From the NCBI RefSeq assembly GCF_000506985.1, contig NZ_KI650980.1:744001-808000 (forward strand): a stretch of 64,000 nt of DNA, read 5' to 3'. Shown piece after piece: positions 1 through 64,000 of the stretch; position 1 is the first letter of the stretch; every line of letters begins with the position of its first letter. The translations under genes and the position numbers were made by a program. Source of the stretch: Advenella kashmirensis W13003 (GTDB lineage: Bacteria; Pseudomonadota; Gammaproteobacteria; Burkholderiales; Burkholderiaceae_B). The notes below the pieces were generated by a model. The model was not told the origin of the DNA, ran no database searches, and saw only the letters and a program-made list of their open reading frames with translations.

Positions 1-65
1 GCTAGCTCATCGGTGGACACCGATGGATTAACAAAGGATCTTAACCAGGATTCAGGAAATAACAT
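1..65 (-). CDS. pheT: phenylalanyl-tRNA synthetase beta subunit, N-terminal fragment
   Basis: Reading the minus strand from position 65 gives ATG and then an open frame to the window edge. It begins MLFPESWLRSFVNPSVSTDE, which matches the conserved N-terminus of bacterial PheT. Only the first 21 complete codons are inside the window. PheT pairs with PheS to charge tRNA-Phe in the cytoplasm. It lies 45 bp downstream of pheS on the same strand, as expected for a pheST operon. The ribosome binding site before the ATG is weak. The rest of the gene (about 800 codons in the family) lies to the left. Confidence 0.85.
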   Translation of the reverse strand, partial: MLFPESWLRSFVNPSVSTDEL

Positions 66-110
66 GATGTGTTTTTTCTAGGCTCAAATAGGGAATGGAA
101 GCGGAAAATA

Positions 111-1133
111 TCAACGATTGAACTGACGCAGGAAACGCAAGTCTCCTTCGTAGAACTGTCGCAAATCATTCACGCCATAACGCAGCATGGTCAGACGCTC
201 AATGCCGGAGCCGAACGCAAATCCAATGTATTTTTCCGGATCCAGACCGAAATTGCGCACGACAGTCGGATGCACCTGACCGGAGCCTGAGATTTCCAGC
301 CAGCGGCCCTGGTTGGGCCCTGATGTAAACATCATGTCGATTTCTGCAGACGGCTCGGTAAAGGGGAAAAAAGAAGGACGAAAGCGTACGCTCAGGTCGT
401 CCGTTTCAAAGAATGCTTTCAGAAAATTGGTATAAACGCCTTTCAGATCGGCAAAGGAAATATCCTCGGCAATCCACAAGCCTTCTACCTGGTGAAACAT
501 GGGTGAATGCGTCGCGTCGCTGTCCACCCGGTAGGTACGCCCCGGTGCGATGACTTTAATGGGTGGCTTGTTCATGCGCGCATAGCGTACCTGCATGGGG
601 CTGGTATGCGTACGCAATAGAAACGGCAAGCCGCCGGCATCGTTCATATCCACATAAAACGTATCCTGCATGGAGCGGGCTGGGTGGTTTTCGGGATTGT
701 TCAGGGCGGTAAAATTGGTCCAGTCATTTTCGATCTCAGGGCCATCAGCGACATCAAAACCGATACTGCGGAAAATGTCCTCAATGCGCTGCCACGACTG
801 GATGACAGGATGAACACCACCCATGGAGCGACCCCGGCCGGGCAAGGTGACATCAATTGTTTCCGCGGCTAGGCGCTGATTGAGCTCATCCCGGGCAAAT
901 TGTTCACGACGCGCATTCAGCAGGGTTTCGATTTCCTGCTTAGCCCGGTTGATGCGGGCGCCTTCGGCTTTTTTCTGATCAGGCGGTAACTGCGCCAGCC
1001 CCTTCATAAAACCGGTAATGACTCCGTTTTTTCCAAGAAATTTTGCTTTTTCGTTCTCAAGCGAAGCCGAATCGGTCGCGAGTGCGAATTTGTCTTTGGC
1101 CTGAAGAATCAGATCGTCCAGCGATTGCGTCAT
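111..1133 (-). CDS. pheS: phenylalanyl-tRNA synthetase alpha subunit
   Basis: This 340-residue protein is full length for PheS, the catalytic class II subunit that activates phenylalanine and, as an alpha2beta2 tetramer with PheT, aminoacylates tRNA-Phe. The first 80 or so residues form the charged, coiled-coil tRNA-binding arm. The catalytic core follows, with [20 protein letters not shown], the motif 2 region around FHQVEGLW, and the C-terminal glycine-rich [15 protein letters not shown] motif 3. It is the third gene of rpmI-rplT-pheS-pheT. An 82-bp gap with a strong hairpin separates it from rplT, so pheST output may be adjusted independently of the ribosomal proteins. Confidence 0.97.
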
Positions 1134-1153
1134 GAAATTACCATTCTTGAAAT

Positions 1154-1186
1154 AACAAACGGGACCCGAAACGAGCCCCGTTTGTT
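1154..1186 (-). terminator. hairpin between rplT and pheS (attenuator or processing site)
   Basis: Arms AACAAACGGG and CCCGTTTGTT extend inward through GC and GU pairs in RNA to a 15-bp stem with a three-base loop. On the minus strand only a short ATTTC follows, so it is a weak or partial terminator. It sits about 20 nt before the pheS start. E. coli has the pheM leader and attenuator at the same place, but I find no Phe-rich leader peptide here. An RNase site or ordinary partial termination is equally possible. Confidence 0.5.
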
Positions 1187-1215
1187 GTACAGCACAAATT
1201 TAAATCGTCAGTGGA

Positions 1216-1575
1216 TCAGGCGCCCAGGGCAGATTTGGCCTGTTTGACAACGGCAGCAAAACCTGCCTTGTCGTTGACAGCCATGTCGGCCAGAACCTTG
1301 CGGTCCAGTTCAATGGCGGCCTTTTTCAGTCCGGCGATAAATACACTGTATGTCATGCCGTTTTCACGGACTGCCGCATTGATACGGGTAATCCAGAGAG
1401 CACGGAATGTACGTTTCTTGTTGCGGCGGTCACGATATGCATACTGACCAGCACGCATGACTGCCTGTTTGGCAATACGGAATACATTGCCGCGGCGGCC
1501 ACGATAACCCTTGGCTGCTGCGATAACTTTTTTGTGACGAGCACGTGCGGTAACACCGCGTTTTACGCGAGGCAT
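1216..1575 (-). CDS. rplT: 50S ribosomal protein L20
   Basis: A 119-residue basic protein starting [20 protein letters not shown], the standard L20 N-terminus. The globular C-terminal half contains [20 protein letters not shown]20 binds 23S rRNA early in large-subunit assembly, and in other bacteria it represses its own operon at the mRNA level. It starts 13 bp after rpmI, so translation of the two is probably coupled. Length and spacing are normal for the family. Unusually, infC is not immediately upstream of rpmI. Confidence 0.98.
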
Positions 1576-1588
1576 AGTTTAACTCCTA

Positions 1589-1786
1589 TCAAGCAAAAGG
1601 CATCATGGCTTTTACGGAAGCCACGTTGGAATCATGAACGGCTGTTGTGCCGCGCAGTTGACGTTTGTTTTTCGTGGTTTTCTTTGTCAGAATGTGACGT
1701 TTGAAAGCATGACCACGCTTGATAGAACCACTACCGCGTACGATAAAGCGCTTGGAAGCACTTTTCTTGGTTTTCATTTTGGGCAT
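1589..1786 (-). CDS. rpmI: 50S ribosomal protein L35
   Basis: A 65-residue protein starting [20 protein letters not shown], the classic L35 start. The frame stays open further upstream, but that extension has no L35 similarity and the family is about 65 residues long, so I start at 1786. L35 is a small basic protein of the large ribosomal subunit. It is first in the rpmI-rplT-pheS-pheT unit. The mRNA would begin near 1965, leaving a leader of roughly 180 nt that could hold an L20 autoregulatory site. infC normally lies directly upstream but here is 8.9 kb away. Confidence 0.96.
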
Positions 1787-1971
1787 AACTGATACCTGCA
1801 AATGTGGATAAAAGGTGCCTAATAACCATTTATTAAGACTTTGCTGACCCGTATCCTTTTCCCCTGCATCTTCCGCTCGAACGGCCCTGTTCCTGTCGGA
1901 ATCCATATTGCACAAATCATTCTGCACAAATACGTATTCAAAGCGCGCCTACGGCATGCGGGAAACCATTG

Positions 1972-2001
1972 ATTATACAATGATTTTTCCAGGATTGTCA
2001 G
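1972..2001 (-). promoter_or_regulatory. sigma70 promoter for rpmI-rplT-pheST
   Basis: On the minus strand a perfect TATAAT (1972-1977) is preceded by CTGACA (1996-2001), five of six matches to the -35 consensus, with an 18-bp spacer. The predicted transcript starts near 1965. The 338-bp gap between comM and rpmI otherwise contains only this promoter, the leader, and a short direct repeat (TTTGTGCA twice, six bases apart). The leader is long enough for an RNA control element. Confidence 0.72.
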
Positions 2002-2124
2002 TAATAAATACCCTGTTTGCCCAGGCGCGCGCCGGATTTCGCAATAAATGTGGCCGGCAGGCGACGGATTTGCATCCGGGGTCGGTGCTATTTCGCCTTC
2101 GTGTACCCCTGGACACTAGCCGGG

Positions 2125-3642
2125 CTAATGCCCCAGTTCCTGCCGAAACGCCATCGCTTCATTCAGATCTTCAGCGCGAATCTGGCCTGCCCCCGCCATA
2201 TCGGCAATGGTGCGTGCCACACGCAAAATCCGATGGACCGCTCTGACAGACCACCCCCAATGTCTGTCCGCACGCTCCAGCATGTGCTGCGCGGCCTGAT
2301 CGAGTTCGCAGAAAGTCGCCATCTGCGCTGACCCCAATTGCGCGTTAAGCCTGCCCTGGCGGCGCCGCTGCTGCTCGCGACAGCGCACGACGCGCTGGCG
2401 AATGAGATGCGATGCCTCGGCTGGTGCCGATTTGGCCCAGCCCAGTCCTGGCGGTGTGAGACGCAGGACCATGTCGATGCGGTCCAGAAACGGTCCCGAT
2501 AGTCTGGCCTGATAGCGTTCGATTTGATCCGGCGTGCAGCGGCACGGCCGCTGCTCGCTGCCCTGATACCCACAAGGACAGGGATTCATGGCCGCAATCA
2601 ACTGGAAACAACAAGGGTAGGTCACCGAACGATGCGCACGTGCAATGCTGATTTCCCCGGTCTCCATCGGCTCGCGCAGCGACTCCAGCACTCGCCGCTG
2701 AAATTCGGGCAGCTCATCCAAAAACAACACCCCGTGGTGTGCCAGGCTGATTTCACCAGGACGGGGATTGCTGCCGCCGCCAATCAGCGCTGCTGCCGAC
2801 GTGGAATGGTGTGGCGCACGCATGGGCACCTGGCGGGAAAACAAAACCGAGCGCTCCCGCAAACTGCGTATGGCCGCCACTTCGATAGCCGAATCCGCAT
2901 CCAGCGGGGGCAACAATCCAGGCAGCCGTTGGGCCAGCATGCTTTTGCCCACGCCCGGCGGGCCTGACATCAGAAGGCCATGGCCCCCGCTGGCGGCCAC
3001 TTCCAGCGCCCGGCAGGCCAATGGCTGGCCACGGACATCGGACAGACAAAGTGGCGACACGCCAGGGTCGACAAGCTCCGGTGCTCCGGTGACCGGTGTT
3101 AACGGCGCTGTGTCAGTCAAATGCGCCACCACCTCCTGCAGGGTTCTGGCCCCCAACACTGTCAGGCCGGGAATACTGGCCACCATTTTCGCGTTTTCAA
3201 GAGGCAGTATAAGGGTAAACTGCGCACCAGAACGGGCCGTGGCAAGCCCAATCACCAAAGGCGCCGCCACAGGAACCAGCGCGCCGGTCAGCGACAGTTC
3301 ACCGGCGAACACCATTTTGGGCAAGCTGTTTCGCGCCGCGCTATCGGGCAGCACCAACTGGCCCGAGGCCAGCAAGACCCCCAGGGCGATGGGCAGATCA
3401 AACCGGCCCGACTCCTTGGGAAGGTCCGCAGGAGCCAGATTGGCCGTCAGACGGCCGGCCGGAAAGGTGTAACCACTGCTTAGAATGGCGGATCGTACCC
3501 GCTCCCTGCTCTCTCGCACCCCAGTGTCCGGCAGCCCGACGATCGTAAATGAAGGCAGGCCCTGAGCCAGATGCACCTCAACCCTTACCTCGGGCGCGTG
3601 CATACCGCAAAGCGCGCGACTGGCCAATACCGCTAAAGACAT
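2125..3642 (-). CDS. comM: ComM/YifB family AAA+ ATPase (Mg-chelatase-like)
   Basis: 505 residues from MSLAVLASRALCGMHAPEVR. A start 19 codons earlier is possible but lacks family similarity. The N-terminal ~190 residues are the ComM/Lon-like domain with GLPSFTIVGLPDTGVRESRE. The AAA+ Mg-chelatase domain has Walker A GPPGVGKS near residues 226-233 and Walker B LFLDELPEF. A C-terminal domain follows with the CPCGYQG cysteine cluster. ComM is a hexameric helicase that promotes branch migration during natural transformation in Vibrio and Acinetobacter. It lies downstream of ubiK on the same strand. A tandem 22-bp repeat precedes it. Confidence 0.94.
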   Translation of the reverse strand: MSLAVLASRALCGMHAPEVRVEVHLAQGLPSFTIVGLPDTGVRESRERVRSAILSSGYTFPAGRLTANLAPADLPKESGRFDLPIALGVLLASGQLVLPDSAARNSLPKMVFAGELSLTGALVPVAAPLVIGLATARSGAQFTLILPLENAKMVASIPGLTVLGARTLQEVVAHLTDTAPLTPVTGAPELVDPGVSPLCLSDVRGQPLACRALEVAASGGHGLLMSGPPGVGKSMLAQRLPGLLPPLDADSAIEVAAIRSLRERSVLFSRQVPMRAPHHSTSAAALIGGGSNPRPGEISLAHHGVLFLDELPEFQRRVLESLREPMETGEISIARAHRSVTYPCCFQLIAAMNPCPCGYQGSEQRPCRCTPDQIERYQARLSGPFLDRIDMVLRLTPPGLGWAKSAPAEASHLIRQRVVRCREQQRRRQGRLNAQLGSAQMATFCELDQAAQHMLERADRHWGWSVRAVHRILRVARTIADMAGAGQIRAEDLNEAMAFRQELGH

Positions 3643-3740
3643 CTGATTCTCCTGAAAACAGATGCATTCTGGCCGAAATAAATCGCCCGCAGGGAGCAAT
3701 GTAGAGAACTTTATCTATCGTGCAAAGCACGCCAACGCCC

Positions 3741-3806
3741 AGACAGAAACGCGTCAACCACCAGGCAGAAGTAGATCAACACCTAGGCAGAAGTACATCG
3801 ACATCA
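3741..3806. repeat. three tandem 22-bp imperfect repeats upstream of comM
   Basis: Units are at 3741-3762, 3763-3784 and 3785-3806. Units 2 and 3 agree at 18 of 22 positions and share AGGCAGAAGTA; unit 1 is more diverged (about 13 of 22). The period is two helical turns and is not a multiple of three, so the array is not a repeated peptide. It sits 100-165 bp upstream of comM within the 232-bp gap after ubiK. A small dyad CGTGC-AAA-GCACG lies beside it. A row of protein-binding sites is the simplest reading. Confidence 0.6.
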
Positions 3807-3874
3807 AGCAGGTACGTAATTATTATTGTTCCCGCTCAGGCTGGCGCACCAACCGCCCGGCTTAATCTGCCTGA

Positions 3875-4162
3875 TTAATCGACGATGGGGCCGATGGGGG
3901 CTTTTTCAGAATCTGTTGTCGTGATACCTGCCTGCGCTTCGAGTGCCCTGACACGCCCTTCCAGTTCAAACAGGCGTTCACGCAGTTTGGCCGACAGCGC
4001 CACTTGCACATCAAACTCTTCGCGCGTCACCAGATCCAGACGGGAAAATCCCTGTGCCATGAATGCCTTCACATTCTTTTCAATATCGGCTGCGGGGCTG
4101 TTTTTAATCAATTCCTGAATATTCTTTTGAAAATCTTCAAATAACTGATTGGATTTCATCAT
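3875..4162 (-). CDS. ubiK: UbiK (YqiC/BMFP family) ubiquinone biosynthesis accessory factor
   Basis: 95 residues starting MMKSNQLFEDFQKNIQELIK. The C-terminal half is a coiled coil (LSAKLRERLFELEGRVRALE) typical of the BMFP family, whose trimeric members hold UbiJ and assist aerobic ubiquinone synthesis at the membrane. I chose the ATG at 4162 because an AGGA lies six bases upstream. Earlier in-frame starts add an unrelated stretch. The tail after the coiled coil (TTDSEKAPIGPIVD) is acidic and probably disordered. It lies upstream of comM with a 232-bp gap and downstream of a lipoprotein gene ending in a terminator. Confidence 0.88.
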   Translation of the reverse strand: MMKSNQLFEDFQKNIQELIKNSPAADIEKNVKAFMAQGFSRLDLVTREEFDVQVALSAKLRERLFELEGRVRALEAQAGITTTDSEKAPIGPIVD

Positions 4163-4280
4163 GCTCATTCCTGTAGTGAAGACGGGCACCATTGCCGTAC
4201 CCCATACTGCGTATTGTACACATATCACGCTGCCGGATCGGCAGCGCTGCCATCGCGCAGCGTAGCGCCCCGCCCAGACA

Positions 4281-4307
4281 AACAACCCGCCTTGCTGGCG
4301 GGTTGTT
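4281..4307 (-). terminator. intrinsic terminator-like hairpin after the lipoprotein gene
   Basis: An 11-bp perfect stem, AACAACCCGCC against GGCGGGTTGTT, with a five-base loop. It begins 10 bp past the stop of the lipoprotein gene. The following minus-strand sequence is GTCTGGG, so the U tract is poor, though the 3' arm itself ends in TTGTT. Confidence 0.6.
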
Positions 4308-4317
4308 GACAGGCAAT

Positions 4318-4971
4318 TTACTGAGGCGTGGTCTCGCCTGATGCCGGCGCCGTTGAGGTTCCATCGGCAGGAGCGCCGGCCGATGAGTCGCTGGCCGGTG
4401 CAGTCGAGCTGTCCGGCGTGCTCGCGGCGCCACCGCTACTTTCAGTGGTGCTCTGCTTCAGAGATTCCGTTGCCTCGGAGGCTTTCTCTTTTGCTGATTG
4501 CATGGCATCGGATGCGGCCTGTTTGGCTGATTCAGCTGCTTCTTTGGCGGAGTCCATGGCGGATTGTGCATGCTCCTTGGCAGCAGCAGCGGCATCAGAG
4601 CCAGCCTGCTTGGCCGATTCCATGGCGTTGCTTGCCGCTTCCTTGGCAGAATCCATGGCATTGCCTGCCGCCTCTTTGGCTTTCTCTGCTGCATCCTGAG
4701 TCGCATCGGCCGCGTTATTGGCTGATTCTTTGGCAGCTTGCGCAGCAGAATCGGCAGCCGTCTTGGCTTCCTCGGCGGCTTTATCTGCCGCTTCTTTGGC
4801 CTGATCGGCCGCACTTGGCTCGGTTGAAGGCGTTGCTGGCGTTTCGGTCGCAGCCGGCTCGGTTGCTGCCGGTGTCGTGGTGTCAGCAGTATCTGAACTG
4901 TTATCGCAACCTGCAATAAAGGCAGCGGCGGACAACATGGCTACTAAACTGAGTTTGGATACGTTCTTCAA
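4318..4971 (-). CDS. lipoprotein with long Ala/Lys/Glu heptad/undecad repeats
   Basis: 217 residues beginning (TTG start) MKNVSKLSLVAMLSAAAFIA followed by GC, a signal peptide with lipobox FIAGC. TTG at 4971 is preceded by AGAGG seven bases upstream, which fixes this start over another TTG five codons earlier. After a Thr/Pro/Glu-rich linker (residues ~25-55), residues ~55-175 repeat variants of AMDSAKEAA and ESAKQAASDA. This resembles apolipophorin, LEA or YqjD-type amphipathic helices. The C-terminus is Ser/Ala/Pro-rich. It is likely a periplasm-facing helical rod tethered to a membrane, but its function is unknown. It diverges from glnK with a 354-bp gap. The DNA coding for the rod is itself repetitive. 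Confidence 0.8.
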   Translation of the reverse strand: MKNVSKLSLVAMLSAAAFIAGCDNSSDTADTTTPAATEPAATETPATPSTEPSAADQAKEAADKAAEEAKTAADSAAQAAKESANNAADATQDAAEKAKEAAGNAMDSAKEAASNAMESAKQAGSDAAAAAKEHAQSAMDSAKEAAESAKQAASDAMQSAKEKASEATESLKQSTTESSGGAASTPDSSTAPASDSSAGAPADGTSTAPASGETTPQ

Positions 4972-5161
4972 GGCAATACCTCTCAAAGTAAAAATGAAAT
5001 GTGTCCACAGATTCTACTGTAATTTTGTTACGAATAGCAGCTGAATGCGATCTGAATCGCTATGCAGGCATTCCGCTCTGTTACAAGTCATGCACTCAGT
5101 CAATGAAGAGCGGCACCGTTACAGCGCACGGTACCGTATTTTCAAACACGACACTTTCCAG

Positions 5162-5178
5162 TGCACCAAAATAAAGCA
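5162..5178 (+). promoter_or_regulatory. candidate NtrC (GlnG) enhancer site
   Basis: TGCACCAAAATAAAGCA matches the left half and centre of the NtrC consensus (TGCACC-n5-GGTGCA) but has a weak right half. Flanking bases give a GTGC...GCAC dyad. It lies about 75-90 bp upstream of the sigma54 promoter, the usual enhancer distance. No second convincing copy is nearby. Confidence 0.45.
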
Positions 5179-5238
5179 CGAGATTGAAGCAGATCAGCAG
5201 TTTCTGCGTCATCCGCGTGCGTGACGACCCGTCATTAA

Positions 5239-5664
<426 letters not shown>

Positions 5665-5705
5665 GCCCGTCGCTCCCTCTTACGATATTTGAAAGGAAAC
5701 TTAAA

Positions 5706-6932
5706 ATGCAAAGCGCCGATTTAGTCTGGGTAAGCATGTCGACCATTCTCGTCCTGTTCATGGTTGTACCGGGTCTTGCCATGTTCTATGGGGGCCTGGT
5801 TCGCAGCAAAAACATCCTCTCCCTAATGAGCCAGGTATTGGTGACATTCGCCCTGATCACCATCCTGTGGTTTGTATTTGGCTACTCACTGGCTTTTTCT
5901 GATGGCAATGCCTTCTTTGGCAATCTCTCCAAGGCCTTTTTGTCGGGGGTGCTGGATTTGCCGGGTGATTCATATGCGCTGTCAGGCACCATTCCGGAAC
6001 TCACCTTTGTGGCGTTTCAGGCGACGTTCGCGGGCATTACCTGCGCGCTGATCGTGGGCGGGTTTGCCGAACGCATCAAATTTTCTGCTGTGCTGATTTT
6101 CATGGCCATCTGGTTCACTTTTTCCTACATTCCCATCGCGCATATGATCTGGGCCGAGAAGGGCCTGCTGTTTGGCGACGCACTGGATTTTGCCGGCGGC
6201 ACGGTCGTTCATATCAATGCCGGGGTGGCTGCACTGGTCGCGGCTTATGTCGTGGGACCACGGATTGGTTACGGCAAGGAAGCCATGCAACCGCATAATC
6301 TGCCTATGACCATGATCGGCGCGGCCATGCTGTGGGTCGGCTGGTTCGGTTTTAACGGCGGCTCTTCCCTGGGCGCCAACAACCAGGCAGCCCTGGCGGT
6401 CTTCAATACACTTTTGGCTACCGCCGCCGCCATTGTCGTGTGGGTACTGGCTGAGTGGAAGTTCAAGGGGCAGCCATCACTGCTCGGTGGCGCATCCGGT
6501 GCGGTCGCCGGACTGGTCGGCATTACACCTGCTGCCGGTCTGGTGGGTCCGATGGGAGCACTTGTTATCGGGATCATCACAAGCCTGTTCTGCGTCTGGG
6601 GGGTCAATGGACTTAAGCGCCTGCTCAAGGCCGATGACTCGCTGGATGTGTTCGGCGTGCATGGCGTCGGGGGTATTGTGGGCGGACTGCTGACGGGTAT
6701 CTTCAATGCCAAGGCGCTGGGTGGCCCAGGCCTGGAATCAGCCGGGATGATTCCAGGGCAACTGTTGGGCCAGCTTGAAGGAATCGTGATTGCGATTATC
6801 TGGAGTGCGGTGGTCAGCTTTGTTGCCCTGAAAATCGCAAGCCTGGTAACTGGCGGACTGCGTGTGGACAAAGACGAAGAACGTCAGGGCCTGGACATCA
6901 GCTCCCATGGCGAACAGGCTTATCACAGCTGA
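5706..6932 (+). CDS. amtB: ammonium transporter AmtB
   Basis: 408 residues with eleven hydrophobic segments, including the signature AGGTVVHINAGVAALVAAYV. The twin pore histidines are His169 (VVHINAG) and His319 (GVHGVGG). FYGGLVRSKNILS near the N-terminus is also typical. Unlike E. coli AmtB, no cleavable signal peptide is evident: the protein starts straight into TM1. It conducts ammonium through the inner membrane when external levels are low and is gated by GlnK. It is second in the sigma54-driven glnK-amtB operon and ends at a good terminator. Confidence 0.97.
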   Translation: MQSADLVWVSMSTILVLFMVVPGLAMFYGGLVRSKNILSLMSQVLVTFALITILWFVFGYSLAFSDGNAFFGNLSKAFLSGVLDLPGDSYALSGTIPELTFVAFQATFAGITCALIVGGFAERIKFSAVLIFMAIWFTFSYIPIAHMIWAEKGLLFGDALDFAGGTVVHINAGVAALVAAYVVGPRIGYGKEAMQPHNLPMTMIGAAMLWVGWFGFNGGSSLGANNQAALAVFNTLLATAAAIVVWVLAEWKFKGQPSLLGGASGAVAGLVGITPAAGLVGPMGALVIGIITSLFCVWGVNGLKRLLKADDSLDVFGVHGVGGIVGGLLTGIFNAKALGGPGLESAGMIPGQLLGQLEGIVIAIIWSAVVSFVALKIASLVTGGLRVDKDEERQGLDISSHGEQAYHS

Positions 6933-6976
6933 CATAAAAATCGCGCCTGCCAATTGCGGAGGCAGGCCAGGAAAAG

Positions 6977-7005
6977 AAAAGGACACCTCTGCGGTGTCCT
7001 TTTTT
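6977..7005. terminator. bidirectional terminator between amtB and ptsI
   Basis: An 11-bp stem, AAAAGGACACC and GGTGTCCTTTT, with a five-base loop and a T run on the plus strand 45 bp after amtB. On the minus strand the 3' arm runs into TTTTCTTTTCC, so it can also stop transcripts from ptsI, which ends at 7092. Confidence 0.85.
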
Positions 7006-7091
7006 AATCGTGCTTATGGTGCGCAATCAATGCAGGTATGTCCGTAATGAATCGAATCAGCGGCCTTTAAGTGCTACGATTTTTCTCGCAA

Positions 7092-8849
7092 TCAGATACC
7101 CAGGCTATTCAAATCGATGGATTCAGCGCGGTTCAATGCCGTGGCAATCTTGGTGCGCAAGGCATTCGTATGCGACGTGCGAACCAGTTTTTTGACATCC
7201 AGCAACTGCTGCGGGTGCATAGAGAACTCGTTCAACCCCAGGCCCAATAGCAATTTGGTGTAACGGGCATCGCCTGCCATTTCACCGCAAATTGCGACGC
7301 TTTTGCCGACCCGCTCGCCCGCCTGGATTGTTTGTGAAATCAGTCTGAGTACTGCTGGATGCAAGGGATCGTATAAATCAGAGACCTCATTGTCGACGCG
7401 GTCAATCGCCAGGGTGTACTGGATCAAATCGTTGGTCCCGATGGACACAAAATCCAGCGCGTTCAGAAAAGGCTCGATGGCAATCGCAATGGCCGGTATT
7501 TCCACCATGGCGCCCAGTTCAATATTATCGCTATATGCCCTGCCCGCCAGGTCCAATTCTTTTTTTGCTGACTCGATCGCTTCACGTACGGCCAGCAGCT
7601 CATGCATATGCGAGAGCATGGGAATCAGAATCCGAAGCTTGCCAAAAACCGATGCGCGCAACAGGGCCCGCAATTGCGTTGCAAACAAATCCGGACGCGA
7701 CAGACAATAGCGCACAGCACGTAAGCCGAGCGCCGGATTGACCGCGACCGTGGCCTCACCGTCCAGTGTTTTATCGGAACCCAGATCCAGCGTGCGGATC
7801 GTCACCGGTTTGTCAGGCATGGCACGAAGCACGTGGGCATAAGCCTCGAACTGCTCTTCCTCGGTGGGCAGGATTTGCCTGCCCATGAACAGAAATTCGC
7901 TGCGAAAAAGGCCGATGCCATCGGCTCCCATTTCCACTGCCTGTGATACTTCGTGCGGCAACTCGATATTTGCTTCCAGACGAACGCGTTTGCCATCCAG
8001 AGTGATCGCAGGTTCATCCTTGGACAGAATCAGTTCTGCACGTTCCTGGATAAAGGCTTCCTGTTTCTTCTGGTAGAAATCCAGGATTTGCTGCGTGGGA
8101 TTGACATACACCAGTCCGCTTTCGCCATCCACAATCATCATATCCCGATCATGGACCAGCGCGCGGACGTTGCCCAGGCCCACTACGGCAGGCACATTCA
8201 TACTGCGTGCCACAATGGCTGTGTGCGAAGTTGGGCCACCCAGATCGGTAACGAAAGCCGCAAAGCGCCCGCCCCGCAATTTGAGCATATCTCCCGGTGA
8301 AATATCATGGGCCACAACGATGAGCGAATTGACATCCGTGTCATTGGACATGTCGGGCAACATCAACTCACCCGAACCAGCCAGAATCCGTATTACACGT
8401 TCAATTACCTGGTGGATATCAGCCACGCGTTCACGAATGTAATCATCGTCCATGACCGCAAACTGTTCGGCCAGAATCTGGCCCTGGGTGCTGAGCGCCC
8501 ATTCGGCATTGTATTGACGGGAGGCAATGACTTCTTTAGTCTGTTCAGCCAGGGCCGGGTCTGAGACCAGCAGACTGTGAACGGTCAGCAAAGGCACCAG
8601 TTCTTTTGGCGCATCGGCAGGCAGCGTCTCGATCGTATGCTGCAACATGTCATACACAATTTTCAGCGCATGATCCAGGCGGGCACACTCGGCAGGAACA
8701 TCGTCGGCCGCAATCCGGTAATGGCTCACTTCGAGCGTTGCTGCGCCCATTACCACCGCGCGCCCGATTGCAAAGCCGCGCACCACACCTTTTCCCTGAA
8801 GCGTAAAAACAGTACTGTGTTTTGTTGGTGTGTGCTCGGTGTTTAGCAT
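7092..8849 (-). CDS. ptsI: PTS phosphoenolpyruvate-protein phosphotransferase (enzyme I)
   Basis: 585 residues, normal for EI. The swivelling domain carries the phosphorylated His209 in GGPTSHTAIVARSMNVPAVV. The PEP-binding TIM barrel has DLGSDKTLDGE, the IGLFRSEFLFMGR region, and the active Cys in AICGEMAGD. EI passes phosphate from PEP to HPr. It lies downstream of ptsH with a strong hairpin in between. No sugar-specific EIIB/EIIC genes are in the window, so the phosphorelay EI-HPr-EIIA probably has a regulatory role. The first ~15 residues are less conserved and the start has a weak ribosome site. Confidence 0.95.
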   Translation of the reverse strand: MLNTEHTPTKHSTVFTLQGKGVVRGFAIGRAVVMGAATLEVSHYRIAADDVPAECARLDHALKIVYDMLQHTIETLPADAPKELVPLLTVHSLLVSDPALAEQTKEVIASRQYNAEWALSTQGQILAEQFAVMDDDYIRERVADIHQVIERVIRILAGSGELMLPDMSNDTDVNSLIVVAHDISPGDMLKLRGGRFAAFVTDLGGPTSHTAIVARSMNVPAVVGLGNVRALVHDRDMMIVDGESGLVYVNPTQQILDFYQKKQEAFIQERAELILSKDEPAITLDGKRVRLEANIELPHEVSQAVEMGADGIGLFRSEFLFMGRQILPTEEEQFEAYAHVLRAMPDKPVTIRTLDLGSDKTLDGEATVAVNPALGLRAVRYCLSRPDLFATQLRALLRASVFGKLRILIPMLSHMHELLAVREAIESAKKELDLAGRAYSDNIELGAMVEIPAIAIAIEPFLNALDFVSIGTNDLIQYTLAIDRVDNEVSDLYDPLHPAVLRLISQTIQAGERVGKSVAICGEMAGDARYTKLLLGLGLNEFSMHPQQLLDVKKLVRTSHTNALRTKIATALNRAESIDLNSLGI

Positions 8850-8899
8850 CGTGATCGTGTCCCGTCCCTTGTTTTACATGTCTGTTCTGGCTTTGCTGC

Positions 8900-8930
8900 A
8901 AAAGCGAATTTGCTCAGGAAATTCGCTTTT
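8900..8930 (-). terminator. 12-bp hairpin between ptsH and ptsI
   Basis: A perfect inverted repeat, AAAAGCGAATTT and AAATTCGCTTTT, with a seven-base loop, 13 bp past the ptsH stop. On the minus strand the 3' arm ends in TTTT and is followed by GCAGC, so it looks like a partial terminator or an mRNA-stabilising structure. It could make HPr more abundant than enzyme I. Confidence 0.6.
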
Positions 8931-8943
8931 CGATCGGCCGCCC

Positions 8944-9213
8944 TTACTCGGGCTCACCAAATTTGTTTTCGAATAAAGCTTCTATCTGCTCCAGCGCCTG
9001 ATCGGCATCGGCACCCTCGGCTTCGATATGCACCGTAATACCCTTTCCTGCCGCCAGCATCATGACACCCATGATGCTCTTGGCATTCACACGCTGGGAT
9101 GCGCGGGTGATAAAGATTTCGCTATTGAATTTGCTGGCCAGCTGGGTCAGCTTGGCAGCGGCTCGGGCATGCAGACCTAATTTATTACTTATGACAATAT
9201 CAGCTGAAGGCAT
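8944..9213 (-). CDS. ptsH: phosphocarrier protein HPr
   Basis: 89 residues starting MPSADIVISNKLGLHARAAA. His15 is the EI-dependent phosphorylation site, and Ser46 in NAKSIMGVMMLAAGKG corresponds to the HPr-kinase site known in several betaproteobacteria. An upstream extension is open but dissimilar. HPr relays phosphate from EI to EIIA. It starts 25 bp after the EIIA gene. The C-terminal tail (ALFENKFGEPE) is slightly longer than in E. coli HPr. Confidence 0.95.
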   Translation of the reverse strand: MPSADIVISNKLGLHARAAAKLTQLASKFNSEIFITRASQRVNAKSIMGVMMLAAGKGITVHIEAEGADADQALEQIEALFENKFGEPE

Positions 9214-9238
9214 AGAGGCGCAGTCTTTATTATAAAGG

Positions 9239-9652
9239 TTAATCGTTGGGAGCCAGATCGACACATTTCATGCCTTTCTTGCCACCCTCAAAAATGGATT
9301 GGCATAACTGATCCATAGGCTGCTCCCGATATCGTACCGCATTGAGCAACATACAGGCATTGGTGCCGGACAGAATATGTGCCTTGACACCGGAGTTTTG
9401 CAACTCGCGCACAACACGGGCCCCGATATTGGCTGGCGTCGCGCCACCCAGATCAGACAGGATCAACACCTGGCGATCCGGGCCCAGCATCGGCTTCAAT
9501 TTTTCGACAATTTCCTGCACCTTATTTTCTGGTTCGACATCGGGTTCGATATCGAAGAAAATATAATTGTCGATTTGTCCCAGCACATGCTGAGCGCATT
9601 CCGACAATGCGGAAGCCAGGGGCATGTGCGCGATGAGAGCAAGGGTGGTCAT
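9239..9652 (-). CDS. PTS system EIIA component, mannose/fructose family
   Basis: 137 residues beginning MTTLALIAHMPLASALSECA. His9 in the IAHMPLA segment matches the phosphorylated histidine of the EIIA-Man fold, and VLILSDLGGATPANIGARVV is the second conserved element. The ATG is preceded by GAAGG nine bases upstream. No EIIB, EIIC or EIID partner is visible, so this EIIA probably acts as a regulatory output domain, as proposed for incomplete PTS of other Burkholderiales. It follows gshB by 10 bp, implying one transcript gshB-EIIA-ptsH-ptsI. Confidence 0.9.
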   Translation of the reverse strand: MTTLALIAHMPLASALSECAQHVLGQIDNYIFFDIEPDVEPENKVQEIVEKLKPMLGPDRQVLILSDLGGATPANIGARVVRELQNSGVKAHILSGTNACMLLNAVRYREQPMDQLCQSIFEGGKKGMKCVDLAPND

Positions 9653-9662
9653 TTTCTTACCT

Positions 9663-10622
9663 TCAGACTGCAACCGCTTTTTCAAGCGCCGCAGCAAAAT
9701 GGTCAGCAACGTCAAAATCAGTCTGTTCTGTAATTTCAACAAAACAGGTCGGACTGGTCACGTTGATCTCGGTAATATAGTTACCGATGACATCGAGCCC
9801 GACCAGCAGCAAACCTCGCTCGCGCAAAATCGGGCCAATACGGCTGGCGATGGACAGATCGTGGTCCGACAGCTTGCGCGCCACGCCGCGTCCGCCTGCC
9901 GCCAGATTGCCACGGGTTTCACCCGCAAGCGGGATCCGTGCCAGTGCATAGGGGACAGGTGTACCATCGATAATCAAAATCCGTTTATCGCCTTCAACGA
10001 TTTCAGGAATATATTTTTGCGCCATGATGGTCTGCGTCTGATCAACCGTCAGCGTTTCCAGAATGGCATTGATGTTGGGATCGGCAGCCGTCACTCTGAA
10101 AATGCCGGTGCCGCCCATACCATCGAGCGGCTTGACGATGATGTCACCGTGCAGCGCATGAAACGCTTTCAGGCGTGAGATGCGGCTGGTAATCAGCGTG
10201 GGCGCCGTAAATTCGGAAAACTCCGTGATTGCCAGTTTTTCCGGATGATTGCGTATCGCATTCCCGGAATTGAAGACACGTGCGCCCTGCTTTTCTGCCG
10301 TCTCAAGCAGGTGGGTTGAGTACAGATACTCCATATCAAACGGAGGATCCTTGCGCATCACGACGGCGTCAAAATGATTGACTTCGGTTTCGACCGCTTC
10401 GTCTTCCTGCGTCCACCAGCTGTGTTCATGCAGGTCTGCAGTCATATCCAGACGAATCTGCTGGGCACGTACTTTGACCCGGCCCAGTTCAACATACAAA
10501 TCGGACTGCAACGCAACACTGATGTCATGGTCCCGTTTTTGCAGGGCGCGCATCATGGCGACTGAACTGTCCTTGTATGCCTTCAGGGTTGGCAGCGGAT
10601 CAATGATAAAAAGTATGTGCAT
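9663..10622 (-). CDS. gshB: glutathione synthetase
   Basis: 319 residues starting MHILFIIDPLPTLKAYKDSS, the standard GshB N-terminus. A GTG five codons earlier is a less likely start. The ATP-grasp fold is seen in IIVKPLDGMGGTGIFRV and in the C-terminal EINVTSPTCFVEI. The enzyme ligates glycine to gamma-glutamylcysteine using ATP in the cytosol. It lies 47 bp after infC and just upstream of the PTS genes. gshA is not in the window. infC beside gshB is unexpected, since rpmI normally follows infC. Confidence 0.96.
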   Translation of the reverse strand: MHILFIIDPLPTLKAYKDSSVAMMRALQKRDHDISVALQSDLYVELGRVKVRAQQIRLDMTADLHEHSWWTQEDEAVETEVNHFDAVVMRKDPPFDMEYLYSTHLLETAEKQGARVFNSGNAIRNHPEKLAITEFSEFTAPTLITSRISRLKAFHALHGDIIVKPLDGMGGTGIFRVTAADPNINAILETLTVDQTQTIMAQKYIPEIVEGDKRILIIDGTPVPYALARIPLAGETRGNLAAGGRGVARKLSDHDLSIASRIGPILRERGLLLVGLDVIGNYITEINVTSPTCFVEITEQTDFDVADHFAAALEKAVAV

Positions 10623-10669
10623 CTGATTACATCCCACATGAACAACGCAAGCGTATTGTTTGTCCGAGT

Positions 10670-11218
10670 TTATTTATCGTCTGATTTGCCGGAGGTCACT
10701 GTCTTGCGCTTGGGCGCCAGAACCATGACCATTTGACGACCTTCCAGCTTGGGCATGGCTTCCACCTGAACCAGTTCAGCCATATCGTCACGAACCCGTT
10801 CAAGCACCCGCATACCCAGTTCCTGGTGGGCCATTTCACGCCCGCGAAAACGCAGCGTGACCTTGGCTTTGTCACCATCTTCGATAAAACGCTTCAGGTT
10901 ACGCAATTTAACCTGATAGTCGCCTTCATCGGTCGCCGGGCGGAATTTGACTTCCTTGACCTGGATGATTTTCTGCTTGGCCTTGGCTTCCTGCTGGCGT
11001 TTTTGTTCCTGGTACTTGAACTTGCCATAGTCCATGATACGGCATACCGGTGGCTCGGCGTTGGGGGCGATTTCAACTAAATCAATCCCTTCCTGCTCGG
11101 CAAGACGCAAAGCTTCAACGGTTTTGACAATACCCAGCTGTTCGCCATCCACGCCGATGAGTCGGACTTCCGGAATACGGATTTCGGCGTTGATACGATT
11201 GGTTTTTTCGGTTGCGAT
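10670..11218 (-). CDS. infC: translation initiation factor IF-3 with probable AUC start codon
   Basis: 182 residues ending [19 protein letters not shown]. The N-terminal domain starts at (I)[18 protein letters not shown] and the C-terminal domain includes [18 protein letters not shown]. The family start aligns with an ATC codon at 11218-11216, preceded by AGGAG with eight bases between. The only upstream ATG (11257) is inside the end of thrS, ahead of this Shine-Dalgarno, and would add 13 unrelated residues. IF-3 rejects non-canonical starts, and infC of E. coli uses AUU to autoregulate; AUC fits that logic. It lies 25 bp after thrS. Confidence 0.9.
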
Positions 11219-11243
11219 GTTAAGATCTCCTGAAATTAATAAA

Positions 11244-13178
11244 CTACGCTGCGACATCCTGACGTGTTGTCACGTCGTGACGCAAGCGCTCTATAAATGC
11301 GTCTACAGACATGGTGCCCAGATCGAGGTTGCCACGGGCGCGAACGGCGACAGCACCACTTTCACGTTCTTTTTCGCCAACAACCAGAATGTAGGGAACC
11401 TTCTGCATACTGTTCTCTCTGATTTTACGGGTGATTTTTTCCCCGCGCAAATCGGATGATGCACGAAAACCGTGCTTTTTGAGCTCATCTACGACTGAAC
11501 GGGCATAGTCGGAGAAGGACTCTGAAATGGTACAGACCACCACCTGTTCGGGAGCCAGCCATGGTGGCATGGCGCCGGCATGGTTCTCGATGAGCATACC
11601 GATAAAGCGTTCCAGCGAACCCAGAATCGCCCGGTGCAACATGACAGGCGTTTTACGCTGATCATGCGGATCGACATATTCCGCGCCCAGCCGCACAGGC
11701 ATTGAAAAGTCTACCTGGATGGTGCCGCACTGCCAATGGCGACCGATGGCGTCCTTCAGGGTATATTCCACCTTCGGACCGTAAAAAGCACCCTCTCCCG
11801 GTGAAATTTCAAATTCACAGCCGGAACTGCGCAGGCTTTCCATCAGCGCATGCTCGGCCTTGTCCCAGACTTCGTCGTCGCCGATCCGTTTTTCGGGACG
11901 GGTAGCCACTTTGTAGAGCACTTCGGTAAACCCGAAATCTTTGTAGACCTGCTGTAAAAGTGTTGTGAATTGGGCACACTCTGCCAGCAATTGGTCTTCG
12001 GTACAGAAAATATGACCGTCGTCCTGGGTAAAACCGCGTACCCGCATCATCCCGTGCAGGGAGCCGGAAGGCTCATTGCGATGGCATTGTCCGAACTCAC
12101 CATAGCGGATAGGCAATTCACGATAGGAATGCAAGCCGGCATTGTAAATCTGCACGTGTCCGGGGCAGTTCATGGGCTTGAGCCCGTAAACCCGGTTCTC
12201 GGACTCGGTGATGAACATGTTTTCTTTGTAATTGTCCCAGTGTCCGGTTTTCTTCCAGAGGGACAAATCCAGAATTTGCGGCGCTTTGACTTCCTGGTAG
12301 CCATTGTCGCGATAAACATCGCGCATGTACTGTTCAACCTGTTGCCAGATCTGCCAGCCTTTGGGGTGCCAGAAAATCAGCCCCGGCGCTTCGTCCTGGA
12401 AATGAAAAAGATCCAGCTCGCGGCCCAGCTTGCGATGATCGCGTTTTTCAGCTTCTTCAAGCATGGTCAGGTAGCTGGCCTGTTCTTCCTTGGTGGCCCA
12501 GGCTGTGCCATAGACACGCTGCAGCATTTCATTTTTGCTGTCGCCGCGCCAATACGCCCCAGCGACTTTCATCAGCTTGAAAACCTTCAGCTTGCCGGTA
12601 GACGGTACGTGGGGGCCCCGGCACAAGTCTACGAAATCGCCTTCGCGATAAAGGGAGATTGTCTGGTCCTGTGGAATGGAAGCGATGATTTCAGCTTTAT
12701 ACGCTTCGCCCTGCTCACGGAAAAACGCGACAGCATCGTCGCGTGACCACTCTTCGCGAACCACTTTTTCGTCTTTTTTGGCCAGTTCCGCCATTTTCTT
12801 CTCGATTTTCTCGAGATCTTCAGGTGTAAACGCGCGTTTATACGAAAAGTCGTAATAAAAGCCATTATCGATGACCGGCCCGATGGTGACCTGTGCGTCG
12901 GGAAACAGCGATTTGACGGCATAGGCAAGCAGGTGCGCAGTGGAATGGCGAATAATATCCAGACCGTCGGCGTCTTTGGCGGTCACAATGGCCAGGTCTG
13001 CGTCCTGGTCAATCACAAAGGAGGTATCGACCAGCTGGGGTTCGGCGCCATTGATTGTTACTTTACCGGCCAGCGCGGCCTTGCCCAGACTGGGGGCAAT
13101 GGTCGTCGCAATTTCCCCTACCTGGACAGGTTGGGAAAACTCACGCTTGGAACCATCGGGTAAAGTAATATGAAACAT
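11244..13178 (-). CDS. thrS: threonyl-tRNA synthetase
   Basis: 644 residues, full length. The N-terminal TGS domain (residues 1-61) is followed by the editing domain with [12 protein letters not shown] near residue 78. The class II core has [14 protein letters not shown] and the zinc-site cysteine and histidines, and the anticodon-binding C-terminus has [13 protein letters not shown]. It charges tRNA-Thr and hydrolyses Ser-tRNA-Thr. An apparent attenuator (Thr-containing leader peptide plus terminator) sits in the 157 bp upstream, which would raise expression when charged tRNA-Thr is scarce. infC follows after 25 bp. Confidence 0.97.
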
Positions 13179-13198
13179 GCTGTTGCCTTGAAATGAAT

Positions 13199-13227
13199 AA
13201 AAAAACGCGACTTCACCAAGTCGCGTT
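13199..13227 (-). terminator. thrS leader attenuator terminator
   Basis: On the minus strand AACGCGACTT-GGTG-AAGTCGCGTT (13227-13204) forms a perfect 10-bp stem with a four-base loop. Its 3' arm continues into TTTTT (to 13199), giving an unbroken seven-base U run. It ends about 20 bp before the thrS ATG, so read-through is needed to express thrS-infC unless another promoter exists. Confidence 0.8.
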
Positions 13228-13271
13228 CGCTGTTCTTCTGAAAAATACGGTGGGCAAGAATCACGAGCGCG
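13222..13271 (-). promoter_or_regulatory. candidate antiterminator of the thrS leader
   Basis: CGCGCTCG (13271-13264) can pair with CGAACGCG (13229-13222) at seven of eight positions. The second segment overlaps six bases of the terminator's 5' arm, so the two structures exclude each other. The first segment directly precedes the leader-peptide stop codon and would be covered by a ribosome finishing the peptide. This is a pairing proposal by eye, without energy calculation. Confidence 0.5.
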
Positions 13272-13335
13272 CTGGGTGACCGATACACGTATCGGACGTG
13301 GTCAGGCGTTGGGTTCGTGAAGCTTGGGACATCAT
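13261..13335 (-). CDS. thrS leader peptide (24 aa, four Thr)
   Basis: An ATGATG start with GGTGAG nine bases upstream opens a 24-codon frame ending TGA. The peptide is [17 protein letters not shown] followed by IGHPARS, with Thr at 8, 12, 13 and 16. It lies between the putative thrS promoter and the leader terminator. A ribosome stalled at the Thr codons would leave the antiterminator strand free; one that reaches the stop codon would block it and favour termination. Thr density is lower than in the E. coli thr leader, so peptide conservation across relatives is the key test. Confidence 0.62.
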
Positions 13336-13369
13336 CAAAACAGTCTCACCTTTAGTAAATTACGCGACA

Positions 13370-13399
13370 ATTTTACACCAGCCTTGAACCAATAACCAA
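13370..13399 (-). promoter_or_regulatory. candidate sigma70 promoter for the thrS leader
   Basis: TAAAAT (13370-13375) is preceded after 18 bp by TTGGTT (13394-13399) on the minus strand. The start point would fall near 13363, about 28 nt before the leader-peptide ATG. The -35 box is weak. Confidence 0.42.
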
Positions 13400-13588
13400 T
13401 AAATGGTTGCAATTAGCGAAAAATCAAGGGATAAACCGGCGCCATGGCGGCGATCTTTTCCGCTGTTTGTCTGGCCGACCGCTGGCTTGTGGTCAAAACA
13501 TCTGTTGCAGTATATTGGATATTTGCGGTTTTTGGTCTGGCACATGTTAGGCTATGAACCCGATTTTAATGACTCCGGAGCTGAAACT

Positions 13589-14131
13589 ATGTCTGTACAC
13601 CGCCTGTTGCGCCTTGCACTTGCTGCCCTTGCCCTTGGACTGCTGGCCGCTTGTGCCGGTATGAACGGCGACCAGCGAGCACAGCTGGAAATAAGCCAGG
13701 ACCCGCGTGGTGTGGCCATTGCGTCGCGGGACAGCAATCTGTTCCAGCCGGGTTCTGCCACGCTGCAGCCCGAATCGGCTCCGTTTTTTGACCGCGTCAG
13801 CCAGTTGCTGCGCGACAGACCCGAGCGCAAGGCCCTGATCGATAGCGTATCGGACAATACCGGTTCAGCCGAATACAACCAGGAGCTGCAGGAAGTGCGC
13901 GCGCTCTCAATCATGAAAGCCCTGATTACACGCGGCGTAGACCGTTCGCGCCTGGCGTATGTCACGGGTTCATCTGCCTCCCCTGCCCCCGGCGCCATGA
14001 CGCCTGTCGAACCGGCCGTCCCGCAATCAAAAATTATCATTCTGGGCGCCAGCACCGCCGATATGAATGTCAACACCCTTGAACGATTCTTTGACGGCAT
14101 CTCCAATTTCGGCAAAAGCCTGTTCAAGTGA
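13589..14131 (+). CDS. OmpA-like lipoprotein
   Basis: 180 residues starting MSVHRLLRLALAALALGLLA, a signal peptide ending in lipobox LLAAC (Cys at about residue 22). The ATG at 13589 has GGAG nine bases upstream; longer in-frame starts add unrelated sequence. The OmpA C-terminal domain is seen in SDNTGSAEYNQELQEVRALS followed by LITRGVDRSRL. The usual RRVEI ending of the family is replaced by SKIIILGAST. Such proteins bind peptidoglycan and tether the outer membrane. It is divergent from thrS and is followed by a second envelope gene on the same strand. The exact role is unknown. Confidence 0.8.
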   Translation: MSVHRLLRLALAALALGLLAACAGMNGDQRAQLEISQDPRGVAIASRDSNLFQPGSATLQPESAPFFDRVSQLLRDRPERKALIDSVSDNTGSAEYNQELQEVRALSIMKALITRGVDRSRLAYVTGSSASPAPGAMTPVEPAVPQSKIIILGASTADMNVNTLERFFDGISNFGKSLFK

Positions 14132-14242
14132 TTCGCGTCACAGCCAGCGCATATATACTATGGGTGAACAGTTGTCCTGTCTCGCCTGAATCCTGCATTC
14201 GGGCACACTGGCCCGGATTCGAAACCGATTACCTCTGAGCTT

Positions 14243-15091
14243 ATGTCAAAGTCCTTTATTTACAACCTGATCCTGACGATTGTCGCCATTGTTGTCTTCA
14301 TTTTCATTGGCGCCTCGGTGTACGACGCGTTTACCCGCAATCCGGTCAATCGCGGCCTGGACGGCACCGCCGCCAGCACCGTCAGCGGACAGATCGAGGC
14401 GGCAACGCCGACAGCCACGCAGCCCGGCCAGCCTACCCCAGCCGACAACGCTGCCGGCGACAGTACCAGCAGTGGTACGGATGCAGCCTCCACAACTCGG
14501 GACAAAAAACAGGCCGATGCCGCCTACGATCAGACGAATGACCCCACGCGCAGTGCCCCCCCTGCCGAACGGACAACGTCGGATGCACCCAATACGAATG
14601 AGCCCGCCGCTGCCGCTTCTTCCGCACGCCCGGACGAAGCACCCGCCCCAGCGACCAGCCCGGCCCGGACCGCACCTGCTCCCCGCCAGGAACCGGCTCC
14701 TTCACCATCCACGAGCATTGACCCTGCCGCGCCGGCCGGTACAAGTGCACCCGCAGCGCGCAGCAATCCTGACCTGCGGTCTGTTATCCCACCTGTTCCT
14801 ACCGCGCCGCCACGTGCCGAAGGAACCCGGCCACCCGTCACAACCGATCAGGACATGTACAACGCAACCGATTCAGGCCAGGATAACGGTAACATTTCCG
14901 ACAGTTTCCCGGCACCGGTGTCCAACTTTCCCGCTCCTGTCGGATCGGACATGCCTGACAACAACAATACGAATCCACGCAATACAAACCCGCCTATGGG
15001 CGCAGCCCCCGGCAGCCCTAGCCCGGAACAGCAGCGCCTGGAAGAACTACGTCGCCAGAAAGAACAATTGCGCCGGGACATGGGTTTTTAA
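14243..15091 (+). CDS. single-pass membrane protein with Pro/Ala/Thr-rich low-complexity region
   Basis: 282 residues starting MSKSFIYNLILTIVAIVVFI. One transmembrane helix spans about residues 7-27. The remainder is low-complexity, rich in Pro, Ala, Thr, Ser and Asp, and probably extended in the periplasm. The last 20 residues (QQRLEELRRQKEQLRRDMGF) form a charged helix. I recognise no domain and cannot assign a function. The layout of anchor, disordered spacer and terminal helix suggests a reach-across linker in the envelope. It lies 111 bp after the OmpA-like lipoprotein on the same strand and ends before a strong hairpin. Confidence 0.72.
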   Translation: MSKSFIYNLILTIVAIVVFIFIGASVYDAFTRNPVNRGLDGTAASTVSGQIEAATPTATQPGQPTPADNAAGDSTSSGTDAASTTRDKKQADAAYDQTNDPTRSAPPAERTTSDAPNTNEPAAAASSARPDEAPAPATSPARTAPAPRQEPAPSPSTSIDPAAPAGTSAPAARSNPDLRSVIPPVPTAPPRAEGTRPPVTTDQDMYNATDSGQDNGNISDSFPAPVSNFPAPVGSDMPDNNNTNPRNTNPPMGAAPGSPSPEQQRLEELRRQKEQLRRDMGF

Positions 15092-15161
15092 CGATCATGG
15101 GGATGGCTCAGACGCATGGGTCTTTCATGGCCATGGGTATTTAAAATTCGTAAGCACCATC

Positions 15162-15196
15162 AACAACAAAGCCCGGAAAATCCGGGCTTTGTTGTT
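15162..15196. terminator. bidirectional terminator hairpin
   Basis: AACAACAAAGCCCGGA and TCCGGGCTTTGTTGTT form a 16-bp stem with a three-base loop between convergent genes (the 282-residue membrane protein and lon). U-rich 3' arms are available on both strands. Confidence 0.8.
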
Positions 15197-15250
15197 GTGT
15201 TTCACTGCTTGCGTGACCCTTGCCAGGGAGTCACGCGGGGATGACTACAA

Positions 15251-17722
15251 TCAGTGTTTCACTGATTTAACAGTATTGTCCACTGCCGGTTTCGCAGAAG
15301 CGACAGCGGCCTCTTCTGCCAGTTTGGCAATTTCAGCTTCGGACAAAGGTGTCAGTGGCCTTTCGAGCGCCACTTCCAGCACGCGATCAATCCATTTGAC
15401 AGGAATGATTTCCAGCTGGTTTTTCACATTGTCCGGAATCTCGGTCAGATCCTTGACATTCTCTTCAGGAATCAGCACGGTCTTGATTCCACCGCGATGA
15501 GCTGCCAGCAGTTTCTCTTTCAAGCCACCAATGGCCAGCACTTCACCGCGCAAGGTGATCTCACCGGTCATAGCAACCTCTGCCCTGACGGGAATACCGG
15601 ACAATGCCGACACCAGTGCAGTCGTAATCGCAATACCGGCTGACGGACCATCTTTGGGTGTTGCGCCTTCCGGTACGTGGATATGAATATCCTTTTTCTC
15701 AAAGATACTGTCGGCAAAGCCAAGCGCATGTGCGCGCGAACGCACGACGGTACGGGCTGCCTGCATGGACTCTTTCATCACATCGCCAAGCAGGCCGGTA
15801 TGCTGAATATTGCCTTTGCCCGTGACCACGGCCACTTCAATCGTCAGCAAATCGCCACCCACTTCGGTCCACGCCAAGCCAGTAACCTGGCCAACCTGGT
15901 TTTCTTTCTCGGCCATGCCAAATGAATACTTGCGCACGCCCAGATAGTGGCTCAGATTATCGGCAGTCACATGGATTGCTTCGGCAGTCGCTGCCTTGCC
16001 TTTACCTGCAGCTTTACCCGTTGTGGTCGTACTGCTGAGCAGTTCCTTGATCACCTTGCGGCAGATTTTGCTGGCTTCGCGTTCAAGTGCACGTACACCG
16101 GATTCACGTGTGTAGTAACGCACGATATCGCGCAATGCAGACTCTTCCACCACCAGCTCACCCTCGCGCACGCCATTATTCTTCATGAGCTTGGGCAGCA
16201 GGTGGTCCATCGCAATATGTACTTTTTCGTCTTCGGTATAGCCTGACAGACGAATCACTTCCATCCGGTCCAGCAATGCTGGTGGAATGTTCAGTGTATT
16301 GCTGGTCGCAACAAACATCACATCCGACAGATCATAATCGACTTCGACATAGTGATCCTGGAAGGTGTGGTTCTGTTCGGGATCCAGCACTTCCAGCAAT
16401 GCAGAGGCCGGATCGCCACGAAAATCCATGCCCAGCTTGTCAATCTCATCGAGCAAGAACAGGGGATTGCGTACGCCAACACGATTCATGTTCTGCAGAA
16501 TCTTGCCTGGCAATGCGCCAATGTAGGTGCGCCGGTGGCCGCGAATTTCGGCTTCGTCCCGCACACCGCCCAGTGCCATCCGCGTAAATTTGCGATTGGT
16601 TGCGCGCGCGATGGACTGGCCCAGCGAGGTTTTACCCACGCCCGGAGGGCCAACCAGGCACAGAATAGGCGCCTTGACCTTGTCTACACGCTGCTGTACC
16701 GCCAGATATTCAAGGATGCGTTCCTTGACTTTTTCCAGACCGTAATGATCATCGTCCAGCACTTTCTGTGCATTGATAAGGGAGTTGTTGATACGGCTTT
16801 TCTTCTTCCAGGGCAGGCCGATGACGGTGTCGATATAGTTGCGTACCACCGTTGCCTCTGCCGACATGGGAGACATGAGTTTGAGTTTCTTCAGCTCGCT
16901 ATCGACTTTCTTGCGCGCTTCCTTGGGCAGTTGCGCCGCTTCTATTTTCTTTTCGAGCTCTTCGATATCCGCGCCCTCTTCACCCTCGCCGAGTTCTTTT
17001 TGAATCGCCTTGACCTGCTCGTTCAAATAGTAGTCACGCTGGCTTTTTTCCATCTGCTTTTTGACGCGCCCGCGAATGCGTTTCTCGACCTGGAGAATAT
17101 CAATTTCAGTTTCGATCTGAGCGAGCAGCGCTTCAAGACGACCGGACGCATCCAGCTCTTCAAGCAGTTTTTGCTTCTGTTCGAGTTTGAGCGGCAGGTG
17201 TGAAGAAATGGTATCGGCAAGCCGGCTGGCTTCTTCAATACCATTGAGGGAACTGAGAATTTCCGGAGGGATTTTCTTGTTCAGCTTAACGTATTGATCG
17301 AATTGCGCAATAATCGTGCGCCGCAATGCTTCGAGTTCGGAATTGCGGGTGTCATTCTGCTCGATAGGCAGAATTTGTGCCGAAAAATGCGACTCGGTTT
17401 CGATGATTTTTTCTACACGCGCGCGCTGCTGGCCTTCGACCAGTACCTTAACGGTGCCGTCGGGCAGCTTGAGCATTTGCAGGATAGACGCAACGCACCC
17501 GATTTCATACATATCGTCAGGACCGGGCTCGTCCTTGCTGGCCGATTTCTGGGCCACAAGCATGATCTGCTTGTCTTTTTCCATCGCCAGTTCCAGCGCG
17601 CGGATGGACCGGTGCCTACCGACGAAGAGCGGGATGACCATATGTGGGAATACCACTACGTCGCGAAGGGGCAACAGTGGCAATTCCGTTGATTCTGCCG
17701 GCAAAATCTGACTCGCTGACAT
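15251..17722 (-). CDS. lon: ATP-dependent protease Lon
   Basis: 823 residues. The N-terminal substrate-binding domain ([20 protein letters not shown]) is followed by a coiled coil and the AAA+ module with [15 protein letters not shown]. The protease domain has Ser694 in [10 protein letters not shown] and a lysine 43 residues later ([12 protein letters not shown]), the catalytic dyad. A poorly conserved Ala/Lys/Val tail ends the protein. Lon degrades misfolded and regulatory proteins in the cytoplasm. It is the last gene of tig-clpP-clpX-lon, 191 bp after clpX, with its own sigma32-type promoter. hupB, which often follows lon, is absent here. Confidence 0.97.
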
Positions 17723-17769
17723 AAGCTGATTCCTTGAAAAACGTTGTACTTCTACAGTAATTAGGCTGT

Positions 17770-17797
17770 AGATGGAGCCTCTGGAGGCAATTTCAAG
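17770..17797 (-). promoter_or_regulatory. sigma32 (RpoH) heat-shock promoter of lon
   Basis: On the minus strand CTTGAAA (17797-17791) and CTCCATCT (17777-17770) are separated by 13 bp. This matches the RpoH consensus CTTGAAA-n13-15-CCCCATnT with a single mismatch in the -10 element. Transcription would begin near 17763, about 40 nt before lon. A CTACAG...CTGTAG dyad lies in that short leader (17752-17771). Confidence 0.75.
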
Positions 17798-17913
17798 GTC
17801 GCCTGGCGCAAAATACCGGCGGTTTTTATGCGGGCGGCGCGTCAGGCAACATCCGGCAGCAATCTATCCTGCCTGCCCCGTGGCGCCACCCGCCCAGGCT
17901 AAACCTGACCCCG

Positions 17914-19221
17914 TCAGGCCGCTGCATCTTTAAGCTTTTTCTCCTTGGTTGCCGCACTGGCGCTTTCCTTTTCTTCAGCAAAAACCAGCATTGGCGGACC
18001 GGAGCCTTCAATCGCCGCTTCATCCAGCACGACTTTTACAACATTACCTTGCGATGGCAAATCAAACATGGTGTCCATGAGCGAGGCTTCCAGAATGGAA
18101 CGCAGGCCACGGGCACCGGTTTTACGCTTCAGGGCCCTGCGAGCGATGGCCGCAAGCGCAACCGGGCGCACTTCAAGTTCGACATCTTCCATCGCGAACA
18201 GCTTCTGGTATTGCTTGACCAGTGCGTTCTTGGGCCGGGTCAGAATGGTGATGAGCGCGGCTTCGTCCAGCTCTTCGAGCGTGGCCACGACAGGCAGACG
18301 CCCCACCAGTTCGGGGATCAACCCGAACTTGATGATATCTTCCGGCTCCACATCGGCAAACACTTCACCCACGCCCTTGGCAGATTTACCCTGCACCGAA
18401 GCGCCAAAACCAATACCTGATTTTTCGGTACGATTGCGGATCACCTTGTCGAGACCGTCAAATGCGCCACCCACAATAAACAGAATATTGGTGGTATCTA
18501 CTTGCACAAAATCCTGATTCGGATGCTTGCGACCACCCTGGGGCGGCACCGAAGCGACGGTGCCTTCGATCAATTTGAGCAATGCCTGCTGTACGCCCTC
18601 GCCCGACACGTCGCGTGTGATGGACGGGTTGTCGGATTTACGTGAAATTTTGTCAATTTCATCGATATAGACGATGGCACGCTGCGCTTTCTCTACATCA
18701 TAATTGCAATTTTGCAGCAGCTTTTGCACAATATTTTCGACGTCTTCACCGACATAGCCAGCTTCGGTCAGTGTGGTGGCATCGGCCATCACAAATGGGA
18801 CATCAAGCATGCGTGCCAACGTTTGCGCCAGCAGCGTCTTGCCCGAGCCGGTCGGCCCGATCAGCAGGATATTGCTTTTGGCCAGCTCGATATCATCTTT
18901 CTTGTTCAGGTCGCTGTGGCGAATACGCTTGTAATGGTTATAGACCGCCACGGCAAGATTGCGCTTGGGCTGATCCTGACCGATCACGTACTGATCAAGA
19001 AAAGATTTGATTTCGGTGGGCGTTGGCAATTCAGTCTTGATGGCTTCGCGGGCTTCGTCCTGCGCACTGTCATGAATGATTTCATTGCACAGCTCGATGC
19101 ATTCATCACAAATGAAAATATTTCCGGGGCCGGAAATCAGCTTCTTCACCTCGTTCTGATGCTTGTTGCAGAACGAACAATGCAGGTTTTTGCCGTCGGT
19201 AGAACTTGGTTTATCTGCCAT
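17914..19221 (-). CDS. clpX: ClpX ATPase, ClpXP specificity subunit
   Basis: 435 residues. The N-terminal zinc-binding domain has four cysteines (15, 18, 38, 41) in HCSFCNK and ICDEC. Walker A GPTGSGKT is at about 122-129, followed by Walker [10 protein letters not shown] and the [20 protein letters not shown] region. It unfolds substrates and feeds them to ClpP. It starts 88 bp after clpP; a hairpin in that gap may modulate transcription. The C-terminal tail ([19 protein letters not shown]) is variable. Confidence 0.97.
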
Positions 19222-19250
19222 ATTTGTAATTTGGTTAATCTGATAAAAAC

Positions 19251-19277
19251 AGGCCGAACCTCGTAAAAGGCCGACCT
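19251..19277 (-). terminator. weak hairpin between clpP and clpX
   Basis: In RNA from the minus strand AGGTCGG can pair with TCGGCCT, including GU pairs, with a 13-base loop, followed by GTTTTTATC. This resembles a leaky terminator that could lower clpX relative to clpP. Confidence 0.35.
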
Positions 19278-19309
19278 GAACGAAACCTTTAAAAACAGTA
19301 TATCAAATA

Positions 19310-19969
19310 CTATGCAGCGTCTGCCCGCGTCGCCAGAACTTTGTCAATTAATCCGTAAGTCTGGGCATCTTCAGCAGCCATATAGTTGTCGCGCTCGGTG
19401 TGCTCGCGAATGCGATCAATCGGCTGACCTGTATTTTTGGCAAGAATCTGGTTCAGGCGTTCACGCAGGCTGAGGATTTCCTTGGCCTGGATTTCAATGT
19501 CGGAGGCCTGACCCTGCGCGCCGCCCAGCGGCTGGTGAATCATGATGCGTGAGTTAGGCAGGCTGAAACGCTTACCCTTGGCACCCGAACTCAACAGAAA
19601 CGCACCCATGCTGGCCGCAAAACCCGTGCACAAAGTAGATACATCGGGTTTGATGAACTGCATGGTATCGTAAATGCCGAGACCAGCATATACGCCACCG
19701 CCTGGTGAGTTGATATACAGGGAAATATCCTTGTCAGGATTTTCCGACTCAAGAAACAGCAGTTGCGCCACGATCAGGTTGGCGGTCTGGTCGTTGACCT
19801 GCCCGACCAGAAAAACCACCCGTTCCTTGAGCAGGCGCGAGTAGATGTCGTAAGACCGCTCTCCGCGCCCCGATTGTTCGATAACCATCGGAATATAGCC
19901 CAGCGCAGAGGGGCGCAAGGACTCATCTCCGTGGACAGACGCGTAAAAGTCGGAAAAACGATTCATCAT
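19310..19969 (-). CDS. clpP: ATP-dependent Clp protease proteolytic subunit
   Basis: 219 residues starting [20 protein letters not shown]. The catalytic triad is visible as Ser120 ([11 protein letters not shown]), His145 ([10 protein letters not shown]) and Asp194 (EHTERDNYM). The first ~20 residues correspond to the propeptide removed in other ClpPs. The tetradecamer degrades unfolded proteins supplied by ClpX. Its ATG overlaps the tig stop codon by four bases (ATGA), so the two are translationally coupled; a second ATG follows immediately. Confidence 0.97.
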
Positions 19970-21273
19970 ACAGTTCCCATAAGTTCTTCGAATGGCACTT
20001 TTTCATCAGTGACCTTGGCTTTGGATAAGATATGGTCAACCACGTTATCTTCAAGTACCACAGATTCAATTTCAGCACGGCGCTGACGATCGGTCAGATA
20101 ATACGTAATGACCTGTTCAGGCTTTTCGTAATTCTGGGCAAATTCTTCAATGCGGGTACGAACCTGCTCGGGGGTGACTTGCAGCTTGGCGCTGTCGACC
20201 AGTTCGGCAACGATCAGACCCAGACGCACACGGCGTTCGGACTCTGACTGGAAGGCGTCTGCCGGAATGTCCATGGTGTCGGCGTTAGGCATGCCGCGCT
20301 GTTTCAGATCTTCACGGGCGGCAGCAATGCGGCTTTGCACATCATTGTCTACCAGTGATTTGGGCACGTCGAATGTGGCTGATTTGGCCAGGGCATCCAT
20401 CACGCTGTTTTTGGTGCGCGCCTGTGTACGGTTCTTGACTTCGCGTTCGATATTGCTGCGCACTTCGGCCAGCAGTTTTTCGGTATCGCCTTCAGACTGA
20501 CCCAGGGATTTGGCAAATTCGCTGTCTACTTCAGGCAGGACGGGAACGGCCACTTCCTTGACAGTAATCGTAAATTCAGCCGTTTTTCCGGCAACGTCTT
20601 TACCTGGATAATCTTCCGGGAAGGTCAGGGAAAAGGTTTTGCTTTCGCCCGCTTTCAGACCGGTTGCGGCTTCTTCGAACTCGGGCAACATGCGCCCCTG
20701 GCCCAATTGGAACGGGAAGTCTTCTGCCTTGCCGCCATCAAATTCTACGTCATCGATCTTGCCGACGAAATCAACAGTGACACGGTCATCTTTCTGGGCA
20801 GCGCGTTCTGCGTCTGCACTGAAGGTGGCGCGCTGCTTGCGCAGGATGTCGATAGTGTTACTGACTTCCTGTTCGCCCACATCGGCCGCAAAGCGTGTGA
20901 CTTCAAGCGCAGACAGGTCGGGTACGGACACTTCCGGGTAGACTTCGAATTTTGCAGCAAAGCTCAGCTGGCCGTCGGTCGAGTCTTCGTTGGGCTCGAT
21001 GGAGGGTGCGCCGGCAACGCGCAGTTTGGCTTCACGAACTGCCTCGTCAAACAGCTGGCCCACTTTCTGGTTGATAACGTCGTAACGAATGCCGGGGCCA
21101 TGACTGCGCTCAATAACAGACACCGGGGCTTTTCCGGGACGAAAGCCCTGTACTTTGGCGGTACGGGCGACACGCTGGAGCTGTGTTTTGACGTCCTTTT
21201 CAACGTCCTCAATGGAAATAACCAGATTAACTTTGCGTTCCAGACCTTCTAGAGTTTCAACCGTTGGCTGCAT
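19966..21273 (-). CDS. tig: trigger factor chaperone
   Basis: 435 residues starting [20 protein letters not shown]. The ribosome-binding signature [14 protein letters not shown] lies near residue 44, the FKBP-like peptidyl-prolyl isomerase domain ([20 protein letters not shown]) at about 150-245, and the helical C-terminal cradle follows. It binds nascent chains at the ribosome exit. It is first in tig-clpP-clpX-lon. The 266-bp upstream region is AT-rich with a GGGGTT...AACCCC dyad (21356-21379). I could not settle on a promoter. Confidence 0.97.
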
Positions 21274-21539
21274 TCGTGGACCTTACTGTATGAAATAATT
21301 TAAGAATAACCTCGTATTCTACCCAAAATTCCCAAAAAACAGGTTCCGTGGCTGGGGTTTGAAAAAATTATGAACCCCAAGGGCAGGCGTTTTTTGGTAT
21401 ATTTTCATGTGAATGTTCGTCCGTTAAGGCGAACACCCATCCCAACTGGTGTAATTTGGTAATCTCATACTGACATAATGACAGGATACGCCTTAACACG
21501 CATCTTGCCTGTTATACCAGCCCATTTAAGGAGTTTAAG

Positions 21540-22022
21540 ATGTCCGACCCCATTCATGAGCCCGGCCACGACCACGACGGTCACCAACCGGCCGACGCCG
21601 CCCACACCCAGCAAGACAGCATTCCAACCGGCAAACCGCCCGGCAAATCGCTGTTCAGCAATGGCGGGTTCGTCATCGGTCTGATCATTTTCGGACTTTT
21701 TACCGCCCTGATCACCTGGTCGGTCAGTTTTTCCGCCATGTTTTTTGGCGCTATCGGTACGCTGCTTTCGGTCGCCACCTGCTTTCTGGATCATGAACAG
21801 CTGCGTTTTGCACGGGCAGGACGTGACTGCAAGCTGGATGACGAAAACTGGGCCTACCTGGTTATTCGTGCGGTATTCGGCATGATCTTTGGTACCGCTG
21901 CCTACGTTGTGACCTTCCAGGGTGTATTGAGCGATACCTCATGGGCAGCCGTCGCTGCCGTTGCAGCGTTTTCGGGTTTTGTGTTCGATCAATTGCTTTT
22001 CAAGCGAGGCAAAAACCGGTAA
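21540..22022 (+). CDS. uncharacterised membrane protein with His/Asp-rich N-terminus
   Basis: 160 residues. The first 20 (MSDPIHEPGHDHDGHQPADA) are rich in His and Asp and could bind metal ions or simply be disordered. Four hydrophobic segments follow (about 45-60, 64-80, 107-125, 130-150), suggesting an inner-membrane protein. I recognise no named family. The ATG has AAGGAG within ten bases upstream. It stands alone between divergent tig and the urt operon, and ends at an intrinsic terminator. Confidence 0.7.
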   Translation: MSDPIHEPGHDHDGHQPADAAHTQQDSIPTGKPPGKSLFSNGGFVIGLIIFGLFTALITWSVSFSAMFFGAIGTLLSVATCFLDHEQLRFARAGRDCKLDDENWAYLVIRAVFGMIFGTAAYVVTFQGVLSDTSWAAVAAVAAFSGFVFDQLLFKRGKNR

Positions 22023-22102
22023 TTCCGCGACAGCTACGTCGCAACGGCGGGCAGGTTCCGGCATAACGGGCTATCCGCACTCATCCTAAGCACGACTACA
22101 CG

Positions 22103-22136
22103 AAAGGCTTGCGGTTCACGACCAGCAAGCCTTTTT
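22103..22136 (+). terminator. intrinsic terminator
   Basis: AAAGGCTTGC and GCAAGCCTTT form a 10-bp stem followed by TT, 80 bp after the 160-residue membrane protein gene. Confidence 0.8.
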
Positions 22137-22443
22137 GACGTTCTGGGCAGTTTAAGTGTTCGAGCTGCGAGCGATGGGCCCCAGCCGGAATATCAACGCA
22201 GTGGTGCACATCATTGCACCGCATCCATGCGTATTGCGCCCTTTTTTGGTTCAAACGCACCAGTGACGATAAAACCCCGAGCAATCCCGATGCTTGCGGT
22301 TTTCCTCTTCACTCTATTTGTGCACCGTTTCCTTCCCTGCAGGCCTGCAAGCCATCTCAGACTGCCGCTCAGGCTAACCGCCCGGACGCGTACTGCCGTT
22401 TTGATGCCGTCATACATGACCATATACACGCCCCGCTTTCAAC
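22137..22443 (+). promoter_or_regulatory. urt upstream control region, no gene seen
   Basis: This stretch has no plausible gene. It contains three GCACC half-sites of the NtrC type (22216, 22257, 22322), but no convincing paired right half. A GGTGC...GCACC dyad at 22203-22220 is oriented opposite to the NtrC consensus. Enhancer function is likely given the sigma54 promoter just downstream, but the exact site is unresolved. Confidence 0.35.
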
Positions 22444-22459
22444 TGGCATGACTCTTGCT
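22444..22459 (+). promoter_or_regulatory. sigma54 promoter of the urt-ure operon
   Basis: TGGCATGACTCTTGCT matches the RpoN consensus with one change in the -24 box. GG (22445-22446) and GC (22457-22458) are separated by ten bases. The start would be near 22470, about 48 nt before urtA. It is close in sequence and geometry to the glnK promoter at 5250. Confidence 0.85.
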
Positions 22460-22517
22460 CAAGCTCCTGTGCTTATCGCGTCAATGCGATCGCCCTTATA
22501 CCTACCGGAGCTAAAAA

Positions 22518-23795
22518 ATGAAACGTCGCAGTGTACTTAAAACGATGGTCTGCAGCCTTGCCCTGGCCTTTGGCTCGGGTGCGGCCAACAGTAGCTGGGC
22601 CCAGGGACAAATCGACCCCTCCAAGCCACCGATTAAGGTAGGCATTCTGCATTCTCTTTCCGGCACCATGGCCATCTCTGAGACCGTACTAAAAAATGTC
22701 GCATTGATGCAGATCGATGCAATCAATAAGGAAGGTGGCATTCTTGGACGCAAGGTAGAGGCGGTTGTGGTTGACCCTGCTTCCAACTGGCCCCTGTTTG
22801 CCGAGAAAGCCCGTGAACTGCTCAGCAAAGAAAAGGTGGCAGCGGTATTCGGTTGCTGGACTTCCGTCTCGCGCAAATCGGTTCTGCCGGTGTTTGAAGA
22901 ACTCAATGGTTTGCTCTTTTATCCGGTTCAGTACGAAGGCGAGGAAATGTCGCGCAATATCTTCTATACCGGCGCCGCCCCCAATCAGCAGGCGATTCCT
23001 GCCGTGGAATATTTGATGAGTGAAGAAGGCGGCGGGTACAAGCGCTTTTTTCTGTTGGGTACGGACTATGTGTATCCGCGCACCACGAACAAAATCCTGC
23101 GCGGCTTTCTTCACAGCAAGGGCATTGCCGATACCGACATCCGCGAGGTCTACACCCCGTTCGGACACAGCGATTATCAGACTATTGTGAATGACATCAA
23201 GAGCTTTGCCGCCGGTGGCAAGGCGGCGGTGATTTCGACCATCAACGGCGACTCTAATGTTCCGTTTTACAAAGAGTTGGGCAATGCGGGTATTAAAGCC
23301 ATTGATACGCCTGTCGTCGCGTTCTCGGTCGGAGAAGAGGAGCTGCGCGGCATCGATACAAAGCCGCTGGTCGGGCACCTGGCTGCCTGGAACTATTTCA
23401 TGTCACTGGATAATCCGGCCAATACCGCTTTCAAAAAACAGTGGGCCGATTATGCCACCGCGAAAAAACTGCCGGGTGCAGACAAACCGCTGACAAATGA
23501 TCCAATGGAAGCCACCGTCGTGGGCATCAAAATGTGGAAAGCCGCAGTCGAAAAAGCAGGCAGGACAGACGCAGACGCCGTGCGCGCTGCCATGATCGGC
23601 CAGAAAATCGGCGCCCCGGATGGGTTCGAAATGGAAATGGGCAGCAATCATCATCTGTACAAACCCGTGATGGTCGGCGAAATCCAGCCCGATGGCCAGT
23701 TTGACATTGTCTGGCACACAGAAAAACCGATACGCGCACAACCGTGGAGTCCGTTCATTACCGGTAACGAAAACAAACCGGATGAAGTGAAATAA
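22518..23795 (+). CDS. urtA: urea ABC transporter, substrate-binding protein UrtA
   Basis: 425 residues. The signal peptide MKRRSVLKTMVCSLALAFGS carries an RR pair followed by SVLK, so Tat export is possible. The mature part has IKVGILHSLSGTMAISETVL and FGCWTSVSRKSVLPVFEELN, both typical of UrtA/FmdD-type urea-binding proteins of the LIV family. It binds urea in the periplasm for UrtBC. It is first in urtABCDE, with a 71-bp gap before urtB, and lies directly behind a sigma54 promoter. Confidence 0.95.
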   Translation: MKRRSVLKTMVCSLALAFGSGAANSSWAQGQIDPSKPPIKVGILHSLSGTMAISETVLKNVALMQIDAINKEGGILGRKVEAVVVDPASNWPLFAEKARELLSKEKVAAVFGCWTSVSRKSVLPVFEELNGLLFYPVQYEGEEMSRNIFYTGAAPNQQAIPAVEYLMSEEGGGYKRFFLLGTDYVYPRTTNKILRGFLHSKGIADTDIREVYTPFGHSDYQTIVNDIKSFAAGGKAAVISTINGDSNVPFYKELGNAGIKAIDTPVVAFSVGEEELRGIDTKPLVGHLAAWNYFMSLDNPANTAFKKQWADYATAKKLPGADKPLTNDPMEATVVGIKMWKAAVEKAGRTDADAVRAAMIGQKIGAPDGFEMEMGSNHHLYKPVMVGEIQPDGQFDIVWHTEKPIRAQPWSPFITGNENKPDEVK

Positions 23796-23866
23796 GCCAG
23801 CATTCGGTTCCGGGCCTTCGGGTCCGGCCGCCAAGCCCGGTCACGTGAAACAATCAGGAAACCCAC

Positions 23867-25513
23867 ATGAAAATCAATCGCTCCTTGGTATGGATCGACG
23901 TCGGCAGGCTGGCCATGATCGTTAGTCTGTGGCTGCTGTCGGCAATCGCCTCTGCATCAACGGTGCTATCTCCCACTGAGTTGTCCAGTCTGGTGTCAGG
24001 CCGGTATGGTGAGCGCAAAGCGGCCATTGAAAAACTGACGCAAGCCGATCCGGCCGTTGCCGGTCCGCTGCTGCAAAGCCTGTCGCAGGGAACGCTTTTT
24101 GAACTACCCGATGGCAATATTGTCATTAAGTCGGGCACGGGATATATCCAGCCCTTGAACGGCCAAACGTTCCCTGCTCACATCCAGCCCGTTCGGCAGG
24201 CAACGCTGAATAATGCATTGCGCAGACAGGTCCAGAACGCCCTGGCGTCGCTCAGTCTGTTCTCGCAGGATATCCGTTCCCGTCGCATGGCCATCGACAA
24301 TTTACTGAGCCGGCCGGACAGCCTGTCTGCCGAACAGCTGGCCAGGGCAACCAGCACTGAAACCGATCCGGCCCTTAAAGCGAAACTCGGTATCCTGCAC
24401 GCGTTGTCCGTCGCGGATGACCAGGCAGCAGGCAACGCGCAGCGGCTGCAGGCGATTGTTTCATTAGGTGCGGTGAATCTCTCGCAGGCTCGCGCCGTCC
24501 TGAACACGGTCATCGATGAAGAACGCGATAAAAGCGGTGAACTTTCTCTTGCCGCAGGCGAAGCGCTCGCGCGCATGGATGCCCGCCAGCGCAACTCGGC
24601 ACTCGCCAGCAACGCATTTACCGGCCTGAGTCTGGGAAGCGTGCTGGTGCTGGCAGCGCTGGGACTGGCAGTTATCTATGGCCTGATCGGGGTCATCAAT
24701 ATGGCCCATGGAGAATTTCTGATGCTGGGCGCTTACGCCACCTATCTAACCCAGCGTGCTTTTCAGACCTGGTTGCCGGACTGGTTTGACTACTACCTGA
24801 TAGCTGCATTGCCCGTTGCATTTGTGATAACGGCTGCAATCGGCATGATGATCGAATGGCTGATTATCCGTCACCTTTACGGCCGGCCATTGGAGAGCCT
24901 GCTGGCCACGTTCGGCGTCAGCCTGTTGATGATGCAAACCGTACGCCTGGTATTCGGCGCGCAGAATGTGGATGTCAGCAACCCCAGCTGGATGAGCGGC
25001 TCGGTAGCTCCGCTGGCAGAGTGGTTGCCCGCCTTCGTCATTGCGTACAACCGGCTTTATATTCTGGGGTTCTCGCTTGTCGTGGTTTTCGGCCTGTATC
25101 TGGTACTCAACAAAACCCGACTTGGATTGTTTATCCGGGCATGCACCCAAAACCGCAGCATGGCCGCCTGCGTTGGCATACGAACCCGCAAGGTCGACGC
25201 CTACGCCTTCGCACTGGGTGCCGGTATCGCGGGCCTGGGAGGCGTGGCCCTGTCGCAGATCGGCAATGTCGGTCCGGATCTGGGTCAGGTTTATCTGATC
25301 GATTCATTCATGGCCGTCGTACTTGGCGGCGTCGGACAGCTCATTGGCACGGTCGTTGGCGCCTTCGGTCTTGGCATCCTGAGCAAATTGGGCGAACCCC
25401 TTATGGGTGCAGTACTGGTGAAAATCGTCATTTTGCTGTTGATCGTCGCCTTCATCCAAAAACGACCCCAGGGCCTGTTCGCCCAGAAAGGCCGCAGTGC
25501 GGCGCAGGCATAA
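23867..25513 (+). CDS. urtB: urea ABC transporter permease UrtB
   Basis: 548 residues. A signal-like segment precedes a long N-terminal extramembrane region (about 30-245) of helical repeats characteristic of UrtB and absent from LivH. The LivH-type permease core then begins at SLGSVLVLAALGLAVIYGLI with NMAHGEFLMLGAYATYL. It forms the transmembrane channel with UrtC. It is five bases from urtC, so the two are probably translated together. Length is normal for UrtB. Confidence 0.94.
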   Translation: MKINRSLVWIDVGRLAMIVSLWLLSAIASASTVLSPTELSSLVSGRYGERKAAIEKLTQADPAVAGPLLQSLSQGTLFELPDGNIVIKSGTGYIQPLNGQTFPAHIQPVRQATLNNALRRQVQNALASLSLFSQDIRSRRMAIDNLLSRPDSLSAEQLARATSTETDPALKAKLGILHALSVADDQAAGNAQRLQAIVSLGAVNLSQARAVLNTVIDEERDKSGELSLAAGEALARMDARQRNSALASNAFTGLSLGSVLVLAALGLAVIYGLIGVINMAHGEFLMLGAYATYLTQRAFQTWLPDWFDYYLIAALPVAFVITAAIGMMIEWLIIRHLYGRPLESLLATFGVSLLMMQTVRLVFGAQNVDVSNPSWMSGSVAPLAEWLPAFVIAYNRLYILGFSLVVVFGLYLVLNKTRLGLFIRACTQNRSMAACVGIRTRKVDAYAFALGAGIAGLGGVALSQIGNVGPDLGQVYLIDSFMAVVLGGVGQLIGTVVGAFGLGILSKLGEPLMGAVLVKIVILLLIVAFIQKRPQGLFAQKGRSAAQA

Positions 25514-25518
25514 TAATC

Positions 25519-26667
25519 ATGAAATCATCTTTTGAACTGACTGTCCCCGAACGCCCCCCCCTGCTTTCACGCAGCGGCTGGCTCGCGCTGATGACGATTG
25601 TCATCGCCGTTGTGTTTATCACTTTACTGGGCACGCAATGGGCTGCTGCAGACAGTCCGCTGCATATCAGCGACTACACGCTGACCCTGATCGGCAAGCT
25701 GCTCTGCTATGCCATCGTGGCTATGTCCCTGAACCTGGTCTGGGGTTACTGCGGCATTCTGAGCCTCGGGCATGGCTTGTATTTTGCCCTGGGCGGCTAC
25801 GCCATGAGTATGTATCTGGTGCAGGCGCCCGCGCCTGGCCAGCCATCCGGTGGCTTGCCCGCCTTTACTTTTCTGCTTAACTGGACTGAACTGCCATGGT
25901 ATTGGGCGGGAACCGATACGCTGGTCTGGGCGATTATGCTGGCCGTTCTTGTTCCTGGAATCGTTGCGTTCGTGTTCGGTTACTTTGCCTTCCGCTCACG
26001 TATTCAGGGGGTCTACCTGTCCATCATGACGCAGGCGGTGACCTACGCGGCCATGCTGCTTTTCTTTCGCAACGAAACCGGCTTTGGCGGCAATAACGGC
26101 TTTACCGACTTCAAATCGATCGCCGGCTATCCCATCAGCTCGACCGACACCCGCACTGTGTTGTTTCTTGTCAGTTTTGTCATACTAGTGCTGGTTTTCA
26201 TCCTGGTTCAGTGGATCATGACCTCGCGATTCGGCAAGGTCATTACAGCCATCCGCGACAGTGAAAGCCGCGTGATGTTCATCGGCTTCAATCCATTGCA
26301 CTATAAGCTGGCCATCTGGACTCTGTCGGCGGTGCTTTGCGGTATCGCCGGCGCACTCTATGCCCCACTGGTCGGTATTATCAACCCAGGCGAAATGTCC
26401 CCTGTCAATTCAATTGAAATGGTGATCTGGGTCGCCGTCGGCGGCCGGGGTTCATTTGTTGGCAGCATACTCGGGGTCTTCACGGTCAATGGCGCAAAAA
26501 CCTTCTTCACCGCGTTTATGCCAGAGTATTGGCTTTATGTCCTGGGCGGCCTGTTTGTCGTCGTGACGCTGTTCATGCCCAAAGGGCTGATCGGATTGTT
26601 TGGCCGGCGCCGCAGGCCGGCAGAAGAAGCGGCACGCCCTGCGCATCCTGTCACGGAGTCTGTATGA
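25519..26667 (+). CDS. urtC: urea ABC transporter permease UrtC
   Basis: 382 residues starting MKSSFELTVPERPPLLSRSG. It is a LivM-type permease with many hydrophobic helices, including SLNLVWGYCGILSLGHGLYF and the loop AIRDSESRVMFIGFNPLHYK. An open frame upstream overlaps urtB in another phase and is not used. The stop overlaps the urtD start by four bases (ATGA). The C-terminal Arg/Pro-rich tail is cytoplasmic. Confidence 0.94.
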   Translation: MKSSFELTVPERPPLLSRSGWLALMTIVIAVVFITLLGTQWAAADSPLHISDYTLTLIGKLLCYAIVAMSLNLVWGYCGILSLGHGLYFALGGYAMSMYLVQAPAPGQPSGGLPAFTFLLNWTELPWYWAGTDTLVWAIMLAVLVPGIVAFVFGYFAFRSRIQGVYLSIMTQAVTYAAMLLFFRNETGFGGNNGFTDFKSIAGYPISSTDTRTVLFLVSFVILVLVFILVQWIMTSRFGKVITAIRDSESRVMFIGFNPLHYKLAIWTLSAVLCGIAGALYAPLVGIINPGEMSPVNSIEMVIWVAVGGRGSFVGSILGVFTVNGAKTFFTAFMPEYWLYVLGGLFVVVTLFMPKGLIGLFGRRRRPAEEAARPAHPVTESV

Positions 26668-27512
26668 CAGCTACTCATTCTGACGTCGGCGATGCCGGCG
26701 GAACAACCACCCACCTGGCTCATATTGCACAGGCCGGAACAATCGATACATCACATGGCGTCGTGCTGTATGTCGAAAACCTCACGGTGAAATTCGATGC
26801 CTTTCGGGCGATCAACGATTTATCGCTGTACATACAGGAAGGCGAACTGCGCTGCATTATCGGCCCCAACGGCGCCGGCAAGACCACACTGATGGATGTG
26901 ATCACCGGCAAGACGGGTCATCGCAATGCCAGTATCGAGGGTCAGGTCTTTCTGGGCCAGACACTGGATTTGCTGACCATGCAGGAACCCCAGATTGCAC
27001 AAATGGGAATCGGACGCAAATTCCAGAAACCATCTGTCTTCGAAAATCAGCCTGTATGGGAAAACCTGTATCTGGCCGATGCGGGCGATCGACGCTGGCA
27101 GGTCGCTTTGCGCGCCCGCATGACAGCCGACGTACGCGCTCGTATTGCCGACACCCTGACAATAATGAAACTTGAAGAGGTTGCCTATCGCGCTGCGGGC
27201 GAGCTCTCCCATGGCCAGAAACAGCGGCTGGAAATCGGCATGTTGCTGATGCAAAAACCTGCCCTGCTCCTGCTGGACGAGCCTGTCGCCGGTATGACGG
27301 ACCGGGAAACGGCCGAACTGGCCGATATTCTTCAGGCTATTGCCGGAACATGCTCAATTATCGTCGTGGAGCATGACATGGGTTTTGTGTCCACACTTGC
27401 CGGAGACCGTGGCATTGTCACCGTGTTGGCCGCAGGCAGTGTGCTGGCTCAAGGCACGATGCAACAAGTGCAGCAGGACCCCGATGTTATTGAATCTTAC
27501 CTTGGACGTTGA
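26664..27512 (+). CDS. urtD: urea ABC transporter ATP-binding protein UrtD
   Basis: 282 residues. A ~35-residue low-similarity N-terminus precedes the ABC domain: Walker A IGPNGAGKTTLMD, signature ELSHGQKQRLEIGM, Walker B LLLLDEPVAGMTDRE. The Q-loop region FQKPSVFENQPVWENLYLA is typical of UrtD. It pairs with UrtE to energise urea import. Its start overlaps the urtC stop, and urtE follows after 15 bp. Confidence 0.94.
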   Translation: MTATHSDVGDAGGTTTHLAHIAQAGTIDTSHGVVLYVENLTVKFDAFRAINDLSLYIQEGELRCIIGPNGAGKTTLMDVITGKTGHRNASIEGQVFLGQTLDLLTMQEPQIAQMGIGRKFQKPSVFENQPVWENLYLADAGDRRWQVALRARMTADVRARIADTLTIMKLEEVAYRAAGELSHGQKQRLEIGMLLMQKPALLLLDEPVAGMTDRETAELADILQAIAGTCSIIVVEHDMGFVSTLAGDRGIVTVLAAGSVLAQGTMQQVQQDPDVIESYLGR

Positions 27513-27527
27513 TAAAGGAAAACCGCC

Positions 27528-28223
27528 ATGTTGCTTAGCGTAGAAAACGTCAATCAGTATTACAGCGGCAGTCATATTCTGCGCAATGTCTCATTTGGAA
27601 TCAAAGAAAATGCGCTGACCGCACTTTTGGGTCGCAATGGCGCCGGAAAAACAACCCTGCTGCGCAGTCTGCTTGACCTCGTTCCCATTCGTGATGGTTC
27701 GATTTTGTATGAAGGCAAAAATATCGTGCGGCTTGGCACTGCTGATCGTATCGCACGGGGAATTGGCTACGTGCCGCAGGGCAGGGATATTTTTCCGCGA
27801 CTGACGGTAAAAGAGAATCTGCTGGTCGGCGCGGCCGCCCGAAAAACCCCAAAAGGCGTTCCGGCATTTATTTACCAGCTGTTCCCGGTACTAAAGGAAA
27901 TGGAACATCGCAATGGTGGCGATCTGTCGGGCGGCCAACAGCAGCAACTGGCGATCGGCCGGGCACTCATGGGAGAGCCACGCCTGCTCATTCTGGACGA
28001 ACCTACCGAGGGGATTCAACCCAACATTATTCAACATATTGGTCGAACCCTGACTTCGCTGGTCGCAGATCATGGCATGACGGTGCTATTGGTAGAACAG
28101 TATCTGGATTTCGTCAAGCTCATTGCAGACGATTATCTTGTTATGCAGCGCGGAGAAATGATTGCCAGTGGAAAAGGCGCCAATATCGACGCAGATGGCA
28201 TTGAGCGTCACATCAGTGTGTAG
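27528..28223 (+). CDS. urtE: urea ABC transporter ATP-binding protein UrtE
   Basis: 231 residues. Walker A is LGRNGAGKTTLLRS, the signature is LSGGQQQQLAIGRALMGEPR, Walker B is LLILDEPTEGIQPNI, and the H-loop lies in LLVEQYLDFV. This LivF-like subunit is the last transporter gene and is followed six bases later by ureD, so uptake and hydrolysis are co-expressed. Confidence 0.94.
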   Translation: MLLSVENVNQYYSGSHILRNVSFGIKENALTALLGRNGAGKTTLLRSLLDLVPIRDGSILYEGKNIVRLGTADRIARGIGYVPQGRDIFPRLTVKENLLVGAAARKTPKGVPAFIYQLFPVLKEMEHRNGGDLSGGQQQQLAIGRALMGEPRLLILDEPTEGIQPNIIQHIGRTLTSLVADHGMTVLLVEQYLDFVKLIADDYLVMQRGEMIASGKGANIDADGIERHISV

Positions 28224-28229
28224 CCCGTT

Positions 28230-29090
28230 ATGTCAACTGCAATAGAAACCGACACATGGACAGCCACGCTCGAATTGGCTTTTGCACACGTGAGCAACGG
28301 CCGAACGGCATTGACGCGCAACGTACATACCGGACCTCTTCTAGTGCAAAAAGCGCTGTACCCGGAAGGATCCGACATTTGTCACGCCACAATTCTGCAC
28401 CCGCCCTCCGGAATTGCGGGCGGCGATGTTCTGGAAATATCAGTCGTGGTCGAGGAATCGGCACATGCGGTCTTGACGACGCCGGGTGCGACCCGCTGGT
28501 ACAAGGCCAACGGCAGGAATGCACGCCAACACATTGACATTCAGGTGAAAGCACAAGGCAGACTGGACTGGCTACCCCTGGAAAACCTCCTGTTCGAACA
28601 GAGCCAGGCCATCAATCAGACGCATATCCGGCTGGCTGCCGGCGCCCGGGCCATTGGCTGGGATTGCTATCAACTGGGCAGCGCGGTTACTGCAGGACAC
28701 TGGCATGAAGGCCGGTTGAAACTGACCACACTATTGCATTATGACGGCAAGCTGGTTTGGGCCGAAGCGGGCGAGGCCAACGCCCGTCAATCGCTCGTCG
28801 GCAGCCTGGCCGGACTGGCCGGCTTTCCTGTCATGGCCACAGTGTGGAGTGTCGGTCCGATACTGGATGCACTACACCTGGAGCGGCTGACTGACACCTT
28901 GCCGTGGACTGAAGAGTTGCGTGCCGGCGCCAGTCAAATACCGCTGGACGCATCCCACAGTCTGGTGATGATTCGGCTGCTTGGCTTGCATGCGCAGGCG
29001 GTGCGGCTTTTGATGATTGAATGCTGGCAACAATTGCGTCCGCTGCATCTGGGCCGCCCGGCCAGCCCGCTGCGGTTGTGGCGTACCTGA
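28230..29090 (+). CDS. ureD: urease accessory protein UreD
   Basis: 286 residues with [15 protein letters not shown] and [13 protein letters not shown], the conserved core of UreD/UreH. UreD binds the UreABC apoenzyme and, with UreF and UreG, forms the channel delivering nickel. It is first of the urease genes, six bases after urtE. The C-terminal end ([10 protein letters not shown]) is the usual WRT terminus. Confidence 0.95.
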
Positions 29091-29142
29091 TCCGGCTCGC
29101 AGCCCCTCGCCATTGAATTTACCCCTGATTTCGGAGACCCCC

Positions 29143-29445
29143 ATGGATTTGACCCCAAGAGAAAAAGACAAACTGTTGATCTTTACCGCTGCGCTGCTTG
29201 CTGAGCGCCGCCATCAGCGAGGATTGAAACTCAATCACCCCGAGTCGGTTGCTCTCATCACCGCCACGCTTCTGGAAGGCGCCCGCGACGGAAAAACCGT
29301 TGCGCAACTCATGCACGAAGGCACGCAGGTGCTGACCCGCCAGGACGTCATGGATGGCGTTGCCGAAATGATTCCTGACATTCAGATCGAGGCCACCTTT
29401 CCTGACGGCACCAAGCTGGTTACCGTCCACCATCCTATCGTGTAA
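29143..29445 (+). CDS. ureA: urease gamma subunit
   Basis: 100 residues starting [20 protein letters not shown], with [20 protein letters not shown]; family length is 100. It is a structural subunit of the (UreABC)3 urease trimer. It lies 52 bp after ureD with CGGAG upstream. ureJ separates it from ureB. Confidence 0.98.
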
Positions 29446-29496
29446 GTGACCGATGCCCGCTTGCACCTCCATTTCATATCTATAAAGGAATTTGCC

Positions 29497-30114
29497 ATGC
29501 CTTCCGTTTCTGCCTCTGCAATTGGACGTTCGCTGTCAGCGCTGATGAACTGTGCGCTACCCGTGCCGGTCCTGGCTCACCCGGGTCACCCGGCGCATCC
29601 TGATACCCTTTCCATGTTGACCGAAGGTCTGCTGCATCCGCTAGCCGGCGTTGATCATTTGCTGGCTATGCTCGCAGTCGGCCTGTGGAGCGCAACGGCG
29701 TATCCATCGCCGAAGCGGGCCATCACCGTCCCGCTCTCTTTTTCGCTGATTCTGCTCCTTGGCGCGCTGATGGGCATGGCAGGCCTGCAAATTCCCCTGG
29801 TCGAACCACTGATCATGGCTTCACTGTTCGTTCTGGGCCTGATGCTGGCCGGCATGGCGCGATTACCGGTTCAGGCCGCAGCGACTCTTGTCGGCTTCTT
29901 TGCATTTTTTCACGGCGCCGCCCACGGCATGGAACTGCCTGAAGGCGGCGGTGCAATGCTGTTTATCCTCGGATTTATGATCAGCACCTTGCTCATTCAT
30001 TGCACCGGCATGGTCGCCGGCGCCATCCTAACCCATCGACACACCTGGCCCGCCCGACTTGCCGGCGCAGGCATCGCTTCCTATGGCGCCGTGCTGATGG
30101 TTGCCGGACAATAA
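29497..30114 (+). CDS. ureJ: HupE/UreJ family protein (putative nickel permease)
   Basis: 205 residues starting [20 protein letters not shown]; the ATG has AAAGGA seven bases upstream. The HupE/UreJ signature [20 protein letters not shown] lies near residues 47-66 and [18 protein letters not shown] further on. Six or so transmembrane helices are visible. The histidines in HPGHPAHPD and the signature suggest nickel transport across the inner membrane, as proposed for the family. It sits between ureA and ureB, a typical betaproteobacterial order. Confidence 0.92.
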
Positions 30115-30131
30115 AGACAGGACGACATATT

Positions 30132-30440
30132 ATGATTCCAGGCGAAATTATTGCTGCTGAAGGCGAAATCACCATCAATAGCGGGCGCCCTACTCTTGTC
30201 ATGGACGTGAGCAATACGGGCGATCGCCCCATCCAGGTCGGCTCTCATTATCACTTCGCAGAGACAAATGCGGCCCTTGTTTTTGACAGAAACCGGGCAC
30301 GCGGCTACAGACTGAACATTGTTTCAGGAACAGCAATACGGTTCGAACCAGGACAAATTCGCACCGTCGAACTGGTGGCGCTGGCCGGAGATCGTCGTGT
30401 GTTCGGTTTCACTGGACAGATCATGGGAGCGCTGGAATGA
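30132..30440 (+). CDS. ureB: urease beta subunit
   Basis: 102 residues starting [20 protein letters not shown], with the conserved [20 protein letters not shown]. It is a structural subunit of urease. Its stop overlaps the ureC start by four bases (ATGA), implying coupled translation and 1:1 stoichiometry. Longer in-frame starts lie inside ureJ and are not credible. Confidence 0.98.
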
Positions 30441-32152
30441 CAGGAATATCCAGACAAGCCTACGCCGAGATTTTTGGCCCGACCGTCGCCGATGGCCGCC
30501 CCGACCGGGTGCGGCTGGCTGATACCGGACTCCTTGTCGAAGTCGAAAAGGATTTGACCATCTACGGCGAAGAGGTCAAATTCGGCGGTGGCAAAGTGAT
30601 TCGCGACGGCATGGGCCAGAGCCAGCGCTGCACCGCAGATTGCGCCGATACGGTCATCACCAATGCACTGATCATCGATGCTATAGCCGGTATTATCAAA
30701 GCCGATATCGGCATCAAGAACGGCCATATTTGCGCCATCGGCAAGGCCGGCAATCCTGACATCCAGCCAGGTATCACGATTGTCATCGGTCCCGGAACAG
30801 AGATCATTGCGGCAGAAGGGCTTATCGTCACTGCCGGTGGCATTGATACCCATATTCATTTTATTTGTCCGCAACAAATCGAAGAGGCCCTGACATCCGG
30901 CATTACGACCATGATCGGCGGCGGTACCGGCCCGGCAACCGGCACCTTCGCGACCACCTGTACGCCGGGGCCGTGGCACATCCATGCCATGCTTGGAGCG
31001 ACCGACGCTTTTCCAATGAATATCGGCCTGCTTGGCAAGGGCAATGCGAGTCAGGCGGCGCCCTTGCTGGAACAGATTCAGGCAGGCGCTCTGGGACTGA
31101 AACTGCATGAAGACTGGGGCACTACACCACAGGCTATCGATACCTGCCTGAGTGTTGCCGAACAGACCGATACCCAGGTCGCCATTCACAGCGATACCCT
31201 GAACGAGTCAGGTTTCGTAGAGGCCACGCTGGCCGCCTTCAAAGGACGCACGATTCACACCTTTCATACAGAAGGCGCGGGCGGCGGGCATGCGCCCGAT
31301 ATTATTCGCGCTGCCGGCCTGCCCAATGTACTGCCCGCCTCCACCAATCCGACCATGCCCTTTACCCATAATACGATTGATGAACATCTGGATATGCTGA
31401 TGGTGTGCCACCACCTGGATCCGGCAATCGCCGAGGATCTGGCCTTTGCCGAAAGTCGCATCCGGCGCGAAACCATCGCCGCCGAAGACATTCTGCACGA
31501 CCTTGGTGCATTTTCCATTATGAGTTCCGACTCGCAGGCCATGGGGCGCGTGGGCGAAGTGATTCTTCGTACCTGGCAGACGGCAGACAAAATGAAGCAG
31601 CAACGGGGCAGTCTGGCCGGGGACACGAACCAGGCCGACAATAACCGGGTCAAGCGATTCATTGCCAAATACACCATCAATCCCGCGATCGCGCAGGGCA
31701 TCTCCCATAAGGTCGGTTCGGTCCAGGCGGGCAAGCTGGCCGATCTCGTGCTATGGCGTCCGGCATTTTTCGGTGTCAAGCCCAGTCTGATTATCAAAGG
31801 CGGCATGATCGCGCACGCGGTGATGGGGGACCCCAATGCGTCTATTCCCACACCCCAACCGGTCCACTACAGAAAAATGTTTGGTGCTTATGGACGTGCC
31901 CTCAATAACTCGCTGTGCTTTGTCTCACAGGCGGGCTTTGACAACGACGCAGTACGTACGCTGGGGCTGACAAAACCCTTATGCGCCGTCAATGGGTGCC
32001 GCAATATCGGCAAGCAGGATATGGTGCGAAATGACTGGCTTCCCGACATTCAGGTAGACCCGCAAACCTATCAGGTCTTTGCCGACGGCCAGTTACTGCA
32101 TTGCGAACCTGCACATACACTGCCCCTGGCGCAGCGCTATTTCCTGTTTTGA
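30437..32152 (+). CDS. ureC: urease alpha (catalytic) subunit
   Basis: 571 residues. All active-site residues of the family are present: nickel ligands His139 and His141 (DTHIHF), carbamylated Lys222 and His224 (LKLHEDWG), His251, His277 ([11 protein letters not shown]), Asp365 (SSDSQAMG), and flap Cys324/His325 (MVCHHLD). It hydrolyses urea to ammonia and carbamate in the cytoplasm. Numbering is shifted by five relative to the Klebsiella enzyme. It follows ureB with a four-base overlap and precedes ureE by 34 bp. Confidence 0.99.
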
Positions 32153-32186
32153 ACGCAAAGATACTTTACCCGGGAGCCATTCCAAT

Positions 32187-32774
32187 ATGACACGTACGGT
32201 CCAGAAATACTTGCGCCAACCCCGCCTGGCAGCTTCGCTGCTGCAAGCCGCGCCGAAAGCCCGAATGACCTTTGAACAGCGCCGTCGCAGCAGACAGCAA
32301 TTGCTGCTAAGTAACAGCGAAACCATTCACATGCACATAGAACGGGGTCAGGTTCTGATTCCGGGCGACGTGCTGGTTGCAGACGATGGCGGGCTCATTC
32401 AGGTAGAGGCACAGTGCGAAACGCTGATGCGGGTGACGGCCCATTCAGCGACTGACCTGATACGCGCGGCCTATCATCTGGGCAATCGTCATGTCACGGT
32501 GCAGGTAGAGGCCGATTACTTGCAGCTTGAACAGGACACTGTGCTGAAGGACATGCTGCAGCAGCTGGGCCTGCACACGGTAATCGTCAACCAGCCGTTC
32601 AATCCCGAACAGGGTGCCTACGGCGGCGGACATAAGCACGGGCATGCTGACTCATTCGAGGAAGATTACTCGCTGGCGCAGGCCGCCTTTGAAATTCACA
32701 ACCCTGCCTCAACACACGATGCGCAACATCAACATCTCACAGATACCGCCCCTCATGCACATCGACACCCATAG
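32187..32774 (+). CDS. ureE: urease nickel metallochaperone UreE
   Basis: 195 residues starting MTRTVQKYLRQPRLAASLLQ. The central domain has GDVLVADDGGLIQVEA and the metal-site segment AYHLGNRHVTVQVE. The C-terminal ~45 residues contain many histidines (GGHKHGHADS, HDAQHQH, HAHRHP), a nickel-binding tail found in only some UreE proteins. It stores nickel and hands it to UreG. The ureF start follows after 10 bp. Confidence 0.95.
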   Translation: MTRTVQKYLRQPRLAASLLQAAPKARMTFEQRRRSRQQLLLSNSETIHMHIERGQVLIPGDVLVADDGGLIQVEAQCETLMRVTAHSATDLIRAAYHLGNRHVTVQVEADYLQLEQDTVLKDMLQQLGLHTVIVNQPFNPEQGAYGGGHKHGHADSFEEDYSLAQAAFEIHNPASTHDAQHQHLTDTAPHAHRHP

Positions 32775-32784
32775 ACAGCAACCC

Positions 32785-33474
32785 ATGACTGCGCAGCAAT
32801 ACGCGCAACTGATGCGCCTGTCCTCACCGGCATTACCTGTTGGCGGCTTCAGCTATTCGCAGGGACTGGAGTCGGCTGTGGAACTGGGGGTGATCAACAA
32901 TGAAGCGACCACCGGCGAGTGGATCGGACAAACGCTGAACACCGTCATGGCTCACGGTGAAGCCGTTTTGTGGCTGCTGCTCTACCGGGCGTGGCGTCTT
33001 CAAGACAGACAGCAGATTCACCAATGGAACCAATGGTATTACGCCAGCCGGGAAACCGCGGAAGCTCGCGCCGAGACGACCCAGATGGGCGTCTCGCTCA
33101 TCCACCTTGTACAGGCGCTGGTTTGGGGCCACGAACAGGCACGTTCCTGCCTCCATGATCTGGACACGCCTTGCTTTCCTACCGTGCATGCCTATGCGGT
33201 CGTCGCGCTTGGGCTGCCTGAAGACGCTGGCCTGGCCGCATTATTATATTCCTGGATCGAAAACCAGATCATGGCTGCCATCAAAACCGTACCGCTGGGA
33301 CAGACTGCCGGCCAGCGACTGCTGTCCTCGTTAATTGTTCAACTGGACCCGGCCATTGCCACAGCCCGGCAAGGCGCAGCTTGCCAGCCGCCGGAAATTC
33401 TCACACTGGCGCCCCACTATTCAATTATTGCGGCACGCCATGAACACCAGTTCTCCAGGCTGTTCAGGTCATGA
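32785..33474 (+). CDS. ureF: urease accessory protein UreF
   Basis: 229 residues starting MTAQQYAQLMRLSSPALPVG, then GFSYSQGLESAVELG, the UreF hallmark. The C-terminal half includes VPLGQTAGQRLLSSL. It is a helical protein acting with UreD and UreG in nickel insertion. The start is not certain: an ATG 30 bases earlier would overlap the end of ureE. A 115-bp gap with no gene separates it from ureG. Confidence 0.94.
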   Translation: MTAQQYAQLMRLSSPALPVGGFSYSQGLESAVELGVINNEATTGEWIGQTLNTVMAHGEAVLWLLLYRAWRLQDRQQIHQWNQWYYASRETAEARAETTQMGVSLIHLVQALVWGHEQARSCLHDLDTPCFPTVHAYAVVALGLPEDAGLAALLYSWIENQIMAAIKTVPLGQTAGQRLLSSLIVQLDPAIATARQGAACQPPEILTLAPHYSIIAARHEHQFSRLFRS

Positions 33475-33589
33475 CATGTCCCGCGCGTTGTCCCCTGCCA
33501 CGCCACAGTCGATCCTGTCGGACATCTCAGGCGGGATTGGTAAATGCCATGAAGCATTTCATTCTTAGTAGAAAAGGACTCAAATCATT

Positions 33590-34222
33590 ATGAACACAAC
33601 AGTCAGAACAGAAAAATTGCCCGCGCTTCGCGTGGGTATTGGCGGTCCCGTCGGATCGGGAAAAACCACGCTACTGGAAGTGTTATGCAAAAAGATGTCT
33701 TCCCGGTATGATCTGGTCGCGATCACAAATGACATCTATACGAAAGAAGATCAACGACTGCTGACCATGTCCGGCGCCCTTCCCCCGGAACGGATCATGG
33801 GAGTGGAAACCGGCGGCTGTCCGCACACCGCCATCCGTGAAGACGCATCGATCAATCTGCGCGCAATCGACCTGATGCTCAAACGTTTCCCCCTGGCCGA
33901 CATTGTCTTCATTGAGTCGGGCGGCGATAATCTGGCTGCAACCTTCAGTCCCGAACTATCGGATCTGACAATTTATGTCATTGACGTTGCCGGTGGAGAA
34001 AAAATTCCCAGAAAAGGCGGGCCCGGCATTACAAAATCCGACTTGCTGATCATCAACAAAACCGATCTGGCCCCTCACGTGGGCGCCTCACTGAGCATTA
34101 TGCGGGAAGATACCGAACGTATGCGCCAACACCGGCCGTTTGTCATGTGTAATATGAAAACGGGGGAAGGAGTCGATCCAATCATCCAGTTTATTGAAAA
34201 AGCAGGAATGTTGGGGCACTAA
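33590..34222 (+). CDS. ureG: urease accessory GTPase UreG
   Basis: 210 residues. P-loop [13 protein letters not shown], the CPH nickel motif in [30 protein letters not shown], and NKTDLAP for guanine recognition are all present. GTP hydrolysis drives nickel transfer into urease. It is the last gene of the urt-ure unit. No terminator is seen; the convergent glycosyltransferase gene ends eight bases away. Confidence 0.97.
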
Positions 34223-34230
34223 AACCGGCG

Positions 34231-35946
34231 TTAAGGCTGCATGGAGCGAGTACTGGCAGCATTTGCGCAAAATGGCATCACTGCACCGGCAGGCAACAGA
34301 TAGACCTGTTGCCGCCCGTCTGCGAAATAAGGCGTCAGATCCTTGAGCCAGGCAAATTCGTCTATCTGCCTGGCGTCGGCCAGCAGCCAGCGTGAAAAAG
34401 CCTGGGGTACGCACACAGACTGCCTGAACGCATCCAATTGCAGCAGATGGCTTCTGCCACCCTTATCGGCCTTGAATCGGGCTGCATCCCACAGTTCTTT
34501 TTGCCAATTATCCTTGGTAGCCAACGCGCTTTCATCCCAATCGCTGACGACAAACAGATCCGGATTATTACCCATATAGAATCGAAAATCGAATGGGTAA
34601 TAATCAAGACTGTAATACCGGGCCGGTTCGCTCGTCGGCTGCGAACCTTGGGCAATGGCATGCGCAATGCGACTGCTGCTTCGCAGCGAAGTGTTGGAAA
34701 GATACACCAGCGCAGCCAGACCGAGCGCAAAACAGACGAGCATGCGGATCAGAAAACTGCGCTGTAATCCGACTACCTTCCGATAGTTAAAGCGTTGTGG
34801 TTTGTCATCCTTTTGCACCGCAGCCATATTTGTCTGCATTGGCCGTCGAGGGGTAATAAGAACCCGCTTGAAACACTCGGCAAACAGGAAGGCCAATGGC
34901 GGCAGGACCGGCAAGATATAACCGACCAACTTGGACTGGGGAATCGAGAAGAAAGCCAGGATCAGAATCAGCCAGGTCCACATCAGCCGGCGTACACTTG
35001 CGTCCCGTTGGCGTGTCCAGTAACGCCGGGTAAACACGGCAAGCATGCCCTTGCCATACCAGGGTGCCATGGTCGCCAATAAAACTGCAACGTAAAACCA
35101 GACCGGCATGACATTATTGAACCCGCTTTGCGCAAATCGCTCAAACTGTTGGTACACCAGATAGTAATACAGAAAATCCGGAAAGCGGGCCTGCATCAGG
35201 TACAGCCACGGCAAGGTCACCAGAAGAAAAAGCGCCACGCCCGACGGACGCAGCAAAAGTCTGATCGAAACATAGCGACGTTCGGCAAGAAGCCAGAACA
35301 ACAGCACGCCGCCGGGCAGCACAAAGCCAATCAGGCCTTTTGCCAGAAAACCCAGACCGGCAAACAGATACATCGCCAGTACCCACTGACCGCCGCCCTC
35401 GCCTTGCTGATCAAGCAGGACTGCGGTCGCCCCGCACAGGATCGTGGTACTGATCATGGCGGCGACAAGCAAATCAAGGTTGGCATAATGAGCCGCGCCG
35501 AACATCAGCGGGGTGACCGACAGGATGAGGGCTGCGATCAGCGCACGTCCCGGATGCACAAAGCGGCGCAGAAACGCGAACAATCCGGCCACCATAAGCA
35601 ATCCGGCCAGCGCCGGCACCAGTCGGGCCGCAAACTCATTTTCGCCAAACACAGCCATGCTGGCTGCGGTAAGCCAATAGAAAAGGGGCGGTTTGTGAAA
35701 ATACGGCATGCCGTTGAGCAGCGGCGTACTCCAGTCCTTTGCATGCAGCATTTCCAGGGCAACCCCGACGTAGCGTCCTTCGTCAGGATGCAGCAATGGC
35801 CATAGTTGATTGCCGCCGATAAACCAGACGGCAACGGCAAGCAGAAGAACGGGGAAAAGCGCGGGTCGGGCTGCCAGCGAATACAGCCAGTCGGCCCGAA
35901 TCATACGGGATGAAAGACGAGGAGGATCAAAGGTCGGAGAGTGCAT
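34231..35946 (-). CDS. GT39/ArnT-like membrane glycosyltransferase
   Basis: 571 residues from the ATG at 35946, chosen over a TTG seven codons earlier. The acidic motif LHPDEGRYVG in the first periplasmic loop and MPYFHKPPLFYWLTAASMAV are characteristic of ArnT/PMT-type polyprenyl-phosphate-dependent glycosyltransferases. About ten transmembrane segments precede a C-terminal periplasmic part (from ~430). It probably transfers a sugar to lipid A, glycan or protein; donor and acceptor are unknown. No arn genes are nearby. It ends eight bases from ureG, tail to tail. Confidence 0.85.
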   Translation of the reverse strand: MHSPTFDPPRLSSRMIRADWLYSLAARPALFPVLLLAVAVWFIGGNQLWPLLHPDEGRYVGVALEMLHAKDWSTPLLNGMPYFHKPPLFYWLTAASMAVFGENEFAARLVPALAGLLMVAGLFAFLRRFVHPGRALIAALILSVTPLMFGAAHYANLDLLVAAMISTTILCGATAVLLDQQGEGGGQWVLAMYLFAGLGFLAKGLIGFVLPGGVLLFWLLAERRYVSIRLLLRPSGVALFLLVTLPWLYLMQARFPDFLYYYLVYQQFERFAQSGFNNVMPVWFYVAVLLATMAPWYGKGMLAVFTRRYWTRQRDASVRRLMWTWLILILAFFSIPQSKLVGYILPVLPPLAFLFAECFKRVLITPRRPMQTNMAAVQKDDKPQRFNYRKVVGLQRSFLIRMLVCFALGLAALVYLSNTSLRSSSRIAHAIAQGSQPTSEPARYYSLDYYPFDFRFYMGNNPDLFVVSDWDESALATKDNWQKELWDAARFKADKGGRSHLLQLDAFRQSVCVPQAFSRWLLADARQIDEFAWLKDLTPYFADGRQQVYLLPAGAVMPFCANAASTRSMQP

Positions 35947-36045
35947 GAAAATAACGATCAATAGCAATGATCGTCATCATAGCGACGGCAATATCAAATA
36001 TTCATCAAATCAATTTTTCAGATCAATTCAGCCGCTCGACCGCCA

Positions 36046-37419
36046 TTAGCACTCGATTACGTTGACCGCCAGCCCGCCGCGTGAGGTTTCCTTGTATTTG
36101 GATTTCATATCGGCCCCGGTTTGCATCATCGTGCGGATGACCTTATCCAGAGAGACGTAATGGGTGCCGTCACCCCGCAATGCCATGCGCGCGGCATTGA
36201 TCGCCTTGACCGCCCCCATGGCATTGCGTTCGATGCAGGGAATTTGCACCATCCCGCCCACGGGGTCGCAGGTCATGCCCAGATTGTGTTCCATTCCGAT
36301 TTCCGCGGCATTTTCCACCTGCGCGACCGTACCACCCAGTACAGCGGCCAAGGCACCGGCGGCCATGGAACAGGCCACACCCACCTCTCCCTGGCAGCCC
36401 ACTTCAGCGCCGGAAATAGAGGCATTTTCCTTATACAGAATACCAATAGCCGCAGCCGTCAGCAAAAAGTCAATTACGCCCTGCTCGCTGGCGCCCGGGA
36501 TGAAATCCACGTAATAATGCAAAACGGCAGGAATCACGCCGGCGGCGCCATTGGTCGGTGCCGTCACGACCTTGCCACTGGCCGCATTTTCCTCATTAAC
36601 CGCCATGGCATACAGATTGACCCAGTCCAGCATGGACAACGGATCCTTCAATGACTCATGGGGACGACTGCACAAACGTTCATGCAGCTGACGGGCGCGG
36701 CGCTTCACATTCAGAAAACCGGGCAGCGTGCCGGTAGCCGAGCATCCGCGCGCCACGCAGGCCTTCATGACCGCCCAAAGATCCAGGATTTTGCTTCTGA
36801 CCTCGGATTCCGGCCGATAGTGTTTCTCGTTTTCCATCATCAGACCGGCGATAGTCAGATGATGGCGCGCGCATGTGTCCAGCAACTGCTGACCGCTGTC
36901 GAAGGGATAGGGAATGGACACATCTGGCGTCAGATTGACGCGGACCCGATCGCAATTCATCACAAAGCCACCGCCAATGGAATAGTATTCTTTCTTCATC
37001 AGCAGTTCATCGGCCGCATCAAAAGCGCGAAACCGCATGCCATTGGGATGCTGGGGCAATACCTCGCGACGGTTGAATGTGATGTCGGCACTTTCGTCAA
37101 AGGCAAACGCGTGGCGTTCAAGCAGATTGATCGTGCCGCTGCTGCGCACCTGCTCAATCAGACCTGGGACCTGATCCGGGTCCAGTGTTTCGGGGCGATA
37201 ACCGTGCAATCCGATAATCACCGCCATATCGCTTTTATGCCCCTTGCCCGTGGCGCCCAGAGAACCGAACATCTCGATATGAATCCGCGCGACCTTATGC
37301 AGCAGATTTGCCTCGTCCAGACGATTTGCAAAACGCAGTGCCGCAATCATCGGACCAACGGTGTGGGAGCTGGACGGGCCGATTCCCACCTTGAAAATAT
37401 CAAATATGCTTAAAGACAT
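36046..37419 (-). CDS. sdaA: L-serine dehydratase, single-chain iron-sulfur type
   Basis: 457 residues starting [20 protein letters not shown]. Substrate loop [10 protein letters not shown] near the N-terminus and cysteines in [18 protein letters not shown] and CIERNAMG fit a [4Fe-4S] serine ammonia-lyase with fused beta and alpha domains. It converts serine to pyruvate and ammonia. The ATG at 37419 has AGGAG five bases upstream; a GTG two codons earlier is possible. It lies 49 bp after yhdP on the same strand. Confidence 0.95.
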
Positions 37420-37468
37420 GTTCACTCCTGGACAACAGCGTCAATGCCACTGCTGGCATTGAGACCCA

Positions 37469-40400
37469 TCACCGATACAGATCATCGATTTTTTTATCGG
37501 CTTCACGGTTTTTCAGTTCGGCCTCGCTGGGTAGCGCCACATCGTTAAGCAAGGGGTCGGCCCAGGTGCCGGTGACATGATAACGCACCGTCATGGCCCG
37601 TTGCAACGGTGCCTGCAAAAGCCACTGCGTAAGGAATGCACCCACGCCCACCGCCGGATTTACAATGGTGCCGGCCAGCACGGAAGCACCGCTGACATCC
37701 AGCTTGGGCACCACCACTGCCTGAAAATTCAGGCTTTCACTTTTCAGATTGGTCGTACCCGAGGCCACAATGGCCGACGAAGGACCGTTCAGCCGGAAAT
37801 CATCCACAATCAACCTTCCTGATTCAAGACGCATGCGACTGCGAACCGTATCGAAAGTCAGCCCGGCCTGTACCGAATTGCCCAGCGTTTCTCCAAACCG
37901 GGGCAAGCGGCGAAACGATTGCAGCGATAACAGTTCAAGCGCCTTGACGGCAGACGACTTCACACTTTCAAGGCGCCCCTCCTTGAGATTGCCGCTCAAA
38001 GTACCATTGAGTGTCGCCAGATCCAGATCCTGAAAGCTTTTCCAGTCAATATCAACATCAATCTGGCCGCTGCCATTTTTGATCACGCCGCCCAGCGCGT
38101 AGGTTTCCAGAAACCGCCCGAGATCCGATACCACCACCTTGCCTTTGAGCTGCAGGTCTTTGGCTGCACCCCGCTGATTGACCGTCCCGTCTGCCGCCAG
38201 CGATCCGCCCTCATTCACCAGGCTGAAGTAATCCAGCTTCCAGTCGTCCGATTCGCGTGGCTGGTAGCCTTTCAGAATCATCTGGCCCATTTCCATGCCG
38301 TATACGGTCAGCTTTTTTACTGAGAGATCAAGGCGCGGCAAGGGGTCCGTCTTTTTCGAACGCGCATCGCTTTTTTGCTTTGCCGGCTGGACATTCTGTA
38401 TCCCGGCAGCAGGGTCGGCTGCGGGTTTGATGATATTGAGGGTATCGAGCCGGACCACCAGGCTGCTCTGCCCGCTTTTGCCGGTCGCCGGTTTCCATAT
38501 GCCATTTCCCTGTGCCTGATCGGCGTTCAGTTGCAAATCCCATTGCCCGCCGGTCCTGGCAGCGGTCAGGCGGGTACCCGTCAGCGTCTGGCCCTTGACC
38601 ACAAACGCGGGTGTGTCAATCTCCACCCGGGAAACGTCGGGCAGCGTCTGACGACCCCTGTCTGATTTTTCTGATGGAGAAAACTCGTCTACCACATCCT
38701 GCCAGGCTTGCTCGTCCACGGTCGGGTTTGCCGCCAGCACAGTCAGACCCGGCGCGCCCAATTGCACAGGTTTGCGCACACCGATCGTACCACGATTGAA
38801 ATAAGGCCCTGTGCTGCGTTTGGTGTCGTGTTCAAGAATGGCCTGGCTACGGTCGCCGTCGATATGAATTTCCAAATAGCGCTTGCCATCGTCCCTGGCG
38901 CCGTCGTTACCGCGCCAGACGATTGTGGTGGGCCAGCGCGCGGCGCCAGGTTTGGAAACGCCATCCGGAAAGCGCGTCGCCAGTCCGACCAGGTCTGATT
39001 TGAAATCCACCCTCACCCGGCCGCCCCGTGCAAAGTGAACCAGGCTGGAATAGCCGGTACTGCCGCTGACGCGCTGCATACCGCGTACCGGTAACATATC
39101 TCGCAAGCCATCAGCCGTAAGAACGCCACGAATGGACAAAGGCTTGTCAACAGACCCGATCGGCCCGTCCAGAACGACTTGGCCGCCCAGCATCACGCCG
39201 GTCACGGCATCGGCCTGCAACTGCTGCTCGGTAAAGGTCATGACGCCATTGAGCTTGCTTGCCCAGGGGAAATCGGGGGTGAGTCGAAAGCGACTGTCGT
39301 CCAGATGAATGGAACCGGAAATCGTCGAATTATCTGCATCCAGCACTGGAATATGCAGCGACAGCGGAATGGTCCAGTTGCCGCTGGCCTGCGCTTCATC
39401 CAGGACATTATTGATAAGATTGCCCAGCGGACTGATACGGGAAAAATGCAGAAAATCCTCGGCCCTGCCTTTGGCCTTGGCTTGCAGATCGACCGTTGTG
39501 CCCTTCTCCAGACTGGACACCACGCCATGGAATGTATCCAGATCAAGACGCTGCCCATCGGGCATCGCATAAAAAGCCTGAGCCGAATCAATAATAATTT
39601 CATCGTTCTGAAAATGGATTGCGCCCTTATCCGAATTGACTACCGGCCAGCGTTTGCCACGGATGTCTTTCTGATGATAATTGAGCAGCAGGTTCTGGTA
39701 ACTCCCGCGCAACAAAAAACTGCCCGCATCCGGCGCCAGGCCGAAAGGAAACTCGTCCACGACGCCGGTCAATTTAAATTCGGCCGCCGACAACTCGCCC
39801 TTCTGAAACGCATTCTTGAGCCATTGACGTGCATCTGTGTCCATGACATTCGGCAAATAATTATGCAAATTGGGCAGGGACACCGAATGCAGGGTGCCGG
39901 TCAAGTCGACGATCCCATTATCGCTGTGCACATCGGAATGCCAGTTTCCTTTGCCTTCCAGTTTCAAATCCTTGTTGGAGACAGAAGCACGTCGGAAATT
40001 CACGCGTGCTTCCTGCGCAGTATTGCGACTGAAATCACCGGCCACATCGGCCTCATCAATCGACAGCGGGTTTTCAAATGCTACCGGGTCTTTGTAATAA
40101 AAGCCCTTGACGCTGGACTCAAATTGCACCGGTGGATAAGTGCGATGATCCGCCGGAATTTCGTTCTGCGGCAAACGCCATCGATTGAATTCATTAATCA
40201 CACTTGTGAAGGATGAACTAAGACGCGATGTGAGACTTTTGGCGGCAATGGCAAATTCGTGATTGTCTATGTGGTCTTCGATACGCATATCTTCAAGCCC
40301 ATACGCAACCACCATGGTATCGGGCACATTTCGGCTGATCCCCAGATCCACAACCGCGTGTGACAAGATGCCCGACTTGATTTTTTGTGGAATGTCAAAC

Positions 40401-41170
40401 CATGGTCTCGCAGCCAGAATATCCAGATTGAGCACAGAAACACGCAGCTTGCCCGACCATTCGGGCGCATGCTCCTTGGCCACAGCCCCCTGCAGGCTGC
40501 CGAGTATCTGGATCGAATGGCCGACCTGCCCTGGCAAACGCGCACTGGCGCTCAAAACACGTTTGTCGCCGTTCCTGGTCAATTGCAGGGTGAAATCGGA
40601 CAGCGTGAAAGGCCCGGCCTGTGGCCGCGACGCATCATGCCAGCTTAAGCTGCCATTGAGCACAGACAGTTCGGGCAAGGCGTAGAGCAAATCCGACAGC
40701 GGCTCAAGGCTGACATTGGCGGCATCCAGCGCCTGCGGTTCCGTGCGCGGCTCGTCACTGTCCAGACGTCGTCCCAGCAGCCATATCCGATCTTGTTCAT
40801 CCCTGGAGGCATGCAGATGGAGATCACGGATTTCCACCGCAGACGGCTCCAGTTGCAACCGCAATGCCTGTCCCCAATCCAGACGGGCGACGGCTTCACC
40901 CACGGTCAGGAGCGGCACCTTTTTCTGATCCTCAATTTTCAGCGCCTGCAGTCGCAGGCGGGGCACGATACCGCTCCAGTCCACCGCCAGCGACTGCATC
41001 GTGACATGCTCGCCCGTCTCGGCACTCAGCCGCTGCTCGACCTGCTGGCGAAAATGATCAATATTGGGTGCCAGAACGAAACGCACGGCGAGCGCCGCCG
41101 CCATGCCCAGAACAATAAGCGCAAAAAGGATAATGCCGGCGGGTTTCAGCAGTCGATACAGCAAATTCAC
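37469..41170 (-). CDS. yhdP: YhdP family AsmA-like envelope protein
   Basis: 1233 residues. A single N-terminal transmembrane helix ([20 protein letters not shown]) is followed by a long beta-rich periplasmic region of the DUF3971/AsmA type. The conserved C-terminal part includes [20 protein letters not shown] and [20 protein letters not shown]. In E. coli, YhdP, TamB and YdbH are bridge-like proteins that move phospholipids to the outer membrane. It is divergent from glnE with a 105-bp gap and upstream of sdaA. Confidence 0.92.
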
Positions 41171-41275
41171 TCAGCGAGTCTCATTGATCATGGGTGGCGA
41201 AATAAGGGTGACGTCATGTGGCGGTCAGGTTCGGTTATCATTATATACAGCATCCTGTCACCACACCGGCAACTC

Positions 41276-44083
41276 ATGAATTGTATCCAATCCCTGCAAA
41301 GCGCCCTTTCCTGGTCCGGCTATCTGCGCCGGCGTCTTCAAGTCAGACCTGAACTCCAGGCGCAAATACTGACTGATGCGGAACACCCCCTGACGCCCGA
41401 CACGATTGCAGAATGGTCGCAGCAACTGGCCGTCGCCGTCGGGGCGCCCGCCACCGATGCCTGGAACGTCGAGCACTGTGGCGCCATCTTGCGCAAATTG
41501 CGCAGCCGTGTGTTCGACACATTGATGGTCAGGGATGCAGGGGGAGAAGCAACACTGGAGGAAGTGACGGGCACCATGTCCTGCATGGCTGACTTTGCGG
41601 TGCGTCAGGCATACCGCACGGTCATGAATGACATGGTCGAGGTGCACGGCGTGCCGATCGATCCGGCCACCGGCAAACCTATGGAAATGATTATTCTTGG
41701 CATGGGCAAGCTGGGTGGATGCGAATTGAATGTGTCGTCGGACATTGATCTGATCATGCTCTATCCCGATGAGGGTGAAACCTCGGGCCGCCGCCCCTTG
41801 AGCCACCATGAATTTTTCGGACGCCTGACTCGTCGCATGATGCCGATTCTCTCGGACCAGGACGCCGACGGGCAGGTTTTTCGCACCGACCTGCGCCTGC
41901 GCCCCGACGGAGACGCCGGTCCGCTGGCGTGGAGCCTGGACGCGCTGGAGAACTATCTGATCGCCCAGGGACGCGAATGGGAGCGCTATGCCTGGCTCAA
42001 GGCCCGGATCATCAAGGCGCGGGCCTTTGCCGACAGCGCCCCGGAGCCCTATGAACAACAGCTTGAAAGTCTGCGGCTGCCGTTTATCTACCGCAAATAT
42101 TTCGATTTTGATACGCTGGCCTCGCTAAGGCAGTTGCGCGAACGGATTCGCCAGGACTGGCAGCGGCGCGCCCTGTCAAAAAATGGCGTGGACACGATCC
42201 ACAATATCAAACTGGGCGAAGGTGGCATACGTGAAATCGAATTTGTGGTGCAATTGTCGCAGTTAATCAAGGGGGGACGCCTGCCGACCATTCAGGAGCA
42301 ATGCCTCATCAAAGCCCTGCACGCCGAAGTGCGCGCCGGACTCATTGCCCAGGACATTGGCGAACAGCTTGAGGCTGCCTATCGCTTTTTGCGCCGTGTC
42401 GAGCACTTCCTGCAATACCGGGAAGATGAACAAACCCATCTGCTGCCCAATGACGATGAGCGCATGGCGTTGCTCGCCACTGTGCTGGGTTTCACAGCGC
42501 AGGAATTAACTCATCAGCTCTCGACACACCGGAAATTTGTCGCCAATACTTTTCGTGACGCCTTCAGAATTGCCGGGCTCAATGACGATCAAAGCAATGG
42601 CAATCAACCTCAGGCAGCCGATTGTGAAGAGACGCAAGACCGAGATCTGGAAGAGATCATCCGACAGCAGTTTGCAGAGCATGACCCTAATGATGTAGAA
42701 CATCGCCTGGAAGCCCTGCTGGACAGCTCGCGCATCCGCAGCCTGTCTAACAGCAGCCGGGCTCGTTTGGAAAAACTGCTGCCCGCCGTCATTGAAGCGG
42801 CGTCGCGCACGCCGCTGCCCAATACCGCCTGCGCCCGCCTCTTTGACCTGATTGAAACCATTGCCCAGCGCAGCGCCTATATCGCCTTACTGGCCGAGTT
42901 TCCCGACACTCTGAGCAGAGTGGCGCGGATCATGGCTGCCAGCCCCTGGGCGGCCAGCTACCTGACCGCCAACCCGATTCTGCTGGACAGTCTGATTGAA
43001 TGGAACAGCCTGATGGAACCGGTCAACATCGTGCAGACCGCGGCGCATCTGGAAAAGGAACTGGATGCCTGCGTTTTGCACGATGGCACGCCCGACGTCG
43101 AGCAGCAAATGAACGTGATGCGCGATGTGCAGCGACAAGTCAGTTTTCAGTTGCTGGCCCAGGATCTGGAAGGAGAACTCACAGTAGAAAAACTGGCCGA
43201 TCAGCTCTCTGCCCTGGCAGATGCGCTGTTGCAGGAAAGCCTGCGGCGGGTCTGGCCCCTGGTGCGCCCCAAACAGATCCAGGCAGACGACCCGCTCTAC
43301 GCCATGCCGAAATTTGCGGTCATCGCGTATGGCAAACTCGGCGGCAAAGAACTGGGCTATGCCTCGGATCTGGATCTGGTTCTGCTGTTTGATGACCCGG
43401 GCGACTACGCCCTGGAAGTCTACGCAAAGCTGGGCCGACGACTGAGCACATGGCTATCGAGTATGACCTCGTCTGGCAGACTATACGAAACGGACCTGAG
43501 ACTGCGCCCCGATGGAGACGCAGGCCTGCTGGCGGTGTCCGTTGATACCTTCGAGAAATATCAGCGTGAACATGCCTGGGTTTGGGAGCACCAGGCACTG
43601 ACCCGCGCCCGCTTTTCTGCAGGCGACCCCGACATTGGCAAGACGTTCGAGCGCATCCGGCGCGATATCCTGCTGATCGAACGGGAACCTGAAAAATTGC
43701 GCCAGGAAGTGGTTGAAATGCGCGCACGCATTCGCGCCGGGCATCCGAATAAAACAGAACTGTTTGACGTCAAACACGATCACGGTGGCATGGTGGATAT
43801 CGAATTCATCACCCAGTATTGTGTCCTTGCCTACGCGCACCAGCACACGCAGTTGCTGGAAAACCTGGGTAATATCGCCCTGCTCAATATCGCCGGCGAG
43901 GTCGGCATCCTGAATGCGGAACACGCCCGCAAGGCCGCAGACAGCTACCGTGTTCTGCGGCGCATGCAGCACGCGGTACGCCTGAAAGGAGATGAAAAGG
44001 CCCGGATTGATCCGTCGTTGCTGACCGAAGAACGGGCAGCTGTTTGCACGCTATGGGTCGAGGTGTTCGGTGAAAACACTTGA
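41276..44083 (+). CDS. glnE: glutamine synthetase adenylyltransferase/deadenylase
   Basis: 935 residues, full length. Two nucleotidyltransferase domains are visible: [20 protein letters not shown] and [20 protein letters not shown], each with the DxD metal motif. Each is followed by an [24 protein letters not shown] element and helical linkers. GlnE adenylylates glutamine synthetase in nitrogen excess and removes the AMP in limitation, directed by PII proteins such as the GlnK in this window. The ATG at 41276 is chosen by alignment; upstream sequence overlaps yhdP. Confidence 0.96.
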
Positions 44084-44171
44084 AAATAAAGGCAATTTTA
44101 TAAAAAACCAGTCATTTTCAGATGAAATATCCTAAAATACCATATTAAGAATACGACTTTACTCATTTGCC

Positions 44172-44843
44172 ATGGTTACCGTTACCGATATTCAACGCCC
44201 TGCGCTCAGCCTTCCCAAGGGCCACGACAAGGTCCTGCTGCACTCGTGCTGTGCGCCCTGTTCCGGCGAAGTCATGGAAGCGCTGCTTGCCTCGGGCATC
44301 AACTATTCCATTTTCTTCTATAACCCGAATATTCACCCGGTTCGCGAATACGAGATCCGCAAGGAAGAAAACATTCGATTCGCGCGTCAGCATGATATTG
44401 AATTTATCGACGCCGATTACGATGTCGACAACTGGTTTGACCGGGTCAAGGGTATGGAAAACGAACCCGAGCGCGGCATTCGCTGCACCGCCTGCTTCGA
44501 CATGCGTTTTGAACGCACGGCCCTTTACGCACACGAGCATGGCTTTGACACCATTACCAGTTCCCTGGGCATTTCCCGCTGGAAGGATATGAACCAGATT
44601 AACGGTTGCGGCGAACGCGCCGCAGCGCGTTACCCTGAACTCGTATACTGGACATATAACTGGCGCAAAGGCGGCGGCTCCGCCCGCATGATTGAAATCA
44701 GCAAGCGTGAAGAATTTTATCAGCAGGAATATTGCGGCTGTGTTTATTCATTGCGTGATACCAACCGCCATCGCCGCAGTCAGGGCCGTGACCGTATCAC
44801 AATCGGGGTCAAGTTCTACGGCAAGGAAGAAGAGACCCTCTAA
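44172..44843 (+). CDS. queH: epoxyqueuosine reductase QueH
   Basis: 223 residues. N-terminal [11 protein letters not shown] has Cys26-Cys27 and Cys30; further cysteines occur in RCTACFDMR and EYCGCVYS. This pattern fits the [4Fe-4S]/disulfide site of the QueH (DUF208) family. It reduces epoxyqueuosine in tRNA to queuosine, replacing QueG. It lies 88 bp after glnE. The start is preceded by a valine- and threonine-rich segment; the alternative ATG is negligible. It ends before a bidirectional terminator. Confidence 0.94.
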
Positions 44844-44915
44844 GCCGGTTTGCCTTAGCAGCATAAGCGGCCAGCCTGCTCGCAACGAGCCTTCAAACTT
44901 CACCTCCCCCCAGAA

Positions 44916-44955
44916 AAAAGGACTGATTACCGGTTGCCCGGTTTCAGTCCTTTTA
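44916..44955. terminator. bidirectional terminator between queH and exbD
   Basis: An 11-bp outer stem, AAAAGGACTGA and TCAGTCCTTTT, encloses a smaller CCGG/CCGG stem. T runs follow on both strands (TTTTA on plus, TTTTTTC on minus). Confidence 0.87.
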
Positions 44956-45015
44956 TTCATGCAGGCGCGCCGCTCTGCCGATCCGATTCGGCCAACAGGC
45001 CGACCCCTTATTTGG

Positions 45016-45558
45016 TCAATTGGCCGGAGCGGGCGTGCTGTTAGCGGGAGCACCGTTAGCTGGTGCAGCGTTGCCACTGCCTTGCGTGGCACCGCCTGTT
45101 GCCGGGCTCGCTTCAGATGCCGGATTACCGCCAGCACTCTCACTGCCGGGTTGGGTGATAAATCCCAGCTTTTTCAGTCCGGACCCTTTGGCCATGGAAA
45201 GAATTTGCGCCAGCTCTTCGTAGCGGGTATCAGCATCAGCGCGGATGCGCAATTCGGGCTGGGGATCCTGCTTGCCCTCGTTAACGAACATTTCCCGAAG
45301 ATCATCCATTTGCACCGGCGTATCATTCCAGTACAGTCCGCCGGTTTTATCCATCGCCAGATCAATAATGACCGGCTCCTGCTCGACCGGCTTGCTGCTA
45401 ACCTGCGGTAAATCGATTTTGATGGAATGCGCCATCAGCGGGGCCGTGATGATAAAAATCACCAGCAGCACCAGCATCACATCGATAAGCGGCACCATAT
45501 TGATCTCGGTCATGGGACTGGCCGAACCGCCCTTTTGATCAAAACTTCCAAAAGCCAT
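45016..45558 (-). CDS. exbD: ExbD/TolR family proton-channel subunit
   Basis: 180 residues. The single transmembrane helix has the essential Asp in MTEINMVPLIDVMLVLLVIF. The periplasmic domain spans about 45-138. The final ~40 residues are a Gly/Ala/Pro/Asn/Ser-rich tail (PANGAPANSTPAPAN), longer than usual for ExbD. With ExbB it uses the proton gradient to energise TonB. It follows exbB by 18 bp in the Fur-regulated tonB-exbB-exbD operon. A TolR role is less likely, as no tolA/tolB/pal is nearby. Confidence 0.92.
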   Translation of the reverse strand: MAFGSFDQKGGSASPMTEINMVPLIDVMLVLLVIFIITAPLMAHSIKIDLPQVSSKPVEQEPVIIDLAMDKTGGLYWNDTPVQMDDLREMFVNEGKQDPQPELRIRADADTRYEELAQILSMAKGSGLKKLGFITQPGSESAGGNPASEASPATGGATQGSGNAAPANGAPANSTPAPAN

Positions 45559-45576
45559 GACTATCTCCTGTCTTTC

Positions 45577-46374
45577 TTAACGACCGCCGCCATTGCCACC
45601 GCGCAGACTGCGTACTTTCGGATTGTGGCTCTCGAACTGCTGCCCCGTCGTAACGAACGCGTACAGATCATGAGCGAACGCATCCAGGCGGGCGAGCATC
45701 ACGCGATTACGGCGCACGAACGCGTTATAGGCCAGCACAGCTGGAATAGCCACGGCCAGACCCAGCCCAGTCATAATCAGCGCTTCACCAACCGGGCCGG
45801 CAATTTTGTTGATGGTCACACCGGCCTCGGCCATGCCGATACCAATCAGCGCATGATAAACGCCCCACACGGTGCCGAACAAGCCAACAAACGGCGCGGT
45901 TGAACCGATGGAACCCAGTACGGACAAACCATTTTCGGCCTGGGCGGTTTCCTCATCAATGACTTTTTTCATACGCCGGGCGACAAATTCTGAATTGCTG
46001 CCCAATTCCGCCAGGTTGCTGGCGCCATAACGGCTATGGTGATCGCGGGCATGCAATGCCTGGTCGGCCAGGCGTGAAAACGGATCACGGGCGCCATATT
46101 TGTGCAGATCCTGGTCGACTTCGTCCAGCGACTGGGAATTCCAGAAGCGGTTCAGAAACTTGTTGCCCTTGCGTGTACCACTGATGTTGAGCAGCACTTT
46201 GACAACAATCAAATACCAGGTAACCAGTGCCATCAGCACAAGAATGCCGAACAGCGATTTGCCCACAATATCACTTTGCATCAGAAAATCAATAATGCCG
46301 GGGCTATGAGCTTCGGTGCCGGTTGTGGCTTGCGCCAGCGCGATGAATGAGGATGACAGCCAGGGGGTAGTCAT
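45577..46374 (-). CDS. exbB: ExbB/MotA family proton-channel subunit
   Basis: 265 residues. Three transmembrane segments, with GSIGSTAPFVGLFGTVWGVY and GPVGEALIMTGLGLAVAIPA being the conserved ExbB helices. The C-terminus is Arg/Gly-rich (SLRGGNGGGR). ExbB assembles as a pentamer around ExbD. It lies 15 bp after tonB. Confidence 0.94.
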   Translation of the reverse strand: MTTPWLSSSFIALAQATTGTEAHSPGIIDFLMQSDIVGKSLFGILVLMALVTWYLIVVKVLLNISGTRKGNKFLNRFWNSQSLDEVDQDLHKYGARDPFSRLADQALHARDHHSRYGASNLAELGSNSEFVARRMKKVIDEETAQAENGLSVLGSIGSTAPFVGLFGTVWGVYHALIGIGMAEAGVTINKIAGPVGEALIMTGLGLAVAIPAVLAYNAFVRRNRVMLARLDAFAHDLYAFVTTGQQFESHNPKVRSLRGGNGGGR

Positions 46375-46389
46375 GATGAATAAATTCCT

Positions 46390-47217
46390 TTATTGAAAAA
46401 CAATAGGTATGTCGGCAATGGATTCGCGGGGAACGCCATTCTCTGTATAGGGACGGAAACGGGCGCGACGTACCGCGCTCAGGGCAGCTTCATTGAGCGA
46501 GTCATAGGGCAATGCCTGCCGCAAGGATGCGCTTTTCACCGTTCCGCCTGTCGTAATATGCACCCGCACGATGACCGTACCCGATTCGCCACGCATTCTG
46601 GCAGCGCGCGGATAGGTGGGTTTGGGTTTGACAAGGTAACTGACCGAAGAAACGACCTTGGGAGCCTGATTTACCTGCCCGCCGGACGGTCGAGTGCTTG
46701 CACCATTATTGACACCTACAGGTTTGATTGCGATATTGCGATCAATCTTGATATTGGACAGATCGTTCGCAGGCTTGGGCTTAGGTACGGGTTTAGGCTT
46801 GGACTTGGGCTTGGGCTTTGGTTTAGGCTTGGGTTTCGGTTTGGGTTCCGGTTTTGGCTCCACCACGGGCTTGGGCTCGGGTTTAAGCTCGTAAACAGGC
46901 TCCGGCACAGGCTCGGGCGGCGGAATGACTTCTTCCGGGACAGGTTCCGGTTCTGGCTCAGGTTCGGGTTCCGGCTCAGGTTCCGGCTGCACTTCGGGTT
47001 CAGGCGGCGTTGCGATCTCCTCTCCTTTCGGAGGGGGACGAACCGGCTCATCGATAAGGGTAACCATTACCGGCGAGTCTTGCGCCCTGACTACGGGCGG
47101 CGACAAATCCAGCGTTCCAAGCCAGGCAGTGCCTGACAGGATTGCCAGTGCTGCAGCCAGGCCGGTGAGCCGAAAGCCAAGGGGAACAGCCGAGGATGAA
47201 TTTGATACGTTAAACAT
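46390..47217 (-). CDS. tonB: TonB energy transducer
   Basis: 275 residues from MFNVSNSSSAVPLGFRLTGL; 30 further in-frame upstream codons would cover much of the leader and are unlikely. An N-terminal membrane anchor (about 15-35) is followed by a Pro-rich rod with an EP-repeat block and then a KP-repeat block (about 70-145). The C-terminal TonB domain has YPRAARMRGESGTVIVRVHI. It transmits proton-motive energy to outer-membrane siderophore receptors. It is first in tonB-exbB-exbD behind a promoter with a Fur box. Confidence 0.94.
   Translation of the reverse strand: MFNVSNSSSAVPLGFRLTGLAAALAILSGTAWLGTLDLSPPVVRAQDSPVMVTLIDEPVRPPPKGEEIATPPEPEVQPEPEPEPEPEPEPEPVPEEVIPPPEPVPEPVYELKPEPKPVVEPKPEPKPKPKPKPKPKPKSKPKPVPKPKPANDLSNIKIDRNIAIKPVGVNNGASTRPSGGQVNQAPKVVSSVSYLVKPKPTYPRAARMRGESGTVIVRVHITTGGTVKSASLRQALPYDSLNEAALSAVRRARFRPYTENGVPRESIADIPIVFQ
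46775..46990. repeat. low-complexity EP/KP codon repeat inside tonB
   Basis: Short tandem codon pairs (Glu-Pro, then Lys-Pro) make DNA runs of GGTTTAGGCTTGGG and GGTTCCGGCTCA type on the plus strand. This is the Pro-rich periplasmic spacer of TonB. Such tracts can change length by slippage in steps of six bases without breaking the frame. Confidence 0.75.
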
Positions 47218-47338
47218 GCTCAAAATACGTGCCTTGTGCAGGCAGTTACAGCAGACAACACCCGAGGCAAAAAGCCAGACCGGGCTGAACGTCTTTGCAG
47301 GAATCAAAAAACGATTGCTATCCGCAGATCAGCCTATC

Positions 47339-47367
47339 ATTGTAATAATAACTATTCTCATTAGCAA
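47339..47367 (-). promoter_or_regulatory. tonB promoter
   Basis: On the minus strand TTGCTA (47367-47362) and TACAAT (47344-47339) are spaced by 17 bp. The start would lie near 47332, about 115 nt before tonB. The Fur box fills the spacer. The remaining gap between here and the cspA terminator (47368-47583) shows no gene. Confidence 0.65.
47344..47362 (-). promoter_or_regulatory. Fur box
   Basis: AATGAGAATAGTTATTATT on the minus strand fits the Fur array of GATAAT-like hexamers (GAGAAT, AGTTAT, TATTAC). It covers the region between the -35 and -10 boxes of the tonB promoter, so iron-loaded Fur would block RNA polymerase. Confidence 0.8.
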
Positions 47368-47586
47368 TGAAAATTTTTAACTGGTGCAAATGAATTGCCA
47401 GGATCCCGCTTTTCTCGCCGGTCGTCCGGTTGATGGGCTGACGATACCCACCCTCTGCGCAACGATAGTACGTACGTTTATCTAAAAGCATGAATTTTGA
47501 AGATGGTTATTTTTCTTTTTATTTGTAACCAAACACATCGACTCTCTTGTTCTATGCTCATTTTGTTGTCATTCGACCACACAGGC

Positions 47587-47615
47587 AAAAAAATACCGCC
47601 CGAAGGCGGTATTTT
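47587..47615 (-). terminator. intrinsic terminator of the cold-shock gene
   Basis: AAATACCGCC and GGCGGTATTT with loop CGAA (read on plus). On the minus strand the stem is followed by a run of T. It starts 20 bp past the stop codon. Confidence 0.88.
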
Positions 47616-47634
47616 TCAGGTCAGACCAAATAAA

Positions 47635-47844
47635 TTACTTGGCTGAAACTTCTTTGGCTTGAGGTCCTTTAGGGCCTTCAGCAACCACGAAAGTCACTTC
47701 CTGGTTTTCCTGCAGTGATTTGTAGCCTGTACCGATAATGTCTGTGTGATGCACAAACAAATCTTTACCGCCTGAGGCTGGCTTGATAAAACCAAAGCCT
47801 TTCTCGTTGTTAAACCACTTTACAATTCCTGATTCTGTCGACAT
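47635..47844 (-). CDS. CspA-family cold-shock protein
   Basis: 69 residues with RNP1 KGFGFIKP and RNP2 DLFVHHTDI, a single OB-fold that melts RNA structure. AGGAA lies seven bases before the ATG. The likely promoter (-35 TTGACA, 48022-48027) gives a leader of about 150 nt, the long 5' UTR common for temperature-sensed csp mRNAs, although I see no exact cold box. Which csp paralogue it is cannot be decided. Confidence 0.94.
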
Positions 47845-47998
47845 GTCGATTTCCTGATATATAAAAAACTGAGATAAAATCCTATCTCTTGGGACAAGAC
47901 TTCAAGGACGACACATGCAAACAGTACCGCTGTAACCAGAAGCATATTTCGTTTCACCGAAGCACGGCTTCCTTTAACTTGAATATCTTATAGGTGAC

Positions 47999-48027
47999 AC
48001 TATGTCGGCAAATGCAATCTGTGTCAA
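47999..48027 (-). promoter_or_regulatory. candidate promoter of the cold-shock gene
   Basis: Perfect TTGACA (48027-48022), 17-bp spacer, CATAGT (48004-47999) on the minus strand. The -10 is weak (four of six). The leader to the ATG would be about 148 nt. Confidence 0.5.
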
Positions 48028-48080
48028 TGAATATTTACGCTTTTTCAACGATATAAACGTCATCAAATTTACACATTAAT

Positions 48081-48109
48081 AAAAAAAGCCCGGGAGATAC
48101 CCGGGCTTT
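48081..48109 (-). terminator. intrinsic terminator of clpB
   Basis: AAAGCCCGGG and CCCGGGCTTT with a five-base loop; on the minus strand the stem runs into TTTTATTAATG. It lies about 20 bp after the clpB stop. Confidence 0.9.
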
Positions 48110-48129
48110 GGTTCAGCAAATGCGCGGCT

Positions 48130-50730
<2,601 letters not shown>

Positions 50731-50785
50731 GATTCTTCCCATGTCATTCATTACGGCCGTACCACATACGGCCAGGTTGGGTAAT

Positions 50786-50813
50786 ACATAGTGACAATCA
50801 CCAACATTTCAAG
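50786..50813 (-). promoter_or_regulatory. sigma32 (RpoH) promoter of clpB
   Basis: CTTGAAA (50813-50807), 13-bp spacer and CACTATGT (50793-50786) on the minus strand. The -35 is perfect; the -10 keeps five of seven defined positions. The spacing is the same as in the lon promoter. Transcription would begin near 50779, about 50 nt before clpB. Confidence 0.65.
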
Positions 50814-50913
50814 ATATGAAACGCAGCGGTTTTTGATGCAGAGCAAAGACGAACGCCGATGGACAGTGTCCAGCCGGTACAATCCAATTTTAACCCCATC
50901 CAATGATCTGTCC

Positions 50914-51564
50914 ATGACTCCAGGTTTTTCCAGCCTCCCGACACAGGCCAATGATCCGAGCATCCGCCCTGATGGCCCGTTGCCGCACTATGCTGTCATC
51001 GATACTTGCGTGCTGATGTCCACCATTTTGAAGAACCTGCTGCTGCGCCTGGCACAGAACAATCTGTTTGAGCCGGTATGGGCAGACTATATCGGCGAAG
51101 AATGGCGTCGCAATGCCAGCCGTGTCTGGGAGGTATCCGAAGAGGACATCGCGGCCGAGTGGCAGGCCATGCAGGACGCCTTTCCCCACGCCAATATGGG
51201 GGTGGTCAATCAATTCGAAACAGGTTTGTCCAGAAGCGATCCCAAGGACTGGCATGTCATTGCCGCCGGTCGCGCCGCGCTGTCCCTGTATCCGGGTCGT
51301 TCTGTCTGTATTCTGACTCGCAACCTGCGCGACTTCAACCGCAGCGAGTTGCGACAGTTCGGCCTCTCGCTCTATAGTCCGGATGAATTTCTGGTCAAGT
51401 GCTATGAGGCGGAACCGGATCTGCTGATGCAACTGCTGACCCTGATCCCCTCAGACGCCGCCGCCATCGGTCGACCGGCCGAACCACTGGAGGCGGTGCT
51501 CAGGCGGGAACGTCTGTTTCGCCTGAATAATCTGATTTTGCAGGATGCGAACGCCGCAGCCTGA
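50914..51564 (+). CDS. PIN-domain protein, solitary
   Basis: 216 residues from MTPGFSSLPTQANDPSIRPD. HYAVIDTCVLMSTILKNLLL contains the first PIN acidic residue, and WHVIAAGRAALSLYPGRSVC with LTRNLRDFN supplies later conserved positions. PIN domains are Mg-dependent ribonucleases, often toxins. No antitoxin-sized gene precedes it, and it is longer than a VapC (about 130). The start is uncertain: an ATG at 50836 would also be in frame, and neither has a clear ribosome site. Confidence 0.68.
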   Translation: MTPGFSSLPTQANDPSIRPDGPLPHYAVIDTCVLMSTILKNLLLRLAQNNLFEPVWADYIGEEWRRNASRVWEVSEEDIAAEWQAMQDAFPHANMGVVNQFETGLSRSDPKDWHVIAAGRAALSLYPGRSVCILTRNLRDFNRSELRQFGLSLYSPDEFLVKCYEAEPDLLMQLLTLIPSDAAAIGRPAEPLEAVLRRERLFRLNNLILQDANAAA

Positions 51565-51595
51565 GCAACCCGTTACATGGAGCAGAACCTGACTC

Positions 51596-52381
51596 ATGTG
51601 CATCATCTATCTTTCCATCGCCAAAGATCCTGAGTGGCCCCTCTTTATCGCCGCCAACCGCGACGAATTTCATGCGCGGCCGGCCCTGCCCGCCGCCCCA
51701 TGGGATGCCAATCCTGATATTTTTTCAGGCCTGGACCAGAGCGCCGGCGGCACCTGGCTCGGAATCAACAGAAACGGCCGCACTGCGATGCTGACCAACT
51801 TCCGGGATCCGGCAGGCTTTGACCCACAAGCACCCACACGGGGCCTGCTTGTCAGCGATTTTCTGGATGGCGATATGACAGCAGCCGAGTATGCCACGCA
51901 AGTGTGGAAGACTGCCGACCGATATAATGGCTTCAACCTGATCGTTGGCGATATCAACGCGGTGTACTACACCGGGAATCGTCAATCGGCCCCGCCGCAA
52001 AAGCTGGCGGCCGGCAGTTATATTCTGTCCAATCACCTGTTGGACACCCCCTGGCCTAAGGCTGAACGCCTGCGTAGCGGCCTGGATGCACTAACCCCGA
52101 ACGGCGCGCCCGGCGCGTTGCAGCAGGTGTTTAAGCTGCTGCGCGACACCACCCCTGCCCCGGATGAAACTCTGCCCTCGACCGGCATCCCGCTGGAACG
52201 CGAGCGCCTGCTGAGCAGCCCGTTTATTATCAGCGATAACTACGGCACGCGCTGCTCATCCATTATCGCCGTCGATCAGGAGGGCGAAGCAATCTTCAGT
52301 GAGCTGACCTTTGATGCCCGGGGCTGTGAGACCGCACGCCGTGACTGGACATTCAGCATGCACCAGCCGCTGCGCTACTAA
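51596..52381 (+). CDS. TANGO2-like NRDE family protein
   Basis: 261 residues starting MCIIYLSIAKDPEWPLFIAA, then NRDE at residues 21-24, the family hallmark. GGTWLGINRNGRTAMLTNFR follows, and the C-terminal part has YGTRCSSIIAVD. Cys2 after the initiator Met suggests an Ntn-hydrolase-like fold. Eukaryotic TANGO2 and bacterial homologues have been linked to haem or acyl-lipid handling; the bacterial substrate is unsettled. It is 31 bp after the PIN gene on the same strand. Confidence 0.87.
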   Translation: MCIIYLSIAKDPEWPLFIAANRDEFHARPALPAAPWDANPDIFSGLDQSAGGTWLGINRNGRTAMLTNFRDPAGFDPQAPTRGLLVSDFLDGDMTAAEYATQVWKTADRYNGFNLIVGDINAVYYTGNRQSAPPQKLAAGSYILSNHLLDTPWPKAERLRSGLDALTPNGAPGALQQVFKLLRDTTPAPDETLPSTGIPLERERLLSSPFIISDNYGTRCSSIIAVDQEGEAIFSELTFDARGCETARRDWTFSMHQPLRY

Positions 52382-52463
52382 GTACGCATCACCCGTTGCT
52401 TCGCCTTTCGAGAGTACAATGGCGGGATTGTTTCTACACAACCTGCTTTTGTACGCTGAATTC

Positions 52464-53396
52464 ATGGATCGTTTCACCCAACTGGAAAGTTTTGTCGCGG
52501 TCGCCACGCTTGGCACTTTATCGGCCGCAGCCAAGCAGCAAGGCATCGCGCCCGCCATGATGGGTCGGCGCATCGATGCACTTGAAGAACGCCTGGGCGT
52601 CAAACTGCTGATTCGCTCCACCCGCAAGCTCACGCTGACGCCCGAGGGCCATGCCTTCGTCGAAGAGGCACAGCGCATTCTCAAGGATCTGGCCGAAACC
52701 GAAAGCCAGATCACACAGGGCAAAGTCAAAATTGCCGGGCCCTTGCGTCTGACCGCGCCAGCCGGTTTCGGCCGCCAGCATGTCGCGCCGCATATTCCGG
52801 ATTTTTGCCGCGATCATCCGGACATTCGAGTCACCCTCGATCTGACCGACAGAATCATCGATATGTTTGAAGAACAGTACGACTGCGCCATCCGTATTGG
52901 CGATCTGCCCGATTCGCAGCTCATTGCCGTAAAGCTGGCCGACAACCGCCGCGTCGTGGTCGCTTCGCCCGCCTATCTGGCACAGCATGGAACACCTTCC
53001 ACGCCGGCAGACCTGGTCAATCACGAATGTCTTTCCTTTGGCCCGCAAGGCAGTCAGAGCAAGGGCTGGCTGTTCCGTGAAAAAGGCAATACGCAAGCAT
53101 TCAAGCCAGCCGGACGCCTGGTCTGTTCAGACGGCAGTGTCCTGCATGAATGGGCGTTGAGTGGGTTCGGGTTGTCCTGGCGATCATTATGGGAGGTGCA
53201 GGCCGACCTGAATGCAGGTCGCCTGGTCACTGTCCTGGACGACTACGCAGCGCCGCCCAATGGCATCTTTGCCGTATTGCCTAACCGCAAGCACCTGCCA
53301 CAGCGTACGCGCAGCTTTATCGAAATGCTCAAACAACACTACGCGACAGACAGCTACTGGGATGCGCTCCAGTCGCCCCGCACCGCTGCGGACTGA
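52464..53396 (+). CDS. LysR family transcriptional regulator
   Basis: 310 residues starting MDRFTQLESFVAVATLGTLS. The winged helix-turn-helix occupies about 1-60 (AAAKQQGIAPAMMGRRIDAL) and the substrate-binding domain 90-300. The family is the type that acts with one divergent or distal target; here it converges on the ABC transporter operon (40 bp away, tail to tail). Target and inducer are unknown. An earlier ATG at 52419 is possible. Confidence 0.9.
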   Translation: MDRFTQLESFVAVATLGTLSAAAKQQGIAPAMMGRRIDALEERLGVKLLIRSTRKLTLTPEGHAFVEEAQRILKDLAETESQITQGKVKIAGPLRLTAPAGFGRQHVAPHIPDFCRDHPDIRVTLDLTDRIIDMFEEQYDCAIRIGDLPDSQLIAVKLADNRRVVVASPAYLAQHGTPSTPADLVNHECLSFGPQGSQSKGWLFREKGNTQAFKPAGRLVCSDGSVLHEWALSGFGLSWRSLWEVQADLNAGRLVTVLDDYAAPPNGIFAVLPNRKHLPQRTRSFIEMLKQHYATDSYWDALQSPRTAAD

Positions 53397-53405
53397 AGCG
53401 CCGTG

Positions 53406-53425
53406 CCGGGTCAGGGCCAACCCGG
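53406..53425. terminator. short hairpin between convergent genes
   Basis: CCGGGT and ACCCGG form a 6-bp stem with an eight-base loop between the LysR gene and the ABC binding-protein gene. There is no clear U tract on plus; on minus it lies past the stop region of neither gene cleanly. Confidence 0.3.
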
Positions 53426-53436
53426 GCAGAACAAAA

Positions 53437-54243
53437 TTATTTGCCTTCCGCCAGCACATCCTGCGGCAAATCGGTACCGTGATATTTTTTGAAGATGGTA
53501 TTTAACTGACCATCTTTCAGGTTCTGCCGTACCAATTCATTGATCTTATCTTTCAACTCGGTATTGTTTTTGGCCACGCCAATACCCATTTTCGATGTTG
53601 ACATGACAACCTTGATATCCAGCGCCTTGGCCGGATCTTTCTTGTTCAGCGCGGCAATAATGGACGGCGCTGTCGAAAAAATATTAGCCTGTCCGCTGGT
53701 AATCGCCGTGATGGCAGTGGCATCATTCTCGAACCGCACAATGTTGGTTCCCGGCGGCGCCAGTTTGGTCACGTTCTGATCGTTGGTCGTACCTCGCGCC
53801 GTCACAACCGTCTTTCCGACCAGGTCTTTCATATCCTTGATCGGCGCATCCTTGGGCGCACCAATCACAGACTGAATCACCGCATATGGCACTGAAAAAT
53901 CAATCACCTTTGCCCGCTCCGGCGTAATCGACAGACTCGAAATCACGATATCGGCCTTGTTGGTCAGCAGAAACGGAATGCGATTGGCCTGCGTGGTCGG
54001 TACGATTTCCAGCTTCACGCCCAGCCCCTGTGCCAGCAGATTGGCGGTTTCCACATCGGAGCCGACTTCTTTCATTGTTTCATTTTTCATACCATAGGGC
54101 GGCGCATTCAGATCGATGGCAACGCGCAATACTTTCTGCTGCATTACCTGCTCCAGTGTGTTGGCACAGACCGGCGTCGTGATGCCGAAAAGTAACGTTG
54201 CACATGCGGCCACTGCGGCGGCAGGTTTCATCAATAAGGTCAT
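53437..54243 (-). CDS. amino-acid-type ABC transporter substrate-binding protein
   Basis: 268 residues. A signal peptide (MTLLMKPAAAVAACATLLFG, cleavage near VCA-NT) precedes a type 3 extracellular solute-binding domain with VLRVAIDLNAPPYG and SLSITPERAKVIDFSVPYAV. It probably binds a polar or related amino acid. It is the last gene of permease-permease-ATPase-binding protein. The 78-bp gap before it holds a GGCCA...TGGCC hairpin (54289-54312) that could alter mRNA stability. Confidence 0.92.
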   Translation of the reverse strand: MTLLMKPAAAVAACATLLFGITTPVCANTLEQVMQQKVLRVAIDLNAPPYGMKNETMKEVGSDVETANLLAQGLGVKLEIVPTTQANRIPFLLTNKADIVISSLSITPERAKVIDFSVPYAVIQSVIGAPKDAPIKDMKDLVGKTVVTARGTTNDQNVTKLAPPGTNIVRFENDATAITAITSGQANIFSTAPSIIAALNKKDPAKALDIKVVMSTSKMGIGVAKNNTELKDKINELVRQNLKDGQLNTIFKKYHGTDLPQDVLAEGK

Positions 54244-54321
54244 GCTGGTCTCCTGATAAATATTGTTTTCAATTGCATTGATAAAATCGGCCAGGCGCGC
54301 GAACGCATGGCCTGAAACTGA

Positions 54322-55173
54322 TTACAGGCCGTTGTCCAGAAACTGCTTCAGTTCCGGCGTTTGCGGATCGCGCAGCATTTGCGGCCCGCCCTGTTCGTGA
54401 ATCTTTCCCTGATACATGTAGACGATACGATGCGCCACCTTCATGGCAAATGCCATTTCGTGCGTGACCAGCACCATCGTCATGCCCTCGCGCGCCAGCT
54501 TTTCAATCACGCGCAATACTTCACCCGTCAGTTGCGGATCCAGCGCCGAGGTCACCTCATCGAACAGCATGAGTTTCGGCCCCATCGCCAAAGACCGCGC
54601 GATGGCAACACGTTGCTGCTGGCCCCCGGACAACTGTTCCGGGTACATCCGGCTTTTCTCCTGCAACCCGACCTGCGCCAGCACTGTGTTGGCGATTTCC
54701 TGCGCCTGGCTGCGCGACATTTTCTTCACCGAGGTCAATGCAAGTGTGATATTGCGTTCGACCGTGAGATGCGGAAACAGGTTGTAGCTTTGAAAAACGA
54801 TTCCCACATCCTGACGGAGCATTTTCAGATCAGATTTCGGAATATTTTCGCCAAAGGTGTGTCCGCATACGGTAACGGACCCTTTGTCGATGTGCTCCAG
54901 ATGATCCATGCAGCGCAACGCCGTACTCTTGCCCGAACCGCTTTGTCCGATAATGGCAATAATTTCACCTGGCTTGACGCTCAGATCAATACCCTTGAGC
55001 ACATGGTTGTCGCCAAACCATTTGTGTACATTTTCCAGGCGCACGATATCATCGGCAACCGCCGCGCCACCCACCGGCCACGCAGACGTATCCGCTACCC
55101 CATCCGGGTCAGTTGATACCGGACGATACTGACTGCCGCCGGCGGAAGATTGCTGCAAAGAAACTGCGCTCAT
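54322..55173 (-). CDS. amino-acid-type ABC transporter ATP-binding protein
   Basis: 283 residues. About 40 residues of unusual N-terminal sequence (Ser/Ala/Gly-rich) precede the ABC core. Walker A is IGQSGSGKSTALRC, the signature LSGGQQQRVAIARSLAMGPK, Walker B LMLFDEVTSALDP, and the H-loop VTHEMAFA. It is of the GlnQ/HisP type. It follows the second permease by 27 bp. Confidence 0.95.
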   Translation of the reverse strand: MSAVSLQQSSAGGSQYRPVSTDPDGVADTSAWPVGGAAVADDIVRLENVHKWFGDNHVLKGIDLSVKPGEIIAIIGQSGSGKSTALRCMDHLEHIDKGSVTVCGHTFGENIPKSDLKMLRQDVGIVFQSYNLFPHLTVERNITLALTSVKKMSRSQAQEIANTVLAQVGLQEKSRMYPEQLSGGQQQRVAIARSLAMGPKLMLFDEVTSALDPQLTGEVLRVIEKLAREGMTMVLVTHEMAFAMKVAHRIVYMYQGKIHEQGGPQMLRDPQTPELKQFLDNGL

Positions 55174-55200
55174 GTCATCTCCTTGGTATATGTTTTGAAG

Positions 55201-55848
55201 TCAGCCTCGGGACACGTTCAGTCGACGTTCCAGTTTCAGACTCAGTCGTGACAACGGGTAGCAAATAATGAAATACAGCACGGCAGCCAGACCGAAATAG
55301 AGAAAAGGCTGGAAGGTGGCATTATTAAGAATCTTGGCGTTATAGGACAATTCGGCAAAGCCGATCACCAGAGAGGCAATCGACGTGTTCTTGACGATCT
55401 GCACCATGAAACCGACGGTTGGAGGTACAGCAATACGCAATGCCTGTGGCAAAATCACCTTGAACATGCGCTGGGTACGACTCAAACCCAGGCACTCGGC
55501 TGCTTCCCACTGATTTTTCGGCACCGACTCAATGCAACCGCGCCAGATTTCGCCCAAAAAGGCAGACGACTGTATGGTCAGCGCCAGTACCGCCGCGGTC
55601 AGGGCGGGAACCGAAGTAAAACCCAAAATGGTCGGGCCGTAAAAACACACCCCCATCAATACCAGCAAGGGTGTACCCTGAATCGCCTGGATGTAGGTAA
55701 ACGCGACACCACGCGCAATTGAATTGGCCGACACACGCAACAGCGCGATCAACAGCCCCACCATACTGGCAAAGATAAAGGTCAGGATGGACAACAGAAA
55801 TGTTCCCCAGGCTCCCTGCAGTAAAAAGATAAGCTGTTCATGATTCAT
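55201..55848 (-). CDS. amino-acid-type ABC transporter permease (second)
   Basis: 215 residues starting MNHEQLIFLLQGAWGTFLLS. The EAA loop is seen in GCIESVPKNQWEAAECLGLS, typical of HisM/GlnP permeases. About five transmembrane helices. It starts 13 bp after the first permease; longer in-frame starts would overlap it. Confidence 0.93.
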   Translation of the reverse strand: MNHEQLIFLLQGAWGTFLLSILTFIFASMVGLLIALLRVSANSIARGVAFTYIQAIQGTPLLVLMGVCFYGPTILGFTSVPALTAAVLALTIQSSAFLGEIWRGCIESVPKNQWEAAECLGLSRTQRMFKVILPQALRIAVPPTVGFMVQIVKNTSIASLVIGFAELSYNAKILNNATFQPFLYFGLAAVLYFIICYPLSRLSLKLERRLNVSRG

Positions 55849-55861
55849 TTCTGCCCCCTCC

Positions 55862-56545
55862 TCAAAGCAATGTGCCCAGGCGACGCCTGCGTACAAAAAG
55901 CACCTTGCCCAGGAGCCAGAAAAGGGCCCTGACAATCAGCGACAGGGCGAGATAGATCCCCCAGAGAATGATAAACACCTCGAAGTTGCGGAATGTCATG
56001 GACTGCACCTGACCCGAGACGCCAAACAGATCTTCGGTGCCAACAGCCGACAGTACACTGGTGACCAGCATCAACAAAATGAACTGGCTGGTAAGTGCCG
56101 GATAGACCCGCTCCAGAGCAGGTACCAGAATGATATGCCAGTACACCTGTAGCGGCGACAGCCCCAGGCATTCGCCGGCCTCGCGCTGGCTGCGCGGCAC
56201 CGATTCAATACCTGCGCGCACGATCTCACAGGTGTAGGCTGTAATATTAATGACAAGTGCAAGAATCGCACCTACCAGAATTGGCATGGTCAGCCCGATG
56301 CTGGACATGCCGAAAATCAGAAAATAGCTTTGAATGATCAGCGGCGTATTACGAATGATTTCTACATAGGCACCCACGGTTTTACTCAGCCACGCAATGG
56401 ATGAGCTGCGTGCAACCGCGCACAGAACGCCCAGAATAAAACCCGCCAGGGTAGACCAGAACGACATGACAACGGTCGTCCGGGCGCCTTCCAGAAAGAA
56501 CTGCCAGTAGGCAAAAACCGAGTTGAAATCGAACTCATAAATCAT
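55862..56545 (-). CDS. amino-acid-type ABC transporter permease (first)
   Basis: 227 residues. The EAA loop AGIESVPRSQREAGECLGLS and about five transmembrane helices place it in the HisQ/HisM family. It is the first gene of the four-gene transporter operon. The operon diverges from the GntR/FadR-type regulator, and the shared 163-bp gap contains two TGGTnnnACCA sites. Confidence 0.93.
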   Translation of the reverse strand: MIYEFDFNSVFAYWQFFLEGARTTVVMSFWSTLAGFILGVLCAVARSSSIAWLSKTVGAYVEIIRNTPLIIQSYFLIFGMSSIGLTMPILVGAILALVINITAYTCEIVRAGIESVPRSQREAGECLGLSPLQVYWHIILVPALERVYPALTSQFILLMLVTSVLSAVGTEDLFGVSGQVQSMTFRNFEVFIILWGIYLALSLIVRALFWLLGKVLFVRRRRLGTLL

Positions 56546-56597
56546 GTCTGACCCGCTTTCATCGCAAGTAAAGGTAAGTCATCCTACACAAACTAAT

Positions 56598-56608
56598 TGG
56601 TAAAACCA
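56598..56608. promoter_or_regulatory. FadR/PdhR-type operator, site 1
   Basis: TGGTAAAACCA, with AATT immediately before TGGT on plus, resembles the AATTGGTnnnACCAATT operators of PdhR and LldR. It is 53 bp before the first permease ATG and its centre is exactly 50 bp from site 2. Confidence 0.65.
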
Positions 56609-56618
56609 CTTATAGAAA

Positions 56619-56634
56619 ACCCTATAAATAGGGT
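56619..56634. promoter_or_regulatory. central palindrome ACCCTAT-AA-ATAGGGT
   Basis: Perfect seven-base arms around a two-base centre, located between the two TGGTnnnACCA sites. It may be a third regulator site or a DNA bending element. The bound protein is unknown. Confidence 0.5.
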
Positions 56635-56647
56635 CTTAAGTCAAAAT

Positions 56648-56658
56648 TGGTTTGACCA
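56648..56658. promoter_or_regulatory. FadR/PdhR-type operator, site 2
   Basis: TGGTTTGACCA overlaps the -35 box of the regulator's own promoter, so binding would repress gntR-uxaA transcription. Confidence 0.68.
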
Positions 56659-56680
56659 CCTCAAATGAATCCCCTATATT
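56652..56680 (+). promoter_or_regulatory. sigma70 promoter of the GntR regulator gene
   Basis: TTGACC (56652-56657), 17-bp spacer, TATATT (56675-56680). The start falls near 56687, 22 nt before the ATG at 56709. Confidence 0.7.
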
Positions 56681-56708
56681 TGTTCTAATTTCAATTGCAT
56701 TAAAGAAA

Positions 56709-57590
56709 ATGACTTCAGACATATCCGATCCGTCACGCAAAGGCGCAGTCAGGTCCTACCTGCAGACCGCATCGCAGCTGCGTGCAGTGATTCATCAGTT
56801 GCAGACCGAACCGGGCGCACGCTTGCCGCCGGAACGTGAGCTGGCGCAACTTCTGGGCGTATCTCGCCCCACCCTGCGCGAAGCCCTGATCGTTCTGGAA
56901 CTGCATAACGAAATCGAAATTCGCGTCGGTTCGGGTATTTATGTGACCGGCAAAGCGACAACTAAGGAGCGGCCTGCACAAAACGTTGCGTCCCCGGATA
57001 CGGCTTCATTTAACCCAGCGGAAGCGGCGGATCCTGCGCAGCAGTATGGGAACGGCCACTCAGACAGCGCTCAAGTGAAACTGCCAGAACATGAACAATT
57101 CCAGCCACGCGCGGCCAGCGCCGCCCTGACCCTTCACAGCACGGCCGAGGACAGCCCCAAGGAAGTCAACCAGTTGCGCTATTTCCTGGAATCGGGCATT
57201 GCTGCCGATGCAGCCCGGTTCATGACGGCTTCCTTGCGCAAAAAACTTCGCAAAAGTCTGGCGGATATGCGCGATGCCCTGGCAGACAGCGACGCCGTTA
57301 TCAATGTTCGCATGGCAGAAGCCGACAGGCTATTTCATACAACCCTGGCTCAGAGCACAGACAATCAACTCATCATTCAGACCCTGACCAGTCTGTTTGA
57401 CCAGCGCTATCAGCCGATTGCCAGCACCATGCATCGCCATTTTGACGACCGCCAGGCATGGATGGCTGCCCTGCAGGAACATGAAGAAATCTGTCAGGCG
57501 ATCGAGGCCGGCGATGCTCTCCAGGCCCAGGCCGCCATGCAACGCCATCTGGCTCGGGCTCACCAGCGCCTGATGACCCTGATTGGCTGA
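56709..57590 (+). CDS. GntR family regulator, FadR (FCD) subfamily
   Basis: 293 residues starting MTSDISDPSRKGAVRSYLQT. The winged helix-turn-helix has LPPERELAQLLGVSRPTLRE at about 47-66, and the C-terminal FCD effector domain has LADSDAVINVRMAEADRLFH. A long low-similarity linker of about 80 residues separates the two, which is more than usual. It probably autoregulates through site 2 and controls the divergent transporter and uxaA downstream. Effector unknown, perhaps a sugar acid. Confidence 0.9.
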   Translation: MTSDISDPSRKGAVRSYLQTASQLRAVIHQLQTEPGARLPPERELAQLLGVSRPTLREALIVLELHNEIEIRVGSGIYVTGKATTKERPAQNVASPDTASFNPAEAADPAQQYGNGHSDSAQVKLPEHEQFQPRAASAALTLHSTAEDSPKEVNQLRYFLESGIAADAARFMTASLRKKLRKSLADMRDALADSDAVINVRMAEADRLFHTTLAQSTDNQLIIQTLTSLFDQRYQPIASTMHRHFDDRQAWMAALQEHEEICQAIEAGDALQAQAAMQRHLARAHQRLMTLIG

Positions 57591-57630
57591 ATTCCCTTTC
57601 GACATTGACACCTATATCCGGAGACTTTCC

Positions 57631-59148
57631 ATGAAAAAAACCATACGACTGCATGCCAACGACAATGTCATTATTGCGACCGAGCAGCTGATGCAAGGCT
57701 ATACCGCAGATGGCGTCACCGTTTCGGGACTGGTGCCTGCCGGGCACAAGATTGCCACCGAGGACATTCCAAAAGACAGCCCGGTACGGCGCTACAATCA
57801 GATTATCGGCAAGGCGACGCGTGATATCCGGGCCGGTCAGCATATTCATACACACAATATGACCATGATGGATTTCGAACGTGATTACGATTTCGGCTCC
57901 CACACTAAAGAGGTTACGGTCAACAATCAGGCTGACCAGTTCATGGGTTATGTCAGGCCCGATGGTCGCGTGGCCACCCGCAATTTCATCGGCATTCTGA
58001 CCTCGGTCAACTGTTCGGCCACGGTAGCCAAGGCCATTGCCGATCATTTCCGTCGCGATATCAATCCCGATGCGCTTGCCGGTTTTCCTAATGTAGACGG
58101 TGTGGTTGCACTACCCCATGCGACCGGCTGTGGTCACGCCGCAGAAGGACTTTTTGTGGAAACACTGCGGCGTACACTCGTCGGCTATGCCCGGCATCCG
58201 AACTTTCATTCCGTGCTGATGGTGGGACTGGGCTGTGAATCAAACCAGATCTCGGCCATTCTTGCCTCCGGCAATTTGAAAGAAAGCGTCAACCTGCAGA
58301 CCTTTACCATTCAGGATACCGGCGGCACGGCCAAAACCGTGGCCAAAGGCATTGATGTAGTCAAATCCGTGCTGCCAGCCGCCAACCAGGTTAAGCGCGA
58401 GCCAGTGTCTGCCTCGCATTTGACTGTCGGTCTGCAATGCGGTGGTTCTGACGGCTACTCCGGCATCACTGCAAACCCGGCGCTGGGCGCCGCGGTGGAT
58501 CGCCTGGTGCGCGCCGGTGGTACCGCCATTTTGTCCGAAACGCCCGAAATATACGGCGCCGAGCATTTGCTGACCCAGCGCGCCGTCAGTCGCGAAGTCG
58601 GCGAAAAGTTGGTCGCCCGTATCAAATGGTGGGAAGATTATTGCGAACGCAATTTTGCGGAAATGAACAATAATCCGTCTGCAGGAAATAAGGCCGGTGG
58701 CCTGACGACGATTCTGGAAAAATCGCTGGGTGCTGTTGCCAAGGCTGGCACCACCAATTTGAATGATGTCTATGAATATGCCCAGCCTGTGACTGCCAAG
58801 GGCATGGTGTTCATGGACTCCCCGGGTTTTGACCCGGTCTCGGCTACCGGCCAGGTCGCTTCGGGTGCCAATATTATCTGTTTTACGACGGGCCGCGGCT
58901 CTGCCTACGGCTGTACGCCCTCGCCTTCCCTTAAGCTGAGCACCAACAACGCCTTGTGGGAACGTCAGGAGGAAGATATTGATATCAACTGCGGCACGGT
59001 CATTACCGGTGAAGAAACTGTCGACAGCCTGGGCGAAAAAATCTATCGCATGATGCTGGACACCGCATCCGGCACACGCACCAAAAGCGAGTTGCATGGG
59101 TACGGCCAAAATGAATTTGCACCATGGCCACTAGGCGTGACCATGTAA
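57631..59148 (+). CDS. altronate/galactarate dehydratase family (UxaA-like)
   Basis: 505 residues starting MKKTIRLHANDNVIIATEQL; GGAG lies eight bases before the ATG. The N-terminal SAF domain (1-75) is followed by the GD_AH dehydratase domain with YVRPDGRVATRNFIGILTSV, HATGCGHAA and CGGSDGYSGITANPALG. It dehydrates a sugar acid such as altronate, galactarate or a related compound using iron. The exact substrate cannot be read. It starts 40 bp after the regulator gene. The convergent acyl-CoA synthetase gene ends 84 bp away. Confidence 0.9.
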   Translation: MKKTIRLHANDNVIIATEQLMQGYTADGVTVSGLVPAGHKIATEDIPKDSPVRRYNQIIGKATRDIRAGQHIHTHNMTMMDFERDYDFGSHTKEVTVNNQADQFMGYVRPDGRVATRNFIGILTSVNCSATVAKAIADHFRRDINPDALAGFPNVDGVVALPHATGCGHAAEGLFVETLRRTLVGYARHPNFHSVLMVGLGCESNQISAILASGNLKESVNLQTFTIQDTGGTAKTVAKGIDVVKSVLPAANQVKREPVSASHLTVGLQCGGSDGYSGITANPALGAAVDRLVRAGGTAILSETPEIYGAEHLLTQRAVSREVGEKLVARIKWWEDYCERNFAEMNNNPSAGNKAGGLTTILEKSLGAVAKAGTTNLNDVYEYAQPVTAKGMVFMDSPGFDPVSATGQVASGANIICFTTGRGSAYGCTPSPSLKLSTNNALWERQEEDIDINCGTVITGEETVDSLGEKIYRMMLDTASGTRTKSELHGYGQNEFAPWPLGVTM

Positions 59149-59178
59149 GCAAACCGCTCAGTCTGACCACTCCTGGCA

Positions 59179-59214
59179 GGCGCAACGGACAATGCCCGTA
59201 CGTCCGGTTGCGCC
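59179..59214. terminator. convergent-gene hairpin
   Basis: GGCGCAACGGAC pairs with GTCCGGTTGCGCC (one bulged base) around an 11-base loop, between uxaA-like and acyl-CoA synthetase genes. No U tract on either side, so termination is only suggested. Confidence 0.45.
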
Positions 59215-59232
59215 AGTGATAAAACGCCAGAA

Positions 59233-60807
59233 TTAAGTCGTTGCATCATCCTGCACCATGCGTTGCAAATCTTTTTTGACGATTTTCCCGTAACCCGATT
59301 TGGGCATGGAATCCCAGAAATAGTATCGGGCCGGATGCTTGTAGCGCGCCACTTTACCGTGCAGATGATGGTTCAAAGTCGCCGCATCGATCCTGTTACC
59401 CTTCTTGCAGACGACCACGGCTACACCGGCTTCTCCCCATTTGGCGTCCGGTACGCCAAATACCGCCACTTCGGATACCGCCGCGTGGGTAAGCAACACC
59501 TCTTCAATTTCTCTCGGGTACACGTTCGAGCCACCCGAAATATACATGTCCGACTGGCGACCCGTGATATACAAATAGCCCCCGGCATCCATATACCCCA
59601 GATCGCCGGTATGAAACCACCCGTACTTAAAGGCCTTTTCATTGGCAGCCTCATTGCTGTCATAGCCCATACAGACAGCTGGCCCGCGCACGCAAATCTC
59701 GCCAGTGACCCCAGCATCACAGCGCTGCCCCTCCTCGTCCAGAATGGCAATATCCATGCCTGTGCGGGCATAGCCGCAGGTGCCGACCCGGGCATCAGCC
59801 GCGTCGTCATCCTCCTGATGCATATGCGCCGGTAAAACCGTGATATTGCCCGTCACCTCGCCCAGGCCATAATATTGCACCAGTACCCTGCCCAGTTTGC
59901 GCAAGGCATGTTTCTGGTCAGCACGGTACATGGGTGCACCTGCATAGATCACGTATTTGAGCGATGAATGGTCGAAGCGATCCACTGCCGGATCCTCGGT
60001 GAGGCGTTTGACGATCGTCGGCACTGTAAACATATTGTCCACGCGATACTGCTGCACCAGTTGCCATGCCTCCTCACAATCGAGCCGTGCAGACACCGGC
60101 AGCACACTAGCCGCGCCCCGGGCGGTATTGGCGATCGCGTGAATGCCAGCACCATGCGACAGCGGCGCCACCACAAGCGAGCGTGAATAGTGATCAATGC
60201 CTGGCAGCAAATCGGCCAGGTGATTGGTTATGACAAATGCCATCTGGCCGTGCGACAAGACCCCCGCCTTGGGAAACCCGGTCGTCCCGGACGTGAAAAA
60301 AAACCACAAGGGGTCTTCGTACTCCACTTCCACCGCCTCGAAGCGGCCGTCATTTACATGTCGTTCCAGTAGCGCGTCATAATGCAATTCACTTGCGGCC
60401 GGTTCGCCAATAGCAATGACATGCCTGACGGAATCGGCCGCCTCGCAACAACGCCTGGCGTGAGTGGTGTAGCCCTCATCATAAATGACCACCGAAGCGC
60501 GGCTGGCCGACGCCAGGTAGGCGATTTCCGATTCTGTGATCCGTACATTGGTTGGAACCCAGATCGCACCCAGCTTGAACGCAACCCAGCAACTTTCAAA
60601 AAGCTGCACGTTATTGGAAGAATGAATCAGAATACGATCACCCTTGCCTACGCCAAGGCTGGCCAATCCGTGAGCAAGCGCATCGACACGCGCATTGAGC
60701 TGCGCCCAGGTGTAGCTACGATCACCCTGTATAAAACCGGGCGACTGCGCAAAGCGCTGACTGACGTCTGTCAGAAAATTACCTAAATTTTTTACCGGCT
60801 TCAGCAT
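59233..60807 (-). CDS. AMP-dependent acyl-CoA synthetase/ligase
   Basis: 524 residues. The ANL superfamily motifs are FFTSGTTGFPKAG (P-loop), YYGLGEVTGNI, HTGDLGYMDAGGYLYITGRQ and the C-terminal catalytic lysine in MPKSGYGKIVKKDL. It activates a carboxylic acid to an acyl-CoA. It is the last gene of the operon TRAP transporter-SDR-thiolase-synthetase, 46 bp after the thiolase. The substrate is not evident. Confidence 0.93.
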   Translation of the reverse strand: MLKPVKNLGNFLTDVSQRFAQSPGFIQGDRSYTWAQLNARVDALAHGLASLGVGKGDRILIHSSNNVQLFESCWVAFKLGAIWVPTNVRITESEIAYLASASRASVVIYDEGYTTHARRCCEAADSVRHVIAIGEPAASELHYDALLERHVNDGRFEAVEVEYEDPLWFFFTSGTTGFPKAGVLSHGQMAFVITNHLADLLPGIDHYSRSLVVAPLSHGAGIHAIANTARGAASVLPVSARLDCEEAWQLVQQYRVDNMFTVPTIVKRLTEDPAVDRFDHSSLKYVIYAGAPMYRADQKHALRKLGRVLVQYYGLGEVTGNITVLPAHMHQEDDDAADARVGTCGYARTGMDIAILDEEGQRCDAGVTGEICVRGPAVCMGYDSNEAANEKAFKYGWFHTGDLGYMDAGGYLYITGRQSDMYISGGSNVYPREIEEVLLTHAAVSEVAVFGVPDAKWGEAGVAVVVCKKGNRIDAATLNHHLHGKVARYKHPARYYFWDSMPKSGYGKIVKKDLQRMVQDDATT

Positions 60808-60853
60808 GACTTCATTCCAGATTATTCACCGATCACACGGGTCACACGCGCAC

Positions 60854-62020
60854 TCAGGCGCGCTCAAGAAGACTCACATAATTGGCAACGGCCGAACCAC
60901 CCATATTGAATACGCCGGCGCGATCGGCGTTTGACAGTTGCATATCGCCCGCCTGTCCGCTCAGTTGCAAAGCGGCCATCACATGCATGGATACGCCGGT
61001 TGCCCCGATCGGATGTCCTTTAGATTTGAGGCCGCCTGACGGATTAATGGGCAGGCGTCCATCCCGGGCGCAGATGCCATCCAGAATCACGCGTGCACCC
61101 TCGCCCGGGGCAGCCAGGCCCATGGCTTCATATTCAATCAGTTCAGCGATCGTAAAGCAGTCATGCGTTTCAACAAATGACAAATCGTCAAGCGTCAGTT
61201 GGCTGTCGCCCAGGGCCTGTTGCCAGGCGCGACTGGCGCCTGCAAACACAATGGGGTCGCGACGACTCAATGGCAGATAGTCATTGATCTGCGCCGTCGC
61301 CAGAAAACGAACGCGATTGGCGGGTGTGGAGACATCGTCATCGCGGCAAATAATAACGGCAGCCGCACCGTCAGACACAAGAGAACAATCGGTGCGCTTG
61401 AGCGGTCCGGCAACAAACGGATTTTTCTGCGACTCATTGCGGCAGAAGTCAAAACCGAAGTCCTTTTGCATATGCGCATAGGGATTGGCCAGCCCGTTGT
61501 GATGATTCTTGGCCGCAATCATCGCCAGCGCATCGGATTGATCGCCGTAGCGGTCAAAATATGTTTTGGCAATCACATTGCCGAACAAACCTGCAAAACC
61601 ACCGGCGATGCCCGCCTCTTCTTTGGCATAAGAGCACTTGAGCAGCACATCACCGATTTCAGGGGTCGACAATTCAGACATTTTCTCAAAGCCCAGAACC
61701 AGCGCATAACGACTGCGACCGGCCGCCACTGCATTCAATGCGGAATGAATTGCTGCGGAGCCCGTCGCGCAGGCATTTTCCAGGCGGACCGCAGGCACAT
61801 AACGCAACTGTGGAATGGCGTTAAAAAGCAGTGAAGATGGAAAATCCTGATACAGAAATCCGCCGTTGTAATGACCCACATGTACAGAGTCAATGTCTAC
61901 TGCATCCAGTCCGGCATGTGCGATCGCCTGCTGCGCCACATCACCAATCATCTGTTCCGGATCGATGCCGTCCATTTTTCCGAATTTCGAATGGGCCCAG
62001 CCCGCGATCGATGCATCCAT
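60854..62020 (-). CDS. SCP-x type thiolase/acetyl-CoA acetyltransferase
   Basis: 388 residues starting MDASIAGWAHSKFGKMDGID; AGAGGAG lies about ten bases upstream. The nucleophilic Cys lies in RLENACATGSAAIHSAL, and GGLKSKGHPIGATG near the C-terminus provides the catalytic His. HDCFTIAELIEYEAMG is typical of the SCP-x group rather than classical PhaA/FadA. It probably cleaves a 3-ketoacyl-CoA made by the neighbouring SDR and synthetase. An ATG 18 codons earlier is less likely. Confidence 0.91.
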   Translation of the reverse strand: MDASIAGWAHSKFGKMDGIDPEQMIGDVAQQAIAHAGLDAVDIDSVHVGHYNGGFLYQDFPSSLLFNAIPQLRYVPAVRLENACATGSAAIHSALNAVAAGRSRYALVLGFEKMSELSTPEIGDVLLKCSYAKEEAGIAGGFAGLFGNVIAKTYFDRYGDQSDALAMIAAKNHHNGLANPYAHMQKDFGFDFCRNESQKNPFVAGPLKRTDCSLVSDGAAAVIICRDDDVSTPANRVRFLATAQINDYLPLSRRDPIVFAGASRAWQQALGDSQLTLDDLSFVETHDCFTIAELIEYEAMGLAAPGEGARVILDGICARDGRLPINPSGGLKSKGHPIGATGVSMHVMAALQLSGQAGDMQLSNADRAGVFNMGGSAVANYVSLLERA

Positions 62021-62118
62021 TGCTATTGTCTCCTCTGATTGAATCTGTTCACCACACCGTACGCAATTGGCCACACGAGCCTTTGACCACGCGAGACATT
62101 GACCGCAAGGCCCCCGCT

Positions 62119-62892
62119 TTAGTGGCCCGTAATTCCCGCCGCCAGAAAGCCACCATCAACGGGAATTACCTGACCATTTATGTAAGAAGCCGCCTCAGAC
62201 GCAAGGAAAAGGGACACGGCCGCAATTTCCTGCGGCGTGCCGTATCGTTTCATGGGTATCGCGCCTGTAAACGCTTCCCGCGCCGCCTGCGTATGCAGCG
62301 CCTGGGTCAGTGGCGTGTCTACCGGACCAGGCGCAATGCCATTGGCCGTAATACCAAACTCCGCCAGCTCCAGCGCCATCTGGCGCGTCAGGCCGAACAC
62401 TGCGGCCTTGGAGGTACCGTAAGCAGCACGACCCCAACTGGCGCGCTCCGCGCTTATCGACGCGATATTAATGATACGCCCGCCGCCCTGTCTGCGCATG
62501 AGCCGGCCCGCATGCTGCGACATCAAAAACGGCCCTGTCACATTAACCTGCATGACCTTCTCCCAGTGATCCCTGGGATAATCCAGATAGGGCACCGTTT
62601 TGGCAATCCCCGCATTGTTGACCAGGACATCACAACGACCATAATCACGATCAACATTTTCGAAAAAATGCGCAATGCTATCTGCGTCGGCCACATCCAG
62701 TTGCGCGTATCGGGCCTGCAATGACTGGTCGTTCAGCGCGCCGGCCAGTGCCTGCGAATCCGCTTCATTGACGTCCGCAATCACGGTTGTGTATCCGGCC
62801 TGCGCGAACGCCTCTACGATCGCCCGGCCGATCCCATTGCCACCTCCGGTGATGACGGCAACGGGAACGTCATGTGCGGTTGTCTCACTCAT
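62119..62892 (-). CDS. short-chain dehydrogenase/reductase
   Basis: 257 residues. NAD(P)-binding GGGNGIGRAIVEAFAQAG, the NNAGIAK motif, the catalytic Ser in NIASISAERASWGRAAYG with Tyr and Lys in YGTSKAA, and VDGGFLAAG at the end are all visible. A hydroxyacyl-CoA or sugar-acid dehydrogenase role fits the context. It is 41 bp after the TRAP gene and 98 bp before the thiolase. Confidence 0.92.
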   Translation of the reverse strand: MSETTAHDVPVAVITGGGNGIGRAIVEAFAQAGYTTVIADVNEADSQALAGALNDQSLQARYAQLDVADADSIAHFFENVDRDYGRCDVLVNNAGIAKTVPYLDYPRDHWEKVMQVNVTGPFLMSQHAGRLMRRQGGGRIINIASISAERASWGRAAYGTSKAAVFGLTRQMALELAEFGITANGIAPGPVDTPLTQALHTQAAREAFTGAIPMKRYGTPQEIAAVSLFLASEAASYINGQVIPVDGGFLAAGITGH

Positions 62893-62933
62893 ACAGCACC
62901 ACCTTTATCAAATAAAAGATCAAGCCGGTCCGC

Positions 62934-64000
62934 TTACAGAAATCCGATAGAGAACCAGGGTACGAAAGCAATAACAAATGTCATCACAAGCAAAACGGCA
63001 AGATACAGCCACATTTTGGGAATGACACGATCAGGGTTGACTTTACTGATGGCGCTCGCCGAGTAAAAACCCACGCCCAATGGCGGCGCGAACAGGCCGA
63101 TGCCCATGGCAAGGATAATCACGATGGCGTAATGCACCTCGTGAATATGCAGCGCCTGGGCGGCAGGAAAAATCAGCGGGCCAAACAGCACAATAGCCGG
63201 AATGCCTTCCAGGACACTGCCCAGCAGAACGAACAATATAATGCTGACTGTCATAAACCCGAATACGCCACCGGGAATATGCGTCATGAAATCCACCAAT
63301 GTGGTCGAAAAGCCCGACTGCGTCAGCGCCCAGGCCATGGCGGTTGCCACGCCAATAATCAGCAGAATGGCGCCCGACAGTGATGTGGCCTCGACCAGCA
63401 TGGGATAAATTCGGGATGTTTCCACACCGCCGGCCAGAATCTGCAGGATGACCGCATAAATAATCACATAGACAATGCCGATCGAAGCGACTTCGGTTGC
63501 CGTGGCCACGCCCTCGACCACACACACGCGGATGATCACGGGCAAAATCAGAACAGGCAGCGCCCACAGAAACGTTCGGCCGATTTCCGCCGCGGCCGCC
63601 CGTTTGAGCGTGCCCTGTTGCGCGCTGCGAGACTTCAGATAGCAGACCAGTGCGATCGCCAGCGTGCACACCAGCGCGGGAACCAGTCCGCCGATAAACA
63701 GTGCACTAATTGAGACGCCACACACCGCGCCGATTGTAATCAGAACAAGACTGGGCGGGATGGTTTCCGTCATGGCCCCGGTGGCCGACAACAGCGCCGC
63801 CAGATCATTCTCGTCCGCACCCTTGCGTTTCATTTCAGGAAACAACGCAGGCGCCACAGCCGCCATATCGGCCACCTTGGAACCAGAAATGCCTGACACC
63901 AGAAACATGGCGCCCAGCAATACGTAATTGAGTCCGCCGCGAATATGCCCTAGCACAGATGACATAAAATCAATCAGCTTGCGCGCCATGCCGCTGATCT
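62934..64000 (-). CDS. TRAP transporter large permease, DctM type, N-terminus missing
   Basis: At least 355 codons; the frame continues past the window edge, and DctM proteins have about 425 residues, so roughly the first 70 are missing. MLGIVYVI-like hydrophobic segments, SGISGSKVADMAAVAPALFP and FAPPLGVGFYSASAISKV are typical. It is the large membrane subunit of a tripartite transporter for a dicarboxylate or similar acid. The DctP and DctQ partners should lie to the right of the window. Confidence 0.92.
   Translation of the reverse strand, partial: ISGMARKLIDFMSSVLGHIRGGLNYVLLGAMFLVSGISGSKVADMAAVAPALFPEMKRKGADENDLAALLSATGAMTETIPPSLVLITIGAVCGVSISALFIGGLVPALVCTLAIALVCYLKSRSAQQGTLKRAAAAEIGRTFLWALPVLILPVIIRVCVVEGVATATEVASIGIVYVIIYAVILQILAGGVETSRIYPMLVEATSLSGAILLIIGVATAMAWALTQSGFSTTLVDFMTHIPGGVFGFMTVSIILFVLLGSVLEGIPAIVLFGPLIFPAAQALHIHEVHYAIVIILAMGIGLFAPPLGVGFYSASAISKVNPDRVIPKMWLYLAVLLVMTFVIAFVPWFSIGFL

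Follow-up and report, generated by a model that had tools for sequence, protein, structure and literature searches.

The thrS gene of the window (by which is meant the whole stretch of 64,000 nucleotides of Advenella DNA analysed here) is very probably controlled by a ribosome-mediated transcription attenuator that would sense charged tRNA-Thr, and that perhaps also governs infC, to judge from the sequence and from modelled RNA folds. A threonine-type attenuator in the thrS leader had been proposed in the original prediction, and it is now supported in silico by its parts, by its recurrence in relatives, by mutually exclusive predicted folds and by partner-specific pairing; the transcription start site, the stalling of the ribosome, termination in cells and the co-control of infC are what we infer, the last of these from gene order.

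In such a system, RNA polymerase would start upstream of a short, threonine-containing ORF and a ribosome would follow it. With ample Thr-tRNA, the ribosome would reach the stop codon, which lies inside a segment called here region 2, and would mask that segment, and the terminator (3:4) would end transcription; with scarce Thr-tRNA, it would halt at the Thr codons and hide region 1, the 2:3 pairing would form, and transcription would enter thrS; and with no ribosome at all, regions 1 and 2 would pair and the terminator would form. On this model these bacteria probably make more ThrRS when threonine-loaded tRNA runs low. If this is true, a large clade related to E. coli would read charged tRNA by means of the ribosome and not by means of ThrRS, and a function would be given to the small ORFs that precede thrS here.

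The gene under control, thrS, for threonyl-tRNA synthetase, occupies 11247..13178 on the minus strand (stop at 11244-11246) and is identified by the Pfam domains TGS, tRNA_SAD, tRNA-synt_2b and HGTP_anticodon; its product has 86% identity to the ThrRS of Advenella mandrilli (L062), and the thrS upstream regions of L062 and of the same-genus genome G004 are identical. The next gene in the same direction is infC, encoding IF-3 (Pfam IF3_N and IF3_C; 10673..11257 on the minus strand, for the ORF as listed), whose true start is probably an AUC codon at 11218-11216 on that strand, where AGGAG is followed by AUC GCA ACC; the listed ATG lies 13 codons upstream, within the 3′ end of thrS. This context of AUC and AGGAG is also legible at several other Alcaligenaceae loci (L006, L010 and L022, for example). 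In E. coli infC has its own promoters inside thrS, and infC may have them here likewise. On the other side of the leader lies an OmpA-family gene (13589..14131, plus strand; Pfam OmpA and ORF list), divergent from thrS, and the first gene identified further upstream on the minus strand is lon (15251-17722); since the neighbour of thrS is divergent, the terminator at 13227-13199 can serve the thrS leader only.

The leader-peptide ORF itself (13261..13335, minus strand), which is indicated by sequence, recurrence and folds alike, has 24 codons, starts with ATGATG at 13335-13330 and stops with TGA at 13263-13261. Counted from the first ATG, codons 8, 12, 13 and 16 are for threonine (13314-13312, 13302-13300, 13299-13297 and 13290-13288, respectively, on the minus strand), which become 7, 11, 12 and 15 if the second ATG is used, and a Shine-Dalgarno-like AAAGGTGAG precedes the ORF at 13345..13353 on the same strand, so that the double start, the ribosome-binding site and the peptide with its four Thr are all found where they had been predicted. 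The close Advenella genomes (G001, G005, G006, G007 and G009) have the same GGTGAG before the ORF. For an attenuator, the window peptide is poor in threonine, with four Thr among 24 codons and at most two in a row. The folds predict a hairpin inside the ORF, CCGAUA-CGUG-UAUCGG (13280..13295, minus strand), located 3′ to Thr codons 12-13 and sharing bases with codon 16, that is kept in the close Advenella genomes (with a CGUA loop in G009) and was not seen in G002, G003, G004 and G008; it is possible that it acts as a pause hairpin.

The promoter-like sequence is the weakest item of the original prediction: by eye, a TAAAAT (13375-13370) can be read with a TTGGTT (13399-13394) at a spacing of 18 nt upstream, which makes 13370..13399 on the minus strand a candidate promoter, but a scan of the window for the promoter consensus found none ahead of the thrS leader. 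The TAAAAT is kept in G006. A −10-like TGnTAnAnT is present upstream of 25 of 40 Alcaligenaceae leaders, as against 0-5 in ten shuffles, and the window site does not fit it.

Between the ORF and thrS lies the terminator (13199..13227, minus strand), AACGCGACUU-GGUG-AAGUCGCGUU followed by a U run, with a perfect 10-bp stem and −15.6 kcal/mol in the terminator scan; its arms at 13227-13218 and 13213-13204 and its seven T at 13205-13199 are evident both from reading the sequence and from the scan, which confirm the perfect intrinsic terminator with seven-U run that had been described just before thrS. Three further segments take part in the predicted folds. Region 1 (13315..13326, minus strand), recognised from the fold of the free leader and from its duplex with its own region 2, consists of CAAG (13326-13323) and UCACGA (13320-13315), which in the predicted fold without a ribosome pair with CUUG at 13258-13255 and with UCGUGA at 13266-13261, respectively. 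Region 2 (13256..13271, minus strand), CGCG-C-UCGU-GA-UUCUU, is in folds and duplexes the 5′ half of the antiterminator; it holds the stop codon of the leader, and its UCGUGA is the one that also pairs with region 1. The 3′ half of the antiterminator (AAGAA, GCGA and CGCG, predicted at 13222..13237, minus strand) overlaps the 5′ arm of the terminator. The predicted antiterminator pairs are CGCG 13271-13268 with CGCG 13225-13222, UCGU 13266-13263 with GCGA 13230-13227, and UUCUU 13260-13256 with AAGAA 13237-13233. Thus the segment CGCGCUCG at 13271-13264 on the minus strand, directly before the leader stop, for which pairing with the 5′ arm had been claimed, is predicted to pair with that arm and also with the bases before it.

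Folding of the 147-nt leader gives −46.1 kcal/mol; shuffled sequences give −34.06 ± 3.25, and none of 200 is as stable. When a ribosome is added to the model, the free RNA being counted from 12 nt downstream of the first base of the codon in the A site, the RNA present before the 3′ arm of the terminator is made has −15.1 to −16.1 kcal/mol with the ribosome at codon 12, 13 or 16. Once the 3′ arm is present, the antiterminator is still in the minimum-energy fold when the A site holds the Thr of codon 8, 12 or 13, and the terminator is in the predicted fold with the ribosome at codon 16 or at the stop, or absent; in terms of probability, the terminator is formed at 0.91 without a ribosome, at 0.28 with codon 8 and 0.03 with codon 12 in the A site, and again at 0.91 at the stop.

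To place the window among its relatives, thrS upstream regions were taken from 61 genomes and from 80 named genomes (the best 80 of 582), of which 139 remained when two duplicates among the 141 were dropped. In a second set from the same order, taken as Burkholderiales in the broad sense on the basis of the named relatives, 137 of 140 genomes matched: 28 were already in the sample, 76 gave new upstreams that were used, L238 (170 nt) was dropped and 32 were left out. For the same class outside the order, 56 genomes were searched and 53 matched, the window's own included, the best 29 with loci being used and 23 left out. An upstream ORF with four or more Thr is found in 57.6% of the 139 thrS upstreams and in 16.3% of their shuffles, and of the 19 amino acids tested in such short ORFs threonine alone is in large excess, glycine coming next (26.6% against 18.6%).

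A strict rule, which demands an ATG ORF of 6-40 codons, an Arg-Thr with two Thr or more among the five codons that follow the Arg, and a terminator after the stop, is fitted by 81 of the 139 and 21 of the 76 order upstreams (102/215), by none of the 29 from the class outside the order, and by none on reverse strands. Control rules in which Arg is followed by Ala, Pro, Ser, Gly or Leu boxes gave 0-1 per set, and Arg-Val gave 1, 6 and 0; variants that retain Thr (T-R, P-T and L-T) gave 2-11 in the two order sets, because they can catch the same leaders. All 10 Advenella genomes fit the rule, as do 27 of 38 from the window's own family and 16 of 50 sampled families, so that the peptide frame and the Thr codons, on whose conservation the original prediction had staked itself, are not lost in relatives, where the Thr excess points the same way. 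The rule fits 50 of 78 upstreams from named genomes and 52 of 137 from the remaining ones, and fails in 58 of the 139 and 55 of the 76 order upstreams, and in 11 of 38 within the own family. By sequence, then, the putative attenuator system is limited neither to Advenella nor to Alcaligenaceae. Short ORFs and terminators are common, and it could be argued that a random ORF merely happens to lie upstream of a terminator that closes a neighbouring gene, but that neighbour is divergent, and it is mainly because the arrangement recurs in relatives, in 102 of 215 order upstreams with controls near 0, that chance is excluded; this reading is refuted at the level of the clade, and for the window we give it practically no credit.

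The leaders so collected are varied, with MKTTRTTTWHF in G033 of the own family, MFFPLARTTTRNFRPMSR in Achromobacter, a type beginning MTPRTT in Massilia, Roseateles, Rhizobacter and Methylibium, and up to nine Thr in a single leader (L122), while MTPRTFGSVHPA (L123) is missed by the strict rule by design, having one Thr after the Arg. A looser list of 107 ORFs, from which 20 were removed by hand as tRNA-derived or chance (11 of these without an ATG start), left 87, and a terminator stands behind 86 of them; these 86 terminator-bearing leaders, five of which (G015, G057, L101, L105 and L123) fail the strict rule, are those used for the folds with stalled and stopped ribosomes. Strict DNA patterns were discarded as a census for their narrowness (hits in 13 of 300 genomes and in 11 of 121), and the count over 121 genomes was discarded as evidence, the reversed pattern having matched more often than the pattern itself; of its 12 matches, six were checked, G386 having one in a thrS leader and one elsewhere, apparently inside a CDS, and those in G027, G019, G033 and G011 being leaders already in the set.

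Some upstream regions in the order show parts of the arrangement. In L021 (G028) and L072, a promoter-like GTTACACTA is followed within about 25 nt by a AACGCGGC...GCCGCGTT terminator, with the leader ORF missing, and in L074 and L076 a terminator is likewise kept upstream of thrS without a leader ORF. In leaders of the Oxalobacteraceae/Pandoraea type (L120, L113 and L087), GCGACGCTAGTCGAGG or a similar stretch lies around the stop, followed by a T-rich part; by eye it looks conserved and similar to an additional, weaker terminator ahead of the main one.

A stalled ribosome always frees more RNA than one at the stop, and for this reason dinucleotide shuffles of the free part were used as the control. 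In the 86 leaders, the gain in pairing of the 5′ arm on going from stop to stall is 0.213, as against 0.052 in the shuffles (standard deviation of set means, 0.028); the gain exceeds 0.2 in 49% of the leaders (42/86) and in 22% of shuffles, and two leaders lose as much. As had been proposed, then, the alternative stems of the window form in the predicted folds of both states, and the set as a whole exceeds its shuffles. The pairing is also partner-specific: when region 2 was swapped among the 102 leaders, the own partner gave −10.4 kcal/mol against −9.3 for swapped ones in the 1:2 pairing (none of 2000 permutations as good) and −13.0 against −12.3 in the 2:3 pairing (one of 2000), although taken leader by leader the own partner beats the mean of its own row in only 63% (1:2) and 64% (2:3). 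On 75 less similar leaders, a choice that reduces relatedness and does not remove it, z is −4.2 (1:2) and −3.4 (2:3), with fractions of 0 and 0.0004 of 5000 permutations as good. Among the duplexes of 5′ arm and region 2 are ACGCGGC with GCCGCGT, GCGCGACTA with TAGTCGCG, AGTGCGACTT with GAGTCGGCTTT, and AGCGCGGACC with GGTTCGCGC.

At equilibrium, the mean probability of the terminator is 0.78 with the ribosome at the first Thr and 0.94 at the stop, and many leaders keep the terminator when stalled, so that there the outcome would have to be decided by kinetics. In five close Advenella relatives, for instance, 0.61-0.67 of the 5′ arm is paired before the 3′ arm is made if the ribosome is stalled, and 0.14-0.23 if it is at the stop, but this same antiterminator yields once the 3′ arm exists, the terminator then having a probability of 0.79-0.85 in the stalled state. 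In those five, the 5′ arm is also paired without any ribosome (0.62-0.67), by which their 1:2 branch is weak, and in G006 the ribosome-free probability of the terminator is 0.32; in the folds, the branch by which a lack of translation would lead to termination is clean for some leaders only. The persistence of the terminator in many stalled states would also suit a short ORF that acts on translation, by reinitiation or by exposing the thrS start, with the hairpin a constitutive partial terminator or an element of mRNA stability, and leader ORFs can reportedly raise the translation of the next gene (PMC4833913). This explanation would not lead one to expect an enrichment in Thr, a stop codon inside the 5′ half of an antiterminator, or a stall-dependent change in the 5′ arm beyond that of the shuffles, and we regard it as improbable, if slightly less so than the other rivals.

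Control of thrS is a textbook case of translational feedback in E. coli, by way of an operator that mimics the anticodon arm of tRNA-Thr and blocks the translation of thrS, and if the attenuator is real, a related clade would use another mechanism for the same problem. That feedback, in which ThrRS binds an mRNA hairpin, is the known control of thrS in E. coli (PMC3858243), and is like the attenuator in the gene concerned and in being a feedback on threonylation capacity, and unlike it in acting on translation through the binding of ThrRS to a hairpin (PMC3858243). With a rule that asks for a Thr anticodon (CGU, GGU or UGU) at the centre of a loop 28-39 nt before thrS, an anticodon-like arm is found in 13 of the 29 class members outside the order, where the shuffle mean is 0.33, but in only 11 of 139 and 2 of 76 within it (shuffle means of 1.3 and 1.0); 9 of these 11 and one of these two are terminator-like by eye, the only match of the window included, and the remaining three (G028, L072 and G223) do not resemble the operator. 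A narrower rule with a 7-nt loop was matched by 6 of 139 in the order and 3 of 29 outside it. The window does have its hairpin with a CGUG loop (13295-13280), but that loop is of 4 nt, lies about 100 nt upstream within the ORF, and is limited to close Advenella genomes. No arm like that of the E. coli operator was recognised, by scan and by eye, in the 215 order upstreams, and a feedback of this type is very hard to credit for the window. Outside the order, 16 of the 29 upstreams have neither a leader-peptide attenuator nor an operator arm. From these sequences, leader-peptide attenuation and the ThrRS operator look like alternatives that divide by clade among the genomes sampled. In the anticodon-like arms outside the order (L142-L170), the loop carries CGU, GGU or UGU, and the Thr isoacceptor that is mimicked seems to vary between lineages.

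A further mode of control would be the direct sensing of uncharged tRNA by the leader RNA, after the manner of T-boxes, which control most synthetase genes in Firmicutes (PMC1262725), where thrS is often under two or three of them in tandem (PMC12452182). In the thrS leader, however, no Rfam family was matched at gathering score, the two matches up to E = 5 do not include a T-box, and what is conserved is a reading frame; such sensing deserves almost no belief here.

The leader of the thr operon in E. coli (thrL; Rfam Thr_leader) likewise has a Thr-codon leader peptide with a terminator and an antiterminator; it controls biosynthesis and senses Thr plus Ile. Thr_leader has no match in the window at gathering score, nor in the leader up to E = 5, which lowers the claim that the leader is a Thr_leader and not the claim that it works like one. 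A leader of that kind was not seen in the 350 nt upstream of hom (homoserine dehydrogenase), the one Thr biosynthesis gene covered, in four genomes, in a scan for short ORFs with at least four Thr plus Ile to which no terminator rule was applied; the scan listed only two nested frames in L277, which overlap the apparent CDS of the preceding gene.

Leader peptides and attenuators have been described before synthetase genes. In Streptomyces lividans TK24 there is a thrS leader peptide, which its authors call threonine-dependent (PMC8079986); it is like the present one in the gene and in its short ORF with Thr codons (MKRVRPFLETTPGFVPAR, with two Thr), and unlike it in belonging to the Actinobacteria, in its leaderless ORF, in having only those two Thr, and in its single hairpin without a U-rich stretch, for which termination is unclear (PMC8079986). 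The leaders of the order, in contrast, reach the nine Thr mentioned above, and have clear intrinsic terminators and an antiterminator across 16 of the 50 sampled families. The motif uORFC-8-2, upstream of cysS in Rhodobacterales, is a predicted ribosome-mediated attenuator (PMC8632094), and is comparable in its arrangement, in that a synthetase gene stands behind a short ORF that contains codons for the amino acid the enzyme uses; it concerns cysteine and Alphaproteobacteria (PMC8632094). Attenuators are also described upstream of pheST in Gammaproteobacteria and of trpS and leuS in Streptomyces (PMC1262725), which are similar as classical attenuators before synthetase genes and different in amino acid and clade (PMC1262725). 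A survey of 2013 notes that Rfam has amino-acid attenuators for His, Leu, Thr and Trp, and that these may derive from Gammaproteobacteria (PMC3766115). Among the literature matches listed there was no betaproteobacterial thrS leader peptide, although one may be in a survey of proteobacterial attenuators of 2004 (FEMS Microbiol Lett) outside that search. The mechanism is therefore of a known kind, and it is its betaproteobacterial thrS member, the spread of this member and the CGA-ACU pair discussed next that appear to be undescribed in the literature searched.

This pair became evident on comparison of the leaders, as a conserved rare dicodon CGA-ACN, which in the window is CGA-ACC (13312..13317, minus strand). 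Of the 102 leaders, 98 have CGA and the other four CGG as the Arg codon that precedes the Thr run, and all 67 leaders that are not of the MTPRT type have CGA, although CGA makes up 2.9% of the Arg codons in thrS in those named genomes that carry a leader; the codon after the Arg is ACU in 83 of 102 leaders, as against 5.5% of the Thr codons in the same thrS genes. With a rule that does not ask for Arg, 84 of 92 Thr-rich leaders hold an in-frame CGA-ACN, and five are without any Arg-Thr. Base pairing was considered as the cause of CGA, and set aside as explaining at most part of it: in 51% of leaders the A takes part in a pair, and a change from CGA to CGC weakens the 1:2 pairing in 53 of 102. 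CGA is read by an inosine tRNA, and a slow codon of this sort, placed just before the Thr codons, would set the timing of the ribosome relative to RNA polymerase; alternatively, the leader would sense the state of tRNA-Arg(ICG) as well as that of charged tRNA-Thr. It is a tentative idea, and on balance a rather doubtful one, that the near-invariant CGA-ACU is a working part of the switch, which would then be a codon-timed or two-input attenuator across many betaproteobacterial families, in place of the ThrRS-operator feedback of other Gammaproteobacteria. The near-invariant CGA-ACU in an otherwise free peptide would offer a cheap test of whether attenuators have codon speed built into them.

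Some minor observations concern the surroundings of thrS. The window has no tRNA gene. Of six loci scanned, four (L048, L040, L153 and L116) have a tRNA-Val gene (anticodon GAC) shortly before thrS and in the same orientation, L021 has it on the opposite strand, and in L258 none was found; by eye it recurs in many more upstreams. In one Advenella genome (G007:C1:2205562-2207492), thrS is present as two overlapping pieces, one of them with an internal TGA, by an assembly error or in a broken gene. Downstream, in the window, gshB follows directly after infC, and rplT and an L35 motif are some 9 kb from infC (1252-1569, 1745-1786 and 9666-10637, minus strand, for the three together); in L086, L098 and L087, which are loci of Noviherbaspirillum, Roseateles and Pandoraea, the motif is close behind infC. 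Elsewhere in the window, at 30599-30887 on the minus strand, there is an Rfam 5_ureB_sRNA match of 110 bits.
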